The notes beneath the pieces were generated by a model that was not told where the DNA came from, ran no database searches, and saw only the letters and a program-made list of their open reading frames with translations. Source: Gemmatimonadaceae bacterium (lineage in GTDB: Bacteria; Gemmatimonadota; Gemmatimonadetes; Gemmatimonadales; Gemmatimonadaceae). Taken from it: a stretch of 64,000 nt of DNA. Location of the stretch: positions 186,001 to 250,000 of the forward strand of contig JAIEMN010000019.1 of assembly GCA_019752115.1 (NCBI GenBank). Reading direction: 5' to 3'. The position numbers and the translations under genes are program-made. Positions 1 to 64,000 of this stretch are shown one piece after another; the first letter of the stretch is position 1; the number at the start of each line of letters is the position of its first letter.

Positions 1-880
1 CAGCCGCGCCTTCCTTCGCCTCCGCGACACTCGTCGGCGTGCCGTCCGGCACGTCGACCTCGAGCTGGCCGCTTTCGAGCTTCGTCACCTTGAGCAGGCC
101 GCGCTGCTGCGCCTCCTGCACGAAGCGCGAGAACTTCGGATGGCCGAGGTTCTTTTCGTCGAACGACGCGTCGATCTCCTGCATCACCTGCTTCAGGCGA
201 TCGGAGCGCATCACGTCGCCGTTGCGCTTCATGCGCGCCACCGACTCCGTCACGAGCTCCCACGGATCCCAGCGCGTGGTTTCGTCTTCGCCGTTCTTCA
301 CGAGGCCGGCGAGCGCGTTGTACGAGTAGTACTCGTCGCAATTCATGACGAGCAGGTCGCTCGACGACTCGCGGATGCCGACGCCGATCACGTACTTGCC
401 GTACTCCTTGAGCTTGATGACCATGCTCGAGAAGTCGGAGTCGCCCGAGAGGAGCACGAACGTGCCGATCTCGGGGCGCGTGAAGACGAGTTCGAGGGCG
501 TCGATCGCGAGACGGATGTCCGTCGCGTTCTTCTTCGACGAGCCGTAGGCCGGCGCGAAGATGAGATCGATGGACGCTTCGGTGAGGGGGACGATGTACT
601 GCGGATAGCGGCGCCAGTCGGCATAGGCGCGGCGCACCGCGACCTTGCCCTTCACGATGTCCGACGAGAGGAGGTTCTTCAGCTCCTCCTGCAGGTCGGA
701 GCGGATGCCCATCGTGACGTTGTCGAAATCGATGAGCAGCGCGGCATTCGGCGCGTGCGCCGGCGGCGCGACATTCGGCTGGGACACCGGCACCATCGGC
801 TGCGCCGAGGGGCCACGGTGAAACGGGGCCACGGAACGGGCCGGCGACGAACCGCCTGACCGGGACTGATGACTTCTCAT
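1..880 (-). CDS. NYN-domain (LabA/DUF88-like) protein with OST-HTH domain, 3' end outside window
   Basis: The reading frame stays open from an ATG at 880 to the window edge, so the C-terminus is missing (at least 292 residues). After a low-complexity Pro/Ser-rich start of about 45 residues comes a NYN (PIN-like) nuclease fold: 'ALLIDFDNV' carries the first acidic residues, and 'FVLLSGDSDFSSMV' the second acidic motif. This is followed by an OST-HTH/LOTUS-like winged helix ('HPKFSRFVQEAQQRG'). Family knowledge: NYN proteins are predicted metal-dependent RNases, and OST-HTH domains bind RNA or G-quadruplexes. A role in RNA turnover is inferred. It is transcribed toward the window start; the acyl-CoA ligase gene ends 62 bp upstream on the same strand. 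Confidence 0.85.
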   Translation of the reverse strand, partial: MRSHQSRSGGSSPARSVAPFHRGPSAQPMVPVSQPNVAPPAHAPNAALLIDFDNVTMGIRSDLQEELKNLLSSDIVKGKVAVRRAYADWRRYPQYIVPLTEASIDLIFAPAYGSSKKNATDIRLAIDALELVFTRPEIGTFVLLSGDSDFSSMVIKLKEYGKYVIGVGIRESSSDLLVMNCDEYYSYNALAGLVKNGEDETTRWDPWELVTESVARMKRNGDVMRSDRLKQVMQEIDASFDEKNLGHPKFSRFVQEAQQRGLLKVTKLESGQLEVDVPDGTPTSVAEAKEGAA

Positions 881-942
881 GAGGTACTGACCTGAAAACG
901 AATCGGGGTGATCGAGCGCGCGCGCGTCAGACGCCCCTGGCC

Positions 943-2529
943 TCAAGCCAGGACGTGCAGCGTGTTCGCACTCAGCGCGATCGCGCGCGCGAGCTCTCGC
1001 CGCCTCACCTTGCCGCTCCCCGTCATGGGGAACGCATCGAAGAAGCGCACGAGGTCGGGAACCTTGTCGGCCGTCATCGTGTCCCGCGCGAATCGCTTGA
1101 TATCGTCGCCGGTGATGACAGCGCCCTCCACCGCCACGATGCACGCGCACACCAGCTCCCCCAACACATCGTGGGGGACGCCGATGACGCACACATCGTC
1201 CACTGCCGGGTGCGCCCGCAGGCGGTCTTCGAGCTCGCGCGGGTAGAGCTGGATGCCCCCGCGGGAGATCGTTTCCTGCCGACGACCCAGAATCCTCACG
1301 GTGCCGTCCTCGTCGATGATCCCAAGATCACCCGTGAGGAAGAACCCGTCCGACGTGTGGACCTTGGCGGTCTCCGTCGGCATGCGGAGGTAGCCCCGCA
1401 TGAGGTTGGACCCGCGCACGGCGATTTCGCCGACCGCTTCGGGTCCGTGCAACTGCCCCGTCATGAGATCCGCCGCCATCACTTCGACGCCCGGGAGCGG
1501 ACCGCCCACCGTTTCGCGACGCACCGCGTCGGAATCGGTCGGGCGCGTGATCGTGACCACGGCGCCGGTTTCGGTGAGGCCATACGCCACCAGCACGTCG
1601 CACCAGCGACGCACCTTGCGGACGAGCGCCTCGGCCACTGAGCTGCCAGCCATCAGGCCGGTGCGCAGCGACGTGAGACGCGACGGGTCGAACGCCTCCT
1701 CGCGCATGAGGAGGTGGTACTGCGTGGGCACGCCATGGAGCACCGTGACCCGCTCGGCGGCCATGAGCGCGAGCGCGCCGGCCGGATCGAAGGCAGGTTG
1801 CAGTACCAGCGCCGCGCCGGTCGCCATCGCCCCCAGCATCGCGCTGAAGCCAAAGGCCGCCGAAAACGGCACCGCCGTCAGAACGCGATCCTCGGAGCTG
1901 AGCCCCAGGACCGTGGCCGTTCGGACGGCGTTTTCCACCAGCGCACGATGCGAGAGCTGCACCCCTTTGGGTTTGCCCATCGTGCCCGATGTGTAGACGA
2001 CCGCGAGGTCATCGGCGTCATCGTACTGGGGCGGACGCGGCACCGCGCGTCCGGCACCCCGGGCGACCAGATCGCCAAACTGAAAGATCCGATCGTCGTA
2101 CCACACCTCGGCGTCACCGACCGCCACGACGTATTGCAGGTCGGGCAGTTCGCCGAGGAGCTCTTCGAAGCGCTGAAGGAAATCGACCCCGCCCCAGCGT
2201 TCGATGGTGACCACGGCGCTCGCTTCGGCGTGGCGCAGCTGATAGCGCAGGTCATGCACATTCAGCTGCGGACTCACCGGCACCACGACCGCGCCCAGCT
2301 TGGCGGCGGCCAGGGTGGCGATGATCCACTCGATGCCGTTCGGCAGATTCACCGCGATGCGGTCACCCGCACCCAATCCGAGATCCGCGAGGGTCGCCGC
2401 CAATGCCGACGCGTCGGCATCGACCTGGGCATATGTCCAGGTCCGTTCACCGGTTGTCGCAAGCAGGCGCTCAGGATGTTCTTGAGCGCGCCGCTCCACG
2501 ACGGGGGCGAGCGACCACGTGGCTACCAT
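943..2529 (-). CDS. AMP-dependent acyl-CoA synthetase/ligase
   Basis: A 528-residue member of the adenylate-forming enzymes, which activate a carboxylic acid with ATP and then form a CoA thioester. The P-loop-like motif '[11 protein letters not shown]' lies near residue 180, the 'YGLTETG' motif follows, then '[14 protein letters not shown]' and the hinge plus C-terminal lysine region '[12 protein letters not shown]'. The length is normal for the family. The exact substrate (medium/long-chain fatty acid or an aryl acid) cannot be read from the sequence. Its ATG at 2529 is divergent from the kinase gene starting at 2584, so the 54-bp gap probably holds both promoters. Confidence 0.9.
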
Positions 2530-2583
2530 CTCACTCCGAAAAACGGGGTCCGGGATCGGGTACAGCCACGTAAATTACCGAAT

Positions 2584-3906
2584 ATGAACGAGATGCGGAA
2601 GCAACCCACGGTGCCGGCCGAAACCGCCGCCCCGGGATCGCCAGCGGGGGTTCCCAGCGGGAAACCGCTCGGGGATGCGCCGCGTAGGGCCCCTTCGCGA
2701 GCCCCGTTCCGCACCCGGCTCTTCGCGATGCTGCTGCTGTTCGCCGTGATTCCCACGGTGGCGGTGACGCTCGTGTGGGCCGGGGCCACGTCGCAGGTCC
2801 TGCAGCGCTTCTCCGCCCGGTCGGCGTGGGAGCGCATCGCCCAGAGCGGCGAGCAGGCGCTGCGGGCCGTGGACAGTGCGCCCCTGACGCCGGCGCAGCG
2901 GCAGGCCCTGGCCCGGCATGGCGCCGAGTTGCGGGAATCGGCGGAACTGGCCCGGCGCTTCGACTTCGTGGCTGGTCGGTCGGTGCGGCTGGTGCTGGTG
3001 GGGGCTGTGGTGGTGGTCGTGCTGGTGGCGGTCGGCGCCTCGCGGGTGGCCGGTCATCTCAGCCGGCAGCTCAGCCGCCCGTTGGACGAACTGGTGGGAT
3101 GGACCGGACTCATCCGGGCCGGGCGCAGCATCCCGGCACAAACCGACCGGCGCGGTGCGCCGGAATTCGAGGTGTTGCGGACGGGCATGCGAACCATGGC
3201 GCAGGAACTCGAAACGGGACGGCAGCGCGCGCTCGAGGCGGAGCGGGCGGAAGCGTTCCGTGAGTCGGCCCGGCGCTTTGCGCATGAGCTCAAGAATCCG
3301 CTCACGCCCATTCGCTTTGCCGTTGATCGCCTGCGCCGCAGCGCGCCCGACGAGCTGCGTGATACGGTGGAAGTACTGGCCGAAGAGGCCACGCGGCTGG
3401 AACTGATGGCCAAGAGCTTCGCCCAGTTCGGCCGGCTGCCCGACGGACCGCCCGCCGACGTGGACGTGACCGAGCTGGTGGCGCGCGTGGCCCAGACCAC
3501 GGTGCCCGACTGGATCACGCTCGACCTCGACATCGCGCCCGACATGCCGCTCGTGCGGGGCTTCTACGAGCCGCTGGTGCGCGCCGTGTCGAACGTGATG
3601 ATCAATGCCGTCGATGCCTGCGGCCGCTCGGGGACGATCGGCGTTCGCGTGGCCCGACATGGCCAGCAGGTGCACATCACGGTGCGCGACAGCGGCTGTG
3701 GCATCGCCCCCGACGCGCTGGCGCGCATCTTCGACCCGTACGTCACCACCAAGCCGGGTGGCACGGGGCTTGGACTCGCCATTGCGCGCCAGACGGTGGA
3801 GGCACACCGCGGGAGCATCAGCGCCACGAGCGTGGTGGGTGAAGGCACCACGATGACCATGCGGCTCCCGGTGCGGGAGCTGCCGATTCTGGAGACGATG
3901 GGATGA
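2584..3906 (+). CDS. NtrY-like sensor histidine kinase
   Basis: A 440-residue membrane kinase. A basic, Pro-rich N-terminus leads to a first membrane segment (about residues 42-62), a short periplasmic stretch, a second membrane segment (about 135-160) and a HAMP-like linker. The DHp helix carries the phosphoacceptor histidine in 'RRFAHELKNPLTP', as in NtrY-type kinases, followed by a HATPase domain ('GCGIAPDALARIFDPY', 'GGTGLGLAIAR'). The frame is open far upstream, but that extension lies antisense to the acyl-CoA ligase, so the ATG at 2584 is preferred. It overlaps the next gene by ATGA (3903-3906). Its likely partner is the NtrC-type regulator at 5078. Confidence 0.9.
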   Translation: MNEMRKQPTVPAETAAPGSPAGVPSGKPLGDAPRRAPSRAPFRTRLFAMLLLFAVIPTVAVTLVWAGATSQVLQRFSARSAWERIAQSGEQALRAVDSAPLTPAQRQALARHGAELRESAELARRFDFVAGRSVRLVLVGAVVVVVLVAVGASRVAGHLSRQLSRPLDELVGWTGLIRAGRSIPAQTDRRGAPEFEVLRTGMRTMAQELETGRQRALEAERAEAFRESARRFAHELKNPLTPIRFAVDRLRRSAPDELRDTVEVLAEEATRLELMAKSFAQFGRLPDGPPADVDVTELVARVAQTTVPDWITLDLDIAPDMPLVRGFYEPLVRAVSNVMINAVDACGRSGTIGVRVARHGQQVHITVRDSGCGIAPDALARIFDPYVTTKPGGTGLGLAIARQTVEAHRGSISATSVVGEGTTMTMRLPVRELPILETMG

Positions 3907-4427
3907 GGCAGTCCGGAGCGGAGCAGGCGAAGGCGGCGGAGAAGCTGGCGAACGACGCGATCGCCGCGGCGCAGCGCGAGCTGGCGCAAGCGAAGGAGGG
4001 GCAGACGAACGTGCGTGTCGAGCAGGGCGCCGCCGGCATTACCATCTCGATCCCCGATGAAGACGGCGATCCGCAGGTGATCGTGCTCTCGCGCGACGGC
4101 CATCAGATCAAGTCGATCGAGAACATGTCGGCGTCGGCGATCATGCCGAAGCGTGAGCCGAATGAGATGCCCAAGTCGGTGATGATCGTGACGCTGTTTG
4201 CGATCGCCGCCGGCGTCATGATCATGTCTCCCCTCGTGCGGTCGCTGACGCGGCTGCTCGACCGTCGCGTCGCGTCGCCGATGTCGAACGACAGCGCCCA
4301 GCGGCTGGCGGCCATTGAGCAGGCGGTGGAAGCGGTCGCGGTGGAGGTGGAGCGCATCAGTGAAGGGCAGCGCTTCACGGCCAAGTTGCTGAGTGAGCGG
4401 GCGAAGGACGCGGTGGAGGTGCGATGA
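3903..4427 (+). CDS. One-pass membrane protein, first of a paralogous pair between kinase and regulator
   Basis: A 174-residue protein of no family I recognise. It begins 'MRQS', has an Ala/Glu/Lys-rich helical N-terminal third, a small central region ('AAGITISIPDEDGDPQVIVL') that looks like beta strands, one transmembrane helix (about residues 99-120), and a C-terminal predicted coiled coil ending 'SEGQRFTAKLLSER'. The next gene has the same layout and a nearly identical tail ('AEGQRFTNKLLSER'), so the two are ancient tandem duplicates. Four-base overlaps with both neighbours suggest translational coupling inside the two-component operon. A role as accessory to the kinase is inferred only from position. 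Confidence 0.8.
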   Translation: MRQSGAEQAKAAEKLANDAIAAAQRELAQAKEGQTNVRVEQGAAGITISIPDEDGDPQVIVLSRDGHQIKSIENMSASAIMPKREPNEMPKSVMIVTLFAIAAGVMIMSPLVRSLTRLLDRRVASPMSNDSAQRLAAIEQAVEAVAVEVERISEGQRFTAKLLSERAKDAVEVR

Positions 4428-5065
4428 GACAGTCGTCGACGGCCACCCAGGCCCGCGAGGCCGCGCTGCAGGCGCGCGATGCCGCCCGCGAAGCCGCCCA
4501 GACGACGCGCGATGCCGCGCAAGCGGCGCGCGACGCCGCGCGCGCCGGGCAGGCGTCCGAGGGCGGGGCCGCGCAGGCGCCCGACCCGCCCTCGCCGCCG
4601 GACCCGCCGCTGGTCTTCAACGGCATCACGTTTGGCGACGGCCAGCCGAGAATTTCGGCCGATCTCGTGAACGGCAACCTCGTGCTCCGTCAGGAGGGGC
4701 ACACCGCCAGCATTCCGTGGCGTGATGCCGTGCCCGCCGGCGCGGTCCAGATCGCCTGGGCCATTCCGGCCACGCTCTCGATTCTCGTGATCTGGTGGCC
4801 GCTCACGCGCGCGCTCACCGGCTGGCTGCGTCGCAAGACGGCCGTCGCACAGGACACCGCCGCGCTCGAGGCGCGCCTGCGCGAGCGCTTCGAGACCATC
4901 GAGCGCAACGTGGACACCGTCGCGATCGAGATGGAGCGCCTTGCCGAAGGGCAGCGCTTCACCAACAAGCTGTTGAGTGAGCGGCAGGCGGGAGTCGCGG
5001 TGCCGGGAGCGCCGGCCCCGGTGCAGGTCCCGGTGAACGTGCCGGCTGGCACCCCGCGCGCCTAG
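4424..5065 (+). CDS. One-pass membrane protein, second paralogue, with Ala-rich heptad-like repeats
   Basis: A 213-residue protein of unknown function. The N-terminus (residues 8-43) is a near-repetitive Ala/Arg/Asp helix built on 'ARDAAR'-type units. A Pro-rich linker ('PDPPSPPDPP') leads to a small beta-like domain (about 60-100), one membrane helix (about 107-125) and a C-terminal coiled coil with 'AIEMERLAEGQRF', shared with the preceding gene ('AVEVERISEGQRF'). Start ATG at 4424 overlaps the previous stop by ATGA. The N-terminal repeats are absent from the first paralogue, so the copies have diverged at that end. A possible oligomeric or scaffold role is inference. Confidence 0.8.
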   Translation: MRQSSTATQAREAALQARDAAREAAQTTRDAAQAARDAARAGQASEGGAAQAPDPPSPPDPPLVFNGITFGDGQPRISADLVNGNLVLRQEGHTASIPWRDAVPAGAVQIAWAIPATLSILVIWWPLTRALTGWLRRKTAVAQDTAALEARLRERFETIERNVDTVAIEMERLAEGQRFTNKLLSERQAGVAVPGAPAPVQVPVNVPAGTPRA

Positions 5066-5077
5066 CGAGCGTCATCG

Positions 5078-6475
<1,398 letters not shown>

Positions 6476-6743
6476 GCGAGGGGACCGTGTGTCCGTTCAA
6501 ACCCTTTCGCCCTGTGTCACTGTCCCTCGCCTCGGCGCGTTTCCATCGGACACGTCCCTGTCCACTCTCCGCACCGTCGGCGGTCGGGCGCTCACCGCGC
6601 CATGCATTGGGTTCCCGCCCTCAACTCGTGATATTGCTGGGAGTTGACTGGTGATCGCCGTCGCGGTGGTCGGGCGCGTGTGGCGTGCGGTTCGTGGTAC
6701 GCCGCCTGCCCTGCGCGATGCCGACCCTCAGCCGGAGAATCGG

Positions 6744-8555
6744 ATGTCCGCACCCATGGCCAATGCCGGTCATGTACCCAAGGCCCGTATGCTCGTTCGC
6801 CCTCGTTCGTTCTGGTCCGCCGCCCTCGCGGTGACCGCCCTGCTGGTGACGGCCCGCCCGTCCGTCGTGCTGGCGCAGCGCGACACTCGCGAACGGCGCG
6901 TGGGCGGTGTGCCCCGCGAGGTGACGCTCGAAGTCACCCGGGTGTACAACGCCCCCGGTACCCGGCGTGTCCACGGAGACTTTTCCCTCGCCGCCGGCGA
7001 TACCGTCCGCAGCGATCTGGCCGTGCTCAACGGTGCCGTTCGGATTGCCGGCGTCGTCACCGGACAGGTCGTCGCGCTCAACAGCGATGTGCGCCTTCTC
7101 GATGGGGCGCGCGTGGAGCAGTCGCTCACCGTGATCGGTGGCACCTTCGACGGCCCGGAGCGGCCCACGGTCGGTGGCGAGATTCGCGTCTGGAGTTCGC
7201 GCTATCGCTATCGCGAAGATGCCGACACGCTGATCGCCGAGACCGATCTGTTCGCGCGCTGGTCGCGCTGGGTGCGCGAGGAGAATGAGTCGAGCACGCA
7301 GAGCCAGCTCTTCGTCACCACGGCCCACACGTACAATCGCGTCGAAGGGCTCCCGATCTTCGTCGGCCCCCGGGTGCGGGTGAAGGCCGGCACGACGCGG
7401 GTCTCCGCTGAAGCCTTCGGCATCTTCCGGACCGGCGATCAGCTGGTGTGGAAGCGCGAGAACCTCGGTCACCGCGCCATGCTCGAGTTGCGCCAGGGGC
7501 AGCGCACCGGGTTTGCGGTCGGCGGGCGCCTGTTCGACGAAGTGGCACCGGTGGAGAACTGGCAGCTGACCGATGCCGAAGTGGGGCTCAACAGCTTTCT
7601 GTTCACGCGCGACTATCGCGACTTCTACCAGCGCCACGGCGGACAGGGCTACGTCTCGGTCTTCGGCGCGCTGGGCACCGAGTTGCGCGCGGGCATCGGC
7701 GAAGAGCGCTGGAGCAGCCGTCGAGCCCGGGATGTCTGGTCGCTCTTCAACGACAACCTCGCGTGGCGCGCCAACCCGCTGGTGGACGAGGGCGTGCTGC
7801 ATCTCTTCACCCTGAGCGGCACCCTCGACACGCGGAACCGCAAGACGAATCCTCGGTCCGGGTGGTACCTGCGCGGCGAGTACGAGCGCGGGACGGGGGA
7901 TCTCACGTCGGCGGGGCCTCTCACCACGGGCGTCCGCACGCTCACGGCCGGGCCGATCGAGTACGGCCGCGCCCTCTTCGATCTGCGGCGGTACACGCGC
8001 CTTGGCCCCCGCTCGCAGGTCAACCTGCGCGCGGTGTTCGGTGGCTGGACCGATGGCGATCCACTCCCCATTCAGCGCCGCCTCGCGGTGAGCGGCCTCG
8101 ACGCACTCCCGGGCTTCGACTTCCGCCGCATGATCGGATCGGCCGATATCGGCACGTGCGCGACGGGCGCGGAAGGGGTCTACGCCGCGCTCGGTCGCCC
8201 CGCGCAGTGTGATCGCATGGCGCTGCTGCAGATCGAGTGGAAGGGCGATATCCGCCTGCGCTTCTTTGGCGACGACGACTTTGGCGATCGGCGCTGGTCG
8301 TTCGGCAGCAAGGCCGACGGCACCTGGGTCATCTTCGCCAACAGCGGCCGGGGCTGGCTCGTGGGCAACACGACCGGCTCCACCAACGCCGACGAACTCC
8401 GCTACGCCCGCAACACGGTGCCGGCCATCGGGACGTGGCGTACGGACATCGGCGGCGGCTTCGACTTCGGCGACTTCGGCGTGTACGTCGCGCAAGCCGT
8501 CTCGCAGAGCGGCCTGTCGCCCAACGTGTACGTCCGTCTGGCCCGCCGCTTCTAG
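6744..8555 (+). CDS. Outer-membrane beta-barrel (bacterial surface antigen-like) protein
   Basis: A 603-residue exported protein. The frame is open to 6651, but the ATG at 6744 has a GGAG ribosome site 6-7 bases upstream and starts a signal peptide ending near 'SVVLAQ'. The mature N-terminus has evenly spaced Val/Asp/Gly beta-helix-like strands ('SDLAVLNGAVRIAGVVTG'), reminiscent of polymer-forming (bactofilin-like) repeats. The C-terminal two thirds are alternating aromatic strands typical of Omp85/D15-like barrels, ending in phenylalanine ('YVRLARRF') as barrel substrates of Bam do. It follows the two-component operon after a 268-bp gap and precedes a DUF4390-like gene by 32 bp. Function unknown. 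Confidence 0.75.
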   Translation: MSAPMANAGHVPKARMLVRPRSFWSAALAVTALLVTARPSVVLAQRDTRERRVGGVPREVTLEVTRVYNAPGTRRVHGDFSLAAGDTVRSDLAVLNGAVRIAGVVTGQVVALNSDVRLLDGARVEQSLTVIGGTFDGPERPTVGGEIRVWSSRYRYREDADTLIAETDLFARWSRWVREENESSTQSQLFVTTAHTYNRVEGLPIFVGPRVRVKAGTTRVSAEAFGIFRTGDQLVWKRENLGHRAMLELRQGQRTGFAVGGRLFDEVAPVENWQLTDAEVGLNSFLFTRDYRDFYQRHGGQGYVSVFGALGTELRAGIGEERWSSRRARDVWSLFNDNLAWRANPLVDEGVLHLFTLSGTLDTRNRKTNPRSGWYLRGEYERGTGDLTSAGPLTTGVRTLTAGPIEYGRALFDLRRYTRLGPRSQVNLRAVFGGWTDGDPLPIQRRLAVSGLDALPGFDFRRMIGSADIGTCATGAEGVYAALGRPAQCDRMALLQIEWKGDIRLRFFGDDDFGDRRWSFGSKADGTWVIFANSGRGWLVGNTTGSTNADELRYARNTVPAIGTWRTDIGGGFDFGDFGVYVAQAVSQSGLSPNVYVRLARRF

Positions 8556-8587
8556 GTACCCACCTCCGCGCCCTCCCGACTCCCTCC

Positions 8588-9226
8588 GTGTCCCTCGCGC
8601 GCGCGCTCCTCGTCACCCTGGTCCTGCTCACCACAGGGCTGAGCGCGCGCGCCCAAGGCAGACCTGAGATCGAGATCCGCGTCGCCCCGGGCGCCTACCC
8701 GCCGCAGGTCGCGGTGCGGAACGTCCTCGCCGAACAGCCGTTCGATACGCTCCTCAAGAGCGGCTTCCCGGCGCGGCTCACCGTGCGAGCGGAGACGTGG
8801 TCGATCGGCCGCTGGTTCGACGATCAGCAGAGCAGCAGCGAGTGGAGCATCATCGTGCGCTACAGCGTCGTCGATCGCGCATACGAAGTGGCGCGGGTCG
8901 TCGCCAACCGGGTGACACCGTTGGGCAGCTATGTGCGCTTTGCCGACGCGCGTGCGGCGTCTGAGCTCGCCTTTCAGCCGGCGTTGCCCCCGCCGCCGCG
9001 GGGCCGCAAGAGCTATGTCCTCGTGCAGGCCGAACTCCAGACGCTCGACGTGAGCGATCTCGACGAACTGGAGCGCTGGCTCAAGGGTGAGGCGCGCCCG
9101 CTGGTCCGCGGGCGCCGCAACCCCGGCACGGTGCTGACGCGCGGCCTGCGCTCCCTCGCCAGCCGCATTCTGGGCGGCGAGGTGCGTCGGCTCGAGGCGC
9201 GCAGTCCGGCGATGGACCTCTTCTAG
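8588..9226 (+). CDS. Exported DUF4390-like protein
   Basis: A 212-residue protein with a GTG start at 8588 and a clear signal peptide (cleavage near 'LSARAQG'). The body has strands with a paired-charge pattern ('WSIIVRYSVVDRAYEVAR', 'KSYVLVQAELQTLDV') resembling DUF4390. Family knowledge: DUF4390 genes commonly lie beside NtrY/NtrX-type kinase-regulator pairs in Proteobacteria, and this one is two genes downstream of such a pair, which supports the assignment. The similarity is judged by eye. It converges with the HNH gene; the 10-bp gap holds a small hairpin. Confidence 0.65.
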   Translation: MSLARALLVTLVLLTTGLSARAQGRPEIEIRVAPGAYPPQVAVRNVLAEQPFDTLLKSGFPARLTVRAETWSIGRWFDDQQSSSEWSIIVRYSVVDRAYEVARVVANRVTPLGSYVRFADARAASELAFQPALPPPPRGRKSYVLVQAELQTLDVSDLDELERWLKGEARPLVRGRRNPGTVLTRGLRSLASRILGGEVRRLEARSPAMDLF

Positions 9227-9238
9227 AGGCGTTCGCCT
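9227..9238. terminator. Small symmetrical hairpin between convergent genes
   Basis: Only 10 bp separate the stop of the DUF4390-like gene (9224-9226) and that of the HNH gene (9237-9239). The gap contains AGGCG-TT-CGCCT, a 5-bp stem that reaches into the HNH stop codon. It is short with no U-tract, so termination is uncertain. Confidence 0.3.
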
Positions 9239-9830
9239 ACAAGCGCTCGCTGACGAGCGGGCGCGTGGCCCCTTCGATCTTCTGCAGTTCGCGCAGGGTG
9301 TCCTCACCGTAGAAGGTGCGGATGTACTGCGACTGGATCGGCGTCAGGCGGCGCACGGCCCACGACAGATGCACGAAGTGCGGTTCGACCGGCACGTGCA
9401 GCGGGTGCATCCCGATTTCATTCGGCATGCGATTGGCCTTCTTCGTGTTGCACGGACTGCACGCCGTGACCACGTTCGACCACTCGTTCGTGCCGCCGCG
9501 CGACATCGGAATGAGGTGATCGCGGGTGAGCGATTCCCGCGGCTTGAGCTCGCTCTGCCGGCGCCCACAGTACTGGCACTGATAGTCGTCGCGCGCGAAG
9601 AGGAACGTGTTCGTGACCTGCCGGCGGAAACGCCGCGGCACGTGCACGTAACGCGTCAGGCGAATGACCGCCGGGCGCGGATAGGCCTGCTTTTCCGATC
9701 GTACGGGGACTGCCAGGTCGGCCTCGACGATCTCGGCCTTGCCGTCAATGACGAGGCGAAGGGCCCGCCGCAGCGGGACCATCGTCAGGGGTTCGTACGA
9801 CGCATTCAGTGCGAGACAGCCGGCGATCAC
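9237..9830 (-). CDS. HNH endonuclease family protein
   Basis: A 197-residue protein with a zinc-ribbon-type HNH fold: the first CxxC in 'CQYCGRRQSELKP', the HNH core 'LTRDHLIPMSRGGTNEWSN' and the second CxxC in 'TACSPCNTKKANR'. The N-terminal part ('ALNASYEPLTMVPLRRAL') is typical of the widespread chromosomal HNH proteins (McrA-like group) that are not attached to restriction systems. The substrate is presumably DNA. No methylase or toxin partner is beside it; it stands alone, 362 bp downstream of the amidohydrolase gene on the same strand. Confidence 0.9.
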   Translation of the reverse strand: MIAGCLALNASYEPLTMVPLRRALRLVIDGKAEIVEADLAVPVRSEKQAYPRPAVIRLTRYVHVPRRFRRQVTNTFLFARDDYQCQYCGRRQSELKPRESLTRDHLIPMSRGGTNEWSNVVTACSPCNTKKANRMPNEIGMHPLHVPVEPHFVHLSWAVRRLTPIQSQYIRTFYGEDTLRELQKIEGATRPLVSERL

Positions 9831-10192
9831 GCCCTACCCTCCGCTGAAAGTGCCTGCGACAACCACGAACGATTCCGAACCACCGTACTCCGGGGGCACC
9901 AAGCGAAATCCCCGCTGATGCGTCGGCACGAGGCCGACCGGCATGCAGCGGGGATTCGATGGGGTCACACGAGCACAGACCTGCGCACGCTCGCGCGGCT
10001 CCGGCAGGGTCTGCAGGAACTCTCCCAACTGCCGAGGGCGCGCGGGGCGGAGCGGTGCATGGCGTACGATACCGTCGGGACAACCAACGAGGCAAGGGAC
10101 GGTGGGCGCTTTTACGCGACGACGAACGAGGCACGGGACAACTGACGAGGATAGTCTCTGGCAACGAACCTCGTCAGCTGTCCCCACCCTCG
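9831..10192. other. 362-bp gap without a confident gene
   Basis: This region lies between the amidohydrolase stop and the HNH start, both on the minus strand. A minus-strand frame is open here and ends 3 bp before the HNH start ('LVPPEYGGSESFVVVAG'), but no good start codon or ribosome site supports it, and its upstream half runs through a repeat array. The right half (10077-10192) is filled by GGGACAAC-type repeats, described separately. Any HNH promoter would lie in the left half; none is obvious. Confidence 0.5.
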
Positions 10193-10203
10193 TTAGTGGT
10201 CGC
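10077..10203. repeat. GGGACAAC..ACGAGG inverted repeat array, terminator-like
   Basis: Five 16-bp units are visible: forward at 10077-10092, 10116-10131 and 10135-10150; reverse at 10169-10184 and 10188-10203. The third and fourth units form a 16-bp stem with one mismatch around an 18-nt loop. The second and fifth units (GCGAC...ACGAGG) form an outer stem. The last unit contains the amidohydrolase stop codon (10193-10195), so the structure starts inside that gene and could terminate its transcription. Related units form the inner arms of the palindrome at 15054-15179, so this is a dispersed family. Confidence 0.75.
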
Positions 10204-11551
10204 GCCGAAGGCGCCCTGATACGGACTCGACCCGCGCGTAGAGGCCGGGATCCACGCCCAGCACCTCCCCCCCGCGCACGAGTTCCTTCCCCGCCACCGT
10301 GACGAGGGACGCCCGCGCCGAACCACCGAGCACGTGGACGAGCGTGACCGTCGGATCAAAGACCGCCGGCGCCCAAGGCTGGACGAGGGGAAACGCCGCC
10401 AGATCTGCCTGTTTGCCGACCTCGAGCGTGCCGATCAGCGTGTCGAGCCCGAGCGCGCGCGCACCACCAACCGTGGCCAGTTCCAGCGCCCGTGACGGAT
10501 GCAGCGAGTCCGGTTCCCCCGACCGCAGGGCGTGAAACAGACAGGCCTGCCGCGCTTCCTCCAGCAGATGCATGCGGTCGTTGCTCGCCACCGAATCGGT
10601 TCCGAGGCCGGTGGCGATGCCGTGCGCCAGCATCCGGTCGAGCGGCGCGATGGCGTGACCGAGCTTGGCGTTCGACACGGGGCAGTGCACGATCGTCGCA
10701 CCGGCGTCGGCGACGCGGGCGAGATCGTCATCGTCGGTGCGAATCGCATGAATGAGGAGCGGGCGCGCCTCCAGCACCCCGCAGGCATCCAGCAGCGCAA
10801 TCGGTGACCGCGCCTGCGGCGCGACGGCAATACCGCGCGCGCGCAATCCATCGGCGAACGGTCCCGCGCCCTCCACCACGAATGCCACCTCGGCGGCACT
10901 CTCGGCGATGTGCACGGCCATCGGCAGCGCCTCTGCGCGCGCATACTCGGCGGCAGCGCGGAAAAGCGGCACGGACACCGTATACGGCGCGTGCGGCGAA
11001 ATGCCCGTGCGCACCAGCGCCGTATCCTGCGTCCGTAGGTCCGCCACCCGCTCGCGCAGCCGTGCCATCGATCCATCGCGCTGCACCGGATCGGGGCCGA
11101 AGACCTCCACATACCCAATGCCACGCACGCCGAGTTCGCGCATGGCGACCAGCGGGGCCGCCGAATCGGTGGTATCGGCCAGGGTGGTGATGCCGTGCGC
11201 CAGCGCTTCCACGATCCCCAGGCGCGACGCATCGAGGAGATCCTCGGCCGTCAGCACATCGCGCCGCACCCGTGTGAGCGTCACCAGCCAGTCGCGGAAC
11301 GCAAACCCCTCGAGATACCCGCGCAGCGTGGTGAGCTCGAGATGACTGTGCGCGTTCACGAGGCCCGGCAGGAGCGCGGCGGCACCGAGATCCACCCGGC
11401 GCACGTCGGCAGACTCCGGGAACGCCGCGGCGGCACCGACCCACGCGATCGCGTCCCCCTCCACGAGCACCGCGCCGTTGGGAAGAGGCGCGGCCGCCAT
11501 GGGGAGGACCCAGGCGGCCGAATAGAGAGTGCGGGCGCCGGTCACGCTCAC
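10193..11551 (-). CDS. Amidohydrolase (cytosine deaminase / MtaD-like metal-dependent hydrolase)
   Basis: A 452-residue TIM-barrel amidohydrolase. Metal ligands appear in 'LPGLVNAHSHLE' (about residue 65), 'MAVHIAES', the 'HAIRTDDDDL' segment and the late aspartate in 'GLGTDSVASND'. The 'ATIVHCPVSNAKLG' stretch is typical of S-adenosylhomocysteine/5-methylthioadenosine deaminases and of aminofutalosine deaminases in menaquinone synthesis. I cannot separate these substrates from sequence alone. Its start overlaps the PBP1A stop by ATGA (11548-11551), so the two are co-transcribed although no functional link is obvious. Confidence 0.85.
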   Translation of the reverse strand: MSVTGARTLYSAAWVLPMAAAPLPNGAVLVEGDAIAWVGAAAAFPESADVRRVDLGAAALLPGLVNAHSHLELTTLRGYLEGFAFRDWLVTLTRVRRDVLTAEDLLDASRLGIVEALAHGITTLADTTDSAAPLVAMRELGVRGIGYVEVFGPDPVQRDGSMARLRERVADLRTQDTALVRTGISPHAPYTVSVPLFRAAAEYARAEALPMAVHIAESAAEVAFVVEGAGPFADGLRARGIAVAPQARSPIALLDACGVLEARPLLIHAIRTDDDDLARVADAGATIVHCPVSNAKLGHAIAPLDRMLAHGIATGLGTDSVASNDRMHLLEEARQACLFHALRSGEPDSLHPSRALELATVGGARALGLDTLIGTLEVGKQADLAAFPLVQPWAPAVFDPTVTLVHVLGGSARASLVTVAGKELVRGGEVLGVDPGLYARVESVSGRLRRDH

Positions 11552-13701
11552 GACGGGGGCAGGCGGAACGGATTCGAGGTGTCGGCCTTGCTGCGATAGC
11601 GCGCCGTGTCGATCACGAACGGCGACGGACCGGCCGGATCGGTGCAGCTCTTGGTGGGCTCCGTGCCCTGCACGAAGAACTCCGTCACCAGGTTGCCGGT
11701 GCAGTTGCTGTTGGCGAGCCGCCCCGTCACCGCGTCCACTTCACGCACGATCACGCCATCGGGGCGCGGCCAGTCGGGCGGCTGCGGCTTGCGACGGTAC
11801 ACTTCGGTCATGAACGCGGCCCACGCCGGCGCGGCCAGTTCGCCGCCCTGCGCGTTGGCCTTGATCTTCTGCGGCTTGTCGAAGCCCATCCACACACCGG
11901 CCACCAGATCCGCCGTGTAGCCAATAAACCACACGTCGGCACCGTCGTTGGTCGTCCCCGTCTTGCCGCCGGCCGGGACATGGAAGCCGCTCTGCCAGAT
12001 GCGCGCGCCGGTGCCGCGCACCACGACGTCCTTCATCATGCTGACCATCAGCCACGACTCTTCGGGCGAGAGCACTGCCTCGCGCTCCGGTTCGGGCTTC
12101 CAGATCACCTTCCCTTCGGCATTCTCCACCCGCACGATCGCGTACGGCGAGGTCCGCAGCCCGAGGTTGGCGAACACCGAGTAGGCGCCGATCATCTGAA
12201 TCGGATAGACGTCCGCCGAGCCGATGAAGATCGACGGGTACGGCGGAATGGGCGTCGTGATGCCGAACTTGCGGGCCATCGAGATGACGCCCTCTTCGCC
12301 CACCGCCATGCCGGTGCGAATCGCCGCCAGATTGCGAGACATGTAGAGCGCTTTGCGCATCGGCATCGCGCCCATGAACTTCATGTCGTAGTTGCTGGGC
12401 GTCCACGTCTCGCCGCTCACCTGATCGAGCGAGATCGGCGAATCGTCCACCACCTGCGCGGGGCTGAAGCCCTGATGCACCGCACTCGCGTACACGATCG
12501 GCTTGAACGTCGATCCCGGCTGGCGCATCGCCTGCACCGCGCGGTTGAACTTGGAGTCACCGAAGTCGCGGCCGCCCACCATCGCGCGAACGGCCCCGGT
12601 GCGCGGGTCGAGCGCCACGAAGGCGCCCTGCAGGTACGGCGAGTTCGCCGCGCCGGTCTCACCACCATCGGCGCTGCGGGCGAGATACCCCTCGTAGGTG
12701 AGATGCGCGTACTTGCCGTGGCGCCCGGCTTCGATCGCCTGCAGCTGGTTCTCCAGCGCGCGTTCGGCAGCGAGCTGCATGTCCACGTCGAGACTCGTGT
12801 ACACCTTGAGCCCTTCATCGTAGAGCCGCTTGCCAAAGTGCTCCTCGAGCTCCTGGCGAACCCACTCCACAAAGTACGGTGCGATATCACCGCTTTCGGT
12901 GCGCTCGGCGAGCTGCAGCGGATATGCCTTGGCAAGGGAGGCATCCGCGTCGGTGATGGCGCCCTCGCGGCGCATCAGCTCGAGCACCGTGTTGCGCCGC
13001 TGAATGGCCCGATCGGCAAAGCGGCGCGGATTGTAGCGCTCGGGTCCCTTGAGCAGCCCCGCCAGCACCGCGGCCTCGGCCACCGTGACGTCGCGCACCG
13101 ACTTGCCGAAATAGCGCTGCGACGCTGTCTCCACGCCGTAGGCGCCGTTGCCCAGATAGACCTGATTGAGATAGAGCTCGAGAATGCGCTGCTTGGAGTA
13201 GCGCTGCTCGATCGCGCGGGCCACGCGGGCTTCCTTGAGCTTCCGGAGCAGCGTCTTCTCGCGCGAGATGCGATCGGAGAAGACGTTGCGGGCGAGCTGC
13301 ATCGTGATCGTGGAGAAGCCCTGCGCGTAGCCGCCGGCCTTCACGTTCCGGAGCGCCGCCCCGAAGATGCGGAAGTAGTCGATGCCGTGGTGGCTGTAGA
13401 AGCGCCGGTCTTCGGTCTTCACGACGGCGTCCTGGACATGCTTCGGGATGTCCTTGAGCGTCACCAGCGTCCGGCGCTCGAGCCCCAGTTCGGTGACGAA
13501 GCGCCCATCGGCGGCAAAGACCTTGGAGGTCTGCCGGGGCACGTAGGCTTCGAGCGAGGCGATGGACGGGCAGCGCCCGTCGCGGCAGATCACGGTCCAG
13601 GCACCCAGCAGGGTGCCGACCCCGAGCCCGCCGCCGAAGAGCGCGAGCACCAGCAGCCACCCGAGCCACGGGCGGCGCGAAAGCAGGGAGAAGAAGGCCA
13701 T
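11548..13701 (-). CDS. PBP1A-type bifunctional peptidoglycan glycosyltransferase/transpeptidase
   Basis: A 717-residue class A penicillin-binding protein that polymerises and cross-links peptidoglycan in the periplasm. A short cytoplasmic start and one membrane anchor (about residues 12-35) are followed by the GT51 domain with the catalytic glutamate in 'KTEDRRFYSHHGID' (about residue 95) and 'GFSTITMQLARN'. The transpeptidase has the active-site serine in 'GSTFKP' (about 393), the SxN motif in 'MSRNLAA' and 'KTGTTND' (about 580). It is divergent from tyrS (68-bp gap) and coupled to the amidohydrolase downstream. Confidence 0.93.
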   Translation of the reverse strand: MAFFSLLSRRPWLGWLLVLALFGGGLGVGTLLGAWTVICRDGRCPSIASLEAYVPRQTSKVFAADGRFVTELGLERRTLVTLKDIPKHVQDAVVKTEDRRFYSHHGIDYFRIFGAALRNVKAGGYAQGFSTITMQLARNVFSDRISREKTLLRKLKEARVARAIEQRYSKQRILELYLNQVYLGNGAYGVETASQRYFGKSVRDVTVAEAAVLAGLLKGPERYNPRRFADRAIQRRNTVLELMRREGAITDADASLAKAYPLQLAERTESGDIAPYFVEWVRQELEEHFGKRLYDEGLKVYTSLDVDMQLAAERALENQLQAIEAGRHGKYAHLTYEGYLARSADGGETGAANSPYLQGAFVALDPRTGAVRAMVGGRDFGDSKFNRAVQAMRQPGSTFKPIVYASAVHQGFSPAQVVDDSPISLDQVSGETWTPSNYDMKFMGAMPMRKALYMSRNLAAIRTGMAVGEEGVISMARKFGITTPIPPYPSIFIGSADVYPIQMIGAYSVFANLGLRTSPYAIVRVENAEGKVIWKPEPEREAVLSPEESWLMVSMMKDVVVRGTGARIWQSGFHVPAGGKTGTTNDGADVWFIGYTADLVAGVWMGFDKPQKIKANAQGGELAAPAWAAFMTEVYRRKPQPPDWPRPDGVIVREVDAVTGRLANSNCTGNLVTEFFVQGTEPTKSCTDPAGPSPFVIDTARYRSKADTSNPFRLPPS

Positions 13702-13769
13702 AGCGGTCCTGAAGGCTACCGATCGCGGGGGCCCGGCGCCACGCCGACCGGCCCGGTTATCTTGGGACC

Positions 13770-15056
13770 ATGTCCGCGAATCCAGCCCCCCTCGAAGAAC
13801 TCGCCTGGCGCGAGCTCCTGTTTCAGCACACCGACGGTCTGCCGGCGGCGTTCCAGAGTGGTACCGTGACCGGCTACTGCGGGTTCGACCCCACGGCGTC
13901 GAGCCTGCACGTCGGCAACCTCGTCCCCGTGATGGGGCTGGTACACCTGCAGCGTGCCGGCCACCGTCCCATCGCGCTCGTAGGCGGCGGCACGGGGATG
14001 ATCGGCGATCCGAGCGGGCGCAGCAGCGAGCGGAACCTCCAGGATCTCGACACGATTCGCGCCAACGCCGAGGCCATTCGCGGGCAGCTGGCCAAGTTCC
14101 TCGACTTCGAGGGCCCCAGGGGCGCGAAGCTGATGAACAATGCCGACTGGCTGATGCCGCTGTCGCTGCTCGATTTCCTGCGCGACACCGGCAAGCATTT
14201 CTCCATCAACTACATGCTGGCCAAGGACTCGGTGAAGAGCCGCCTCGAGGGCGGTATCTCCTTCACGGAGTTCTCCTACATGCTGCTCCAGAGCTACGAC
14301 TTCCTCGAACTGCACAAGCGCGAGGGGGTCACGCTGCAGATCGGTGGCAGCGACCAGTGGGGGAACATCACCGCCGGCCTCGAGCTCATCCGCAAAACGA
14401 CGGGCGGGGAGGCGCACGCGCTCACCTTCCCGCTCATCACCAACGCCGACGGCACTAAGTTCGGCAAGAGCACGGGTGGCGGCTCGGTGTGGCTCGACCC
14501 GGCGCGCACGTCGCCGTACAAGTTCTACCAGTTCTGGATCGGCGCCGACGACCGCGATGTGTCGCGCTACCTCCGCTACTTCTCGCTCCTCTCACGCGAG
14601 GAGATCGAAGCGCTCGACGAGGCCGTACGGACGGCGCCCGAGAAGCGCGCTGCTCAGCGCGCCCTCGCGACCGACGTCACCGCCCGCGTGCACGGCGCCG
14701 ATGCCGCCCGCGTGGCGCAGGAAGTCTCGGCGCTGCTCTTCGAAAAGGCCGATCCCGCCGCGCTCTCCGACGGAGCGCTCGCGGCCCTGCGCGAGGAGAT
14801 TCCGTTCGCCACCTACGCCCCGCCTGCCGAGAACCCGCCGGCGAGTGGCGTGGACATCTACGAATGCCTCACGCTGCTGGGCATCGCCGCCTCGCGTGGT
14901 GCCGCCAAGCGCCTGCTCGAACAGGGCGGGATCGCCGTGAACGGCGCGAAGCTCACCGCCGCCGATCGTGTCGTTGGCGAGGAGCGGTTGCTGCGCGGGC
15001 GGCATCTGCTCATTCGCAAGGGACAGCGGGAGTTTGGGTTGGTGCAGGTTCCCTAG
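13770..15056 (+). CDS. tyrS: Tyrosyl-tRNA synthetase
   Basis: A 428-residue class I synthetase that charges tRNA-Tyr with tyrosine in the cytoplasm. Visible signatures are the HIGH-type motif 'PTASSLHVGNL', the tyrosine pocket region 'LQIGGSDQWGN', and the KMSKS equivalent 'TKFGKS', which is the usual bacterial TyrS variant. The C-terminus is an S4-like RNA-binding domain ('GAAKRLLEQGGIAVNGAKL'). The length is normal. The TAG stop (15054-15056) is the first triplet of a long palindrome shared with the convergent aminotransferase gene. Confidence 0.96.
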   Translation: MSANPAPLEELAWRELLFQHTDGLPAAFQSGTVTGYCGFDPTASSLHVGNLVPVMGLVHLQRAGHRPIALVGGGTGMIGDPSGRSSERNLQDLDTIRANAEAIRGQLAKFLDFEGPRGAKLMNNADWLMPLSLLDFLRDTGKHFSINYMLAKDSVKSRLEGGISFTEFSYMLLQSYDFLELHKREGVTLQIGGSDQWGNITAGLELIRKTTGGEAHALTFPLITNADGTKFGKSTGGGSVWLDPARTSPYKFYQFWIGADDRDVSRYLRYFSLLSREEIEALDEAVRTAPEKRAAQRALATDVTARVHGADAARVAQEVSALLFEKADPAALSDGALAALREEIPFATYAPPAENPPASGVDIYECLTLLGIAASRGAAKRLLEQGGIAVNGAKLTAADRVVGEERLLRGRHLLIRKGQREFGLVQVP

Positions 15057-15179
15057 GGCTCGCTGCGCTCGCCGACAACTGGGACAACAGCGGGACAACC
15101 CACGAGGATTGTGGCCGAAGCCAATCCTCGTGGGTTGTCCATTTTGTTTCCCGGTTGTCGGCGAGCGCAGCGAGCCCTA
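15054..15179. terminator. 126-bp nested palindrome containing both convergent stop codons
   Basis: A perfect 26-bp outer stem (15054-15079 with 15154-15179) and a perfect 18-bp inner stem (GGACAACCCACGAGGATT and its complement) are separated by matched 13-nt internal loops, with a short terminal loop. The outer arms begin and end with the TAG stops of tyrS and of the minus-strand aminotransferase gene. This is the layout expected of a bidirectional terminator. The inner arm belongs to the same GGACAAC-ACGAGG family as the array at 10077-10203. Confidence 0.8.
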
Positions 15180-16325
15180 AGAGTCCAGCAGCCCAAGCAC
15201 CCGATCGATCTCGTCAGCGGTGTTATAGCAGTGCGGCGACAACCGAATCGCCCCCTCGCGCACAGTGTAGGACACATGTCCCGCCTTGAGCCGAGCCGCC
15301 ATCGCGTCGAGGGCCGTTGGCGCGAACGAGAAGACGCCTGCCCGCCGCGCGCGATCCGCTGGCGTGACCAGCCGCACATCGGACCGTGACTCGGCCCACG
15401 CCACAATGCGGTCGCCCAGCGCCTCGATGTGCGCGGCGACATTGGCCACGCCGAGCTCGAGGAGCATGGCGGTGGCGGCGTTGGCGACGGCAAAGTCGTG
15501 GTAGGCCAGCGTCACCACTTCAAATCGCCGGGCGTCGTCGAAGAAGTCGAACTCGTAGTCGGTCAGGCGCGTGTAGTCGGTACTCGACTTCATGCACGCC
15601 CACCCCACATCGAGCGGCTCGAGCTGCGTGACGAGTCCACGGCGGACATACACGAAGCCGGTGCCCCACGGGCTGAGCTGCCACTTCTGCGCGCCGCTGG
15701 CGAAGATGTCCACCGGCAGGGCATGCAGATCGATGGGGCGGATACCGCAGCCCTGAATACCGTCCACGATCACGAAGACGCCCTTCTGCCGACAGGCGTG
15801 ACCGATGCGCGCGAGGTCCGCGACGAAGCCGGTGGCAAACTGCACCCAGCTCACGACGACGGCCACCACATCATCGCGCTGCTGAATGGCCGTCACCAGC
15901 GCGTCTTCGTCCGGCAACCCGTTCACGCGCGGGATGAGTTCGAGCGTGATGCCGCGTGAGCCGAGGGCCTGGAACGGGTAGACGCAGCTCGGAAACTCGC
16001 CGTCGAACGCCAGAATCACGCCCGGCCGCAGCGGCAACGCGCGCGCGGCGAGATTGAGCCCGTACGTGGTGTTGGGCATCAGCGCGATCTCGTCGGCGTC
16101 GGCCCCCACGAGCGCGGCGAACTGCGTACGCGCGGTCGCCGCCGCCTCCTGCATCAGCGCAAACGGAATGGTGTGCGGCCTGGCTCGCAGCCCCGCCCAT
16201 CGCGCAAAGGTGTCGACCGCGCGCTGGGGGTTGGGACCGGTACTGGCGGCGTTGAGATAGATCGTGGGATCGTCCGCCATCCAGGCGTACTCGCGCGCGC
16301 GCAGCGCCGGGACATCGAGGCTCAT
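15177..16325 (-). CDS. PLP-dependent aminotransferase class V (cysteine desulfurase-like)
   Basis: A 382-residue fold-type I PLP enzyme. The frame is open to 16490, but that extension overlaps the permease gene upstream; the ATG at 16325 ('MSLDVPALRARE') fits an operon spacing of 19 bp. Motifs: 'YLNAASTGPNP' at the N-terminus, the cofactor aspartate/His region 'FVIVDGIQGCGI', and the Schiff-base lysine in 'ASGAQKWQLSP'. The family includes cysteine desulfurases, isopenicillin N epimerases and kynureninase-like enzymes. No Fe-S assembly gene is adjacent, so a SufS/IscS role is not supported. Last gene of the minus-strand operon from 21777. Confidence 0.85.
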   Translation of the reverse strand: MSLDVPALRAREYAWMADDPTIYLNAASTGPNPQRAVDTFARWAGLRARPHTIPFALMQEAAATARTQFAALVGADADEIALMPNTTYGLNLAARALPLRPGVILAFDGEFPSCVYPFQALGSRGITLELIPRVNGLPDEDALVTAIQQRDDVVAVVVSWVQFATGFVADLARIGHACRQKGVFVIVDGIQGCGIRPIDLHALPVDIFASGAQKWQLSPWGTGFVYVRRGLVTQLEPLDVGWACMKSSTDYTRLTDYEFDFFDDARRFEVVTLAYHDFAVANAATAMLLELGVANVAAHIEALGDRIVAWAESRSDVRLVTPADRARRAGVFSFAPTALDAMAARLKAGHVSYTVREGAIRLSPHCYNTADEIDRVLGLLDS

Positions 16326-16344
16326 GGGTCGCAGAAACGGAGGG

Positions 16345-17214
16345 TCAGAGGCGACGGTGCGCACGCGGATCGAGCGCGTCGCGCAGGGCATCGCCCAAGA
16401 GGTTGAAGCCAAGCACCGCGAAACCGATCGCGAGACCGGGCGCCAGCGAGGTCCAGGGGGCGTTCCGCAGCTGCGATAGATCGCGCCCATCCGCGATCAT
16501 GGCCCCCCAGCTCGGGGTTGGCGGCTGCACACCGAGGCCAAGGAACGACAGCGCCGCTTCGGCCATGATCGCGCCGGCAATCCCCAGCGTGGCCGCAATC
16601 ACCACCGGGGCCACGACGTTCGGTAAGACGTGGCGTAGCAGAATGCGAGCGTCCGCGGCGCCGAGCGCGCGCATCGCCTGCACGTACTCGAGCTCGCGCA
16701 CCACCAAGACCTGCCCGCGTACCAGACGCGCCATCCCGGCCCATCCCACCACACCAATCACCACGCACACCACCGTGAGCGACGGCTCGAAGGCCGCCGC
16801 CATCGCGATGAGCAGCAGCAGCGTGGGAAAGGCGAGCGTCACATCGGCCAGACGCATCACCACATCATCCGTCCAGCGGCCGCGGTAGCCGGCCACGAGC
16901 CCGAGCACCACACCAATCGACAGCGCGATCCCCTGCGACACGAGCCCCACGAGCAGCGAGACGCGCGCGCCGTAGATCAGGCGCGCCCACACATCGCGCC
17001 CCTGGGCGTCCGTGCCCAACCAATGCGCGGCACTGGGCGCTTCGAGCGTATGGCGCAAATCGATGGCCGCCGGATCGAGTCGCGTAGCCAACGGCGCGGC
17101 CGCCGCCAGCAGCACGAGTCCACCCACGACCACGAGGCCGATCCAGCTGCGCCCATCGGCGCGCAGCCGGCTCCACGTATCACTCGCCCCAACGGCGCGC
17201 ACCGGCGTGCTCAT
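16345..17214 (-). CDS. DppC/OppC-type ABC transporter permease
   Basis: A 289-residue inner-membrane permease of the peptide/nickel ABC importers. It has an N-terminal membrane helix ('IGLVVVGGLVLLAAAA'), the family motif 'HWLGTDAQGRDVWARLIYG', and the ATPase-coupling EAA-like loop 'VQAMRALGAADARILLRHVLP' region. 'ALSFLGLGVQPPTPSWG' is characteristic of DppC. The ATG at 17214 overlaps the preceding stop by ATGA. A matching DppB-like permease and a binding protein are found 43 kb away (60930 and 58735), not beside it, and no ATPase of this family is in the window. Confidence 0.88.
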   Translation of the reverse strand: MSTPVRAVGASDTWSRLRADGRSWIGLVVVGGLVLLAAAAPLATRLDPAAIDLRHTLEAPSAAHWLGTDAQGRDVWARLIYGARVSLLVGLVSQGIALSIGVVLGLVAGYRGRWTDDVVMRLADVTLAFPTLLLLIAMAAAFEPSLTVVCVVIGVVGWAGMARLVRGQVLVVRELEYVQAMRALGAADARILLRHVLPNVVAPVVIAATLGIAGAIMAEAALSFLGLGVQPPTPSWGAMIADGRDLSQLRNAPWTSLAPGLAIGFAVLGFNLLGDALRDALDPRAHRRL

Positions 17215-18296
17215 GCCGGCGTGAGACTGGGCCGCGACGTGATGCGCGCCGCCGTGGTTCCGCTCACCCGGGCCAACCGCTCCGCCGCGGCGTCCACAAA
17301 GGCATCCCACCCAAAGGCGTCGCGCGCACGTGATTGCGCCGCGAGCCCCATGCGACGGGCGGCCTCGTGATCGCCGAGCAGGCGCGCCAACTCCGAGACG
17401 ACCACCGGGAGCGTGGCCGCATCGGCCGCAAAGCCCGACACACGCGGATCCACCAGCGACGCAAAGGCGGACGCGGCCGGCACCACGACCGGAACACGCT
17501 GTTGCATCGCGGCGAGCGTCGCCACCGCGCCCGCATCATCGGCCGCACAGACCCACGTCGCAAAGGCGTCGAGCGGCTGATGATGCAACAGCACATCGAG
17601 CGGCGCGATCTGCATCACGTTCGTCAGGTCGAGCGCCGCCGCGTGCAGGCGCGTGGCCTGCAGCTCGGCCGTGTTCCCCAGCAACGTGACCCGCAACGCC
17701 GGATGCCGCGCCCGCAGCTGCGCCGCAGCGCGCAAGGCGAGCGCGGTGTGTTCGTCGTGCGTGCGCGGCGGCACGATCACCAGATGCGGCGGCGCAATCG
17801 GTAGCGGGTGCAACGCCGGATCGAGCGCGTCGGGTTCGATAGGCTCGGGCCAGCTCACCGCCAGTCCGTCCACGCCCCACGCCTCATAGCGGGTCCGCGA
17901 CCGCGCGAGGCGCTGCCGCCACCCGTTGTCCGACGCGTCCTCGCGGACCAGCGCCGCGCTTTCTCCCACCGACAGCCGGCGCACCACGCCGCCCCGCGCA
18001 CCAAGCGCCACGGCCGCGATGGAGGCATCGGCCTCGCTCCCCACGAGCATCGCATCGGGCCGCAGCGCCGTGACGATCCCGCGCACACTCGCCGTGCGGC
18101 GCACGAAGCCGGACCCCACGATGGCACGGTGCGACAACCGCGGCCACTCCGCCTCGATCGCCCGCTCGACCTCACCGCGCGACAGGCAGGCCACCGCCGC
18201 GATCTCACCACGTCGCCCCAGGCCCGCGGCCACGGCCGCCAGCAGGCGCACGCTCGGCGTGTACCGCTCGCTGGTGGTGAGCACGACGACCCGCAT
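17211..18296 (-). CDS. Glycosyltransferase-like protein (GT-B fold, GT4-like)
   Basis: A 361-residue cytoplasmic protein with the two-lobe pattern of GT-B enzymes: a variable N-terminal half starting 'MRVVVLTTSERYTPSVR' and a C-terminal half with 'HLVIVPPR', 'LRVTLLGNTAELQ' and a late 'MQQRVPVVVPAASAFASLV' segment in the usual nucleotide-sugar site. A classical EX7E motif is not evident, so the donor and even the activity are uncertain. It lies 5 bp downstream of the MsbA-like exporter gene, which suggests work on a surface lipid or glycan, and is coupled to the permease gene by a 4-bp overlap. Confidence 0.6.
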   Translation of the reverse strand: MRVVVLTTSERYTPSVRLLAAVAAGLGRRGEIAAVACLSRGEVERAIEAEWPRLSHRAIVGSGFVRRTASVRGIVTALRPDAMLVGSEADASIAAVALGARGGVVRRLSVGESAALVREDASDNGWRQRLARSRTRYEAWGVDGLAVSWPEPIEPDALDPALHPLPIAPPHLVIVPPRTHDEHTALALRAAAQLRARHPALRVTLLGNTAELQATRLHAAALDLTNVMQIAPLDVLLHHQPLDAFATWVCAADDAGAVATLAAMQQRVPVVVPAASAFASLVDPRVSGFAADAATLPVVVSELARLLGDHEAARRMGLAAQSRARDAFGWDAFVDAAAERLARVSGTTAARITSRPSLTPA

Positions 18297-18301
18297 GGCC
18301 G

Positions 18302-20212
18302 CTACGCGCCGAGCGCCGAGGTCGAGAGCGCCGTCTCCGCGTCACCAGCGGCAGCCTCGTCGCGCCGATCGAACTGCAGCGCATGCAGTCGGGCGTACGC
18401 CCCCCCCTTCGCCAGCAGCGCGACGTGCGTGCCTTCCTCCACGAGCTGGCCGCGATCGAGCACCAGAATGCGATCGGCATGCTGAATGGTGGCCAGCCGG
18501 TGCGCAATCACGAAGACGGTGCGCCCGGCGAGCAGGCGATCGATCGCCTCCTGCACCAGCCGTTCGCTCTCCACGTCGAGCGCACTCGTCGCTTCGTCGA
18601 GAATGAGAATGGGCGGATCGGAGAGCAGCGCCCGGGCAATCGCAAGGCGTTGCCGCTGGCCACCCGACAGGCGCGTGCCGCGCTCGCCGAGGTTGGTGTC
18701 CCACCCTTCGGGCAGCGCTTCGATGAAGGCCAGCGCATTGGCCGCCCGCGCCGCCGCGTCGAGCTGCGCCTGTGTCACATCGGGGCGCCCGAAGGCCACG
18801 TTGGCGCGCACCGTGTCGTTGAAGAGCACCGTATCCTGGCTCACGATGCCGGTCAGTGCGCGCAACGCGTCCAGTTTGATTTCGCGCAGGTCCACGCCGT
18901 CGAGCAGGATGCGCCCCGCCGTGGGATCGATGAAGCGCGGCAGCAGGTCCACGAGCGTGCTCTTCCCCGCGCCGCTCGCTCCCACCAGGGCGATCACCTC
19001 ACCCTTGCGCGCCGTGAACGACACGTCGCTGAGCGCCGGCGGGCGATCGGCCTCGACCCCCTCGTGGCGGAAGGTGACGTGCTCGAACACCACCGAGTCC
19101 CCAAAGGTGGCCTGCGTGCGCGTCCCACGGTCGATCGCCACCTCGGTGGGCTCGTCCAGGATCTCGAAAATGCGCTCGGCACTCGCGAGCGACTGCTGGG
19201 CCGCCGCCGGCGCCTGCGACAGCTGCTTGAGCGGCTGCAGGATGCGCATGACCTGAATGAGGAACACCATCAGCTCGGCGGGCGCCATCGACTTCTCGCT
19301 GATCACGAGCGTCGCGCCGTACCAGAGAATGGCCACCGCGGTGATGGTGCCCAGCGTTTCGATGGCCGGGCCCGAGAGGAGCGCGAGGCGTCCCACGCGG
19401 ATGTAGCCCCTGGCGAACGCCGCGTTGCGCGTCGTGAACTTTGCCTCTTCGCGCGGCTCGGCGCGATACGACTTCACCAGCCGCACGCCACTCACGACTT
19501 CCTGCACGAGGCTCGTGATTTCGCCCTGATCGTTCCCCAGGCGACCGTAGCCCTTGCGCAGCTTGCGGAGCACAGGCTGCACCGCCCCAATCGTGATGGG
19601 GGCAATGAACAGGGCCGCGATCGACAGCCGCCACGACGTCACGAACATCGCCACGATCGTCGCCACGATCTGCGCGGTGCTCCACATCGACCGCGTCACC
19701 AGTTCGGTCACGACCGTCTTGGCGGTGGTCGTGTCGTTCAGCACCCGGCTGATGACCTGTCCGACCTTGTTGCGCGTGAACCAGGGGAGGGGCAGCCGGA
19801 GGAGATGCCCATAGAGTGCGTCGCGCAGGTCGCGCACGACGAACTCCTGCAGCTTGACACCGACCTGCCCACTGAGCCACACGAGCACGTTCTTGAGCGT
19901 GACCGCCGCGATCACGATCAGCATCACGTTCTGCAGCGAGCGCTGGGGATTCCGCTGGTCGAGCAGGAAGCCGATCGTGGACTCGAGCAGCCGCCCGATC
20001 GTGCCATTCGACGGCAACAGCTGCTCCAACCCGAAGAGCGCGTTGAAGAACGGCACCAGCAGCGTGAACGAGAAGACGTCCGCCACCGCGGCGGTGGCGT
20101 TCAGCACGATGACCGTAAACAGCTTGAGCTTGTGCGGCGCCACGAACCGCCAGAGCCGCCGCCACAGCTGCATCGACGGCGTGCGCCGCCCCTCTTTCAA
20201 CGCCGAGGCCAT
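18302..20212 (-). CDS. MsbA-like ABC transporter (fused membrane and ATPase domains)
   Basis: A 636-residue half-transporter that would act as a homodimer exporting lipid A core or another lipid/drug. Residues 1-330 hold six membrane helices. The ATPase has Walker A 'GASGAGKSTL', signature 'LSGGQRQRLAIARALL', Walker B 'ILILDEATSALD' and the H-loop 'VFVIAHRLATIQ'. The start ATG at 20212 lies just after the stop of the PorX-like gene; a longer frame would overlap it. The substrate is not readable, but the glycosyltransferase-like neighbour fits an envelope role. Confidence 0.9.
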   Translation of the reverse strand: MASALKEGRRTPSMQLWRRLWRFVAPHKLKLFTVIVLNATAAVADVFSFTLLVPFFNALFGLEQLLPSNGTIGRLLESTIGFLLDQRNPQRSLQNVMLIVIAAVTLKNVLVWLSGQVGVKLQEFVVRDLRDALYGHLLRLPLPWFTRNKVGQVISRVLNDTTTAKTVVTELVTRSMWSTAQIVATIVAMFVTSWRLSIAALFIAPITIGAVQPVLRKLRKGYGRLGNDQGEITSLVQEVVSGVRLVKSYRAEPREEAKFTTRNAAFARGYIRVGRLALLSGPAIETLGTITAVAILWYGATLVISEKSMAPAELMVFLIQVMRILQPLKQLSQAPAAAQQSLASAERIFEILDEPTEVAIDRGTRTQATFGDSVVFEHVTFRHEGVEADRPPALSDVSFTARKGEVIALVGASGAGKSTLVDLLPRFIDPTAGRILLDGVDLREIKLDALRALTGIVSQDTVLFNDTVRANVAFGRPDVTQAQLDAAARAANALAFIEALPEGWDTNLGERGTRLSGGQRQRLAIARALLSDPPILILDEATSALDVESERLVQEAIDRLLAGRTVFVIAHRLATIQHADRILVLDRGQLVEEGTHVALLAKGGAYARLHALQFDRRDEAAAGDAETALSTSALGA

Positions 20213-20214
20213 CG

Positions 20215-21777
20215 TCAGCGCTTGGGGGTCAGGAGCGACACCGGCAGGATGCACTCCTCCGGCGACACGCCCCCGTGCAGGAACGAGCCGCGATAGCGCC
20301 CCTGATACTCCCGCAGCTTCGTGGGATAGACAAAGAAGCCGTCGCCCGTGGCGATGAGGGTGTTCGTGCCCGCGCCACGCTCGGGGAGCCGCAGGTCGCG
20401 GGCATCGGCAAAGAGCAGCGCCTGCTCCGGACGTTCGGCGCGGATATCCTCACCAAACTTGTAGCGCAGGTTGGCCGTGGCATCCCGCTTGGCGAACACC
20501 GTCGCCGGCGTATTGCAGTGGAGCGCCCCATGGTCGGTGGTAACCACGACCGAAATGTTCCGGCGCGACGCCTCGCGCAGCAGCGAGAGCAACGCCGACC
20601 GCTCGAACCACTGCTTGGTGAGGGCGCGCAGGGCGATCTCGTCCTTCGCCACCTCGTACAGGATCATCGACTCCGAGCGACCATGCGTGAGCATGTCCAC
20701 GAAGTTGAAGACGAACGCATGCACGCCATCGCCGGCAATCGCCGCCGGGAGATGCCGCTCGAGATCGGCGGCGTCGAGTGCGGTCGTGATCTTCTGGTAC
20801 CGCACCGGCACCTTGACCTGCAACTCCTCCAGGTGCGCCGTCAGCAGCTCCCGCTCGTAGGCATTGAGCGTCTCATCATCACGATCGCCCCACCACTGCG
20901 GATACTTCTCGGCGATCTCTCCCGGAAAGAGCCCGCTGAAGAGCGCATTGCGGGCATACGGAGTGGCCGTGGGAAGAATGCCGTAGTAGTGCGTCGTCTC
21001 GACTTCGAAGAACGGCGTGAGCAACGGTTGCAACGCCCGCCATTGGTCGAGCCGCAGGCAATCGATCACCACGAACAGCGCCTTGCGGTCGCGTGACAGC
21101 ACCGGGAGCAGGAACTCGGTCACCACGTCCACCGAGAGCGGCGGCCGGTCGCCATCGAGCTCCCGCAGCCAGCGCGGATACTCGGTACGCATGAAGGCGG
21201 CGAACTCGCGCTGCATATCGGGATAGAGCCCCCGCAGCGATTCGTGCAGCCCCATTTCGCCCGCTTCGGCCAGATCCACGTCCCACTGCGTCAGCTCGGC
21301 GAAGCGCTCGATCCAGCCCCGCCAGTCGAGGCCGGCGTAGCGCTCCTGCTCGATGGCGCGGAACCGCTCCACGAAGGCGCGCGCCATGGCCTGCGACCGG
21401 ATGAGCGGGCCATCGAGAATGCGCGTCACCACCGTCAGCACCTGCCGCGGGGTGACCGGCTTCACGAGGTAGTCGCGGATGTTCGCGCCGATGGCCTCCT
21501 TGAGCGTGGCGTCTTCCTCGCTCTTGGTGACCATCACCACCGGCAGCGACGGGGCCATCTCGCGGATGTCGCGGTAGGCGTCGAGCCCGCGGGTGCCGGG
21601 CATCTGCTCGTCGAGCAGGACCAGATCGTACGGCGCGCGGCGCAGCAGCTCGAGGGCGTCATCGGCATTGGTTGCCGTCTGGACCTGGTACCCCCGGTCG
21701 GACAGCAGCAGCCGATGCGGCTCGAGCAGCTCCGCTTCGTCGTCCACCCACAGAATCGCTTTCGCCGGCTGCGCCAT
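20215..21777 (-). CDS. PorX-like response regulator with PglZ (alkaline-phosphatase fold) effector
   Basis: A 520-residue protein. A receiver domain (1-120) has 'LWVDDEAE' and the phosphorylation site Asp56 in 'LVLLDEQMPG'. A helical linker follows, then a PglZ-type alkaline-phosphatase superfamily domain with the metal aspartates in 'FVVIDCLRLDQW' (about 239-243), the nucleophile threonine in 'PTATPYARNALFSG' (Thr272), and a metal His/Asp set in 'VVTTDHGALHC'. This is the architecture of PorX, which controls type IX secretion genes in Bacteroidota and hydrolyses cyclic/linear oligonucleotides. The longer open frame upstream is rejected because it overlaps the divergent gene at 21815. It heads the minus-strand operon into msbA. 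Confidence 0.88.
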   Translation of the reverse strand: MAQPAKAILWVDDEAELLEPHRLLLSDRGYQVQTATNADDALELLRRAPYDLVLLDEQMPGTRGLDAYRDIREMAPSLPVVMVTKSEEDATLKEAIGANIRDYLVKPVTPRQVLTVVTRILDGPLIRSQAMARAFVERFRAIEQERYAGLDWRGWIERFAELTQWDVDLAEAGEMGLHESLRGLYPDMQREFAAFMRTEYPRWLRELDGDRPPLSVDVVTEFLLPVLSRDRKALFVVIDCLRLDQWRALQPLLTPFFEVETTHYYGILPTATPYARNALFSGLFPGEIAEKYPQWWGDRDDETLNAYERELLTAHLEELQVKVPVRYQKITTALDAADLERHLPAAIAGDGVHAFVFNFVDMLTHGRSESMILYEVAKDEIALRALTKQWFERSALLSLLREASRRNISVVVTTDHGALHCNTPATVFAKRDATANLRYKFGEDIRAERPEQALLFADARDLRLPERGAGTNTLIATGDGFFVYPTKLREYQGRYRGSFLHGGVSPEECILPVSLLTPKR

Positions 21778-21814
21778 ACCCTGCAAGTTAGCAGGGGGGG
21801 TGTAGATTTGGCCC

Positions 21815-22207
21815 GTGCACACCGAGCCCCTTCCGTACGCCCTCGAGCCGCTGCGCTTCCCCTTTCCGGCCCTGGCCGCCCTGGCGGGACGTCTGCCGCT
21901 GGGCGGTGGTCGCGAAGTCGCGCTGGCGGCGCTCATGACCGCCCGCCTCGCGCAGGGGGTCTCCAGCGCTGACGCCCTGCACCCGGCCGATCGCGTCTCC
22001 CGCGCGGCCGCGGCCAAGGTCTGGCTGGCCTCGCTCGCCCTCCCCTCCACCACGCGCGCGCCCTTTACCCGGGCCGTAGACGCCACGACCGGTACGGCGC
22101 TGCAGGTGGCCGGCGCGCTCCGCTCGCTCGTGGCCGCCGCCGGCGCCCATCTCGACGGCCCGAGCGTGCAGGAGTTGGAGCGCCTCGCGCGCACGCTCGC
22201 CGGGTAA
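21815..22207 (+). CDS. Hypothetical protein, Ala/Leu-rich, helical
   Basis: A 130-residue cytoplasmic protein of no family I recognise. It is almost entirely predicted helix, rich in alanine and leucine, with no cysteine pair, membrane segment or signal. It starts at 21815, divergent from the PorX-like gene, and ends 7 bp before the ATPase gene at 22215, so it is probably co-transcribed with it. Its reality rests on tight spacing and on the antisense frame being a rejected extension. Confidence 0.6.
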   Translation: MHTEPLPYALEPLRFPFPALAALAGRLPLGGGREVALAALMTARLAQGVSSADALHPADRVSRAAAAKVWLASLALPSTTRAPFTRAVDATTGTALQVAGALRSLVAAAGAHLDGPSVQELERLARTLAG

Positions 22208-22214
22208 GCGCCGC

Positions 22215-23054
22215 GTGACGCACCATTCCGACATCTCTCCGCTGACGCGCGTCGTCGCCCGCCTGGACCGCGCGGCCGCTGGCGATGTGGACGCCGGGAT
22301 CATCCCGACCTACTTCCCGTCGATCGACCGCGCCGTCGGCGGCGGCTTTCGGCGTGGAGATCTCATCGTCATCGGTGGCGACGACAGCAGCGGCGCCTCA
22401 TCGCTCGTGCTGGCCATCGCCCTGCGCTGCCGCGAGCGAGCGCTCGTCCTCACCACCGAGATGCACGCCGAACGCGTCTACGAGCGCGCACTGGCCATGT
22501 CGGCCAAGGTGCCCCTCGAGTCGCTGCGCCTGGGCGTGGTCCAGGACGGGGAACGCACCCGGCTCGCCGCCGCCGCCACCATGCTGCGCGACGCCGCCCC
22601 CGTCGTGGACACGCTGTCCCAGGGCGGCCTCGCCGCCGTGGAACGGGCCGTCGAGGCGTCGCCGGAGCTGCCGCTGGTCGTCGTCGACGCGCTCGAAGGG
22701 CTGCTCGACGTCCCCACCGGGCAGGAGGAGGCGCTCGGCTACATCCTCCTCGGCCTCAAGCGGCTCGCCCTGCGCCGGAACGTGGTAGTGCTGGTCACCG
22801 TGCACCTCCCGGTCCTCGACCGTCAGCGTGCCGACCGCCGCCCCCGCCTCAGCGACTTCGGACTCGCCGGCGCCGCCGGCACCCACGCCGACATCGTGGC
22901 CGGGCTCTACCGCGAAGAGCTCTACGAAGCCGACCTCGGCGTCTCCGGCGCCGCCGAACTCCTCCTCCTCAAGCACCGCGACGGGCCACGGAGCTACGTG
23001 GACCTGTACTTCGATGCGCGGTTTGGGCGGTTTGAGGACGTACTGGAGGAGTAG
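22215..23054 (+). CDS. DnaB/RecA-fold ATPase-like protein with degenerate Walker A
   Basis: A 279-residue protein with a GTG start. It aligns by pattern with the C-terminal helicase domain of DnaB: 'TYFPSIDRAVGGGFRRGDLIVIGG' before the P-loop, 'VLTTEMHAERVYERALA' after it, a Walker B-like 'LPLVVVDALEGLLD', and the late 'HADIVAGLYREELY' and 'LLLLKHRDGP' motifs. The P-loop reads 'GGDDSSGASSL', so the invariant lysine is alanine and ATP hydrolysis is doubtful. No N-terminal DnaB domain is present. It may be a regulator or loader derived from DnaB; this is inference. Confidence 0.7.
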   Translation: MTHHSDISPLTRVVARLDRAAAGDVDAGIIPTYFPSIDRAVGGGFRRGDLIVIGGDDSSGASSLVLAIALRCRERALVLTTEMHAERVYERALAMSAKVPLESLRLGVVQDGERTRLAAAATMLRDAAPVVDTLSQGGLAAVERAVEASPELPLVVVDALEGLLDVPTGQEEALGYILLGLKRLALRRNVVVLVTVHLPVLDRQRADRRPRLSDFGLAGAAGTHADIVAGLYREELYEADLGVSGAAELLLLKHRDGPRSYVDLYFDARFGRFEDVLEE

Positions 23055-23112
23055 GCTGGCGGTTGGCTAACTTTGGGTGTTCCAACTGATCAGTGATGGG
23101 TTTCGGGCGAGA

Positions 23113-23147
23113 GGTCATGGGTGCTGGGTAACCCACAACCCACGACC
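23113..23147. repeat. Imperfect palindrome upstream of yebC
   Basis: GGTCATGGGTGCTGGGT (23113-23129) and ACCCACAACCCACGACC (23131-23147) form a 17-bp stem with three mismatches around a single base. Further CCCACGAC-type direct repeats follow to 23168. It lies in the 155-bp gap between the DnaB-like gene and yebC and could end transcription of the former. Confidence 0.5.
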
Positions 23148-23209
23148 AAGAACCCGCGACCCACGACTGATCCGTTCCACCCCACCGCACCGCCCGACCC
23201 GGAATACCC

Positions 23210-23953
23210 ATGGCTGGCCACAGCAAATGGAAGCAAATCAAGCACTACAAGGCCGCCACGGATAAAAAGCGCGGCGCGCTCTTCACGCGCCTGATTCGTG
23301 AAATCACGATGGCCGCCAAGCTGGGCGGCGGCGATCCGGCGGGGAATCCGCGGTTGCGTACGGCGATCGACAACGCCAAGGCGAGCTCGATGCCCAAGGA
23401 CAACATCGAGCGCGCCATCAAGAAGGGCACCGGCGAACTCGAGGGCGTGGACTACACCGAAGTGCTCTACGAGGCGTACGGGCCGGGCGGTGTGGCGATC
23501 ATGATCGCCGCGGTCACCGACAACCCCACCCGCACGGTGGCCGACGTGCGCCACAAGCTCTCGCGCAACGGCGGCAACATGGGCACGAGCAACTCCGTCG
23601 CCTTCATGTTCGACCGGAAGGGGCAGATGACCGTCCCCGCCGAGGGCGTGAGCGAGGACGCGATCATCGAGGCGGCGCTCGAAGCCGGCGCCGATGATGT
23701 GTCGAACGAGGGCGAGGTGTTCGTGATCACCACCGAGCCGGCGGCGCTGCACGCCGTGAAGGAAGGGCTCGAGGCCAAGAAGTACAAGGTCGAAGACGCC
23801 GAACTCGCCTGGGTGCCCAAGAACACCGTGAAGGTCGAAGGCGAGAACGCGGCCGCGCTCCTCAAGCTGCTCGAAGCCCTCGAAGAGCTCGACGATGTGC
23901 AGAAGGTCGACGCGAACTTCGAGATGGACGAAAGCGCGATGGCCGACGCGTGA
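23210..23953 (+). CDS. yebC: YebC/PmpR family DNA-binding/translation regulator
   Basis: A 247-residue member of the YebC/TACO1 family. The N-terminus 'MAGHSKWKQIKHYK' and the conserved 'DKKRGALFTRLIREI' segment are diagnostic, followed by 'KDNIERAIKKGTGE' and the acidic central domain 'YGPGGVAIMIAAVTDNPTRT'. Members have been described as transcription regulators and as factors helping ribosomes through proline stretches. It overlaps ruvC by one base at its stop, the common yebC-ruvC-ruvA arrangement. Confidence 0.95.
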   Translation: MAGHSKWKQIKHYKAATDKKRGALFTRLIREITMAAKLGGGDPAGNPRLRTAIDNAKASSMPKDNIERAIKKGTGELEGVDYTEVLYEAYGPGGVAIMIAAVTDNPTRTVADVRHKLSRNGGNMGTSNSVAFMFDRKGQMTVPAEGVSEDAIIEAALEAGADDVSNEGEVFVITTEPAALHAVKEGLEAKKYKVEDAELAWVPKNTVKVEGENAAALLKLLEALEELDDVQKVDANFEMDESAMADA

Positions 23954-24456
23954 TGAAACACCCGTCGCTGGTGCTCGGGATCGACCCGGGCACCGCAGTG
24001 ACGGGGTATGGCGTCGTCCGCTTCGACGGACGCGTCGCCACGCTGGTCGAGTGCGGGGTCATTCGCACCGCCGCCAGCGAACCGCTCCCCAAGCGGCTGC
24101 ATGACATCCACACCGGCGTCGTCGAACTGCTGGAGCGCCACCAGCCCGACACCCTCGCCATCGAGGATGTCTTCTACGCCAAGAACGTGCGGACCACGGT
24201 GGTACTCGGGCACGCCCGCGGCGTCGTGCTCCTCGCCGCGCAGGAGCGCGGACTCGTGATCCACGAGTCCGCGCCCACGGAGATCAAGAAAGCGATCACC
24301 GGCACCGGCGCGGCCACGAAAGAACAGGTGCAGTTCATGGTCACCCGGCTGCTGCGCCTCAAGAGCGCCCCGCAGCCGGCCGACGCCGCCGACGGAGTCG
24401 CCGCCGCGCTGAGCGTCTGTATGTCTCCCGTCCTCCGCCTCACCCTGCCGAAATGA
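23953..24456 (+). CDS. ruvC: Holliday junction endodeoxyribonuclease RuvC
   Basis: A 167-residue resolvase that cuts four-way junctions with RuvAB. Catalytic acidic residues appear in 'VLGIDPGTAVTGYG', 'DTLAIEDVFYAKN' and the C-terminal 'PADAADGVAAAL'. A GTG one codon earlier (23950) is possible; the ATG overlapping the yebC stop is chosen. It overlaps ruvA by ATGA at 24453-24456. Confidence 0.95.
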   Translation: MKHPSLVLGIDPGTAVTGYGVVRFDGRVATLVECGVIRTAASEPLPKRLHDIHTGVVELLERHQPDTLAIEDVFYAKNVRTTVVLGHARGVVLLAAQERGLVIHESAPTEIKKAITGTGAATKEQVQFMVTRLLRLKSAPQPADAADGVAAALSVCMSPVLRLTLPK

Positions 24457-25046
24457 TCGCCCAGATTCGCGGTGCCCTCGTCTCCAAGGATCTCGATCGT
24501 GTGGAGCTCATGACCGCCGGCGGCGTGGCGTACGAATGCCTCATCCCGCTCTCGGTCTTCGAGACGCTCCCCAACGTGGGCGGTGAGGCGACGCTCTTCA
24601 CGCATCTCTCCGTGCGTGAAGACGGTTGGCATCTCTACGGCTTCAAGCACGCCTACGAGCGGGCCGTCTTTCAGCGCCTGCTCACCGCCAAGGGCGTCGG
24701 ACCTGCGCTGGCGCTGGGCATTCTCTCAGCACTCACCCCCGACCGCGTGGTGAAGGCGCTCCGCGAGAAGGACATCACCACCCTCATGCGCGTCCCGCGC
24801 GTGGGGCGGAAGAAGGCCGAGCAGATCATTCTCGACCTGTCGGACAAGATCGACCAGGTGGGCGCTGCCCCTACGGGTGCCGGACCGAGCACCCCCATCG
24901 CCGACGACGCCACGCGGGCCCTCCTCGCCCTCGGCTACAATCAGACCGAAGCCGATCGCGCGATCCGCGCCGTGATGGAAGCCGGCGGCGGCGCGGATGT
25001 GAGTGTGGTCGTGCGAAAAGCCTTGGCGCGGTTGACGACGAAGTAA
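24453..25046 (+). CDS. ruvA: Holliday junction branch migration protein RuvA
   Basis: A 197-residue junction-binding subunit that positions the RuvB motor. The N-terminal OB fold starts 'MIAQIRGALVSKDLDRVEL', the helix-hairpin-helix region includes 'LLTAKGVGPALALGILSAL' and 'VPRVGRKKAEQIILDL', and the C-terminal RuvB-binding domain is 'ALLALGYNQTEADRAI'. The partner ruvB lies 5.2 kb downstream at 30212. A CGTATACG array starts 18 bp after the stop. Confidence 0.95.
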   Translation: MIAQIRGALVSKDLDRVELMTAGGVAYECLIPLSVFETLPNVGGEATLFTHLSVREDGWHLYGFKHAYERAVFQRLLTAKGVGPALALGILSALTPDRVVKALREKDITTLMRVPRVGRKKAEQIILDLSDKIDQVGAAPTGAGPSTPIADDATRALLALGYNQTEADRAIRAVMEAGGGADVSVVVRKALARLTTK

Positions 25047-25064
25047 CCGCAGTTCCCGCACCAC

Positions 25065-25108
25065 GTATACGTGTACGTATACGAACTACGTATACGTGGT
25101 ACGTATAC
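25065..25108. repeat. CGTATACG array, four palindromic units (half-element)
   Basis: GTATAC hexamers, each inside a CGTATACG octamer, start at 25065, 25077, 25090 and 25103 (spacing 12, 13, 13). The array lies in the 80-bp gap between the convergent ruvA and M28 peptidase genes. It is followed by GCGCGAAAGCGGTTTACCG, which resembles the spacer of the double array at 46636-46755, so this looks like half of that element. Confidence 0.75.
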
Positions 25109-25126
25109 GAGGTGCGCGAAAGCGGT

Positions 25127-26764
25127 TTACCGGCGACTCCCGGTCGAGTTGCGCATTACAGGCCCACAGGCCGGCAAAGTGATGGGCTGCCCATTCTGCC
25201 CCTTCGGCAGCGGATCCACGAGCACCTTCGACGAGGGCTGCGCGTCCTCGCTCGCCAGATACGCGAACATCGCGACCAGCGTCGCGTTCTGCTTCAGGTC
25301 ATCCACCATGACCTTGTCGAACGAATCGCGGTTAGTGTGCCACGTGGTGTAGCTGTAGTCCCAGGAAAGCGCATTGAGCCCGATCGAGGGCGCGCCCCAG
25401 CAGCGGAAGCTCGCGTCGTCGGAACCGCCGCCGATGCCGCTCGTGCCGGCCAGCCGAATAGTCTTGGTCAGCTCGGCCGGCATCTCGCTCATGTACTTCG
25501 CGAGCCGGGGGCCGTTCTCCGGGTGGAGTCCCGGCCCGGTGCCCACGATGCGACCGGTGCCGTTGTCCTGATTGAACGAGAACTGCAGCCCCTTCACCAC
25601 CTCGGGGTGATCGGCCGTGAACGCGCCGGAGCCAAAGAGCCCCTGCTCTTCGCCGCTCCAGTGTCCCACGAGAATGGTGCGGCTCGGCTTGGGGAGCACC
25701 GTCTTCAGAATGCGCAGCGCCTCGAGCATGGTGATGCTGCCGGTGCCATTGTCGGTGGCGCCGGAGTGCCCTTCCCAGCTGTCGAAGTGCGCCGAGAGCA
25801 CCACGTACTCGTTCGGCTTCGTGGCGCCCTTGATCTCGGCGATGACGTTGAACACCGGCTGCTCACCCTGCGCCTCCGATTCGGCCATCAGCGTGACCTT
25901 GGGGCCCTGCCGCTTCTGCGCGAGACGGAACAGCAGCCCATAGTCTTCGCAGCCGACATCGAGCGTGGGCAGCGCACTGTTGCGCGGCGAGCCGAAGATG
26001 CGATCGATCCCCGGATAGTTGGACCAGTTGTGCTCGAACACCGCCACGGCGCCGGCCGCCTTGAGATCGGCGTAGAACGAGGGGACGCGCTGCGTGATGC
26101 CGGCATACGTGGCACTCAGCTCGCGCTGCGCCGAGTCGAGCGCGGCACGGCTCTCGTCCGTGGCGAACTCCATCACCTGCTGCGGGCTCCGGCAGGTCAG
26201 GCGCGGCGCACTCGCCAGCACGATCTTCCCCTTCACCGAGGGGAGCCACGCGCGGTAGTCGTCCACCGAGAGATAGGGCTTCGCGATGACAACATCGCCA
26301 TCCACCCACTCCCCATTCGTGCTGCCACTCCACGAAAGCATCATCGCTTCGATGGGCTTCACGCGCGGCGCGGTGAGCTGCACGAACGCCGCGCCGCGCT
26401 TCCACGAGTTCCACGTGCCGTACGCTTCCTTCCGCGCTGGTACGCCCCACGACTGGTACGTGGCCAGCAGCCAATCCTGGCCGCGCTGCATGCCGGGCGA
26501 GCCGGTGAGCCGCGGGCCGATCGAGTCCATCAGCACCTGCGCGAGCGCGCCCGCCTGACTGCGGGTCATGCCCTCGTCCCACAGCTTCTGGATGACCGGA
26601 TCACTCGGCGGCGCGGTGCGCACGTACGCCGGCGCCGGCGTAATGGGCAGCCCGAGTGGATTCTTGGTGGTTTGCGCGAGAGCCGGCACGGCGGCGGCCC
26701 ACGTGGCTAACGCACAGATCAGGGCGCAGCGTGGAGTCATGGGATGAACAGCAAAACGTGACAT
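25127..26764 (-). CDS. M28 family metallopeptidase with PA-like domain
   Basis: A 545-residue exported zinc aminopeptidase-like protein. A signal peptide ends near 'AAAVPALAQ'; an alternative ATG at 26740 ('MTPRCALICAL') would give a shorter leader. The middle holds a PA-type insert. Zinc-binding and catalytic motifs are 'VVLSAHFDSWEGHSGATDNGTG', split as His-x-Asp and the bridging Asp, then 'GHWSGEEQGLFGS' with the catalytic Glu pair, and a late His in 'YTTWHTNRDSFD'. It probably degrades peptides in the periplasm. It is the last gene on the minus strand behind the PepSY gene. Confidence 0.9.
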   Translation of the reverse strand: MSRFAVHPMTPRCALICALATWAAAVPALAQTTKNPLGLPITPAPAYVRTAPPSDPVIQKLWDEGMTRSQAGALAQVLMDSIGPRLTGSPGMQRGQDWLLATYQSWGVPARKEAYGTWNSWKRGAAFVQLTAPRVKPIEAMMLSWSGSTNGEWVDGDVVIAKPYLSVDDYRAWLPSVKGKIVLASAPRLTCRSPQQVMEFATDESRAALDSAQRELSATYAGITQRVPSFYADLKAAGAVAVFEHNWSNYPGIDRIFGSPRNSALPTLDVGCEDYGLLFRLAQKRQGPKVTLMAESEAQGEQPVFNVIAEIKGATKPNEYVVLSAHFDSWEGHSGATDNGTGSITMLEALRILKTVLPKPSRTILVGHWSGEEQGLFGSGAFTADHPEVVKGLQFSFNQDNGTGRIVGTGPGLHPENGPRLAKYMSEMPAELTKTIRLAGTSGIGGGSDDASFRCWGAPSIGLNALSWDYSYTTWHTNRDSFDKVMVDDLKQNATLVAMFAYLASEDAQPSSKVLVDPLPKGQNGQPITLPACGPVMRNSTGSRR

Positions 26765-26804
26765 GGAGACGGTGGAGCGGGAACAGCGTTATGGAACCGC
26801 CAGC

Positions 26805-27221
26805 TCATCCACCACGACGTGGGCGCGCACCGGAATCCGCCTTGGCACCCTTGGGCTTCACCTTGCCCTCGGCAGCCTTTTCCTTCGCTTCCTGCGCCGG
26901 CGATTCATGCTCGGTCTTGACCAGCGCGCCGGTCATGGCATCCACGAGCACTTCGTCCTCTCCTTTCTTCCCCTTTTGCGTGAAGCTGAAGACGAACACC
27001 AGCTTGCCGTCTTCCTTCTCGATCTCGGCTTCCTTGAGCGTGCCGCCGGGGACCTTGGCCTGTGCCGTGGCCAACGCGGCCTCAGGCGTCACCTTCGCCT
27101 GCTTGAGCATGCCCGGCTTCTCTTCCGAGACCTTGAGCGGGCTCCCCTGCGCCATTGCCGCCGAGGTCCCGCATACCAGCATCAGCGCCGTGAACCCTGC
27201 CACAAATTTTGGTTGCTGCAT
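26805..27221 (-). CDS. Exported PepSY-domain protein
   Basis: A 138-residue protein with a signal peptide ('ALMLVCGTSAAMAQ') and one PepSY domain: 'VTPEAALATAQAKVPGG', 'EIEKEDGKLVFVFSF' and 'DEVLVDAMTGALVK'. The C-terminal 30 residues are charged and Lys/Ala-rich. PepSY domains are thought to modulate peptidases or bind metals at the cell surface. It lies 78 bp after the FtsX-like permease and 40 bp before the M28 peptidase, consistent with a peptidase-inhibitor or maturation role, but this is inferred. Confidence 0.8.
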   Translation of the reverse strand: MQQPKFVAGFTALMLVCGTSAAMAQGSPLKVSEEKPGMLKQAKVTPEAALATAQAKVPGGTLKEAEIEKEDGKLVFVFSFTQKGKKGEDEVLVDAMTGALVKTEHESPAQEAKEKAAEGKVKPKGAKADSGARPRRGG

Positions 27222-27299
27222 CTGCCGCTCCGGTGAAGTGTGGGGACACGCATAGACACCGCGCGTGACCGCGCGCTGACAACCATCGCCTTCAGCGCC

Positions 27300-28877
27300 T
27301 CACGCGCGCGGTGACAACCCGTCCACGAGGCTCGTGCGATACGCCTTCCACGCCGGGACAAATCCGATCAGCACACCGGCGCTCATCACCACGGCGAGAT
27401 ACGTCCACTCCGTGCTGCCCAGCGGGCGCAGCGCGAGGTGCAAGCCAAAGCGCTGCTCGATGGGCTGCTGCGCGAGGGCGAGACCGCCATACACGAAGGC
27501 CACGCCAATTACGCAGCCGAGGAGCGCCAGCAGACCGCTCTCGAGCACCAGCAGCGCGATGATCGTGCGCGGGCCGGCACCGATGGCGCGCAGAATGGCC
27601 ATCTCCCGGCGGCGCGCCTCAAGCGACGAGTAGAGCGACACGAGCATGCCGGTCAGACCGATCGCGACGGCGAAGATCGCCACCACGCGCAGGCCCACTT
27701 CGGCGCTGCCGATGTTCTGCCACAACTCACCCAGCGCGACGCCGGGGATGATGGCCGTGAGCGGCTCCACGAGGTCGGTGTTCATCTCGCGCTGCAGCAT
27801 CAGGGCTTCGAAACGGTTCTTGGTGCCGACGAAGAACGCGGTGATCTGGTCGTCGCCGTGATCGTGCGGGGCTTCGGCGTCCGCAGCGGGCGCGGCCGGC
27901 GCCGCAGCCTTTGGCGTTGCGGTGGCCGCCTTCACCACGGCCTTGGCCTTGGCGGCCGCCGCTTCGACTTGCTGCACGACCGCCGGCGGGGGCTCGGCCC
28001 CCGGCATCACGAGCGGCGTGCCGGGCGGGGGTGCGGCGCCCGGCATCACCGTCGGTGTTCCCGGCGGCGGCGACGCGCCGGGCATCGCCGCCGGCGTCCG
28101 CGGGGGCGGGGTCATGGCCGCCGCGCGCCGCTTGTTCGCCTCGCGAATGCGCGCGGCCCTCGAGGTATCCACACGCGCGGCCGGCTTGCGTGTTGTCGCC
28201 GCAGGCGCTGCGATCGGCGCGACAGACGGGGCCGCCGGCCCTTCGTCGTGCATCGCCTCGATCCCTTCGAGCGTGACGTACACCGCCCGATCGATCGGTG
28301 TGAACGTGCGCGCCAGAATGCCCACCACATGGAATGGGTGCGCCTCATGACTCGACGTCCCGATATCCCGCAGCCCGTGGACCACCACGACCGGTGTGCC
28401 GAGCTGGTACTTGAGCCGCTCGGCCACTTCGCTGCCGATCACGACCTCGGTATCGGCGCGCGCTGCACGCCCCTGCGCAAAGACGATCCGGCCGTCTTTG
28501 CGGAAGCGATAGCGCCGATAGAACTCCTCGGTGGTGCCCACCACGCGAAAGCCGCGGTGACTGTCGCCGAGCGAGTACGGCACCACCCACTTCACCGCCG
28601 GGTGCGCCTTCCAGCGCTCCATCGTGGAGAGCTTCACGCTGCCCGCCGGGGATCCGATCCCGAACACGGTACTGAGCAGCACCTGCAGGGTGCCGCCGCG
28701 CGCGCCCACGATGAGATCGACGCCGCGAATGGTACCGGCAAAGCTTTCGCGCACGCCGGCGCGCACAGTTTCGATGCCCACGAGCAACGTCACCGAGAGC
28801 GCGATCGACGCGACGGTGAGTGACGTGGTCAGCAACCGACTGCGCAGCGACTTGAGGGCAAGACGCGGAATCAGCAT
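27300..28877 (-). CDS. FtsX/MacB-like ABC transporter permease with Pro-rich, His-containing insert
   Basis: A 525-residue permease. One membrane helix lies near the N-terminus ('SLTVASIALSVTLLVGIE'), followed by a large periplasmic region and three C-terminal helices typical of FtsX/LolC folds ('LRVVAIFAVAIGLTGMLVSLY', 'IALLVLESGLLALLGC'). Within the periplasmic part, about residues 245-350, is a low-complexity insert with near-repeats of 'PPPGTPTVMPGA' and a short 'PHDHGDD' motif. It overlaps the ATPase stop (TGATG at 28875-28879). Together with the ATPase and DUF3299 it matches the zrgB-zrgC-zrgD order of zinc-uptake loci; substrate inferred. Confidence 0.85.
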   Translation of the reverse strand: MLIPRLALKSLRSRLLTTSLTVASIALSVTLLVGIETVRAGVRESFAGTIRGVDLIVGARGGTLQVLLSTVFGIGSPAGSVKLSTMERWKAHPAVKWVVPYSLGDSHRGFRVVGTTEEFYRRYRFRKDGRIVFAQGRAARADTEVVIGSEVAERLKYQLGTPVVVVHGLRDIGTSSHEAHPFHVVGILARTFTPIDRAVYVTLEGIEAMHDEGPAAPSVAPIAAPAATTRKPAARVDTSRAARIREANKRRAAAMTPPPRTPAAMPGASPPPGTPTVMPGAAPPPGTPLVMPGAEPPPAVVQQVEAAAAKAKAVVKAATATPKAAAPAAPAADAEAPHDHGDDQITAFFVGTKNRFEALMLQREMNTDLVEPLTAIIPGVALGELWQNIGSAEVGLRVVAIFAVAIGLTGMLVSLYSSLEARRREMAILRAIGAGPRTIIALLVLESGLLALLGCVIGVAFVYGGLALAQQPIEQRFGLHLALRPLGSTEWTYLAVVMSAGVLIGFVPAWKAYRTSLVDGLSPRA

Positions 28878-29617
28878 CAGGCGTCCGCCCCCACGCGCGC
28901 TGCCGTATTGATCTCGGCCAGCTCCACGATGCGCGAGAACATCGGCATCAGCGTGTGATCATGACTCACGAACACGAGCGTGGCGTTGGCTCGCTTGCAG
29001 GACGCGAAGAGCAATTGCAGAAACGCTTCGCGGCGATCGGTATCGAGCGCACTCGTCGGCTCATCGGCGATCACCACTTCGGGATGCCCAATGAGCGCGC
29101 GGGCCGCCGCGACGCGCTGCTGCTGCCCCACGCTCAACTCGCCAATGGGGCGCTCGAGGAACTGCTTGATGTCCAACTCGGTGGCGATCGCCGCGACCGC
29201 CTCATCGATGCTTTGCGGCGCGAGTCGCGCCTTGCGCGCGGCCTCGAGGCGGATGGGGAGCAGAATGTTCTCCCGCACCGACAGATACGGAATCAGGTTG
29301 AACATCTGGAACACATAGCCGAGGTGCCGCGCGCGGAAGGCATCGCGGGCGCCGCTCGACATCGTGCTGAAGTCCTGTCCGAGCACCTTCACGTGCCCGC
29401 TCGACGCCTGCAGTACCCCCGCAAGAAGGCCGAGCAGCGTGGTCTTGCCACTGCCGCTCGGCCCATGCAGGAACACCGTCTCGCCCCGCGCGATCGACAG
29501 CTGATCGATCGCGATGACGTCACGCCCGGCCTTGTAGGCGAAGCGGACCTTCGAGAGCTCGACCGCCGAGGCTCCTGCCGGCCCGTTGGCCGGCAGCGCA
29601 TCGGGGTTCGCGCTCAT
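28877..29617 (-). CDS. ABC transporter ATP-binding protein (LolD/MacB type)
   Basis: A 246-residue ATPase with Walker A 'GPSGSGKTTLLGLLAG', Q-loop 'GYVFQMFNLIPYLSV', signature 'LSVGQQQRVAAARALI', Walker B 'VVIADEPTSALD' and H-loop 'VFVSHDHTL'. It would power the FtsX-like permease, with which it overlaps by one base. It overlaps the DUF3299 gene by ATGA (29614-29617). The subfamily drives mechanical work on periplasmic substrates rather than classical import. Confidence 0.92.
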   Translation of the reverse strand: MSANPDALPANGPAGASAVELSKVRFAYKAGRDVIAIDQLSIARGETVFLHGPSGSGKTTLLGLLAGVLQASSGHVKVLGQDFSTMSSGARDAFRARHLGYVFQMFNLIPYLSVRENILLPIRLEAARKARLAPQSIDEAVAAIATELDIKQFLERPIGELSVGQQQRVAAARALIGHPEVVIADEPTSALDTDRREAFLQLLFASCKRANATLVFVSHDHTLMPMFSRIVELAEINTAARVGADA

Positions 29618-30126
29618 TTCGACGAGTAAGGCTCGACCTTGAGACCTTCAAGCTGATACCCCACGGTGCCGTACGGGCTCTCGACCGACGAGATCTTGAG
29701 CTTGCCCGACATCCACACCGCATCGAACAGGTTGAGCTTCACGGCCTTCTTGCCGCTCATGCCCACCATCACGATCTGGTTCGGCGGCGGCGGCGGCGTG
29801 TGCACGCAGGCGCCGTAGTACGGCACCAGCAGGAACTCGGCGCCTTCCTCCTGGAAGTCGTCGAGCGGCACCACGAAGCCCGGAATGCGCACCGTCTTGC
29901 CGTCGAGCTTCTTGAGCGTGTCGGTGGCCTTGCCGTTCGTGTAGTCGAGACCGGCGAGGACGCGCCAATCGATGTTCACCGCCTCGTCAGCGGCCGGCGC
30001 AGGGGCCGCCGCGGCCGGCGCGGCCTTGACCTTCGGGGCCGGCTTGACCGGCGTAAACGCCGCCGTGGAGGCCACCAGAGCGGCCACACCAGCGAGCGAA
30101 GCAAGAGCAGACAGGCGTCGAGTCAT
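29614..30126 (-). CDS. Exported DUF3299 protein (ZrgD-like)
   Basis: A 170-residue periplasmic protein. The open frame reaches 30573 but that part lies antisense to ruvB; the ATG at 30126 begins a signal peptide ('ALASLAGVAALVASTAAF'). An Ala/Pro/Lys linker precedes a DUF3299 domain with 'KTVRIPGFVVPLDDFQEEG', 'FLLVPYYGACVHTPPPPPNQ' and 'LKISSVESPYGTVGYQLEG'. The Cys-His of 'GACVHTPP' are candidate metal ligands. DUF3299 genes typically accompany a LolD-like ATPase and FtsX-like permease, as here, and such a set is tied to zinc uptake in Vibrio. Divergent from ruvB. Confidence 0.85.
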   Translation of the reverse strand: MTRRLSALASLAGVAALVASTAAFTPVKPAPKVKAAPAAAAPAPAADEAVNIDWRVLAGLDYTNGKATDTLKKLDGKTVRIPGFVVPLDDFQEEGAEFLLVPYYGACVHTPPPPPNQIVMVGMSGKKAVKLNLFDAVWMSGKLKISSVESPYGTVGYQLEGLKVEPYSSK

Positions 30127-30211
30127 GGGTAAGGGCTGGAGACAATGAAAGATACGCACCGGTAGCCCCCGGCGTTCCGCCGTTCGTCTTTCTTTCGGTA
30201 TATTACCCCCC

Positions 30212-31240
30212 ATGTCCCGCCCCGAAATCACGACCCCTGAGGCCCTCTCCGACGAGGGGGTCGTCGAGCTCTCCCTCCGCCCGCAGCGGCTGGCCGAGTT
30301 CATCGGCCAGCAAAAGGTCAAGGAGAGCCTCGCCATCGCCATCGATGCCGCGCGGGGGCGGAAGGAACCGCTCGACCACATCCTCTTCTTCGGCCCGCCC
30401 GGCCTGGGGAAGACGACGCTCGCCGATCTGATCGCGCGCGAGCTGGGCGTGAACCTCACGACCACCTCCGGGCCGGCGCTCGAAAACCCCAAGGACCTCG
30501 TAGGGCCCCTCACGAATCTCCGTGAGGGCGATGTCCTGTTCATCGACGAGATCCACCGGCTGCGCCCGATCATCGAAGAGTTCCTCTATCCGGCGATGGA
30601 GGACTACAAGATCGACATCCGCCTCTCCGAGGGCCCTAAGGCGCAGACGGTCACGATGCCCATCGAGCGCTTCACGCTGGTCGGTGCGACCACCAAGCTC
30701 GGGATGCTCACGTCGCCGCTCCGCGCGCGCTTCGGGATCCTGCACCAGCTCGCGTTCTATCCGACCGACGAACTCGAGTTCATCGTGCGACGCACCGCCG
30801 ATGTGCTCAAGGTGGAGATGGACGCCGAAGGCGCCCATGAGATTGCGCGCCGTTCACGCGGCACACCGCGCGTCGCCAACCGCCTGCTGCGCCGCGTGCG
30901 CGACTACGCCCAGGTGCGCGCCGACGGGCGCATCTCCCTCGACGTGGCCCAGGCGGCGCTCGCGCTTTTGGACGTCGACCACTTTGGCCTCGACGACACC
31001 GACACGCGCCTGCTGCGCGCCATCATCGAGAAGTTCGACGGCGGCCCGGTGGGACTTGGCACCATCGCCGCAGCGATCGGCGATGACCCAGGCACCATCG
31101 AGGAAGTGTACGAGCCGTTCCTCGTGCAGCACGGCTTTCTGCAGCGCACGCCGCGCGGCCGCGTCGCCACCGCGCACGCCTATCGGCACCTCGGATTCGT
31201 TCCGCCAGCGGGAAGCGCCGAGCAGCCCGGCCTCTTCTAG
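30212..31240 (+). CDS. ruvB: Holliday junction branch migration ATPase RuvB
   Basis: A 342-residue AAA+ motor that pulls DNA through the RuvA-bound junction. Motifs: '[19 protein letters not shown]', Walker A '[15 protein letters not shown]', Walker B '[10 protein letters not shown]', sensor/arginine-finger region '[10 protein letters not shown]', and the winged-helix C-terminus '[20 protein letters not shown]'. Its ATG at 30212 follows an AT-rich stretch (TATATTA at 30190-30206 region) that may be its promoter. First gene of a long plus-strand housekeeping run. Confidence 0.96.
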
Positions 31241-31316
31241 CACCGCGCGCGATTTCCGCGCGGGGTGGCGCGCAGGATTGCGCTGGCGGCCGGTTTCGGT
31301 TGTCTTTGTCCCGCGT

Positions 31317-32402
31317 ATGTCCACCGAGCCCGCACCCGTGGACGTGCCGCTCCCCCACGATGCGCCCAAGGGGAGCCGCACCTCCGACTATGACTATGAT
31401 CTGCCGGACGCACGCATCGCGCAGCGGCCGGTCGAGCCGCGCGATGCGAGCCGCATGCTGGTCGTCGATCGCGCCACCGGCTCCCTCGCGCACCGCACGT
31501 TCCGCGACGTCGCCGAGCTGATTCCCGAAGGCGATGCGATCGTGCTGAACACCACCAAGGTGTTCAAGGCGCGCCTGCTCGGGCATCGTGACAGCGGCGG
31601 CCCCGCGGAAATTCTCCTCCTGCGGCCGCTCGACGAGACGCACTACGAAGCGATGATCCACCCGGGTGGCAAACTGCGACCGGGGCGCATGGTGACCATC
31701 GCGCCGGGCTTCCGCGTGGAGATCGTGGACGCCACCCCGCGCCGCACGCGCGTCGTGAAGCTGCACGTGGACAGCGGCTCGGTGACCGACGCCATCGAGG
31801 CGCACGGCCACGTGCCGCTGCCGCCCTATATCGAGCGCGCGGATGAACAGAACGACACGACGCGCTACCAGACGGTCTACGCGAACGAAGCGGGCTCTGT
31901 CGCCGCGCCGACCGCGGGGCTCCACTTCACGCCGGAGCTGCTCGCCACGCTCGAACGCAAGGGCGTCGAACGGGTGAACGTGCTGCTGCACGTGGGCGCG
32001 GGCACCTTCCGCCCGGTGAGCGACGAAGATCCGGCGCTGCACGTGATGCACGAGGAGTGGTGCGAAGTCACCGACGACGCCGCGCAACGCCTCAACGCGG
32101 TGCGGGCCCGCGGCAACAAGATCTGGGTGATCGGCACCACCGGCGTGCGCACGCTGGAGACGGCGACAGGGCGCGACGGCATCGTGCAGCCGTTCCGCGG
32201 GGAGACGAACATCTTCCTGCGCCCGCCGTACGAGTTCCGCGGGGTGGACCATCTGATCACGAACTTCCACCTCCCCAAGAGCACGCTCATCATGCTCGTC
32301 GCCGCCTTCGCCGGCTACGATCTCACCATGAGCGCTTACCGCACTGCGGTGGCCGACGAGTACCGCTTCTACTCGTACGGCGACGCCATGTGCCTCATCT
32401 AG
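31317..32402 (+). CDS. queA: S-adenosylmethionine:tRNA ribosyltransferase-isomerase QueA
   Basis: A 361-residue enzyme that moves the ribosyl part of SAM to 7-aminomethyl-7-deazaguanine in tRNA, making epoxyqueuosine. Signatures are 'YDLPDARIAQRPVEPRDASR', 'NTTKVFKARLLG', 'SVAAPTAGLHFT' and the C-terminal 'ITNFHLPKSTLIMLVAAF'. A much longer frame is open upstream but runs through ruvB; ATG at 31317 gives the standard length. It precedes tgt, the earlier enzyme of the same pathway, after a 580-bp palindrome-filled gap. Confidence 0.95.
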   Translation: MSTEPAPVDVPLPHDAPKGSRTSDYDYDLPDARIAQRPVEPRDASRMLVVDRATGSLAHRTFRDVAELIPEGDAIVLNTTKVFKARLLGHRDSGGPAEILLLRPLDETHYEAMIHPGGKLRPGRMVTIAPGFRVEIVDATPRRTRVVKLHVDSGSVTDAIEAHGHVPLPPYIERADEQNDTTRYQTVYANEAGSVAAPTAGLHFTPELLATLERKGVERVNVLLHVGAGTFRPVSDEDPALHVMHEEWCEVTDDAAQRLNAVRARGNKIWVIGTTGVRTLETATGRDGIVQPFRGETNIFLRPPYEFRGVDHLITNFHLPKSTLIMLVAAFAGYDLTMSAYRTAVADEYRFYSYGDAMCLI

Positions 32403-32455
32403 CTCGCAGCGCTTTCGCGATCGTCTGGCGGTTGCGGGGCTGAGATTGGTGCGGG

Positions 32456-32565
32456 GGGCGGGAGCGCGACGCCGCGCGCAGCGGGGAGTCTCCGGGGTTC
32501 GGAAACCGCTGCGCGGTTCCGAAGCCCGGAGACCTCCCCACTGCGTCGGCATCGCGCCCCCGCCC
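32456..32565. repeat. ~110-bp nested palindrome A
   Basis: Core arms 32483-32509 and 32513-32539 (GGGGAGTCTCCGGGGTTCGG and its imperfect complement) enclose a 3-nt loop. Outer arms of about 18 bp (GGGCGGGAGCGCGACGCC and GGCATCGCGCCCCCGCCC) pair with two G-T-type mismatches. Same core and total size as elements B, C and D. Confidence 0.8.
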
Positions 32566-32587
32566 TGACGCAGGTACGGCCCGGTAT

Positions 32588-32635
32588 CCGACGTCCGACA
32601 TCGCGCGCGGCGCTTCGCTGGCGCGCGGACGTCGG
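32588..32635. repeat. Palindrome between elements A and B
   Basis: CCGACGTCCG (32588-32597) pairs perfectly with CGGACGTCGG (32626-32635). GC-rich inner sequence (CGCGCGCGG against GCGCGCG) can extend the stem. Its arms are unrelated in sequence to the TCCGGG-core family flanking it. Confidence 0.6.
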
Positions 32636-32814
32636 ACGGCCGAATACTCGGCGTGTCCTTCGCGCGCGGCCATGCGGGCGCGTGCGCATGGTGAGGTCGC
32701 AGCCAGCGAGACGGCGCGAGCCCTTCGATTCGCAGAGTCCTGCCCAAGTCCCGACCGCCAGCGAGCGCAGCGAGCGTCGCACCCAGAGGTCGGAGGCTGT
32801 TCGCAGTCCCCGCC

Positions 32815-32923
32815 GGGGCTGGCGGTGACGGTCCGCACGCGGCGGAGGTCTCCGGGCTTCGGAACGCGCAGCGTTTCCGAACCCCGGAGACTCCGTCGTG
32901 GGGGGACCGTCACCGCCAGCCCC
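32815..32923. repeat. ~110-bp nested palindrome B with perfect 20-bp outer arms
   Basis: Outer arms 32815-32834 and 32904-32923 (GGGGCTGGCGGTGACGGTCC and exact complement) enclose core arms near 32844-32865 and 32874-32894 carrying TCTCCGGGCTTCGGAA and its near-complement. Lies 59 bp before the tgt start. Confidence 0.85.
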
Positions 32924-32982
32924 CCCCGCGACGAACCCAAAGAGCCCCTCAGAAAGCCGGCCGAAATCGCTAGCTTGCGGGC

Positions 32983-34140
32983 GTGACCACCCCGTTCAAG
33001 TTCGAGATTGAGGCCCACGACGGCCACGCGCGCGCCGGCACGTTCATGACGCCGCATGGGCCGGTGCAGACGCCGCAGTTCATGCCGGTGGGGACGCTGG
33101 CGTCGGTGAAGGCGCTCGACCCCGAGGACCTGCACCGGCTCGGCGCCACGATGGTGCTGAGCAACGCATACCACCTGCGCCTCCGGCCAGGGGACGACCT
33201 CGTCCGGACCATGGGCGGGCTCCACCAGTTCATGCAGTGGAGCGGCCCCATGCTCACCGACTCCGGCGGGTTCCAGGTCTTTTCGCTGGAAGGACTGCGG
33301 GCCATCAAGGAGGAGGGCGTCGAATTCCGGAGCCACCTCGACGGCTCCAAGCAGCAGTTCACCCCCGAGTCCGTCATGCGCATCGAGCGCAACCTCGGCG
33401 CCGACGTCATCATGCAGTTCGATCACGTCGTCCCCGGGCAGTCGCCGCACGACCTCGCCAAGGAGGCGATGGAGCGGAGTATCCGCTGGCTCGAGCGCTG
33501 CCGGACCGAGTTCAACCGGCTGCTGGTCGAGGACACGCTCGCCCCCACCCCGGTCCAGGCGCTCTTCCCCATCGTGCAGGGCGGCATTCACGCCGACCTG
33601 CGCCGGGATTCGGCGCGCGCCATTCAGGGCGTCGGCGACTGGGTCGGCTTTGGCATCGGCGGGCTGTCGGTGGGCGAGGCCAAGCCCGACATGTACGCCG
33701 TGCTCGATGTCGTGAACGAGGTGCTCCCGACCGATCGGCCGCGCTACCTCATGGGCGTCGGCTTCCCCGAAGATCTCGTGGAGGGGGTCGCGCGCGGCGT
33801 GGACCTCTTCGACTGCGTCGCCCCCACCCGCATGGGACGCACCGGGGCCTTCTTCACGACCACCGGCCGGCGGAGCATCAAGAACGCCGCCTGGCGGCTC
33901 GACTCGTCCCCCTTGGATGAGGCCTGTACCTGCCCGGCCTGTACCCGGTTCTCCAAGGCGTATATCCGGCATCTCTTCGTGGCCGAAGAGATCCTCGGAC
34001 TCCGCCTCCTGAGCCTGCACAATGTACATTTCCTCGTTGCGCTGATGCGCGATGCCCGGGCCGCCATCCAGGCCGGCTCGTTCGAGGGCTGGAGCCGGGA
34101 TTGGCTCGCCCGCTACCACTCCGGAAAGACTGCCTCATGA
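32983..34140 (+). CDS. tgt: tRNA-guanine transglycosylase
   Basis: A 385-residue TIM-barrel enzyme that swaps guanine-34 of Asn/Asp/His/Tyr tRNAs for the queuosine precursor preQ1. Start is GTG. Catalytic aspartates lie in 'MLTDSGGFQVFSL' and 'DLFDCVAPTRMGRTG'; 'VQGGIHADLRRDSA' shapes the base pocket. The zinc site is in 'CTCPACTRFSKAYIRHLF' (three Cys, one His). It ends ATGA-coupled to yajC at 34137-34140, a widespread tgt-yajC order. Confidence 0.96.
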   Translation: MTTPFKFEIEAHDGHARAGTFMTPHGPVQTPQFMPVGTLASVKALDPEDLHRLGATMVLSNAYHLRLRPGDDLVRTMGGLHQFMQWSGPMLTDSGGFQVFSLEGLRAIKEEGVEFRSHLDGSKQQFTPESVMRIERNLGADVIMQFDHVVPGQSPHDLAKEAMERSIRWLERCRTEFNRLLVEDTLAPTPVQALFPIVQGGIHADLRRDSARAIQGVGDWVGFGIGGLSVGEAKPDMYAVLDVVNEVLPTDRPRYLMGVGFPEDLVEGVARGVDLFDCVAPTRMGRTGAFFTTTGRRSIKNAAWRLDSSPLDEACTCPACTRFSKAYIRHLFVAEEILGLRLLSLHNVHFLVALMRDARAAIQAGSFEGWSRDWLARYHSGKTAS

Positions 34141-34487
34141 CCGTGCCCGTTTTCGCCAGCCTTGCCCTGCTCCAGACCGCCGGGACCGCCGGGATCGCCC
34201 AGATGCTGTTCATGTACGGCGCCATCTTTGCGATCTTCTACTTCGTGCTCATCCGCCCGCAGCAGAAGCAGCGCAAGGATCACGAGGCGCGCGTCCGCCA
34301 GCTCAAGAAGGGCGACGAAATCGTGACCGCCGGCGGCATCGTGGGCGAGGTCGTCCACATTGCCGCGCAGGGAAAGGACGGCGCGGCGTCGCTGAACGAC
34401 CGCATCACGATCAAGTCGGGTGAATCCAAGCTCATCGTCGAGCGCGGCCGCATCGCGGCCATCGGCGGCAGCGCGCCCGCGGCGTAA
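34137..34487 (+). CDS. yajC: Preprotein translocase accessory subunit YajC
   Basis: A 116-residue inner-membrane protein: one helix (about residues 22-42, 'MLFMYGAIFAIFYFVLIRP') followed by the family hallmark 'RPQQKQRKDHEARVRQLKKGDEIVTAGGI'-type stretch and a small cytoplasmic beta domain. It assists SecDF-YidC at the Sec translocon. Unlike the usual tgt-yajC-secD-secF order, the next gene is def, so secDF must lie elsewhere or be rearranged. Confidence 0.94.
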   Translation: MTVPVFASLALLQTAGTAGIAQMLFMYGAIFAIFYFVLIRPQQKQRKDHEARVRQLKKGDEIVTAGGIVGEVVHIAAQGKDGAASLNDRITIKSGESKLIVERGRIAAIGGSAPAA

Positions 34488-34497
34488 CGAGGGCCCC

Positions 34498-35043
34498 GTG
34501 TCGCTGCTCGACATTCACGTCCTCGGCTCGCCCATCCTCCGCCAGGAGACGGAGCGCGTCGATCAGATCACCCCGGAGCTCCGCCGTCTCATCGACGACA
34601 TGTTCGAGACGATGGAGAAGGCCAAGGGCGTCGGCCTCGCCGCCCCGCAGGTCGGGCGCCGCGAACGCCTCTGCGTGGTGGACGCCGATGACACGCGCCT
34701 CGTGGTGATCAATCCTGAGATCATCCACCACGAAGGCGGCATCGTGCGGGGCGAGGAAGGGTGCCTTTCGATCCCTGAGATCTACGCTGACGTGGACCGC
34801 CACGCGCGGGTGACCGTGCGCGCGCAGGACATCGACGGCAACTGGTACGAAGTCGAGGGCGCCAATCTCCTCGGCCGCTGCCTGCAGCATGAGATCGATC
34901 ACCTGCACGGCAAGCTCTTCACCGATCGCCTGAGCCTCCTCAAGCGGCGCGCGGCGATGAAGCAGTGGGATCAGGAAAAGCAGCAGTACCCGAAGAACCT
35001 GCGCGTGCTTCCCGTGGGCGATCTGCCCCCGGAAGACGAGTAA
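34498..35043 (+). CDS. def: Peptide deformylase
   Basis: A 181-residue metallo-hydrolase removing the N-formyl group from new proteins. All three family motifs are present: 'GVGLAAPQVG', 'EEGCLSIPE' (metal Cys) and 'QHEIDHLHG' (two metal His and catalytic Glu). The GTG at 34498, 10 bp after yajC, gives the usual 'SLLDIHVLGSPILR' N-terminus. It is followed by fmt, which adds the formyl group that Def removes, the classical pairing. Confidence 0.95.
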   Translation: MSLLDIHVLGSPILRQETERVDQITPELRRLIDDMFETMEKAKGVGLAAPQVGRRERLCVVDADDTRLVVINPEIIHHEGGIVRGEEGCLSIPEIYADVDRHARVTVRAQDIDGNWYEVEGANLLGRCLQHEIDHLHGKLFTDRLSLLKRRAAMKQWDQEKQQYPKNLRVLPVGDLPPEDE

Positions 35044-35061
35044 GGGGCAGGTTCCGCTCGC

Positions 35062-36033
35062 GTGCGCATTCTCTTCTGGGGGACGCCCGACTTCGCCGTG
35101 CTGCCACTCCGGGCGTTGCTCGGCGAGGGGCACGATGTCGTGGGCGTCGTCACGCAGCCCGACAAGCCGCGTGGCCGCTCGCGCACGCAGCTCGATCCCT
35201 CGCCGGTCAAGAGGGTCGCGCTCGAAGAAGGGCTGCCCGTGCTGCAGCCCGACAAGCCGCGGGGCGACGCCTTCGAAGCCGAGATGCGCGCCCTCGCGCC
35301 CGACATCTCGGTCGTCGTGGCGTATGGGCGCATTCTCCCCAAGAGCGTGATTGACCTGCCGCCGCACGGCACGCTCAACATTCATGCCTCGTTGCTCCCG
35401 GAACTGCGCGGCGCCGCGCCCATTCAGGCGTCGATCCTGCAGGGGATGCCCGAGACTGGCATCACCATCATGCAGATGGTGCCCGCGCTCGACGCCGGGG
35501 ACATGCTGCATGTGCTGCGCACACCCATCGGCGTCGATCAGACCTACGGCGAGTTGCATGACACGCTCGCCGAAATGGGCGCACTCGCCATCGTGCAGGC
35601 GCTGGCGATGATCGAGGCCGGGGTCTCGCGCCCCGTCCCGCAGGACGACGCGCAGAGCACCTACGCACCCAAGATCGAGCGCGACATGGCCCGGCTCGAC
35701 TTCACGAAATCGGCCGTGGACGTTTCGCGGGCCACGCGCGCCTTCGATCCGCGCCCGGGGGCCTTCGCCGCGCTGCGCGAGCAGGATGTGAAGCTCTTCG
35801 GTGCGCGTCTCGTGGGCACCGGCAGCGATGCCGATCTCGACGAGCCTACGCGCAGCAGTCCGCCGGGCACGGTGCGCAGCATCGGCGACGACGGCCTCCT
35901 CGTGCGCTGCGGCGAAGGCGCCGTGCGCTTTCTCGACGTGCAGCCAAGTGGGAAGCCACGCATGACCGCCGCTGCCTGGGGCCGCGGCCGCGGCGCGCAA
36001 GCGGGCGATCAGTTCACCACGTCCGCGTCGTGA
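35062..36033 (+). CDS. fmt: Methionyl-tRNA formyltransferase
   Basis: A 323-residue enzyme that formylates initiator Met-tRNA using 10-formyl-THF. Start GTG at 35062. N-terminal Rossmann-like domain: 'MRILFWGTPDFAVLPLRAL', 'VVTQPDKPRGR', and the catalytic Asn/His region 'LNIHASLLPELRGAAPI'. A C-terminal OB-like domain follows ('GTVRSIGDDGLLVRCGEGA'). Overlaps rsmB by GTGA (36030-36033). Confidence 0.95.
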   Translation: MRILFWGTPDFAVLPLRALLGEGHDVVGVVTQPDKPRGRSRTQLDPSPVKRVALEEGLPVLQPDKPRGDAFEAEMRALAPDISVVVAYGRILPKSVIDLPPHGTLNIHASLLPELRGAAPIQASILQGMPETGITIMQMVPALDAGDMLHVLRTPIGVDQTYGELHDTLAEMGALAIVQALAMIEAGVSRPVPQDDAQSTYAPKIERDMARLDFTKSAVDVSRATRAFDPRPGAFAALREQDVKLFGARLVGTGSDADLDEPTRSSPPGTVRSIGDDGLLVRCGEGAVRFLDVQPSGKPRMTAAAWGRGRGAQAGDQFTTSAS

Positions 36034-37394
36034 GCAGCGTGGCTCGTCCTCCGCATCGCCGTCACGCGTCGCCGTCGGGCTCCGGCGCCGGCGTCACCGA
36101 GTCGCGCGTCGCAGCCGCACTCATCTGCGCCGATCTCCGCGCGGGGCAGCTGCTCGACGCCGCCTTCGAGAAGCGCACGCCGCCACTCGATGCGCGCGAC
36201 CGCCGCTGGGTGCAGGAACTGGTCTGGGGGATGCTGCGCACCCGCGGCCGCCTCGATGCCATCCTGGCCGCGCGCGTGCGTGGCGGCCTCGCCAAGCTCG
36301 ATGCCGATGTGACCGATCTGATGCGCCTCGGAGCCTACCAGCTGCTCAGCATGGACAGCGTGCCCCCGTACGCGGCCATCGGGCAGACGGTCGAGCTCAT
36401 GAAGCGGCGCCATGGGATCGGCGCCAGCAAGCTCGCCAACGCCGTGCTGCGTCGCATCGATCGCGAGCGCGCCGAGATTGAGCCCGAGGTCCCCACCGAC
36501 CCACTCGAAGCCCTCGCGCAGCAGTACTCGCATCCGCGCTGGGTCGTCGCACGCTGGGTCGAGCGCTGGGGCACCGACGAAACCGCTCGGCTCCTCGCGG
36601 CCAACAATGCCCCCGCGCACATCGTCGTGCGGCCATATGGCGTGTCGCGACAGGCGCTCGCCGAGCAGCTCGCCAGCGCCGATATCGATGCGCATGACGT
36701 GCCGCTCGTCCCCGACTCCCTGCGCCTGCCCACCGGCGTGGCGCTCACCGAGCTCGGCGCGTTCCGGCAGGGGCAGCTCTATGTGCAGGATCCGGCGGCC
36801 ACACTCGTAGTGCAGTACGCGCACGTGCCCGAGGGCAGCGTCGTCGCCGATCTCTGCGCCGCGCCTGGCAGCAAGGCGCTCGAACTCTCGCGCCGCGCCG
36901 CGCTCGTGATCGCCGCCGATCGCAGTGCCGCGCGCGTGCAGCGCATGATCGACGGCTTCACGCGCGTGCACGCCACCCGCATCGACGCCATCGTGAGCGA
37001 TGCCACCGAGCCATCGGTATCGCTCATGGACGCCGTGCTCGTGGACGTCCCCTGCACCGGCACCGGCACCTTCCGCCGCCACCCCGATGCGCGCTGGCGG
37101 CTCAAGGTGAGCGACTTCGCGGTGGTGGGCATGGCCCAGCGCGCGATCCTGCGCGCGGCCGCCAAGGTCGTGAAGCCCGGTGGGCTGCTCATCTACAGCA
37201 CCTGTTCGCTCGAGCTGGAAGAAAACGACGAGATGATCGACCAGTTCCTTGCGCAGCACCCCGAGTTCACGCTCGAGGCGCCGCCCGCGGGCGTCGTCCC
37301 CGAGGCGGTGCTCGACAACGGGCGCCTGCGCGTGCTGCCGCAGCAGCATGGCTTCGACGGCGCGTTCGCCGCGCGCCTCCGGAGGGCCGCATGA
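36030..37394 (+). CDS. rsmB: 16S rRNA cytosine-C5 methyltransferase RsmB
   Basis: A 454-residue SAM-dependent methyltransferase for C967 of 16S rRNA. The N-terminal NusB-like domain covers about residues 20-160 ('RDRRWVQELVWGMLRTRGRL'). The catalytic domain has the SAM motif 'VVADLCAAPGSKALELS', the first catalytic Cys in 'VDVPCTGTGTFRR', and the second in 'IYSTCSLELEEN'. The GTG start overlaps fmt. The order def-fmt-rsmB is widely conserved. Confidence 0.93.
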   Translation: MSSVARPPHRRHASPSGSGAGVTESRVAAALICADLRAGQLLDAAFEKRTPPLDARDRRWVQELVWGMLRTRGRLDAILAARVRGGLAKLDADVTDLMRLGAYQLLSMDSVPPYAAIGQTVELMKRRHGIGASKLANAVLRRIDRERAEIEPEVPTDPLEALAQQYSHPRWVVARWVERWGTDETARLLAANNAPAHIVVRPYGVSRQALAEQLASADIDAHDVPLVPDSLRLPTGVALTELGAFRQGQLYVQDPAATLVVQYAHVPEGSVVADLCAAPGSKALELSRRAALVIAADRSAARVQRMIDGFTRVHATRIDAIVSDATEPSVSLMDAVLVDVPCTGTGTFRRHPDARWRLKVSDFAVVGMAQRAILRAAAKVVKPGGLLIYSTCSLELEENDEMIDQFLAQHPEFTLEAPPAGVVPEAVLDNGRLRVLPQQHGFDGAFAARLRRAA

Positions 37395-37903
37395 GCGCCG
37401 CCAGGAAGACGGGCGCGTCACCCGCGCGCACCTGGCTCGTGCGCGGCGTCGTGGCACTGCTCCTTGGCGGGGCGCTTGGTGCCGGCGCCGGGGTGTTCAC
37501 GGTGAACAAGCTCGAACCCGGCCGTGGCAACGGCGTGGATTCGCTGCAGGTCATGCTCGACAGCATCGCCAAGGGGCGCCTCGCCGCCGACAGCGGTGTC
37601 CCCACGCCCGCCGCGCCCGCGTCGTCCAAGCCCGACACGCAGGCCGCCGCCGTGGATTCGGTGCCCGTGCCCACCGTGGCCGATCTGGAAGAGGGCGCGG
37701 CGCGCAACGCCATTCGCGACGCCGGCCTGCTCGTGGGCGATGTCAGCTTTCAGGCCAGCACCAAGCCGGCCGGCACCGTGCTGTCCAGCACGCCGGCCGC
37801 CGGCACCTTTGTGGCGCGGGGCACTCCGGTGCTGCTCACGTTGAGCGATGGCCGCCCCCCCACCGATACGTTCCCTTCGACTTTTTCGCCGGTTCGCCCA
37901 TGA
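37391..37903 (+). CDS. Membrane-anchored PASTA-domain protein
   Basis: A 170-residue protein with a short cytoplasmic tail, one membrane helix (about 17-39, 'LVRGVVALLLGGALGAGAGVF'), an Ala/Pro/Ser-rich linker, and one PASTA repeat (about 95-155): 'VPVPTVADLEEGAARNAIRDAG', 'KPAGTVLSSTPAAGTFVARG'. PASTA domains bind peptidoglycan fragments. No kinase or PBP domain is attached, so a wall sensor or anchor role is a guess. Coupled by ATGA to rsmB and to rpe. Confidence 0.85.
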   Translation: MSAARKTGASPARTWLVRGVVALLLGGALGAGAGVFTVNKLEPGRGNGVDSLQVMLDSIAKGRLAADSGVPTPAAPASSKPDTQAAAVDSVPVPTVADLEEGAARNAIRDAGLLVGDVSFQASTKPAGTVLSSTPAAGTFVARGTPVLLTLSDGRPPTDTFPSTFSPVRP

Positions 37904-38565
37904 CGGTTCGCATTGCCCCTTCGCTCCTCGCTGCCGACTTCCGCAAACTCGGTGACGAGATCGCGCTCGTCGAAGCCGGTGGAGCCGACTGGATTCACGT
38001 CGATGTGATGGACGGGCGCTTCGTGCCCAACCTGTCGTTCGGCGTAAAGGTCATCGAGGCGGCCCGGAAGTGCACGACCAAGGTTGTGGACTGCCACCTC
38101 ATGGTGCTCGAGCCGGAGAACTACTTCGACGAGTACGTGAAGGCCGGCGCCGATGTCATCACCATCCACGCCGAAGCGGCGCCGCATCTCGATCGCCAGC
38201 TCACGCGCATCAAGGAACTCGGCTGCAAGGCCGGCGTGGCGCTCAATCCGGGCACGTCGCTGAGCGTAATCGAAGAAGTCGCGCACATGCTCGACCTGCT
38301 GCTGATCATGACGGTGAACCCCGGCTACGGCGGGCAGAAGTTCATCGAGTACAGCGTGGACAAGATCGAGCGCGCGCGCTTCCTCCTCGATCAGGCCGGG
38401 AGCACCGCGGTGCTGGAGGTCGATGGCGGCATCTCGCGCGACACGATCCATCGCTGCTGGAAGGCCGGTGCCGATACGTTCGTGGCCGGGAACGCCGTCT
38501 TTGCGGCCGCCGATCCGAAGGCGGAAATCGCGCTCCTCAAGAGCCTCTGCGCCGACGCGGTATGA
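37900..38565 (+). CDS. rpe: Ribulose-phosphate 3-epimerase
   Basis: A 221-residue TIM-barrel enzyme interconverting ribulose-5-P and xylulose-5-P in the pentose phosphate pathway. Motifs: 'IAPSLLAADF', metal/catalytic 'WIHVDVMDGRFVPNLSFG', 'DCHLMVLEPENY', 'MTVNPGYGGQKFI' and 'LEVDGGISRDT'. ATG at 37900 overlaps the PASTA gene stop; its own stop overlaps the thioredoxin-like gene by ATGA. Confidence 0.96.
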   Translation: MTVRIAPSLLAADFRKLGDEIALVEAGGADWIHVDVMDGRFVPNLSFGVKVIEAARKCTTKVVDCHLMVLEPENYFDEYVKAGADVITIHAEAAPHLDRQLTRIKELGCKAGVALNPGTSLSVIEEVAHMLDLLLIMTVNPGYGGQKFIEYSVDKIERARFLLDQAGSTAVLEVDGGISRDTIHRCWKAGADTFVAGNAVFAAADPKAEIALLKSLCADAV

Positions 38566-39113
38566 CCAATCGCCAGCAGTGGATGATCGTCGGCGGTATC
38601 GTCGCGCTGTTGGCCGGTGGCTCCATCGTGGCCTCGCGCTTCATGGGCGATGAGCTGGTGGATGTGAGCGTGGGCGTGCAGGCGCCAGGCTTCACGGTGC
38701 AGACCGTGGACAACACGCCGCGCACCAAGACGCTCACCGACTATCGCGGGCAGGTGCTCGTGCTCAATCTGTGGGCGACCTGGTGCGTGCCGTGCCGCAG
38801 CGAGATGCCGAGCATCGAGGCGCTCTACAAGGAGCTCGGCCCCAAGGGGCTCAAGATCGTTGCCGTGAGCGTGGACGAAGACGGCATGCAGCAGGAGATC
38901 CGCAAGTTCGTGCAGGAGTTCGGGCTCACGTTCGAGATTCTGCATGATCAGGCGGGCGTGATGCAGCAGATCTATCGCACCACCGGCATTCCCGAGACGT
39001 TCGTGATCGGCCGCGACGGCACGATTCGCAAGAAGTGGGTCGGTGCCGACGACTGGAACACGCCCGGCAACAAGCGGCTGCTCGAGCAGCTGCTCGCCGA
39101 ACCCGCGCCGTAA
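38562..39113 (+). CDS. TlpA/ResA-like membrane-anchored thiol-disulfide oxidoreductase
   Basis: A 183-residue protein with an N-terminal membrane anchor (about 7-27, 'WMIVGGIVALLAGGSIVASRF') and a thioredoxin fold facing the periplasm. The active site is 'LWATWCVPCRSEMP' (CVPC); 'GIPETFVIGRDG' carries the cis-proline loop region. Members reduce apo-cytochrome c or other periplasmic disulfides. No cytochrome maturation gene is adjacent, so its partner is unknown. Confidence 0.92.
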   Translation: MTNRQQWMIVGGIVALLAGGSIVASRFMGDELVDVSVGVQAPGFTVQTVDNTPRTKTLTDYRGQVLVLNLWATWCVPCRSEMPSIEALYKELGPKGLKIVAVSVDEDGMQQEIRKFVQEFGLTFEILHDQAGVMQQIYRTTGIPETFVIGRDGTIRKKWVGADDWNTPGNKRLLEQLLAEPAP

Positions 39114-39130
39114 GCGCCGCGTTGGCCAGC

Positions 39131-40198
39131 GTGCCCCAAGGCGTCCGGATTCTCGGCATCGAGACCAGCTGCGACGAAACCTCAGCAGCGGTCGTCACGG
39201 GAACGCCTGAGCGGCTGTCGCTCGACGGGCTCGTGATTCTGTCGCAGGACGTGCATCGGTTGTTCGGCGGCGTCGTGCCGGAGATTGCGAGCCGCCAGCA
39301 TCTCACCGGGATCGTGCCGGCCGTGGAGCGCGCGCTCACCGATGCGAAGGTCTCGCTGGCCGACATCGACGCCGTGGCCGTCACCCACGCCCCCGGGCTC
39401 GTGGGGGCGCTGCTCGTCGGCACGAGCTACGCCAAGGCGCTGGCCTTCACGCAGGGCAAGCCGGTCGTGCCGGTGCATCATCTCGAGGGGCATCTTTTTG
39501 CCACGCTCCTCGAGCACGCGCACGCAACGCCTCCCTTCACCGCACTGCTGGTGAGCGGCGGCCACACGCTGCTGCTCGACGTCCCCGAGTGGGGGCGGTA
39601 CCAGCGCCTCGGCCAGACGCGCGACGATGCGGTGGGTGAAGCGTTCGACAAGGTCGCCAAGCTGTTGGGCCTCCCGTACCCGGGCGGGCGCCCGATCGAG
39701 CAACTCGCGGCCACGGTGGAGTCGCCGCCACCCGACTCGCCGCACTGGTTTGCGCGCCCCATGCTGCGCCGCCGTGCGGTGGTGACCGACGAGGATTACT
39801 ACGACTGCTCCTTCAGCGGCCTCAAGACCGCCGTGCTCTACGCCGTCCGGGCGTCCGAGAAGGCGGGGACGCTGGAACAGGACAAGGCGAGCATCGCCCG
39901 CGGCTTTCAGGATGCCGTGGTGGACACGCTCACCGAAAAGGTCTATCGCGCTGCCAAGGCCCACCGCCGCGGGCGCGTCGTGCTCGGCGGCGGCGTGGCG
40001 TGCAACCAGGCGCTCCAGCGCGCCCTCCGCGAACGCTTTGCCGGGCGGGGCGGCGAGGTCTTTGCGCCCTCCCCGCGCCTCGCGACCGACAATGCGGCCA
40101 TGATTGCGGCGGCTGGGGTATTTCGATTCGCCCGCGGAGAAATCGGCAGCGCCGACTTCACCGCCCACGCGATGCTCCCGATCCCGGGTATCTTCTAA
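39131..40198 (+). CDS. tsaD: tRNA N6-threonylcarbamoyladenosine transferase TsaD
   Basis: A 355-residue (Kae1/Qri7 family) enzyme installing t6A at position 37 of ANN-decoding tRNAs with TsaB/TsaE. Signatures: 'VRILGIETSCDETSAAVV', the metal His pair in 'VHHLEGHLFA', 'LLVSGGHTLLL', and 'DDAVGEAFDKVAKLLGLPYPGG'. The GTG at 39131 is chosen; a TTG at 39122 is also possible, and neither has a clear ribosome site. The longer frame overlaps the thioredoxin-like gene. It lies 3 bp upstream of lgt. Confidence 0.94.
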   Translation: MPQGVRILGIETSCDETSAAVVTGTPERLSLDGLVILSQDVHRLFGGVVPEIASRQHLTGIVPAVERALTDAKVSLADIDAVAVTHAPGLVGALLVGTSYAKALAFTQGKPVVPVHHLEGHLFATLLEHAHATPPFTALLVSGGHTLLLDVPEWGRYQRLGQTRDDAVGEAFDKVAKLLGLPYPGGRPIEQLAATVESPPPDSPHWFARPMLRRRAVVTDEDYYDCSFSGLKTAVLYAVRASEKAGTLEQDKASIARGFQDAVVDTLTEKVYRAAKAHRRGRVVLGGGVACNQALQRALRERFAGRGGEVFAPSPRLATDNAAMIAAAGVFRFARGEIGSADFTAHAMLPIPGIF

Positions 40199-40201
40199 GG
40201 C

Positions 40202-41017
40202 ATGTCCCCGATCATCCATCATCCCGCGGCCTTCAAGCTGGGCCCCGTCGAGATCACCGGCTTTGGCCTGGCGGTCCTCGCGGCCTTTGCCATCTCGCAG
40301 ATCATCTGTCAGCGGGAGCTCTGGCGCCGGGGCCAGAATCTCGAGGCCGACAACATCCCCGATCTGGTGATGGCGGCGCTCCTCGGCACCCTGATCGGGG
40401 CCAAGACCTACTATGTCGTCCTCACCGGCGACCCGAGCGCCTTCCTGAGCCGCGGCGGTTTCGTGTTCTGGGGAGGCTTCATCGGCTCGGTGATCCTCTG
40501 CGCGGCGCTCATCGTGAAGCGGAAGCTCAACTTCCTCCGCATCGCCGATGTGGCCGGCATCGCCATCGCGGCCGGCTATTCGGTGGGGCGCACGGGCTGC
40601 TGGGCGGTTGGCGACGACTACGGCCGCCCCTTCTCCGGGCTGTTCGCGACCCAGTTTCCCGAGGGGGCGCCGCCGAGCACGGTGGCGATCATGTCGAGCC
40701 AGTTCCATGTGAGCTTCCCGGCCGGCACCAACCCCGCGGACGTCGTGTCGGTCTACCCCACCCAGCTCTACGAGACGCTGATGGGGTTCATCATGTTTGC
40801 CATCCTGTGGCGCTTCCGGAAGCACACCCAGCAGGCGGGGTGGCTCTTCGGCCTCTACTGCCTCCTGGCGGGCATTGAGCGCTTCATCGTGGAGTTCTAC
40901 CGCGCCAAGGACGATGCGCTCGACGTGGGGCTCACGACGGCCCAGACGATCGCCATTACGGTCGGTACGATCGGGGTGATTTTGCTCGCCGTCCGGCGTC
41001 GCCCGACGACCGCGTAA
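40202..41017 (+). CDS. lgt: Prolipoprotein diacylglyceryl transferase
   Basis: A 271-residue polytopic inner-membrane enzyme that attaches diacylglycerol to the lipobox cysteine of prolipoproteins. About seven hydrophobic segments are visible. The conserved 'GLAVLAAF', 'SRGGFVFWGGFIGS' and signature-like 'GRTGCWAVGDDYGRP' (equivalent of the GRxGNxxNxE motif, here altered), plus 'YPTQLYETL', support the assignment. A lipoprotein substrate in the window is the binding protein at 58735. Last gene of the housekeeping run. Confidence 0.88.
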   Translation: MSPIIHHPAAFKLGPVEITGFGLAVLAAFAISQIICQRELWRRGQNLEADNIPDLVMAALLGTLIGAKTYYVVLTGDPSAFLSRGGFVFWGGFIGSVILCAALIVKRKLNFLRIADVAGIAIAAGYSVGRTGCWAVGDDYGRPFSGLFATQFPEGAPPSTVAIMSSQFHVSFPAGTNPADVVSVYPTQLYETLMGFIMFAILWRFRKHTQQAGWLFGLYCLLAGIERFIVEFYRAKDDALDVGLTTAQTIAITVGTIGVILLAVRRRPTTA

Positions 41018-41045
41018 GGGTTATTCCCGACCGCAGAACTCCCTA

Positions 41046-41075
41046 TTGCGAAAACCCACCTGGGCCGTGTATTAT
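41046..41075 (+). promoter_or_regulatory. Likely sigma-70-type promoter of feoAB
   Basis: TTGCGA (41046-41051) and TATTAT (41070-41075) are spaced 18 bp apart, a fair match to -35/-10 elements, and this A/T-rich patch is rare in the region. It precedes the Fur-like box by 12 bp. Confidence 0.5.
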
Positions 41076-41087
41076 CCGATAGACGCT

Positions 41088-41104
41088 TTGAGAACCATTC
41101 TCAA
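41088..41104. promoter_or_regulatory. Fur-type operator upstream of feoA
   Basis: TTGAGAACCATTCTCAA is a 7-3-7 inverted repeat close to the common TGAGAATNATTCTCA form of Fur boxes. It lies just downstream of the predicted -10, where a repressor would block initiation, and 9 bp before the feoA start codon. Repression by iron-loaded Fur is inferred. Confidence 0.75.
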
Positions 41105-41113
41105 CTAAGCCCT

Positions 41114-41398
41114 GTGGCCTCGCACCAGCTTCCCACCCTTCAGTCTGCTTCCGATGTGGCGCCGCGCACCTGCGCGTTGAACGCCTGTCGGGCAGGCACC
41201 CGCGCGACGGTCATCGACATCGAGTGCTCGGGCGACGAAGCGTGCCGCCTCCGCGCCCTCGGGCTCTGCGAAGGCACCGCGGTGAACATCATCGATTCCC
41301 GCGACGCCATGCTCCTCGAAGTGCGGGGGACGCGCCTCGCGCTCGGCTCGGCGCTCACCGCCGGCATCACCGTGCGCCCCGTCGCACCGCGCGCCTGA
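41114..41398 (+). CDS. feoA: Ferrous iron transport protein FeoA
   Basis: A 94-residue SH3-like cytoplasmic protein needed for Feo uptake. The GTG start at 41114 gives an N-terminal extension of about 30 residues before the core 'IECSGDEACRLRALGLCEGTAVNII' and 'LEVRGTRLALGSALTAGI'. It has the expected position 19 bp before feoB behind a Fur-type box. The CxxxC-like pair in the extension ('RTCALNAC') is unusual. Confidence 0.9.
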   Translation: MASHQLPTLQSASDVAPRTCALNACRAGTRATVIDIECSGDEACRLRALGLCEGTAVNIIDSRDAMLLEVRGTRLALGSALTAGITVRPVAPRA

Positions 41399-41417
41399 CC
41401 GCGCACTGAAGGCTGCC

Positions 41418-43553
41418 ATGTCGGTGGACGTCGCCGCCCCGGCGACCCCGGATGTCGTCCGCGTTGCCATCATCGGCAACCCCAACACCGGCAAGACCAC
41501 GCTCTTCAACGCGCTGACCGGCCTCCGGCAGCGCGTCGGCAACTTCGCTGGCGTCACCGTCGAACGCGTCGAAGGCGCCTTCCGCGGCCCCGACGGGCGC
41601 CGCATGCTCACGCTCGACCTGCCGGGGAGCTATTCGCTCTCGGCCGGCTCCCCCGATGAGCGCATCGCCCTCGAAGTGCTCCTCGAGCGCGACGCCGAAA
41701 GCTGGCGCCCCGATGTCGTGCTCGTCGTGGTCGACGCGGTGCACCTCGAGCGCAACCTGTTTCTCGCGAGTCAGGTCCTCGAGCTCGGCTTCCCGGTCGT
41801 CATCGCACTCAATCAGATCGACGTCGCCGAGGCCGAAGGCATTCGCATCGATGTCCCCGAGCTGATTCACGAGCTGGGCGTGCCCATCGTGCCCACCGTC
41901 GCCAAGCGCGGCGAAGGGCTCGAGCCGCTCAAGAAGGCGCTGCTCACCGCGCTGACGCTGCCGGCACCCGAGCGGCGCTTTACGCTCCCCGAGTCGGCCG
42001 CGCGGGCGCTGCAACCCCTCGAAGCGTGCCTCCTGGCCGACGGGCTCAAGCCCATCGCCGCGCGCATGGAAGCGTTGCGCCTGCTCGGTGTGGCCAAGAC
42101 CGAGGCGCATCTCGAAAAGATCGCCGGACTCGACGACGCCATCGCCACCGCGAGTGCCGCCCTGCGCGCCGAGGGCTATCAGCCCACGCGGCTCGAGTCG
42201 GAAGTGCGGTATCAGTGGATCGCCGACGTGCTCGAACGCACCGTGCGCCACGAGGTGCACACGCGCGGCAACCTGAGCGACAAGGTCGATCGCTGGACGC
42301 TCCATCGTGTCTGGGGCCCGGTGATCTTCCTCGCGCTGATGGCGCTCGTCTTTCAGTCGGTCTTCTCGTGGGCCACACCCATGCAGGACGCCATCGAAGC
42401 GGGTATCGCGTTCCTGGGTCGTGAAGCGGGGCAGTTCATCCCTGAAGGCGACCTGCGATCGCTGGTCGTCGATGGTGTCTTCGGTGGCGCGGGCTCGGTG
42501 CTTGTCTTCCTGCCGCAGATCGCCATTCTATTCGCCTTCATTGGCCTGCTCGAGCACTCGGGCTACATGGCGCGCGCCGCATTCATCATGGACCGCGTGA
42601 TGCGCAAGGTCGGGCTGCACGGCAAGAGCTTCATCCCCATGCTGTCGGGATATGCGTGCGCGGTGCCGGGCATCATGGCCACACGCACCATCGAAGATCC
42701 CAAGGACCGGCTCGCCACCATCATGGTGGTCCCGCTCATGAGCTGCTCGGCGCGCCTGCCGGTGTACACGCTGCTCATCGGCGCATTCGTCCCGGCCACC
42801 GCGCTCATCCCGGGGCTCACGCTGCAGGGTGCGACGATGCTGGGCATGTACCTGCTCGGCACCGTGGCCGCGCTCGTCGCGGCCGCCGTCTTCAAGCGCA
42901 CGCTGCTCAAGGGCCCGGTGCGCCCCATGATCCTGGAGCTCCCGCCCTATCGCTGGCCGAGCCCCAAGTCGCTGGCGGTGTCGGTCTACCAGCGCTGCGT
43001 GCTCTTCCTGCGCCGCGCGGGGACGGTGATTCTGTCGCTCTCCATCGTGCTCTGGGCGCTCGCGACCTATCCCAAGGCCGACGCGCAGCCGTTCATGTCG
43101 CCGGAAGCACAGCAGGAGCATCGCCTCGAGCACTCCATGCTGGGCAAGATCGGCCACACCATCGAACCCCTCGTGCGCCCGCTGGGGTACGACTGGAAGA
43201 TCGGCGTCTCGATGGCCGCGAGCTTCGCCGCCCGCGAAGTGTTCGTCTCCACGATGGGTACGATCTACGGCGTGGGCAGCGAGAACGATCAGGCGCTCAC
43301 CCAGCGCCTGCGCGACGAAGTGCGCCCCGACGGCCGCAAGGCCTACACCCCACTCATCGCGGTGGGGCTCATGGTGTTCTATGTCTTCGCCCTGATGTGC
43401 ATGAGCACCACCGCCGTCACCGCCCGCGAAGCCGGCGGCGGTCGCCTGGGGTGGAAGTGGGCGGGCATTCAGTTCGTCTACATGCTGGGTCTCGCGTACC
43501 TCGCCGCGTGGATCGTCTACGTCGGCGGCACCGCCCTCGGCTTCGGAGGCTGA
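41418..43553 (+). CDS. feoB: Ferrous iron transporter FeoB
   Basis: A 711-residue GTPase-permease for Fe2+. G-domain motifs: G1 'GNPNTGKTTLFNAL' (about 18-31), G3 'DLPGSYSL', G4-type 'ALNQIDVAE'. A helical GDI-like region precedes the membrane part beginning near residue 295, with two Gate-like motifs ('MLSGYACAVPGIMATR' and 'PLMSCSARLPVYTLLIGAF') that carry conserved cysteines. The length is normal. The stop is 1 bp from the small Cys-rich gene that follows. Confidence 0.96.
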   Translation: MSVDVAAPATPDVVRVAIIGNPNTGKTTLFNALTGLRQRVGNFAGVTVERVEGAFRGPDGRRMLTLDLPGSYSLSAGSPDERIALEVLLERDAESWRPDVVLVVVDAVHLERNLFLASQVLELGFPVVIALNQIDVAEAEGIRIDVPELIHELGVPIVPTVAKRGEGLEPLKKALLTALTLPAPERRFTLPESAARALQPLEACLLADGLKPIAARMEALRLLGVAKTEAHLEKIAGLDDAIATASAALRAEGYQPTRLESEVRYQWIADVLERTVRHEVHTRGNLSDKVDRWTLHRVWGPVIFLALMALVFQSVFSWATPMQDAIEAGIAFLGREAGQFIPEGDLRSLVVDGVFGGAGSVLVFLPQIAILFAFIGLLEHSGYMARAAFIMDRVMRKVGLHGKSFIPMLSGYACAVPGIMATRTIEDPKDRLATIMVVPLMSCSARLPVYTLLIGAFVPATALIPGLTLQGATMLGMYLLGTVAALVAAAVFKRTLLKGPVRPMILELPPYRWPSPKSLAVSVYQRCVLFLRRAGTVILSLSIVLWALATYPKADAQPFMSPEAQQEHRLEHSMLGKIGHTIEPLVRPLGYDWKIGVSMAASFAAREVFVSTMGTIYGVGSENDQALTQRLRDEVRPDGRKAYTPLIAVGLMVFYVFALMCMSTTAVTAREAGGGRLGWKWAGIQFVYMLGLAYLAAWIVYVGGTALGFGG

Positions 43554-43554
43554 G

Positions 43555-43695
43555 ATGACCGTGGACACCCTGATCGTCGTCGCGATCGTCGGCACCGCGC
43601 TCGCCTACACCGCCCGCCGCGCCTGGAAGCAAGTCCAAAGCGCCCGCGCCAAGCGCGCCGGACACGACTGCGGCTGCGACAACTGCGGGCACTGA
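43555..43695 (+). CDS. FeoB-associated Cys-rich membrane protein
   Basis: A 46-residue protein too short for most gene finders. It has one N-terminal membrane helix ('TLIVVAIVGTALAYTARRAW'), a basic middle and the C-terminal metal-binding-like tail 'HDCGCDNCGH'. The ATG follows the feoB stop by one base. Small proteins with this layout are found behind feoB in many lineages and take the place of FeoC; a role in iron transfer or FeoB stability is inferred. Confidence 0.85.
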   Translation: MTVDTLIVVAIVGTALAYTARRAWKQVQSARAKRAGHDCGCDNCGH

Positions 43696-43709
43696 TCGGC
43701 GTCAAGCAG

Positions 43710-44408
43710 CTACGACAGCGTCTCCTGCACGCCAATCCACGCGTCGTCGAGCTCGGCAAAGACGCGCCGTATTTCCTCGATCCAGCGGCGCCAGTCGGCC
43801 AGGCGCGTGTCTTCCGCGCCGCCGAGCACGGCCTCCTGGGCCACTCGCGCGCGCATCAGGGCGGCAAAGATCGGCTCGGCTTCGTCTTCCAACGCGGCCT
43901 CGAGCGCGCGGCGTTCGGCGACATCGGTCGGCGCGGCCGTCGCCGCCAGTTCTTCGATCGCGCGCGCGACCGCATCGCGGAGTTGTGCCGCATCCATCAG
44001 CGCGACCTGACGAGACGGATCGGAGACATCGACCACCGCCCGTCGCACCGCGAGGAGCGGCGCGAACCAGCGATCATGCGCGGCCTGCAACGCCGCCGTG
44101 CCGCGCACCGCGCCGAAGTGGCGCAGTCCACGCGTCAGCTCCGGCATGCGGCAGGCGCGGTCGAGCAGGCGCAGCGCCACCGGGCGGAGCGCGTCGTCAC
44201 CGGTGAGTTCGAGCACGTCGTGATCGCGCAAATACAGCGTGACCGACGCGGGCCCAATGTGCACCCCCTCGAGCCCATCGAACGCCAGCTGCCACGGGGC
44301 GGCGTCCTGCCAGCTCAGCACCAGCGCATCCGCCTCCACCGAGACCCGCGCAGGTCGGGCGATCTCGCGCCCTCGCACCATGCCCACCACGCGCACGTCG
44401 GCCATCAT
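43710..44408 (-). CDS. Hypothetical protein, mostly helical
   Basis: A 232-residue cytoplasmic protein without a family I recognise. The first 70 residues look like a small beta domain ('LSWQDAAPWQLAFDGLEGV', 'SVTLYLRDHDVLELTGDD'), like a PH-type or other barrel. The rest is long helices rich in Ala, Arg and Glu. The ATG at 44408 overlaps the HAD gene stop (ATGA), so it belongs to the minus-strand run EamA transporter - HAD - this gene. It converges with the feo operon 14 bp away. Confidence 0.7.
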   Translation of the reverse strand: MMADVRVVGMVRGREIARPARVSVEADALVLSWQDAAPWQLAFDGLEGVHIGPASVTLYLRDHDVLELTGDDALRPVALRLLDRACRMPELTRGLRHFGAVRGTAALQAAHDRWFAPLLAVRRAVVDVSDPSRQVALMDAAQLRDAVARAIEELAATAAPTDVAERRALEAALEDEAEPIFAALMRARVAQEAVLGGAEDTRLADWRRWIEEIRRVFAELDDAWIGVQETLS

Positions 44409-45145
44409 GAGACGATCGCCTCCACCACCGCCTCGGTGTCTTCGAGCGTCGGGAAGATCGCGTGCGCTTCGTGCGCACCGAGTGCCTCTACCGCGTAGGA
44501 GCCGGTCGCCACGCCAATGGCGCGCGCGTTGAGACTGCGCCCGCACGCCAGATCGGCCGGCGTATCGCCGATGATCACGAGCTGTTCGCCCGGCACATGG
44601 GCCTTGAACCACGCGCAGGCGCGCTGCCGCGCCACCGCCGGCAGCATCGGGCGATGCTCGTGATCACTGCCGTAGGCACCGATCACGAAGTGGCTCGCAT
44701 CGAGCCCCACCGCAGCGAGCTTGCGCTCGGCGCCTTCGCGAATGTTGCCGGTGAGCAGGCCGAGTGTGACGTGCGATTCCCCGCGCAGCCGCTCCAGCAG
44801 CGCCGGCACGCCGGCCAGGTGGCGCGAGACGTCGCGATGCGCCGCGAGCTCGATATCCAGTCGCTCGAGGTAGATCGCGCAGATCTCCTCGAAGCGGGGC
44901 AGGATCTCCTCACGCGGGACACCGGCGTACTCCATCTGCTCACGCACGATCTGGCGATCGGTCTTGCCATCGTAGCGAAAGGCCGGATCACCCGGCTTGC
45001 CAAAGACGGTGCGCAGCGCGTGCTCCATCGCCTTCCGCCCGGCGCCGCCGGTCAGCAGCAGCGTGCCGTCAATGTCGAACAGCACCACGCGCGCCCGTGC
45101 ATCGATCGTGGTATCGAACGTCGGCTCGTGCCCCGCGTCACTCAT
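44405..45145 (-). CDS. HAD-superfamily phosphatase (phosphoglycolate phosphatase-like)
   Basis: A 246-residue haloacid dehalogenase-type hydrolase. Motif I 'VVLFDIDGTLLLTGG' contains the nucleophile aspartate, motif II is 'LGLLTGNIRE', the lysine motif lies near 'AERKLAAVGLD', and motif IV is 'LVIIGDTPADLACG'. A helical C1 cap sits between I and II. Substrate unknown; phosphoglycolate or another sugar phosphate is typical. Coupled by 4-bp overlaps to both neighbours. Confidence 0.88.
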   Translation of the reverse strand: MSDAGHEPTFDTTIDARARVVLFDIDGTLLLTGGAGRKAMEHALRTVFGKPGDPAFRYDGKTDRQIVREQMEYAGVPREEILPRFEEICAIYLERLDIELAAHRDVSRHLAGVPALLERLRGESHVTLGLLTGNIREGAERKLAAVGLDASHFVIGAYGSDHEHRPMLPAVARQRACAWFKAHVPGEQLVIIGDTPADLACGRSLNARAIGVATGSYAVEALGAHEAHAIFPTLEDTEAVVEAIVS

Positions 45146-46149
45146 GTGCCAACTCCGGTGGAGGCTTCCGCATCGGCCAGCTCATCCACCTTGGCGGGCT
45201 TCATGCGCGACAGGCGCGAGAGCAGCAGGCCGGCCATGATGAAGCCGGCGCCCGTGAGCTGCCAGCCGGTCGGGGTTTCGTGGAGCATCACCCACGCCAC
45301 CGCGAGCGCGATCACCGGCTGCAGGTTGCTGTACAGCGACGTGCGCGTCGGGCCCAGCACGCGCACGCCGCGATAGAAGAGCAGATACGCCACCACCAGC
45401 GCACCGATGCCCGCGTAGGCCACCGCGCCCCATGCGCCCGGGCTCAGCGTACCCCAGTCGAGTGCCACCATCCCCGGGGCCGCCGCGATCAGCATCACCC
45501 CGGCGCCGCTCGCCATGGTGATCGCCGACAGATGCATCGGGTGCGCGCGCTGCGTGTACGGCTGCAGCAGCACGCTGAACAGCCCCCATGCAATGCTGCC
45601 GGTTGCGATCAACGCCGCGCCGAGCATGACCTCCGGGCCGCCGTCGATGCTGTTGGTACTCCCCACGACGCATCCCACGCCCACGAGCTGCAGCCCGATC
45701 CCCAGCCAGCCCTTGGTGGAGACGCGCTCGCGCCCGAGTAGTCGCGAGATGATGGCAATCCACGCCGGCCCCGCCGCCACGATCAGCGCGGCCACACCGG
45801 CCCGGGTGCGGGCCAGGCCAAAGATGAACAGCAGCTGGTACAGCCCATTGCCGAGCAGCCCAAGCGCCATCAGGCGCAGTGTGTCCGCCCGGCTGGGCCA
45901 TTTCGCATCGCGCACCAGCGCCGCGATGGCGAAGAGCACGACCGCCGCCAGCAGCATGCGCGCGCCATTGAACACCAGCGGTGCCATGCTGGCGAGACCC
46001 GCCTTGACGACGCTGTAGTTGACCCCCCAGATGACCGCCATGAGGACCAACCCGGCATCGGTGATCCCGAAGCCATGGTGCCCCTCCGGCTGCCCATCGG
46101 CTGGTGTGGTCGCGGTGGCGGCACCACGCGGGGATGCGGACGTCGACAT
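45142..46149 (-). CDS. EamA/DMT-family transporter
   Basis: A 335-residue membrane protein with ten predicted helices in two EamA repeats ('GLVLMAVIWGVNYSVVKAGLASM' region and 'GAALIATGSIAWGLFSVLL' region). It is a probable metabolite or drug exporter of unknown substrate. The start ATG at 46149 ('MSTSASPRG') is preferred over an upstream one. Divergent from the gene at 46194. Confidence 0.85.
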   Translation of the reverse strand: MSTSASPRGAATATTPADGQPEGHHGFGITDAGLVLMAVIWGVNYSVVKAGLASMAPLVFNGARMLLAAVVLFAIAALVRDAKWPSRADTLRLMALGLLGNGLYQLLFIFGLARTRAGVAALIVAAGPAWIAIISRLLGRERVSTKGWLGIGLQLVGVGCVVGSTNSIDGGPEVMLGAALIATGSIAWGLFSVLLQPYTQRAHPMHLSAITMASGAGVMLIAAAPGMVALDWGTLSPGAWGAVAYAGIGALVVAYLLFYRGVRVLGPTRTSLYSNLQPVIALAVAWVMLHETPTGWQLTGAGFIMAGLLLSRLSRMKPAKVDELADAEASTGVGT

Positions 46150-46193
46150 CCCGGAATGTAGACACCGCATGCCGGGGTCAGGTAGCTTGCGGG

Positions 46194-46628
46194 ATGCACG
46201 TATCCTTTGCGCTCTTTGCCGACGCCGCGAACATCTCCCAGGAAGGGAAGCTCAACATCCTGGGCGTCTTCGACGCGGTCCACGTCGGTCAGATCCCCGC
46301 CCTGCACCCCCGGGCGACGTTCGTCATCCGCATCAAGGCCACCGGCGCTGACGTCGGCAAGCACGCCCTCGCCGTCCGCTGGATCAACCCCCGCGGCGCC
46401 GAACTCTGGGGCTCCGACGCCGAACTCGAAGTCGGCGCCGCCCCGCCGGGGAACGCGGAGCTCGACATGCCCGTGATCCTGCAGCTCGACCTCCCGCTCG
46501 ACATGATCGGCGACTACCGCATGGCCATGCGCATCGACGACGGCGCGGAAGTCACCAGCATCCTGCACGTGAAAGCCAGCGGAGCGCCAACGGCGGTGGT
46601 GCCGGGGAAGGCGGGGATGGTTTCGTAA
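46194..46628 (+). CDS. Conserved hypothetical protein (DUF6941-like)
   Basis: A 144-residue, probably beta-sandwich protein beginning 'MHVSFALFADAANISQEGKLNILGVFD', a start typical of a small conserved family often listed as DUF6941. Function unknown. It has no signal peptide or catalytic motif. It is alone on the plus strand; a CGTATACG double array starts 7 bp after its stop. Confidence 0.75.
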   Translation: MHVSFALFADAANISQEGKLNILGVFDAVHVGQIPALHPRATFVIRIKATGADVGKHALAVRWINPRGAELWGSDAELEVGAAPPGNAELDMPVILQLDLPLDMIGDYRMAMRIDDGAEVTSILHVKASGAPTAVVPGKAGMVS

Positions 46629-46635
46629 GAGGAGC

Positions 46636-46755
46636 GTATACAAACGGCGTATACGAAGGGCGTATACGTGTCGCGTATACGAACCTCGGGAAACGCGGTT
46701 CTCCGCTTCATGTATACGATCACGTATACGCCCCACGTATACGCCCCAGGTATAC
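46636..46755. repeat. CGTATACG double array, 4 + 4 palindromic units around a spacer
   Basis: GTATAC hexamers start at 46636, 46649, 46662, 46675 and then 46712, 46724, 46737, 46750 (spacing 13,13,13, gap 37, then 12,13,13). The two halves can pair unit by unit into a long stem of ~8-bp helices separated by ~5-nt internal loops, closed by a ~31-nt spacer that has its own small GCGG...CCGC stem. It fills the gap between convergent genes. A half-element with the same spacing follows ruvA. Confidence 0.85.
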
Positions 46756-46759
46756 GCAG

Positions 46760-47500
46760 TTACCCCACCACTCCCCGCGCAACAACCTGCCCCGCAAGCC
46801 GCTCCACATACGCGTCACCCTCAACCGCTCGTTCCGCGCAAACCCCTCCCCGCGCCAACGAGCTGTGCACAAACCCGCCGTCGCCCGTGCCGATCGCGAC
46901 GTGCGTGATGCGCCGATCGTCGCGGTCTGAGAAGAACACCAGCTCGCCCATCGCGAGCCCCTCGAGCGACGACGCCGGGGTGGCGTGAATGGCTTCGGCC
47001 TGCTGCCACGCATCACGCGGCAACCGCACACCGTGCGCGCCGAAGGCGCGCTGCACGAGACCGGAGCAGTCCACGCCCCATGGCGAGACGCCGCCCCACA
47101 CATACGGCGCGCCGCTGAAGTAACCAAGGGCCGTGGCGACGATCGCCGACGCGGTCTGCGGAAAGCGCGCGCGCTGCGCGGCGGCGTCGATGACCTCGCC
47201 GCTCACGACTTCGTCGCCCGGCGCCACGCGGGCGCCAAATGGCAGGGCGCGGACGATGCCCGTGACGCCACGCGTCACACACCCCAGCGACAGCCGCCAC
47301 GTCGCCTCGCTGCCCGTACTCGGCATCACATAGCCGCGATGCAGCCACCCCTCATAGGCGTCCGGCCCGCGAACCCTGAGCCAGTCGCCCGACGCGTCGA
47401 GCATCTCCACCACCTCGCCATGCAGCAGCTGCGAGGTCAGCGGACTCGAAACCCGGGCCTCTGCATTGAGCGGGGCAAGTGCAGCGCGGATGGTAGGCAC
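46760..47500 (-). CDS. NlpC/P60-family endopeptidase with SH3-like domains
   Basis: A 246-residue cell-wall peptidase (C40). Two SH3-like stretches cover residues 10-120 ('HGEVVEMLDASGDWLRVRG', 'YEGWLHRGYV'). The catalytic Cys is in 'WGVDCSGLVQRAFGAHG', the His in 'RRITHVAIGTGDGG'. This is the YkfC/AcmB-type layout of gamma-D-Glu-diamino-acid peptidases that recycle murein peptides. No signal peptide is visible, so it may act in the cytoplasm. Next to it upstream is an 88-bp gap and the hybrid kinase on the same strand. Confidence 0.88.
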   Translation of the reverse strand: MPTIRAALAPLNAEARVSSPLTSQLLHGEVVEMLDASGDWLRVRGPDAYEGWLHRGYVMPSTGSEATWRLSLGCVTRGVTGIVRALPFGARVAPGDEVVSGEVIDAAAQRARFPQTASAIVATALGYFSGAPYVWGGVSPWGVDCSGLVQRAFGAHGVRLPRDAWQQAEAIHATPASSLEGLAMGELVFFSDRDDRRITHVAIGTGDGGFVHSSLARGGVCAERAVEGDAYVERLAGQVVARGVVG

Positions 47501-47588
47501 CCTCTAAACCTAATCCGCCCCCACCACTCCGGCACACCACGCAAACTCCCACTCGCCTCTCGCTTCTCCATTGAAATCCAGATCGCCG

Positions 47589-50500
47589 TTAGGCGATCAC
47601 ATCCACCAGCCGCGCCGTAAGGTCCGCCAGCGTGAACGGCTTCGCCAACACCGGTCGCCCCGTCCGCCGGATAAACCGTGACGCGGCTTCGCTGTGGAGG
47701 TCGCCGGTCATGAACAGCACCTTGGCCGCCTGATCCGGGTACGCCGCTTCGATGGTCTGGTAGACCTCTTCGCCCGTCATGCCGCTCATGCGCAGATCGA
47801 GCAGGATCACGTCGTAGCGATGCTGCTGCAGCAGTTCGAGCGCGCTGCGGCCGTTGCTGGCGAGATCCACCGTGTACCCCTGCCCGCGCAGGAAGCGGCT
47901 GATCGTGGTCCGGAGCGTCATCTCGTCTTCGATGAGCAGCACGCTGCGCACCGCGCCCACCGCGGCGGTGCTCACCGGAGTGGCGATGCGCAGGCCGGCG
48001 TCGGCGCCATTCGGCAGCGGGAGCCGCACCGTACAGGTGACCCCTTCGCCGTGCCGCGAGCGCACGTCCAGCCAGCCGCCATGCTCGCGCACGATGGCGT
48101 GCGCGATGGTGAGACCGAGGCCGCGATGGCCGCGCAGGCTGCGCGTGGTGAACATCGGCTCGATCACGCGCGGCAGATCACTCGCCGGAATACCCGGCCC
48201 CGAATCGGCGATCTCGACCACCACATGCGGGCCTTCGAGTCGCGACTGGACCCGCAATTCGCGCTCGCCGGTGTAGTCGACCAGCGCCTGTTCGGCGTTC
48301 GCGATGATGTTCGTGAACACCTGCTGCAGCTGCAGCGGGTCACCGTCCACTTCGAGCAGCGTATCCGCGAGGTCGGTGACCAGATGGATACGCGCCGAGC
48401 GCAGCGAGTAACCCTGCAGGTCGAGCGCGCGACGCAGCACGGTATTGAGCGGAATGCGCCCCGGCTGATCGGTGCTCGACCGCACCTCGCTGCTCCCTTC
48501 GAGCAGCTGGTTCACGATGCGGCTCGCGCGGCGCGCTTCGTCCACGATCTGCTCGAGCGCCTTGCGATCGTCGTCGGCCAGCGTGGGCGAATCGATCTGC
48601 AGTTCGGCCAGCGCCAGCAGGCTCGCGAGCGGGTTGTTGAGCTCATTGGCCACGCGGCCGAGCGACTGCCCGATCGCCGCCAGACGCGCCTGCTGCCCCC
48701 GCGCCTCGCGCTGGACTTCGTCGTTGGTGATGTCGCGAACGATGCCGAGGGCGCCCACGACATGGCCGCCTTCGTGAATCGGCGCGCTCGTCACCATCGT
48801 GAGCCGCGACCCCTGCGCGCCCAGGCAACGCAGCTGATTGCGACGACGCTCACCCATGAGGGTGGCCGCCATCGCCATTTCCGCCTCGCGGCGATCGGCC
48901 GGGTCCACCAGCATGACATAGTGCTGCCCAAGCACCTGCGCGCGCGTCAGCCCCGCTTCATTGAGGAACGCCGGGTTCACGCTCGTAAAGCGCCCCTGCA
49001 GGTCCACCGTGAAGATGGCATCGGTCGCCGCATCGACGAGTCGCGTGTACAGCGCCTCCGACCGCTCGCGCGCAATGGCGTCGAGCCGCTGCTTGGTGAC
49101 GTCACGCAGGCACGCCACCGAGCCGGTGATTTCCCCGAGCTCGATGAGCGGCGTGGACCCCACCTCCACCAGGCGGCGCGTGCCATCGGCACACACGATC
49201 TCGCATTCGTACTGCTGCGCCTTGCCACCGCGCACCAGCGCTTCGTGGCGACGCACCGTCTTGTTCCACTCGGGGGCCACGAACCGCGGCGCCGGCAGCC
49301 CTTCGAGGTCGTGGCGCTGCAGCAGCGCCCGCGCCGCGGGATTGGCAAAGGTGATGCGACCAGCCTGCCCGATGATCACGATGCCGTCGGAGACGGTGTC
49401 GAGCACGGCGCGATGCTGCTCGGCCAGGCGCGACGCGTCCGACACGTCGTCGAAGGTGATCACACACCCACCATCCGGGTGCGGCGCGGCAATGATCGTG
49501 AACAGACGGCCGCTCGACGACACGCGCACCGTGCCACGCACCGGCTGCCCTTCGCGCAGCGCACGCGCGATGAACGCGTCGATGTTGAGCCCCTCGGGCG
49601 TCTCACCCGCACCCACCAGCGCCTCGCGGAAGCGCTTGCCCAGCAGACCCGCAATCGTGCTGCCGCACAGTTCGGCCGCGCGGGCATTGCAACGGCTCAC
49701 CGTCAGCGCCTCTTCCAGCACGACCAGCCCGCTCGCCGTGCTGTCGAACGCCAGCTTCCACTCGCGCGTCGCCTTCTCGACCTCTTCAAAGAGGCGGGCA
49801 TTCACGATCGCCACGGCCACCTGGTCGGCGAGCCGCTGCAGCACCTTCGCATCTTCCTGATCGAAGCCGCGCTCGCGATTGAGCACCGCCACCGCGCCGA
49901 TCGTGCCGCGACCGGTCCCCAGCGGCGCCACAATCGTGCGCTGGATCTTCATCAGCCCCGACACCACGCGGCTGAGCTGCATATCGGGCCCGAACTCATT
50001 CACCAGAATGAGCTCATTCGACAGCACCGCCCGCCCGACCAGACTCGCGCCGACCGGCAGGTGGAGCCCCGAGAGCACATCCGCCGAGCCCATCGCGGCC
50101 ACGATATGCAGATACTCACCGGTGCGGAGCGCGATGCACGCGCCCTCCACGCCGAGCAGCGAGATCGAGTGGCGCAAAATGAGCCGCAGCACTTCACCCA
50201 GTCGCAGCGATTCGCCCACTGCGCGCGCCACATCGGCCAGCGCCTCGGTCGTGCGCCGCTCGCGTTCGCTCTCGGAATAGCGCCGCGCGTTGGCAATCGC
50301 CGTCGCCGCCTGCGACGCCATGGTCGCCAGCACTTCCTGGTCTTCGTCGGCGTACACATCCGCCAGCGTGGAGTGCACCGCCAGCACGCCGACCAGCCGA
50401 ATGCCGACGCGCATGGGCACCGCCAGCACGCTCGTCGCCGCGCCCGACTCACCCACCACATCGTACATTGAGAGCGGCAGCGCCTTCCCCGCCTTCTCAC

Positions 50501-51365
50501 GCAAGCGATCTGCATCACGGTCGCCCACGCGCACCGGCTGGCCGGACCGCGCCACCTCCGCCACGATGCCATCGCCCAGGCGCACCACGCCGCGCGTCCG
50601 CTCCATGCCGCGCACCACGCGCATCGCGGTGGTCAGCGTGTCGTTGTGCAGATCGGGAATCAGAATGGCCACGCCATCGCACCGCACCGCTCGCTGCACC
50701 TGACGCGCCAGCTCGCGCATGATCTCCTGCTCGTCGAGCGACCGCGTCAGCGACGCGCCGGCATCCTGGAGCAGCTGCAGCCGTTCCGACCGCTGCCGCG
50801 CCAGCGCCTCCAGCGCGTCATACGACACATGCTTGCCCAGGAGCCGCAGCAGCTCGTCCACATCGCGCAGCACCGACGGCGCGGGACGCAGGCCATCGCG
50901 GGGACCGGCAATCTTCACGATCCCCACCACTTCCTGCCGCGCGCCGCGCAGCACGCCGACGATCAGATCCGTCGCCAGCCACCGCCCATCAACCGACGGT
51001 CCCGACGGCTCGCTGCCAAAGAACTCACGCGCGACCCACTCGTCGCTCCCGTCGAGCACATAGAGGTCGCCCTCGCGATAGCGCTCAAGATGCGGCAGCC
51101 GCCGGCGCCACACCGCCCCCGGCAACGGCTTGAGCCCGGCCCCCGTCGTCGACGAAACCTCCGGCGAACCGGCCTTCGCAATGAACGTCGGATTGAGCGA
51201 CGCATCACGCAGCGAGACCACCACGCGATCGAATCCGAAATCATGCAACGCATCGGCCGCAGCCTGCACGCGCAACGCCGTCGACTCGGCGCGATCAATC
51301 GCGTCGAGCATCTCACGCAGCGTCTGTGCCGGCGCCGAAGCAGAAAGTGAGGTCAGCGGATTCAT
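47589..51365 (-). CDS. Multi-GAF/PAS hybrid histidine kinase with receiver; DHp histidine replaced by Asn
   Basis: A 1258-residue soluble sensor. By pattern: three GAF-like domains (about 25-175, 200-360, 375-525), three PAS domains (about 535-640, 655-760, 775-885), a DHp helix pair (about 895-960), a HATPase (about 1010-1115: 'EIADSGPGIPASD', 'GHRGLGLTIAHA') and a C-terminal receiver with Asp in 'DVILLDLRMSG'. In the DHp the sequence reads 'LGRVANELNNPLASL', so the expected His is Asn907 (codon AAT at 48647-48645). The ATP site and receiver look intact. No membrane helix is present. Upstream is an array of 12-bp repeats. Confidence 0.9.
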   Translation of the reverse strand: MNPLTSLSASAPAQTLREMLDAIDRAESTALRVQAAADALHDFGFDRVVVSLRDASLNPTFIAKAGSPEVSSTTGAGLKPLPGAVWRRRLPHLERYREGDLYVLDGSDEWVAREFFGSEPSGPSVDGRWLATDLIVGVLRGARQEVVGIVKIAGPRDGLRPAPSVLRDVDELLRLLGKHVSYDALEALARQRSERLQLLQDAGASLTRSLDEQEIMRELARQVQRAVRCDGVAILIPDLHNDTLTTAMRVVRGMERTRGVVRLGDGIVAEVARSGQPVRVGDRDADRLREKAGKALPLSMYDVVGESGAATSVLAVPMRVGIRLVGVLAVHSTLADVYADEDQEVLATMASQAATAIANARRYSESERERRTTEALADVARAVGESLRLGEVLRLILRHSISLLGVEGACIALRTGEYLHIVAAMGSADVLSGLHLPVGASLVGRAVLSNELILVNEFGPDMQLSRVVSGLMKIQRTIVAPLGTGRGTIGAVAVLNRERGFDQEDAKVLQRLADQVAVAIVNARLFEEVEKATREWKLAFDSTASGLVVLEEALTVSRCNARAAELCGSTIAGLLGKRFREALVGAGETPEGLNIDAFIARALREGQPVRGTVRVSSSGRLFTIIAAPHPDGGCVITFDDVSDASRLAEQHRAVLDTVSDGIVIIGQAGRITFANPAARALLQRHDLEGLPAPRFVAPEWNKTVRRHEALVRGGKAQQYECEIVCADGTRRLVEVGSTPLIELGEITGSVACLRDVTKQRLDAIARERSEALYTRLVDAATDAIFTVDLQGRFTSVNPAFLNEAGLTRAQVLGQHYVMLVDPADRREAEMAMAATLMGERRRNQLRCLGAQGSRLTMVTSAPIHEGGHVVGALGIVRDITNDEVQREARGQQARLAAIGQSLGRVANELNNPLASLLALAELQIDSPTLADDDRKALEQIVDEARRASRIVNQLLEGSSEVRSSTDQPGRIPLNTVLRRALDLQGYSLRSARIHLVTDLADTLLEVDGDPLQLQQVFTNIIANAEQALVDYTGERELRVQSRLEGPHVVVEIADSGPGIPASDLPRVIEPMFTTRSLRGHRGLGLTIAHAIVREHGGWLDVRSRHGEGVTCTVRLPLPNGADAGLRIATPVSTAAVGAVRSVLLIEDEMTLRTTISRFLRGQGYTVDLASNGRSALELLQQHRYDVILLDLRMSGMTGEEVYQTIEAAYPDQAAKVLFMTGDLHSEAASRFIRRTGRPVLAKPFTLADLTARLVDVIA

Positions 51366-51490
51366 GGGAGGTGCCCGAACGACGAGCTAGCCGAGCGCAG
51401 GGAAACAAGTTAGCAGCAATCCCGGCCCACGTTTCGTCACACCGCGCCATGACACCCTGTGCCAGCAGTGTGACGCTCGATCACACTCGC

Positions 51491-51550
51491 CGTCACAATT
51501 CACGTCACAATCGACGTCACAATTCACATCACAATTCACGTCACAATTGC
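51491..51550. repeat. Five tandem 12-bp units CGTCACAATTCA
   Basis: Units begin at 51491, 51503, 51515, 51527 and 51539, an exact 12-bp period, with only one or two changes per unit. They lie 126-185 bp upstream of the hybrid kinase start codon on its template side, where a direct-repeat operator could sit. On the minus strand the unit reads TGAATTGTGACG. Confidence 0.75.
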
Positions 51551-51613
51551 CGACTTCACGGCAGATCTGAGGACCACTCGTACGCCCATCTCCATGCCAC
51601 CCCGTGCTTTGGA

Positions 51614-51797
51614 CAGGATCTCACGGATGACAGGGATCTCGCAGATAACCGAAACAGCATGCAGGGATTTCGAGGATCATCCGGATTCCGCGGATTGCCC
51701 CAAGCCAATCCCCACAATCCCCAAAATCCCCATTGCAGTTTCTGTTATCCCCGTAATCCCAAGGAATCCCGCAAATCCCCAGCAATCCCCCCAGGGC
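51614..51797. repeat. Imperfect inverted array of GGAT-type units at the tamB 3' end
   Basis: The left half is rich in GGAT units (GGATCTC, GGATTTCG, GGATTCCGCGGATT), the right half in the complementary ATCC units (AATCCCC repeated). GCAGATAACCGAAACAGCA on the left matches the complement of TGCAGTTTCTGTTATCCCC on the right, so the halves are inverted copies about 80 bp long each with many mismatches. The right half ends at the tamB stop. Confidence 0.65.
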
Positions 51798-54700
51798 TCA
51801 GAACGTCCAGAAGCGGAAGAAGTCGATGCCGATCTGGGGAGGCGTCTGCTGGAAGGTGCGGCTGATCCCAAGGCGCCCGCACGCCTGCGCCGAGCTGCCC
51901 GGCTCGAGACCGAGGGAGGCCGAGAGGCCGCGGTCGAAGCGGCGCTCGAGTTTGACGCCAAGCCCCTGCGCAAAGAGCGAGAATGCGTCGCCACCGCCGT
52001 TCGACTGGGGGGCCAGACCGCAGAGGCCCGTGCTGAAAGTCAGATACGTGTTGCGGGCCACCTGCCCACCCACACCCACGCGGGTCGACGCAAGAATGCC
52101 GAGGCCATTCTCGCGCAGGTTGGCCGCTTCACCCGGCGCGAGCGCCGTCGGCTCCACCTGCACCACATCGAAGCGCCCGCCGGCGAGGCGGCTCGACAGA
52201 TAGCTCCCCGCCAAACGCAGCGCGAGCGTCGCACCCTGCTCGGCGTACGAATTGGTCCCCAGCAGCGAGTACGCCGGCTCGCCCGTCACCAGGTAGCTGA
52301 GCATGTCGCTCTCCGGGAGCGGAGGATTGTCGGCGCTGGTGAGCGCGAGCGTCGGGCGGTTCACCGTGCCGCCGATGTTCACGCGGATGCGCACATCTTG
52401 GCGGTTCGAGTTCGCGCGCGTTTCGCGCACCACATGCAGGGCCGTAATATCGAGACTCGGCTCGAGATCCGGATCGCCGAAGAAGCGCACCAGCCCGCGC
52501 TCCACCTCGAAGCCCGGGCGGGCGATACCAAGGTTCAGCTGATAGGTGCCACGCTCGACCGTGAGCGAATCGGCGAGCGCCAGACGCGCCACTCCATCGC
52601 GCGAGACCGAGCGCGTGACGCGCAGCTGCCCGCCGAGCTTGAGATTCGCTTCCGGGCTGCGCAGCCACATGTCGTCGCCGATGCCGATGCGCACATCGTT
52701 GAGCTGCAGGTTGCGCACCAGCGAACTCGGCGCGCTCGGCAGCAGCGCATTCATCGCGAAGCGCGCCGTATCCAGCAGGTCGGCGTCCGTCAAATCCAAC
52801 GCGCGCCGCTGCGCGAGCTGGTTGATGTACACGCGGCCGCGATCGAGTCGCACGGCGCCACGCACCCGCGGCGCCTCGCTCGATCCCGTCAGCGTGATCG
52901 GCGTGGGCGTCGTGAGCGTGATGCTCGCCGTGCGCGCCTTGTCGATCGCCAGGAAGTTGTTCGCGGCCAGCCGCAGGTCAAAGCTCGGCTGGCTGATGTC
53001 CGTGATCGCCACGAACCCCGACACCCCGAGCGAATCGGTCGGCAGGCCGCTCGTCGCGCCAAAGCGCCGGATATAGATGGTGTCGCCGGCGAGCCCGATA
53101 TCCGCCCGGGCGTTGTCGAGCCGGATGCCCAGGTTGTTGAGCGAGAGTGAGGCATCATCCAGCCGCAGCTGCCCGCGCAAACGCGGACGCGCCCATGTAC
53201 CGGTGAGGCTCACGTCGGTCTCGAGCGACCCGCGCGAGCGGGTCACATCCGGGAAGAGCGACTCGAGCAGCGCCAGGTTCGTGCGTGGCGACGTGATGCG
53301 CCCCACCAGCGGTTCATCCAACTGACGCTGGTGCGCTGCGACCAGCGCCAGATCCAGTGGTAAGCTGGCCGATGCTTCGAGCGCCGGCTTGCCATCGACC
53401 CGCAAACCACCGGCGACGCGCAATCGCAGCGAATCGTAGTGCGCCCGGGCATAGAGATCGCCAATACGCACGCGGCCCGCCACGGCGTTCCGGACGTCCA
53501 TCGTGCCGTCGAGCAGCGGACGCTCACGCGTACCGCTCACATCGAGGCGGGCGCTGGCCGTGCCGGTGCTGAGGCCCGTGGTCCGGAGCAGCGCCCCCAC
53601 ATCGCTGAGCGGCACCCGGTCCATCTCGAAGCGCCCCGATACGATGCCGGCCGCGCCAATGACGCCGCGCATCGCGACCCGTCCGGTATCGGTGTGCTGC
53701 AGGACCAGCGAATCGAGGGCGCCCTGCCCACCACCGAAGAGCTGAATCGTGGCCGGCGCCACGAGCCCGAAGCCGCGCGGCTTGGCCATGCCGCTGTCCA
53801 CGCGCACGAGAATCGTATCGAGGCGCACGTCGGTCGAATCGTGCCGGCGCGTCACCCCGCCGGTGAGCGCGATGCGAGCGTCGTTGGGGGTGCGCATCGT
53901 GAGGCTGAAACGCTCCGCCAACCCACCCACCAGCGTGCTGCGCCCGGCCACCGACGCCACGTCGATCCCACCGAACACCGCCGAGTCGGCCGTCAGACTC
54001 GCCTGGCCAGTGGCACCGCGCAGCACGTCGCGCACCTGCCCATCGATCGACGCGCGTCGCGTACGCGAACTGGCAACCACGACGTCACGCAGATCGGCGC
54101 GCACGTCGAGATCCAGCCCGCGCGCATCGAGGGTATCGATCGACCCCGCCAGCAGCGCCGACAGCTCCAGATTGCCGCGCAGCGTATCGGTCGGCAGCAC
54201 GAAGGGCTTGGTCGTCGAATCCGTGGACGCGAGCCACGGGCGCAAACCGCCCAGCGAGTCGATCGCCATCGTCAGGCGCAGCGTATCGCGCTTGGTCTGA
54301 TCAAGCCCCAGGGCGCCGCGCGCGGTGAGCCGCAGCGCCGAGCTCTCCACCGCGAGCGTGTCGATCTTCACCCGCCCCGAGTCGAACTGCATCGAGGCCG
54401 TGCCGCCGTACAACCGGGCGTCGGCAATGCGGGAGAACTGATCGAGCGTGACCTTGAGCGGCCCCACGATCGAGTTGATGATGAACTTGTCGGTCTTCGC
54501 GTCGAGGGTGGCCCGCATGTCCACCGTCCCCGACGCGTTCAACGTGGACACCGGCAGCGCCGTCGTGCCAAAGAGCGAGCGCAGGTTGCCACCGCGCACA
54601 CTCCACGCGCCATTCGCGCCCATCACCGGGTCCAGCGCATCGGCCACGCCGGTGAATGACAGCTGCCCGCCCTCACCCGAGAGCGTGGCCTGCAGATCGA

Positions 54701-56384
54701 ACTGCTCCGCCATCCCCTTCGCCTTGATACGCCCCACCGCTTCGCCACGCAGCGGCATGTCCTGATACGAGCGCGACAGCGTAGTGTAGCTGAGCGGGAG
54801 CGCCTGCATGTCCACATCGAACACCACGCCTTCCGGAATCAGCGTGTAGCGCCCGTTGCCGGTAAAGCGCGACGGCTGCCCCGGGCCGTCCACCAGCTCC
54901 AGATCGGCGTTGGAGAAGCGCGCGTCGTACCAGAGCGAATCGAGCTGCATCGTGCCGCGCGCAAAGCCGTTCAGCTTGGGGAAGAGCGGGTTCACGAAGC
55001 GCGGCGTGCGGAAATCGAGGTACTCCACCTTCAGGGCGACGCCCTTGAGGATCGCTTCCGCCGGCTGATAGATGTTCAGCATGCCGGTGGCCACTGCGCG
55101 CGACTCGGCACCCGGCACGTGCTCATCGGCAAACGCGAGCTTCGCCTCGTCGAGCTTCCAGTCGTGCAGGAAACCGCCGCGCCCCTTCACCGTCCCGGTG
55201 AGACGCCCCTGCCAGTCGAACGGGAAGGGTTTGGCATTGAACCAGCGCAGCAGGTCCGTGTGCGCCGGTTCGAGCCGCAAGTTCACATTGGTCAGCCGCG
55301 TGACCGGCCCACCCACGCCCCACGTCATGTCGCCCAACAGGCGCGACTTGAGCGAGCGTGCGTCCATGTTGGTGATCTGATACTCGAGGATCGACAGGTT
55401 CTTGGGATCGTTCTTGATGACGAGATCCATCGCACCGCCGCCACTGTGCGGAATCGTTTCGTCGATCCACGCCAGATCCGTCATCGCCACCGAGTCGCTC
55501 TTGAGGCGGATGTCATAGCGCACCGGCAGGCCGCCGCCCCACACCACCTTGGCGGTCCCGGCCGCGCGCGACTGCGGCAGGGTGAACCTCGCACTGTCGA
55601 CCCACAGCGTGTCCTTCAGAATGCGTGCCGTGCCGCGGAGGTTCTGGAACCACATCGGCGGCGAATTCCACACCACATCCATGCGCCCCACCGCAAAGCG
55701 CAGCCCTGCCGAATCGGGATCGGCGATGCGCGAGCGCCCGAGATTGATGGTGCCGCGCAGGAATCGGAGCACATGCACGTACCGCCCGTCTTCCTGGCGG
55801 AATTCGTCGGTAAGGCGCGTCAGATGCTCGGTAATCGAACTGTCGCGCATGCGCCCGCGCAGCGTATCGCTCGGGAACCACGGCAGCCGCGCCACGAACT
55901 GCAGCTCGTGAATCGCGGTCGTGTCGATCACGATGTACTGCCCAAGCCGCGTGGTGCGCGGGCGCTTGGTCTTGTTCTTGTTGCGACCGATCGCGCGCCA
56001 GAGGTTCCAGTCGTCGTTGCCGTAGTCCACCAGCGTCACTTTCGGCCGCTGCACCTCGAGGCTCTTCACCACGATGCGCGAATCGAGCAGGTCGCGCGGA
56101 TCGTAGGTGAAGTGAATCGGCCCCGACGAAATGAACGGCGTGCCGTCGGGCGCCTTGAGATCGAGCGTGTCGATGGTGATGTCGGTGAACAGATTGCCGC
56201 GCACCGTCCCCACATAGAGACGGCCGGGCACCAGGCGCTTTACCGCCGGCATCGCGGCGCGCAGCATCAGGTTGAGCCCGCGCTCGGTCTGCGTGAGCGC
56301 CACCACACCGGCCACCACGAGCGCGACGAGCGACAGCAGCACCGCTGCCGTCCCCAGCACGATGGTGCGCCGGCGCGGGGCCAT
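51798..56384 (-). CDS. tamB: TamB-like (AsmA/DUF490) translocation and assembly protein
   Basis: A 1528-residue periplasm-spanning protein. ATG at 56384 gives an N-terminal anchor helix ('TIVLGTAAVLLSLVALVVAGVVAL'), then over 1300 residues of beta-rich repeats of the bridge-like lipid-transfer type, and a C-terminal DUF490 (TamB) domain with 'VTSADNPPLPESDMLSYLVTGEP' split across the conserved DMLSYLVTG motif. It ends in phenylalanine ('GIDFFRFWTF'). With TamA it is proposed to move phospholipids or autotransporters to the outer membrane. It overlaps the tamA stop (TGATG). Confidence 0.9.
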   Translation of the reverse strand: MAPRRRTIVLGTAAVLLSLVALVVAGVVALTQTERGLNLMLRAAMPAVKRLVPGRLYVGTVRGNLFTDITIDTLDLKAPDGTPFISSGPIHFTYDPRDLLDSRIVVKSLEVQRPKVTLVDYGNDDWNLWRAIGRNKNKTKRPRTTRLGQYIVIDTTAIHELQFVARLPWFPSDTLRGRMRDSSITEHLTRLTDEFRQEDGRYVHVLRFLRGTINLGRSRIADPDSAGLRFAVGRMDVVWNSPPMWFQNLRGTARILKDTLWVDSARFTLPQSRAAGTAKVVWGGGLPVRYDIRLKSDSVAMTDLAWIDETIPHSGGGAMDLVIKNDPKNLSILEYQITNMDARSLKSRLLGDMTWGVGGPVTRLTNVNLRLEPAHTDLLRWFNAKPFPFDWQGRLTGTVKGRGGFLHDWKLDEAKLAFADEHVPGAESRAVATGMLNIYQPAEAILKGVALKVEYLDFRTPRFVNPLFPKLNGFARGTMQLDSLWYDARFSNADLELVDGPGQPSRFTGNGRYTLIPEGVVFDVDMQALPLSYTTLSRSYQDMPLRGEAVGRIKAKGMAEQFDLQATLSGEGGQLSFTGVADALDPVMGANGAWSVRGGNLRSLFGTTALPVSTLNASGTVDMRATLDAKTDKFIINSIVGPLKVTLDQFSRIADARLYGGTASMQFDSGRVKIDTLAVESSALRLTARGALGLDQTKRDTLRLTMAIDSLGGLRPWLASTDSTTKPFVLPTDTLRGNLELSALLAGSIDTLDARGLDLDVRADLRDVVVASSRTRRASIDGQVRDVLRGATGQASLTADSAVFGGIDVASVAGRSTLVGGLAERFSLTMRTPNDARIALTGGVTRRHDSTDVRLDTILVRVDSGMAKPRGFGLVAPATIQLFGGGQGALDSLVLQHTDTGRVAMRGVIGAAGIVSGRFEMDRVPLSDVGALLRTTGLSTGTASARLDVSGTRERPLLDGTMDVRNAVAGRVRIGDLYARAHYDSLRLRVAGGLRVDGKPALEASASLPLDLALVAAHQRQLDEPLVGRITSPRTNLALLESLFPDVTRSRGSLETDVSLTGTWARPRLRGQLRLDDASLSLNNLGIRLDNARADIGLAGDTIYIRRFGATSGLPTDSLGVSGFVAITDISQPSFDLRLAANNFLAIDKARTASITLTTPTPITLTGSSEAPRVRGAVRLDRGRVYINQLAQRRALDLTDADLLDTARFAMNALLPSAPSSLVRNLQLNDVRIGIGDDMWLRSPEANLKLGGQLRVTRSVSRDGVARLALADSLTVERGTYQLNLGIARPGFEVERGLVRFFGDPDLEPSLDITALHVVRETRANSNRQDVRIRVNIGGTVNRPTLALTSADNPPLPESDMLSYLVTGEPAYSLLGTNSYAEQGATLALRLAGSYLSSRLAGGRFDVVQVEPTALAPGEAANLRENGLGILASTRVGVGGQVARNTYLTFSTGLCGLAPQSNGGGDAFSLFAQGLGVKLERRFDRGLSASLGLEPGSSAQACGRLGISRTFQQTPPQIGIDFFRFWTF

Positions 56385-58684
56385 CAGAACGCCTGCCCGA
56401 TCCAGATGGACGGATTGAGCCGGCCGAGCAAGCTCGTACGGCGCGTCGGGCGGAACGAACTCGGGCACGGCCCGCTCTGCTGCACCGGCGGCGCGCCGGT
56501 CGCGCTACTCGGCGTGACCGGGAGGATGTTCCCCGGGCTCACGCAGTAGAGCGGCGCGACACCGGCCTGCAGTCGCGCGTTGTAGTACGCGGCGCCGGCG
56601 GGCTGATCGTAGCCGTTGTAGCCCAGGTCCACACGGATCGCCCCAAAGGGCGACGCAATGCGCACGCCCATCCCGGGCGTCACGATCACCGTCGGCCCCG
56701 CCGTGCGCAGCGCCGAGCGCGAGGCATCACCGCGATTCCACAACCGACCCGCATCGGCAAAGGCCGCGAGCTGCAGCAGCTTGGGCGCCACCGGGCTTGG
56801 CCACTGCACCTCAAGATTCCCCACCACCAGCGAATTGCCGCCCGTAGGCACAACACGCTCGGTCACGGTCTTTTCGTCGGCGCGATAGTACACCGCGCCA
56901 CCCACCGTATCGGCGGTGAACCCACTCACGATGTACACCGCGGGCCCGAGCTCATTCTGCCGAAAGCCACGTACCGTGGTCGGCCCGCCGGCGTAGAGCC
57001 GCTCCTGCTGCGGGATGAAGCTCGTCACCCCCGTTGCCGTACTGCGCCCCTGCACCACGCCTGCGCGCAGGTGCGCGGTCACCGTCGCACCACCCGGCAA
57101 CGCGCGATACCACGTGGCGTCGCCGATGGCGCGACTGAACTGCTGCGCGGCATCCGACCCGATGAGCGTGCTCGCATGCCGCGCCGTGAGCCGCAGCACC
57201 GTCCCACCCGAGGGGCGAATGGGATCATTCACCCGCTGGCGCGAGACGGAGTATTCGAGCGCGGCGAGGCGGTTGTTGCGCTGCAGGAACGTGCGCAGCA
57301 CTTCGTCGCAGGCATTGAACACCGCACAGAAGAATGCCGGCTCCGCTTCCGTGCGTCCAAGTTCCAGCTGATAGCTCAGCGTACTCGGCACGCGCGCCGC
57401 CGCCCAGGCGCCGAACGGATCGGCCACCGACAGCACGCCACCGATCGGCGTACGCCGCAGGTACGCCTTGTACTCGCTGAGCGTGGAGCTGAACACCGTG
57501 AGGCTCGGCACGCGCGCCTGATTGGCACGCACCGGCTGCCGCAAGGTGGCCGACGTGTAGTAGTTGAGCGTACGGCTGTACGGATCGCTCCGCGCCTGCT
57601 GCTGACAGAGATTCGGCGCGCCATCGAGCGGAGAGCCGATGCCGATCTTGCTCAACCGCGCCGTCAGTTCGAGGCGCTGTGCGTACGGCAGAAAGTCGCG
57701 ATCGGTGAGCGTGCCCTGCGTGCGGAAGCAGTCGAGCGTCGCCCAGCCAATGCCGCCGCGCGCCGCCCAGCGATCGCCTTCCACCAGCCGCACCGTGAGG
57801 TTCACGATCGTATCGCCGGCCGGCTGCAGCGAATCCGGCTGCAGGTCCACGCGCTGAAACGCGTCGGTCTGATAGAGATTCCGCTGCGCGTCGATGATCG
57901 CGCGCGCCGAATACCAGTCGCCGGTGCGCAGCGCCATCGCGCGGCGAATCGTCGGGTCGCTCACGCGGCGCTTGGAGGTGCCGCTGTCCACCTCGAGGGC
58001 GATGCGCCCGAGCTTCGCGCGCGCCCCCGGCACCACCTGCACCTCCACCTCGGCGGTGCGCTGCCGGGTGTTCGTCGTGTACGCGAGCAGCGCTTCGGCC
58101 TGCGGCCACCCCTGATTGCGCAGCCGGCGAAGGAGCGTGTCGCGCCCCGCCTCGAGCGCGCCGCGATCGAACAGCCCGCCCACCGTGATCGGAAAGTCAC
58201 GGGCGGCGGTGCGCAGCTCGGGGGCGCCATCGACGCCGCGGAGCGCGAAGGCCGTCACCCGCATCGGCTCCCCTTCGCGAATGCGAAACGTGATCTCGAT
58301 CACACCCGGCTTCACCGTCGTGACCGTCGTATCGACCTGCACATCGGGGAAGCCGCGGCGGCGATAGAGCGTCTCGAGGCGCCGCACATCGCGCGCGAAC
58401 TCCACCGGATCGAGGCAACGCCGCTCGCCCACGAGCGGCAGCCCGGCAAACGAACTCGGCGTCGTGGCCACCGTCGCGGCGAGCGCGGCCGGCGTATAGG
58501 CCTTGTTTCCCTCGAAGCGGAGTGCGCGCACTTCCCGATCGCCCCGTTCGCAGGACAGATCCTGCGCGGTCGCCGAACGCGCGCTCAGGCAACTGAGGAG
58601 CGCGGCAACACCAGCCAAGGTACGGCGGAGACGGGGGCGGATTCGGAGGGAAATACGGCGGCCGAGATGGACGGATAGACGCAC
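56384..58684 (-). CDS. tamA: TamA-like Omp85-family outer-membrane protein
   Basis: A 766-residue outer-membrane protein with a signal peptide (cleavage near 'ARSATAQ'). POTRA-type repeats span about residues 45-330 ('VRALRFEGNKAYTPAALAATV', 'GVIEITFRIREGEPM', 'DTIVNLTVRLVEGDRW'). A 16-strand-type barrel follows, with the Omp85 lid-lock-like 'YAGGPTTVRGFRQNELGP' (VRGF motif), ending in 'WIGQAF'. BamA is a relative; the neighbouring tamB makes TamA the better call. Confidence 0.88.
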   Translation of the reverse strand: MRLSVHLGRRISLRIRPRLRRTLAGVAALLSCLSARSATAQDLSCERGDREVRALRFEGNKAYTPAALAATVATTPSSFAGLPLVGERRCLDPVEFARDVRRLETLYRRRGFPDVQVDTTVTTVKPGVIEITFRIREGEPMRVTAFALRGVDGAPELRTAARDFPITVGGLFDRGALEAGRDTLLRRLRNQGWPQAEALLAYTTNTRQRTAEVEVQVVPGARAKLGRIALEVDSGTSKRRVSDPTIRRAMALRTGDWYSARAIIDAQRNLYQTDAFQRVDLQPDSLQPAGDTIVNLTVRLVEGDRWAARGGIGWATLDCFRTQGTLTDRDFLPYAQRLELTARLSKIGIGSPLDGAPNLCQQQARSDPYSRTLNYYTSATLRQPVRANQARVPSLTVFSSTLSEYKAYLRRTPIGGVLSVADPFGAWAAARVPSTLSYQLELGRTEAEPAFFCAVFNACDEVLRTFLQRNNRLAALEYSVSRQRVNDPIRPSGGTVLRLTARHASTLIGSDAAQQFSRAIGDATWYRALPGGATVTAHLRAGVVQGRSTATGVTSFIPQQERLYAGGPTTVRGFRQNELGPAVYIVSGFTADTVGGAVYYRADEKTVTERVVPTGGNSLVVGNLEVQWPSPVAPKLLQLAAFADAGRLWNRGDASRSALRTAGPTVIVTPGMGVRIASPFGAIRVDLGYNGYDQPAGAAYYNARLQAGVAPLYCVSPGNILPVTPSSATGAPPVQQSGPCPSSFRPTRRTSLLGRLNPSIWIGQAF

Positions 58685-58734
58685 GTTCTATAGCCTACAA
58701 AGCTCACGCGTTTTCCACATCCAGTCAACCACGC

Positions 58735-60303
58735 ATGCCGCGCACCGCACCGCTCGTTTTCTCCTCGCTGTTGGCCCTGACCGCCCTGACCGCCTGTACG
58801 GCGTCGGAACAGAGCCCCGTGCGGCACACCTTCGTGGACTCGCGCGACTGGAGCGACCCCGTCTCGCTCGATCCCGCGCGCGCGCCCGACGTGCCCGCCG
58901 GACGTGCGGTGTCGTACCTCTTCGACGGGCTCACACGCTTCACCCCCGGCGGTCAGGTGGAGCCCGGCCTCGCCACCAGCTGGGACGTGAGCGCGAGCGG
59001 CACCGAGTACACCTTCCATCTGCGACGCGGCGTGACCTTCCACGACGGCACGCCCTTCACCGCCAAGCAGGTGGTGAGCGCCTTCCGCCGCGTGCTCAAT
59101 CCGGCCACCAAGGCCGGCACCGTGTGGCCGCTCTATCCCATTCGTGGCGCGCGTGACGTCGCCGCCGGCAAGAGCGACCAGCTCGGCCTCGCCGCCATCG
59201 ACGACAGCACCGTCGTCATCTCGCTCGAACAGCCACTCGCCATCTTCCCGAAGCTGCTCGCCATGCCGGTGGCGAGCATCGTCCCCGAAAGCGCGGGCGA
59301 CAACTTCAGCGAGAAGCCCATCGGCACCGGCCCGTGGAAGCTCGTCGAGTGGAAGCACGACGATTACCTCAAGTTCGCCAGGAACGCGTCGTACTTCGGC
59401 GGCGCGCCGAGCATCGATACGCTCATCGCGCGCATCATCCCCGAGCCGAGCACCGCCGTCGCCGAGTTTGAAAGCGGTACGGTGGACATCCTCTACATCC
59501 CCGAAGATCAGACCAAGGCCTGGGAGAACACCGACGAGCGCAAAGCCAAGCTCGTCAGCGCCCCCGCCTTGCGCCTCTGGTACCTCGGCATCAACAACAC
59601 CCGCGGCCCGCTGAAGGACGTGCGCGTGCGCCAGGCGATCGGATACGCCATCGACGTCCCGACGCTTCTGCAGCAGCTCCTCGCCGGCCGCGGCACCGTC
59701 GCCGCCGGCGTGATCCCGCCCAGCCTCGACGGCGCCGACAAGAGCCGCACGCCCTTCGCCTACGACACCGCCGCTGCGCGCAAGCTGCTCGCCGACGCCG
59801 GCTATGCGAAGGGCGTGGACCTGGAGCTGTGGAGCTCGCAGACCGCCCCGTGGCCGCGTCTCGCCCAAACGCTCCAAGCCTACCTCGGCGCCGTGGGCAT
59901 TCGCCTCAAGCTCGTCCAGCGCGACGCCCCGAGCATGCGCGCCGCCGCGCGCGCCGGCCAGACGGATCTCGTGATCAAGGACTGGTACGCCGACTACCCC
60001 GATGCCGAGAACTTCCTCTATCCGCTGCTGCACAGCGCCAACGCCGGCCCGGGCGGCAATGTCTCGTTCTACAAGAACGCGACCTTCGACAAGCTGGTCG
60101 ACGAGGCGCGCCGCGAGTCCGATGCCGCGAAGCGTACGGCGTTGTATCGGACGTCAGACTCACTCGCCTACGGCGACGTGGGACTGCTGCCGCTGTTCTT
60201 CTACAACGAGGTGTACGCGGTGCAGCCGTGGGTGAACGGGTTTGAGGTGCCGGTGATCTTTAATGGGCAGCGGTGGACGAAAGTCACGCTTGGGGGGAAG
60301 TAG
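58735..60303 (+). CDS. Peptide/nickel-type ABC transporter substrate-binding lipoprotein
   Basis: A 522-residue SBP_bac_5 (DppA/OppA-like) protein. Its lipobox 'LTALTACTAS' predicts lipid attachment to the Cys near position 21. Family motifs: 'DPVSLDPARAPDVPAGRAV', 'SASGTEYTFHLRRGVTFHDG', 'KPIGTGPWKLVEWKHDDYL' and 'VRVRQAIGYAIDVPTLLQQLL'. It captures oligopeptides outside the inner membrane. The DppB-like permease gene at 60930 is next in the same direction, separated by the repeat-bounded four-helix cassette. Divergent from tamA. Confidence 0.92.
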   Translation: MPRTAPLVFSSLLALTALTACTASEQSPVRHTFVDSRDWSDPVSLDPARAPDVPAGRAVSYLFDGLTRFTPGGQVEPGLATSWDVSASGTEYTFHLRRGVTFHDGTPFTAKQVVSAFRRVLNPATKAGTVWPLYPIRGARDVAAGKSDQLGLAAIDDSTVVISLEQPLAIFPKLLAMPVASIVPESAGDNFSEKPIGTGPWKLVEWKHDDYLKFARNASYFGGAPSIDTLIARIIPEPSTAVAEFESGTVDILYIPEDQTKAWENTDERKAKLVSAPALRLWYLGINNTRGPLKDVRVRQAIGYAIDVPTLLQQLLAGRGTVAAGVIPPSLDGADKSRTPFAYDTAAARKLLADAGYAKGVDLELWSSQTAPWPRLAQTLQAYLGAVGIRLKLVQRDAPSMRAAARAGQTDLVIKDWYADYPDAENFLYPLLHSANAGPGGNVSFYKNATFDKLVDEARRESDAAKRTALYRTSDSLAYGDVGLLPLFFYNEVYAVQPWVNGFEVPVIFNGQRWTKVTLGGK

Positions 60304-60325
60304 AGGGGGGGTCAACGGCTGAACT

Positions 60326-60373
60326 GCGGGAAGACTTACTGCGGGAAGACTTACTGCGGGAAGACGTACGGCG
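60326..60373. repeat. Left 48-bp inverted repeat of the four-helix cassette
   Basis: Three copies of GCGGGAAGACTTACT-type 15-bp units; the last reads GCGGGAAGACGTACGGCG. A further partial ACT precedes it at 60323. Exact complement of 60853-60900. Confidence 0.9.
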
Positions 60374-60449
60374 ATTGACTGCGTTGGAATGGTTGGGTGC
60401 GCGTCGGAATGATGTCACTGACGCGCACCGGTTTTGCTAGAGTCGCCGT

Positions 60450-60848
60450 ATGAGCGATTCCAGCAATCTCCGGGTACTTGGTGCGGCTGAGGATTTCGCC
60501 GCAACGGTACAACAGGCCATGAGCCGCGTCGACAACTGGCGTGTGCCTGGCGAGCGCGCACAGCTATTGCGCGCCTCTTCATCGGTTGCCGCCAACATCG
60601 CGGAGGCGGCACGACTGGGCACCGATGCGAACATGGTGCGCCAGCTCCGTCTGGCCTTGGCCTCCGCCGAGGAATGCGGCGTACACCTTCGGCTGATCCA
60701 TGAGGCGAGAGCCCTGGACCCGATTTCGATCAAGCGCTGCCAGATCAAGCTCGCGACGGTCTCCAAGATGCTCTACGGGTTCATCCGAGCCGTGGAAGAA
60801 CGCGAAGCCAGAGCCGAGAATGACCGGAGGGACAAGAAGCGGAGGTAA
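60450..60848 (+). CDS. Four-helix-bundle protein (23S rRNA IVS / Avd-like family)
   Basis: A 132-residue all-helical protein. The core 'LLRASSSVAANIAEAARLG' matches the family signature (Ser-hydrophobic-x-x-Asn-Ile-Ala-Glu), followed by 'LRLALASAEECGVHLRLIHE' and a C-terminal helix pair with a basic tail 'DRRDKKRR'. Family knowledge: members are encoded in intervening sequences of some 23S rRNA genes, and the Avd accessory protein of diversity-generating retroelements shares the fold and binds nucleic acid. Here it is the only gene inside perfect inverted repeats. No reverse transcriptase or 23S gene is nearby. A role in repeat binding is inferred. Confidence 0.85.
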   Translation: MSDSSNLRVLGAAEDFAATVQQAMSRVDNWRVPGERAQLLRASSSVAANIAEAARLGTDANMVRQLRLALASAEECGVHLRLIHEARALDPISIKRCQIKLATVSKMLYGFIRAVEEREARAENDRRDKKRR

Positions 60849-60852
60849 CCCT

Positions 60853-60900
60853 CGCCGTACGTCTTCCCGCAGTAAGTCTTCCCGCAGTAAGTCTTCCCGC
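60853..60900. repeat. Right 48-bp inverted repeat of the four-helix cassette
   Basis: Begins CGCCGTACGTCTTCCCGC and continues with two CAGTAAGTCTTCCCGC units. It starts 4 bp after the gene's stop codon and is an exact reverse complement of 60326-60373. Confidence 0.9.
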
Positions 60901-60929
60901 TTGTCGGTAGCCGTACGATCTTCCCCACC

Positions 60930-61847
60930 GTGCTCCAACTCCTAACCCGCCGCCTCCTCCTCAGCCTCCCCACCCTCGCCGGTGTCCTCGCCGTCGTCTT
61001 CCTCCTCCTCTACGTCGCGCCCGGTGATCCGGTGCAGGCGATGGTGGGCGAGCGGGCCGATGCGGCCACGATTGCGCGGTTGCGGGCGGAGCTGCGGCTC
61101 GACGATCCGTTGCCGGTGCAGTTCGTGCATTACGCGGGCGGCATCCTGAAGGGCGACCTGGGGCGCAGCTACATCACGAATCGGCCGATCGTGCAGGACA
61201 TCGCCGAGCGATTCCCGCGCACGTTGCTGCTCGCGGGCGCGGCGATGCTGTTGGCGACGATCACGGGCGTCACGATCGGCGTGCTCGCCGCGGTGAAGCC
61301 GAACGGCTGGTTCGATCGCCTCGCGCTGGCCACGACGTATCTCGGGATTTCTTTTCCGGTGTACTGGATCGGCCTGTTGCTGATCGTGCTCTTCGCCGTC
61401 ACCCTGCGCTGGCTCCCCGCGTCGGGCTTTGGCCGCCCGGAGTTCCTCGTGCTGCCGGCGCTCGCACTCGGCTCGCGCTCCATCGCCTATCTCGCCCGCG
61501 TCACCCGCGGCGCGATGCTCGAGGTCATGGGCGCCGACTTCGTGCGCACCGCCCGCGCCAAAGGCCTCGCCGAACGCGTCGTCATCACGCGCCACGCCCT
61601 CCGCAACGCGCTCATCCCCGTCGTCACCGTCATCGGTCTGGACTTCGGTGCCTACCTCACCGGCTCCATCCTCACCGAAACCATCTTCAGCTGGCCCGGC
61701 ATCGGCCGCTACGTGGTGATGGCGATTTCACGACGCGACCTCCCCGCCGTGCAGGGGACGGTGTTGTTCCTGTCGGTGGTATTCGTCCTGGTGAATCTGG
61801 CGACGGATGTGATGTACCAACGAGTGGACCCGCGGGTGAGGGCGTAG
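60930..61847 (+). CDS. DppB/OppB-type ABC transporter permease
   Basis: A 305-residue permease with a GTG start and six membrane helices. Motifs: N-terminal 'LLLSLPTLAGVLAVVFLLLY', 'APGDPVQAMVGE', 'GDLGRSYITNRPIVQDI' and the coupling loop 'RTARAKGLAERVVITRHALR', then 'ETIFSWPGIGRYV'. It would pair with a DppC-type permease; none follows here, but one is encoded at 16345-17214. It probably works with the binding protein upstream. Confidence 0.9.
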   Translation: MLQLLTRRLLLSLPTLAGVLAVVFLLLYVAPGDPVQAMVGERADAATIARLRAELRLDDPLPVQFVHYAGGILKGDLGRSYITNRPIVQDIAERFPRTLLLAGAAMLLATITGVTIGVLAAVKPNGWFDRLALATTYLGISFPVYWIGLLLIVLFAVTLRWLPASGFGRPEFLVLPALALGSRSIAYLARVTRGAMLEVMGADFVRTARAKGLAERVVITRHALRNALIPVVTVIGLDFGAYLTGSILTETIFSWPGIGRYVVMAISRRDLPAVQGTVLFLSVVFVLVNLATDVMYQRVDPRVRA

Positions 61848-61870
61848 CGAGGCGGGCGGGGAAAGACTGG

Positions 61871-62003
61871 TACTGCGGAAAGGCGTACGGCGGGAAGACG
61901 TACTGCGGGAAGACACACAGCGGGAAGACGTACCGCGACACCGCAGTAAATCGCCGTACGTCTTCCCGCAGTACGTCTTCCCGCCGTACGTCTTTCCGCA
62001 GTA
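61871..62003. repeat. 133-bp gene-free inverted element of the GCGGGAAGAC family
   Basis: Left arm 61871-61914 and right arm 61960-62003 are reverse complements over 44 bp with one mismatch (GGCG against GACG). Units alternate TACTGCGGGAAGACG and TACGGCGGGAAGACG. The 45-bp centre contains further partial units (GCGGGAAGACGTACCG and CGCCGTAC). It lies between the permease stop and the adenosyltransferase gene and encodes nothing. Confidence 0.85.
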
Positions 62004-62044
62004 CATCAGTTCACCTCCCCCCCAAGCCGATTACCTTTCGCCCC

Positions 62045-62590
62045 ATGAAGATCTATACCAGAACCGGCGACGAGGGCGCCACCGCCCTCTTCGGCGGCGG
62101 CCGCGTGGGGAAGGATCATCCGCGCGTGGAAGCGTACGGCGATGTCGACGAGCTCAATGCCTCCCTGGGGCTCGCGCGCTCGATCGACATGATGCCGCGC
62201 ATCGATGAAGTGCTCGTGCCCATTCAGCGCGACCTCTTCGCGATCGGCGCGCTGTTGGCGACGCCGGACCATGAGAAGATGAAGGAGCAGCTCTCCAAGG
62301 CGCGCATCGACGAAGGGCGCATCGCGGAGCTCGAGCGCTACATCGACGGCTGCGAATCGGAGCTCGAACCGCTCAAGTCCTTCATCATCCCCGGTGGCAC
62401 CCCCAAGGCCGCCGCGCTGCACGTCGCGCGCACGGTGTGCCGCCGCGCCGAACGGCGCGTCGTGCATCTGAGCGCCGAGGTCGAGCTCCCACATCTCGTG
62501 GTCATCTACCTCAATCGCCTCAGCGATCTCCTCTTCATGCTCGCCCGCGTCGCCAACAAGCGCGCCGGCGCCGGCGAAGTCACCTGGTAA
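62045..62590 (+). CDS. PduO-type cob(I)alamin adenosyltransferase
   Basis: A 181-residue trimeric helical-bundle enzyme that makes adenosylcobalamin from cob(I)alamin and ATP. The ATP site is 'KIYTRTGDEGATALFGGGRVGKD', with 'EAYGDVDELNASLGLAR' and 'FIIPGGTPKAAALHVARTVCRRAERR' as the other signature segments. This matches the PduO/MMAB family and not CobA. No cobalamin riboswitch is seen upstream; that space is taken by the inverted element. Confidence 0.94.
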   Translation: MKIYTRTGDEGATALFGGGRVGKDHPRVEAYGDVDELNASLGLARSIDMMPRIDEVLVPIQRDLFAIGALLATPDHEKMKEQLSKARIDEGRIAELERYIDGCESELEPLKSFIIPGGTPKAAALHVARTVCRRAERRVVHLSAEVELPHLVVIYLNRLSDLLFMLARVANKRAGAGEVTW

Positions 62591-62602
62591 CTCCGCGCTG
62601 TT

Positions 62603-62652
62603 CGTCTTCCCGCAGTACGTCTTCCCGCAGTACGTCTTCCCGCCGTACGCCG
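62603..62652. repeat. Single-orientation GCGGGAAGAC-family array
   Basis: Three units in the CGTCTTCCCGCAGTA orientation (62603, 62618, 62633; 15-bp period), the last with CCGTACG. No opposing arm is present. It lies between the adenosyltransferase stop and the aroB start, and overlaps the region where an aroB ribosome site would be. Confidence 0.8.
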
Positions 62653-62657
62653 AGAAA

Positions 62658-63728
62658 GTGCCCCTAGATCTCCCCCTCCCCTACCCCATCCACTGCGCCC
62701 GCGGCTCGCTCGTGCAGGCGGGGGAGATCGTGCGGGCCGTCGCCCCCGCCCATCGCGTCGCCATCATCTCCGATGAGAGCGTCGCGGCGCATCATGGCGC
62801 GGCCGTGGCGGCGCAGTTCACCGGGGCAAAGCTCTTCACCATTCCCCCCGGCGAGCACGAAAAGACGCGCGCCCGCTGGGCCGAACTCACCGACGCGCTG
62901 ATCGCGTGGGGCGCCGGTCGCGATACCACCATTGTCGCGCTGGGCGGCGGCGTGGTCGGCGACCTCGCTGGCTTTGTGGCGGCGACCTACATGCGCGGCC
63001 TCCCCGTCGTGCAGGTGCCCACTACGCTCCTCGCCATGGTGGACGCGTCGGTGGGCGGCAAGACGGCCGTCGATACACCGGCCGGTAAGAATCTCGTTGG
63101 CGCGTTTCACAATCCGTCGGCGGTGATCATCGACCCCGACGTGCTGCGCACCCTCAGCGCCCCGCAGTTCCGGAGCGGGCTCGCCGAGATGCTCAAGCAC
63201 GGCGTCATCGCCGATCGCGCGTATTTCGACGCGATGCTACACGCGCTCCCGGCGCTCTTGAGCGACGGCGCCGCCGCCGAACCGCTGCCGCGCCTGATCG
63301 CCGGCAGCGTGCACATCAAGGCCGACGTCGTCGCCGAAGACACGCGCGAAGGCGGGCTCCGTCAGATCCTGAACTTCGGCCACACGATCGCACACGCCGT
63401 CGAGAAGCTCCGCCAGTATCAGATGCTGCACGGCGACGCCGTCGCCATGGGCATGGTGGCCGAGGCGCGCATCGCCGAAGCGATTGGGCTGGCGTCACCC
63501 GGGCTCGCGTTGGCCGTGGAAGACGCCGTGCGCAGTGCCGGCCTCCCGAGCGCGCTGCCGAGCGATCTCTCTATAGAGGCGATCATCGCCGAGACGCACG
63601 GCGACAAGAAGGCGCGCGGTGGCGCGGCGCGCTATGCGCTGCCTCGCTCGCTTGGCGAAATGGATGCGGCGGAGGGGCGCTGGTCGGTGGCGGTGCCTGA
63701 CGCCGTCGTCCTAGGCGCGCTGAGCTAG
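62658..63728 (+). CDS. aroB: 3-dehydroquinate synthase
   Basis: A 356-residue NAD- and zinc-dependent enzyme, second step of the shikimate pathway. Start GTG at 62658. Motifs: NAD region 'IVALGGGVVGDLAGFVAATYMRG', 'VPTTLLAMVDASVGGKTAVDT', 'KNLVGAFHNPSAVIID' and metal ligands in 'LAEMLKHGVI' and 'LNFGHTIAHAVE'. 'LHGDAVAMGM' holds the last metal His. The length is normal. No other aro gene is adjacent. Confidence 0.95.
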   Translation: MPLDLPLPYPIHCARGSLVQAGEIVRAVAPAHRVAIISDESVAAHHGAAVAAQFTGAKLFTIPPGEHEKTRARWAELTDALIAWGAGRDTTIVALGGGVVGDLAGFVAATYMRGLPVVQVPTTLLAMVDASVGGKTAVDTPAGKNLVGAFHNPSAVIIDPDVLRTLSAPQFRSGLAEMLKHGVIADRAYFDAMLHALPALLSDGAAAEPLPRLIAGSVHIKADVVAEDTREGGLRQILNFGHTIAHAVEKLRQYQMLHGDAVAMGMVAEARIAEAIGLASPGLALAVEDAVRSAGLPSALPSDLSIEAIIAETHGDKKARGGAARYALPRSLGEMDAAEGRWSVAVPDAVVLGALS

Positions 63729-63747
63729 GACCGGCACTGGCGCGGGA

Positions 63748-63857
63748 CGCGGGGGCTGGCGTGCGGCGCCTCACGGCCCTGTCCCGGGTTGGGAAACGCC
63801 GTGCCGGCGTTCCCAAGCCGGGACAGCGGCCGCTCGGACCGCACGCCAGCCCCCGCG
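63748..63857. repeat. ~110-bp nested palindrome C with perfect 19-bp outer arms
   Basis: Outer arms 63748-63766 and 63839-63857 (CGCGGGGGCTGGCGTGCGG and exact complement). Core arms around 63776-63800 and 63804-63831 carry CTGTCCCGGGTTGGGAAACG and near-complement. It begins 20 bp after aroB and could act as its terminator. Confidence 0.85.
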
Positions 63858-63944
63858 TTTGCGATCTCAGGCGCGAACCGCTCTGACCTCTGACCTCCGC
63901 GCCCCAGGCGAAGCCGCCCGGGCGCTCCGGCGGGGGTGCGGCGC

Positions 63945-64000
63945 CGAGCGGTCGCTCTCCGGGCTTGGGAAGGCCGCCGGCGTTCCCAACCCCGGAGAGG
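63945..64000. repeat. Nested palindrome D, cut by the window end
   Basis: Core arms CTCTCCGGGCTTGGGAA (63955-63971) and TTCCCAACCCCGGAGAG (63983-63999) match the core of elements A-C. The right outer arm lies beyond the window, so the outer stem cannot be checked. Confidence 0.7.

Follow-up and report, generated by a model that had tools for sequence, protein, structure and literature searches.

Inverted pairs of large intergenic hairpins with a conserved core and divergent, self-pairing arms in a Gemmatimonadaceae genome

The gap between queA and tgt in this genome (genes named by NCBIfam) raises the question of what kind of element two large, closely spaced palindromes represent. Within the window, the 64,000-nucleotide stretch of DNA analysed as a whole, queA ends at 32402 and tgt starts at 32983, and the 580-bp gap holds two hairpins of roughly 110 letters each that face each other. 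Hairpin A (32454..32565, + strand, apex near 32510) forms the left member, its G..G mismatch reading on the + strand, and matches the family covariance model at G000:C19:218467-218554 (+, 80.3 bits). Hairpin B (32815..32923, - strand, apex near 32869) forms the right member, is of the same type read on the - strand, and matches at G000:C19:218827-218912 (-, 81.6 bits). A sequence-only reading of the locus had described two near-perfect palindromes with a common core and unlike yet self-pairing outer arms, and this description holds: folding energies reach -107.4 kcal/mol for A (z -10.8) and -105.8 kcal/mol for B (z -9.3), with none of 200 shuffles folding as well, and both hairpins beat shuffles as DNA too, on either strand. 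The core of A contains TCTCCGGGGTTCGGAA on its 5' side (32489..32504, +), facing the 3' side at 32517..32532 (-). A 22-nt core on each side is common to both hairpins, and the A core is 100% complementary to the B core (32485-32506/32873-32894 and 32516-32537/32844-32865), so that B carries A's core reversed in orientation, an arrangement absent from the sequence-only reading. Outer-arm sequence is different in A and B, yet each hairpin pairs its own arms, with about 6 mismatches in A and 20 consecutive pairs in B. Additionally, TTGGTGCG at 32446..32453 (+) marks a candidate left outer end of the element, and a middle palindrome at 32583..32647 carries TCCGACGTCCGAC and belongs to a separate dispersed motif family that is also found in several other spacers. 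The window contains a second pair, with a left hairpin at 63747..63858 (+, 74.2 bits) and a right hairpin at 63920..64000 (-, 66.4 bits) that extends beyond the window to about G000:C19:250036.

A core pattern search followed by the covariance model recovers 20 hairpins on nine contigs of this genome, scoring 61-84 bits, and control patterns gave far fewer matches, which supports a genuine element over a chance resemblance. As the assembly is a draft (83 contigs, 97.1% completeness), copies at contig ends may escape this count and an enzyme gene may sit in a gap. The copies lie scattered across the genome, most of them in twos: nine pairs, whose members are 150-540 bp apart, account for 18 hairpins, two of these pairs having spacers of just 24 and 59 nt, and the remaining 2 hairpins are single. 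Every pair is intergenic and inverted, with the left member on + and the right member on -, where orientation is taken as the higher-scoring strand; being palindromes, all 20 also match the opposite strand at a lower score. The size had been proposed as fixed at about 110 bp, and it instead ranges from about 100 to 140 nt.

The core, in its oriented form, reads TCC-S-GG-G-TT-S-GG / CC-S-AA-G-CC-S-GG and retains characteristic irregularities: an unpaired G.G position in 19 of 20 hairpins (T.G in the other copy), an A bulge in most copies and a C bulge outside the core. The apical loop varies among the 20 hairpins, and pair members share it beyond shuffled partners (p<0.0002); they also agree in TTCGG/TTGGG core type in 9 of 9 pairs (p=0.009) and have similar inner arms (p=0.006, 0.0004), while their outer arms are not alike. 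Pair members thus have a common origin as a unit or are exchanged as one, and their likeness fades outwards. Near-identical copies are absent among the 20 hairpins, giving no sign of recent transposition.

Among copies the stems have diverged almost completely in sequence, with self-complementarity kept. Of the cells in the 26 modelled pairs, 87.6% are paired, compared with 73.2% in shuffles, and 72 cells are changed on both sides as against 28.0, for a covariation score of 0.309 versus 0.087; these counts, like the mismatch counts below, are not independent because the copies share ancestry. Sliding the partner by one base abolishes the signal. The co-variation of the arms read from A and B is supported across the family. 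Over whole arms, the modelled strand shows 664 Watson-Crick pairs, 11 G.T pairs and 99 other mismatches (774 aligned pairs), and these mismatches are asymmetric: A.C outnumbers G.T by 36 to 11, and C.T outnumbers G.A by 25 to 6 (Wilcoxon by locus, p=0.02 each). On the complementary, outward-reading strand the tolerated mismatches are consequently G.T and G.A, which hints that this strand is the one that folds. For the pairing of the arms, the sequence-only reading had offered either selection on a folded structure or a copying process that rebuilds arms as inverted duplicates. The former explains the conserved mismatch and bulges, and the latter is possible for the outer arms, although acting alone it would erase such irregularities.

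The genes flanking the hairpins are of ordinary chromosomal kinds, and tandem, convergent and divergent orders all occur among them. The inverted layout is unchanged whatever their direction, an observation that favours a DNA unit over a transcript signal. Many copies have a TTGGTGCG-like motif immediately beyond the outer arm, often at 32-36 nt from the core, and not on the inner side; the data that suggested this motif also served to test it. Some spacers contain a palindrome of another dispersed family; specifically, the TCNGAYRTCNGAY motif, a separate palindromic family with 74 matches in this genome against 0 for a reversed control pattern, is present in several of them, which makes the spacer only a possible conserved part of the unit. 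The spacer of the C76 pair holds a small HTH_37 gene (L039:3790-4176) whose 3' end enters the right hairpin.

The family has so far been found in one genome only and appears lineage-specific. The covariance-model search of Gemmatimonadota that had been suggested as a check detected no hairpin in 60 relatives, including 29 congeners, and a single weak match in approximately 390-395 further phylum genomes (32 bits, genome G358), located in surroundings that read as coding. A GTDB-wide pattern scan returned 39 matches, the best at 34 bits, which are taken as chance; viral contigs gave 2 pattern matches, neither scored by the covariance model, and plasmids and phages gave none. Most of the 29 congeners, all without hairpins, retain the tgt neighbour, whose identity to relatives is about 74-84% (congeners differ by 16-26%), a distance at which insertion junctions are unreadable. 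In several congeners queA-tgt is a short gap without the element, while others carry unrelated long palindromes there. These differ among congener species (L112-L138), which gives the gap the look of a hot spot. The sequence-only reading had named unpaired outer arms or variable size in further copies as findings that would count against it; no copy of the first kind was found, the second applies in part, and overall that interpretation is partly supported.

We favour, with a probability of about 45%, a lineage-specific, non-autonomous intergenic repeat in which an inverted pair of large hairpins is read as folded single strands and works like a REPIN or MITE. The unit would run from a TTGGTGCG-like outer-end motif through the left hairpin, the spacer and the right hairpin to a second outer-end motif. 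A protein or recombinase acting in trans would read each end as a folded single strand, either as ssDNA in replication or as a cruciform arm, and would recognise the conserved core through its G.G mismatch and bulges. The arms would need pairing alone, leaving their sequence free to drift, and template switching may help them stay complementary. Mobility, recognition of single-stranded DNA and the trans-acting enzyme are what we infer from this anatomy. A bolder claim, which we regard as unlikely, is a new class of mobile element with hairpin ends of about 110 nt read single-stranded, recognised by core irregularities, with arms whose sequence is unconstrained and which are rebuilt in complementary form, and served by an enzyme other than Y1/RAYT transposases.

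The main rival, possible on a tentative footing, is a structured element serving the host and selected at each locus, such as an RNA 3'-end protector, a non-canonical terminator or insulator, or a site for a chromosome-organisation protein. Such a role would fit a core invariant in all copies despite diverged arms, intergenic hairpins often placed right after a stop codon, and the preference for G.T and G.A mismatches on one strand, as in functional RNA. It fits less well with a pair layout independent of gene direction, with a favoured strand that reads outward from the spacer (two spacers being as short as noted above), and with absence from the 29 congeners, most of them retaining the tgt neighbour. 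Moreover, no T run follows the hairpins of the window pair A and B, so a canonical U-tract terminator is rejected, and Rfam gives no match at gathering score, with sub-threshold microRNA-type matches only, as arise from a plain long hairpin.

The elements could also be passive relics, functionless in their outer arms, whose complementarity is maintained by template switching during replication; this we consider doubtful. Template switching is described as homogenising inverted-repeat arms (PMC8604942), and the modelled strand shows 72 double changes against just 1 single-side (wobble) change; other long foldbacks of unrelated sequence in the genus point the same way. Arm homogenisation would, however, erase the G.G mismatch, A bulge and C bulge that persist in nearly all copies, and the 99 scattered non-wobble mismatches likewise remain.

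Long foldbacks number 38 in 396 kb of this genome, part of them probably stems within genes, whereas 400-kb samples from two congeners gave 9 and 16. Several intergenic families are apparent by eye, and tight inverted pairs were seen only for the present family in the 396 kb sampled. One layout consists of arrays of a ~15-nt unit (GCGGGAAGACGTACT) forming a long foldback (window 61870-62007; L169:806 and 3139), and another of GTATACG units about 15 nt apart in an intergenic foldback (window 46634-46761; L166:12011). A large palindrome at window 15043-15190 has GGGACAAC and CGAGCGCAGCGAGC arms, with 69-nt arms 83% complementary. A further family is centred on AACTGATC(A/C)GTT (L159:18959, L172:15239, L173:8686, L174:15857, L175:10183), and its AACCC-type arm units differ among copies yet pair. 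Loss of SbcD is not supported as a cause of the long palindromes, since 29 of 30 genomes have SbcD-type matches, most of them scoring under the curated cut-off.

That the hairpins are attC-like sites for the integron integrase encoded in the same genome is very improbable: a TIGR02249 integrase is present (G000:C69:33383-34327) and attC sites, too, fold into hairpins that carry bulged bases, but the RYYYAAC/GTTRRRY box pair occurs in 0 of 20 hairpins, none lies near the integrase, and 17 congeners have an integrase above cut-off without the hairpin. The integrase gene (L154) directly follows two tRNA genes, and a simple box scan found no attC site.

Compared with known systems, the favoured repeat shares with attC sites a folded strand, extrahelical bases and variable but complementary segments, whereas the conserved part here is the inner core and the attC boxes are missing. 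Stem-loop sequence (SLS) repeat families of bacteria (PMC2267715) are likewise intergenic with a common secondary structure; the present family differs in its strict inverted pairing and in near-saturated arm sequence change under kept pairing. Like MITEs, the element is short and largely non-coding, and its ends are inverted; the inverted hairpin cores and the TTGGTGCG-like outer motif, the latter chosen from the test data, are candidate terminal repeats. In contrast to MITEs, each end is a large hairpin in its own right and the arms diverge; among the 20 ends found none adjoins a transposase or recombinase, and contig ends may hide an autonomous partner.

The closest anatomy is that of REPINs, in which two REPs form an inverted doublet and single REPs are remnants (PMC3116915), and E. 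coli REPs, whose bulges are recognised in a strand-specific way, require a conserved bulge for TnpA_REP activity (PMC8266576). As in REPINs and BIMEs, inverted extragenic doublets predominate (9 doublets, 2 singles) and a conserved mismatch or bulge gives strand identity, whereas REPs measure 20-60 nt and the present hairpins are longer, few, and variable in covarying outer arms. Membership is rejected because the stems are too long, 0 of 20 extracted hairpins have the GTAG tag within their first 20 nt (CGTC in 2 of 20), and the 97% complete draft yields no RAYT/Y1 transposase (PF01797). With REPIN-like anatomy and failed tag, size and transposase tests, the family may act like a REPIN without being one. 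Its 20 natural hairpins offer a clean set for separating a recognition core from a pairing-only arm and point to a genus where several unrelated long intergenic foldback families coexist; the family would also extend inverted hairpin doublets beyond the RAYT/REP systems.

Follow-up and report, generated by a model that had tools for sequence, protein, structure and literature searches.

PF05635 four-helix-bundle genes between private inverted repeats: a probable small mobile element of Gemmatimonadaceae and other bacteria

What is a gene for a small four-helix-bundle protein doing between perfect inverted repeats, inside the gap that separates two peptide-transporter genes, and how did gene and repeats come to lie there together? 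The question is raised by one locus of the window, by which we mean the whole 64,000-nucleotide stretch of Gemmatimonadaceae DNA that was analyzed. From the stop of an oppA-like peptide-binding protein gene (58735–60303, plus strand) to the start of an oppB-like permease gene (60930–61847, plus strand) there is a gap of 626 bp (60304–60929), filled by a cassette. Its left arm (60326–60374, plus strand) is made of three 15-bp units, GCGGGAAGACKTACT, with the G-rich strand in gene sense, and is 100% complementary to the right arm (60852–60900, minus strand), its inverted copy, at a spacing of 477 bp. The original prediction had described exact inverted repeats of 15-bp units around a 132-residue gene, and this description holds in all but the arm length, which was given as 48 bp and measures 49 bp (49/49 positions complementary). 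Such perfect arm identity is consistent with arm-to-arm recombination, conversion, or a recent arrival. The enclosed open reading frame (60450–60848, plus strand; 132 aa, predicted pI 10.0) matches the PF05635 profile 23S_rRNA_IVP, of the S23/IVP four-helix-bundle family, in a profile search (E 9.5e-16; 58.4 bits vs. a curated cut-off of 33.8). The 15-bp unit is matched 17 times in the window, where chance would give 0.65; a gene-less inverted pair of it occupies the oppB-ATR gap (61870–62004; palindrome core 61875–61999, ΔG about −97 kcal/mol), and a single array lies in the ATR-aroB gap (62600–62649, minus strand). An operator-like hairpin, GGTGCGCGTC...GACGCGCACC, is found at 60396–60431, between the left arm and the start codon; a leader hairpin as a general feature of the family was considered and rejected (median z −0.33).

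The source genome contains seven PF05635 genes, six of them between long inverted repeats whose sequence is different for each gene. The same arrangement was sought at 95 PF05635 loci of the source genome and 40 relatives (L106 being excluded from the counts, and most of the genomes searched being drafts), by aligning the left 500 bp to the reverse complement of the right 500 bp. With a score threshold of at least 18, which was picked after the control distribution had been seen, arms were detected at 81 of these loci vs. 24 of 950 swapped-flank controls, the top-scoring control pairs having a repeat family in common. Among the ordinary-sized predicted genes of the source genome the score is reached by 3 of 261: two are PF05635 genes, and the third has an element of the 15-bp family on either side. 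Read in gene sense, the left arm has more G than C in 72 of the 81 elements, and median element length is about 620 bp in the source genus and order, with 450–520 bp in cyanobacterial plasmids. A scan of named genomes gave a further 80 PF05635 loci from many phyla; arms exceeded the threshold at 41 of 79 loci in other phyla (control 6/790), mostly as heptamer arrays (e.g., AGGATCA, TAGGCAG, GGGAGTC, AGTGGTT), and the association was weaker in Bacteroidota (8 of 21 loci).

Arms went undetected at 14 of the 95 loci of the source genome and relatives, at about half of those in other phyla, and at a larger share of those in Bacteroidota. Several of the armless genes are one orthologous locus, which may be domesticated or decayed. 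Six armless genes (L055, L058, L060, L064, L065, and L086) have a common neighbor gene of about 304–310 residues across species, and may have been domesticated for a role in the cell. Three further four-helix genes (L067, L068, and L096, in G009 and G006) are placed within large inverted arrays with a unit of about 120 bp, compared with the usual 7–15 bp; since the near-identical copies L068 and L096 of one genome are embedded in these arrays, they are uninformative on the element ends.

The repeat family is private to each gene copy and genome, and its gene-less derivatives are dispersed. Across 1.19 Mb of the source genome, all six of its own families have gene-less copies away from the gene (19, 7, 9, 3, 8, and 3 clusters), whereas 14 families taken from other genomes give 0–1 clusters in the same DNA; a search of the 40 relatives for the 15-bp family found none. 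The Phormidium array GGGAGTC and the betaproteobacterial array AGGATCA behave likewise, counting 137 and 58 sites, respectively, within the genome of origin and 0 in nine others. Related repeats appear to go with related proteins, as far as a modest correlation indicates (Mantel rho −0.19 for all pairs and −0.15 for non-syntenic pairs; permutation sd 0.05). The 15-bp family comprises 29 clusters, counting each arm of the gene-bearing cassette as one; 21 of the 29 are intergenic by the gene calls of a simple hexamer model made for this analysis, vs. 15% of random positions, and six are no more than 16 kb away from the gene (expectation 0.18), a distance picked after the data had been seen. Among the gene-less copies of the six families, many consist of a single palindrome of 70–240 bp (about −60 to −147 kcal/mol), often situated in intergenic gaps, tens of bases from gene ends. 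Their pairing survives sequence change in two families, where 82–91% of cells are paired vs. 36–56% when the alignment is slid, with 88% and 91% of cells paired in the main helix of the two families; compensatory changes barely exceed those of shuffles. Homogenization of arms within a copy was considered and is not claimed, the excess over between-copy identity being small (0.86/0.81, 0.90/0.85, 0.89/0.85) and absent in one family. Other arrays also occur in the window. Those with a 13-bp unit and the palindromic core GTATAC are located at 25063–25110 and, as an inverted pair, at 46634–46758, with more elsewhere in the genome; no arms matching this dispersed GTATACG-unit family were found at any of the seven four-helix genes of the source genome, and it may be a second class of element or a family whose gene was lost. 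A tandem array with a 12/24-bp unit, CGTCACAATTCA, at 51480–51548 is unlike the 15-bp family in both period and sequence.

Movement can be followed by comparison of related loci. The oppA-oppB gap is nearly empty in four relatives (G008, G025, G029, and G033), and in three others (G006, G009, and G018) it is occupied by a palindrome without a gene; its units, TGAGAACTCAGAG, belong to the repeat family that accompanies the four-helix genes L099 and L103 at other sites of G006 and G018. In these same three genomes the oppB-ATR gap carries a palindrome of the L097/L101 family, where the source genome has the 15-bp family. A different PF05635 gene (L141, 40% identical) stands beside oppB in G010, in reverse orientation and adjoining a separate hairpin, a case of one intergenic gap being used repeatedly. 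The clearest evidence comes from cyanobacterial plasmids, which provide pairs of filled and empty sites: an arm-gene-arm unit of 517–518 bp in Calothrix brevissima vs. about 11 bp in Tolypothrix, Aulosira, Nostoc carneum, and Nodularia; 477–486 bp in Nostoc C052 vs. 36–42 bp in two C057 plasmids (flanks 91–97% identical) and in UHCC 0926, with arms lacking the gene at the same insertion site in ATCC 53789; 448 bp in Picosynechococcus 7003 vs. 32 bp in 7002; and 494 bp in Nostoc edaphicum vs. 13 bp in Calothrix NIES-4105. At sites that are collinear in all other respects, the whole unit is either there or missing; it is mobile as a block. The plasmid junctions are at or near a gene end, and no target duplication was found at the filled/empty plasmid pairs whose empty sites are gene-free. 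Stanieria NIES-3757 and PCC 7437 (98%) differ by the gene plus one arm, which either insertion or deletion could explain, and Dolichospermum (L308) was discarded as a clean empty site, another palindromic repeat being present there. In one pair of relatives, L097 and L101, the gene is flipped between the arms within collinear flanks, and therefore the arms recombine. Taken with the surveys above, these loci agree with the remaining expectations of the original prediction: that the repeats would be tied to four-helix genes elsewhere, that each repeat family would have one matching gene, that relatives would show an empty site (which proved to be empty or differently occupied), and that the system would resemble RAYT proteins and REPINs, an analogy that fits the gene-specific, dispersed gene-less palindromes.

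Three cyanobacterial plasmid copies are found in another setting: L299, L303, and L315 are four-helix genes inside CRISPR-Cas operons (twice between cas6 and cas4, once between cas10 and cmr3). They look like insertions, and neighborhood-based searches could misread them as accessory Cas genes.

The AF2 model of the window protein (pLDDT 94.8) matches, by Foldseek, 2gsc and 2rld and then Avd (4dwl; TM about 0.85 by target) and the particle of diversity-generating retroelements (DGR). One solved PF05635 protein, XCC0516, comes from Xanthomonas. The proteins of the family are basic (median pI 10), and dN/dS values of 0.04–0.22 for their genes point to purifying selection on the protein. Five residues (Q38, N49, E52, S72, and E75) are conserved in 130–131 of 131 aligned proteins and two more (R41 and S45) in 124, with neither His nor Tyr in the conserved columns; in the model, the polar residues 38, 41, 45, 49, and 52 of helix 2 are predicted to lie on one face. 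No nuclease or transposase motif was recognized in the protein, PF05635 being its sole Pfam match.

We consider that these loci are probably small mobile elements of arm-gene-arm layout, comparable to REPINs and their RAYTs, in which the basic four-helix protein, together with host enzymes, would recognize and place its own arms. On the proposed mechanism, the protein, as a fold relative of Avd, would recognize its arms in single-stranded, folded form. Replication or repair enzymes of the host would assist it in inserting them at further positions close to stop codons, with no target duplication left behind. The gene-bearing copy would act as the master and the gene-less hairpins as its passengers, as REPINs do with respect to a RAYT; that the four-helix protein itself spreads the repeats is our inference.

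The main alternative is that the gene is a passive hitchhiker, with some other role such as RNA binding or regulation, trapped between arrays that the host spreads by slippage, hairpin-primed synthesis, or recombination. We regard this as improbable, though not negligible. It would account for a protein that lacks a catalytic domain, the arms do recombine in L097/L101, local expansion of arrays is possible, and some of the 15-bp clusters (6/29) are close to the gene. It has to be set against the fact that PF05635 genes are the only ones found between arms in the source genome, save for a gene flanked by two separate elements, and that every array family tested is restricted to a genome with a matching gene; the protein is also under strong purifying selection, with invariant polar residues, and it is complete arm-gene-arm units that are inserted at new sites.

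Two other routes would bring in a dedicated enzyme. A transcript with a long hairpin might be bound by the Avd-like protein, which would recruit a reverse transcriptase so that the cDNA is inserted in SINE-like fashion; the fold is similar to that of Avd and of the DGR reverse-transcriptase particle, and DGR gene neighborhoods often contain PF05635 (PMC10053308). This route is very unlikely because RVT_1 (PF00078) was found in 4 of 41 genomes, vs. PF05635 in 37 of 41; G016, 99% complete, has nine PF05635 genes and no reverse transcriptase, and the arm mismatches carry no sense-strand G-U bias (223 G-U vs. 327 A-C). The absence of a G-U excess also led us to reject the idea that the sense transcript is selected to form an RNA stem. 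Alternatively, the protein could act in trans with a conventional transposase or integrase that recognizes the arms, the units then being MITEs of an unrelated IS, a reading to which we would attach scarcely any weight. Terminal inverted repeats with small non-coding derivatives would suit it, and a phage-type integrase gene adjoins the Calothrix copy; that gene, however, is equally found at empty sites, target duplications are absent at the filled/empty pairs, and the arms are wholly different between families and matched to the four-helix genes of their own genome.

Several known systems resemble parts of this element. One is the intervening sequence (IVS) of 23S rRNA genes (Coxiella, Leptospira, Brucella), which shares the protein family, the position of the ORF within a terminal inverted repeat, and the heptamers: in Coxiella an S23 ORF lies in the loop of a 28 bp terminal inverted repeat, tandem GACAGAT heptamers adjoin the ORF, and mobility of the IVS has been proposed and is unproven (PMC4990558). 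Those sequences lie within helices of the rRNA and are cut out by RNase III, whereas the present elements are placed between protein genes and have private, dispersed gene-less families as well as filled and empty sites; none of 20 other loci tested is within a 23S rRNA gene, and the window copy is between oppA and oppB. As judged by the published description, the S23-encoding IVS of Coxiella probably represents an element of this kind that resides in rRNA. With REPIN/RAYT systems the elements have in common a single gene between inverted palindromic repeats and a gene-specific repeat that is dispersed in the genome in gene-less, intergenic form. They are not members of that group, because the HUH enzyme is absent: RAYTs are HUH (Y1) transposases, whereas the present protein is a four-helix bundle with no HUH or other recognized catalytic domain, and its repeats are short-period arrays rather than single REPs. 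Avd shares its fold with the window protein; it partners a dedicated reverse transcriptase and template/variable repeats, however, neither of which was found with the present element. No DGR features were found near the window element, and the one RVT_1 of the source genome is on contig C7.

The heptamer arrays are a further point of contact. In the accessible part of its description, the Xanthomonas array GGGAATC is dispersed and intergenic, with 70–75 convergent inverted pairs per genome, and neither a partner gene nor a mechanism is given there (PMC4692102). The Nostoc array GGGGAYT, of the cyanobacterial STRR type, is likewise G-rich, dispersed, and intergenic, and heptamer arrays of this kind flank four-helix genes in Phormidium, Nostoc, and Calothrix. 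By analogy, and as far as that partial description goes, the Xanthomonas arrays are likely to be another case of such elements. In the portions of the open-access literature available to us, no published explanation was found for the dispersed heptamer arrays of Xanthomonas and cyanobacteria. Nor was a paper found there that describes the elements outside rRNA, an earlier description being possible; the layout itself was already known inside rRNA, and it is its generality, the dispersed gene-less families, and the filled and empty sites that are not described in the open-access literature searched.

Broadly, the origin and mobility of the IVS and the function of S23/four-helix proteins are questions that have stood for some 30 years, and one small element could tie together the rRNA IVS, these proteins, and the heptamer arrays. 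It is conceivable, though we would not yet lean toward it, that PF05635 is a new type of mobility enzyme or recombination factor, that with its invariant polar set (Q38, R41, S45, N49, E52, S72, E75) it mobilizes hairpin DNA of its own family, and that it accounts for the rRNA IVS and the Xanthomonas and cyanobacterial heptamer arrays as one bacterium-wide class. The filled and empty sites in culturable Nostoc, Calothrix, and Picosynechococcus make the question accessible to laboratory testing. What we describe looks like a widespread and largely unrecognized class of mobile DNA in many bacterial phyla, without a known transposase, and it may thus add to the known repertoire a class that annotation pipelines record merely as “four helix bundle protein.”
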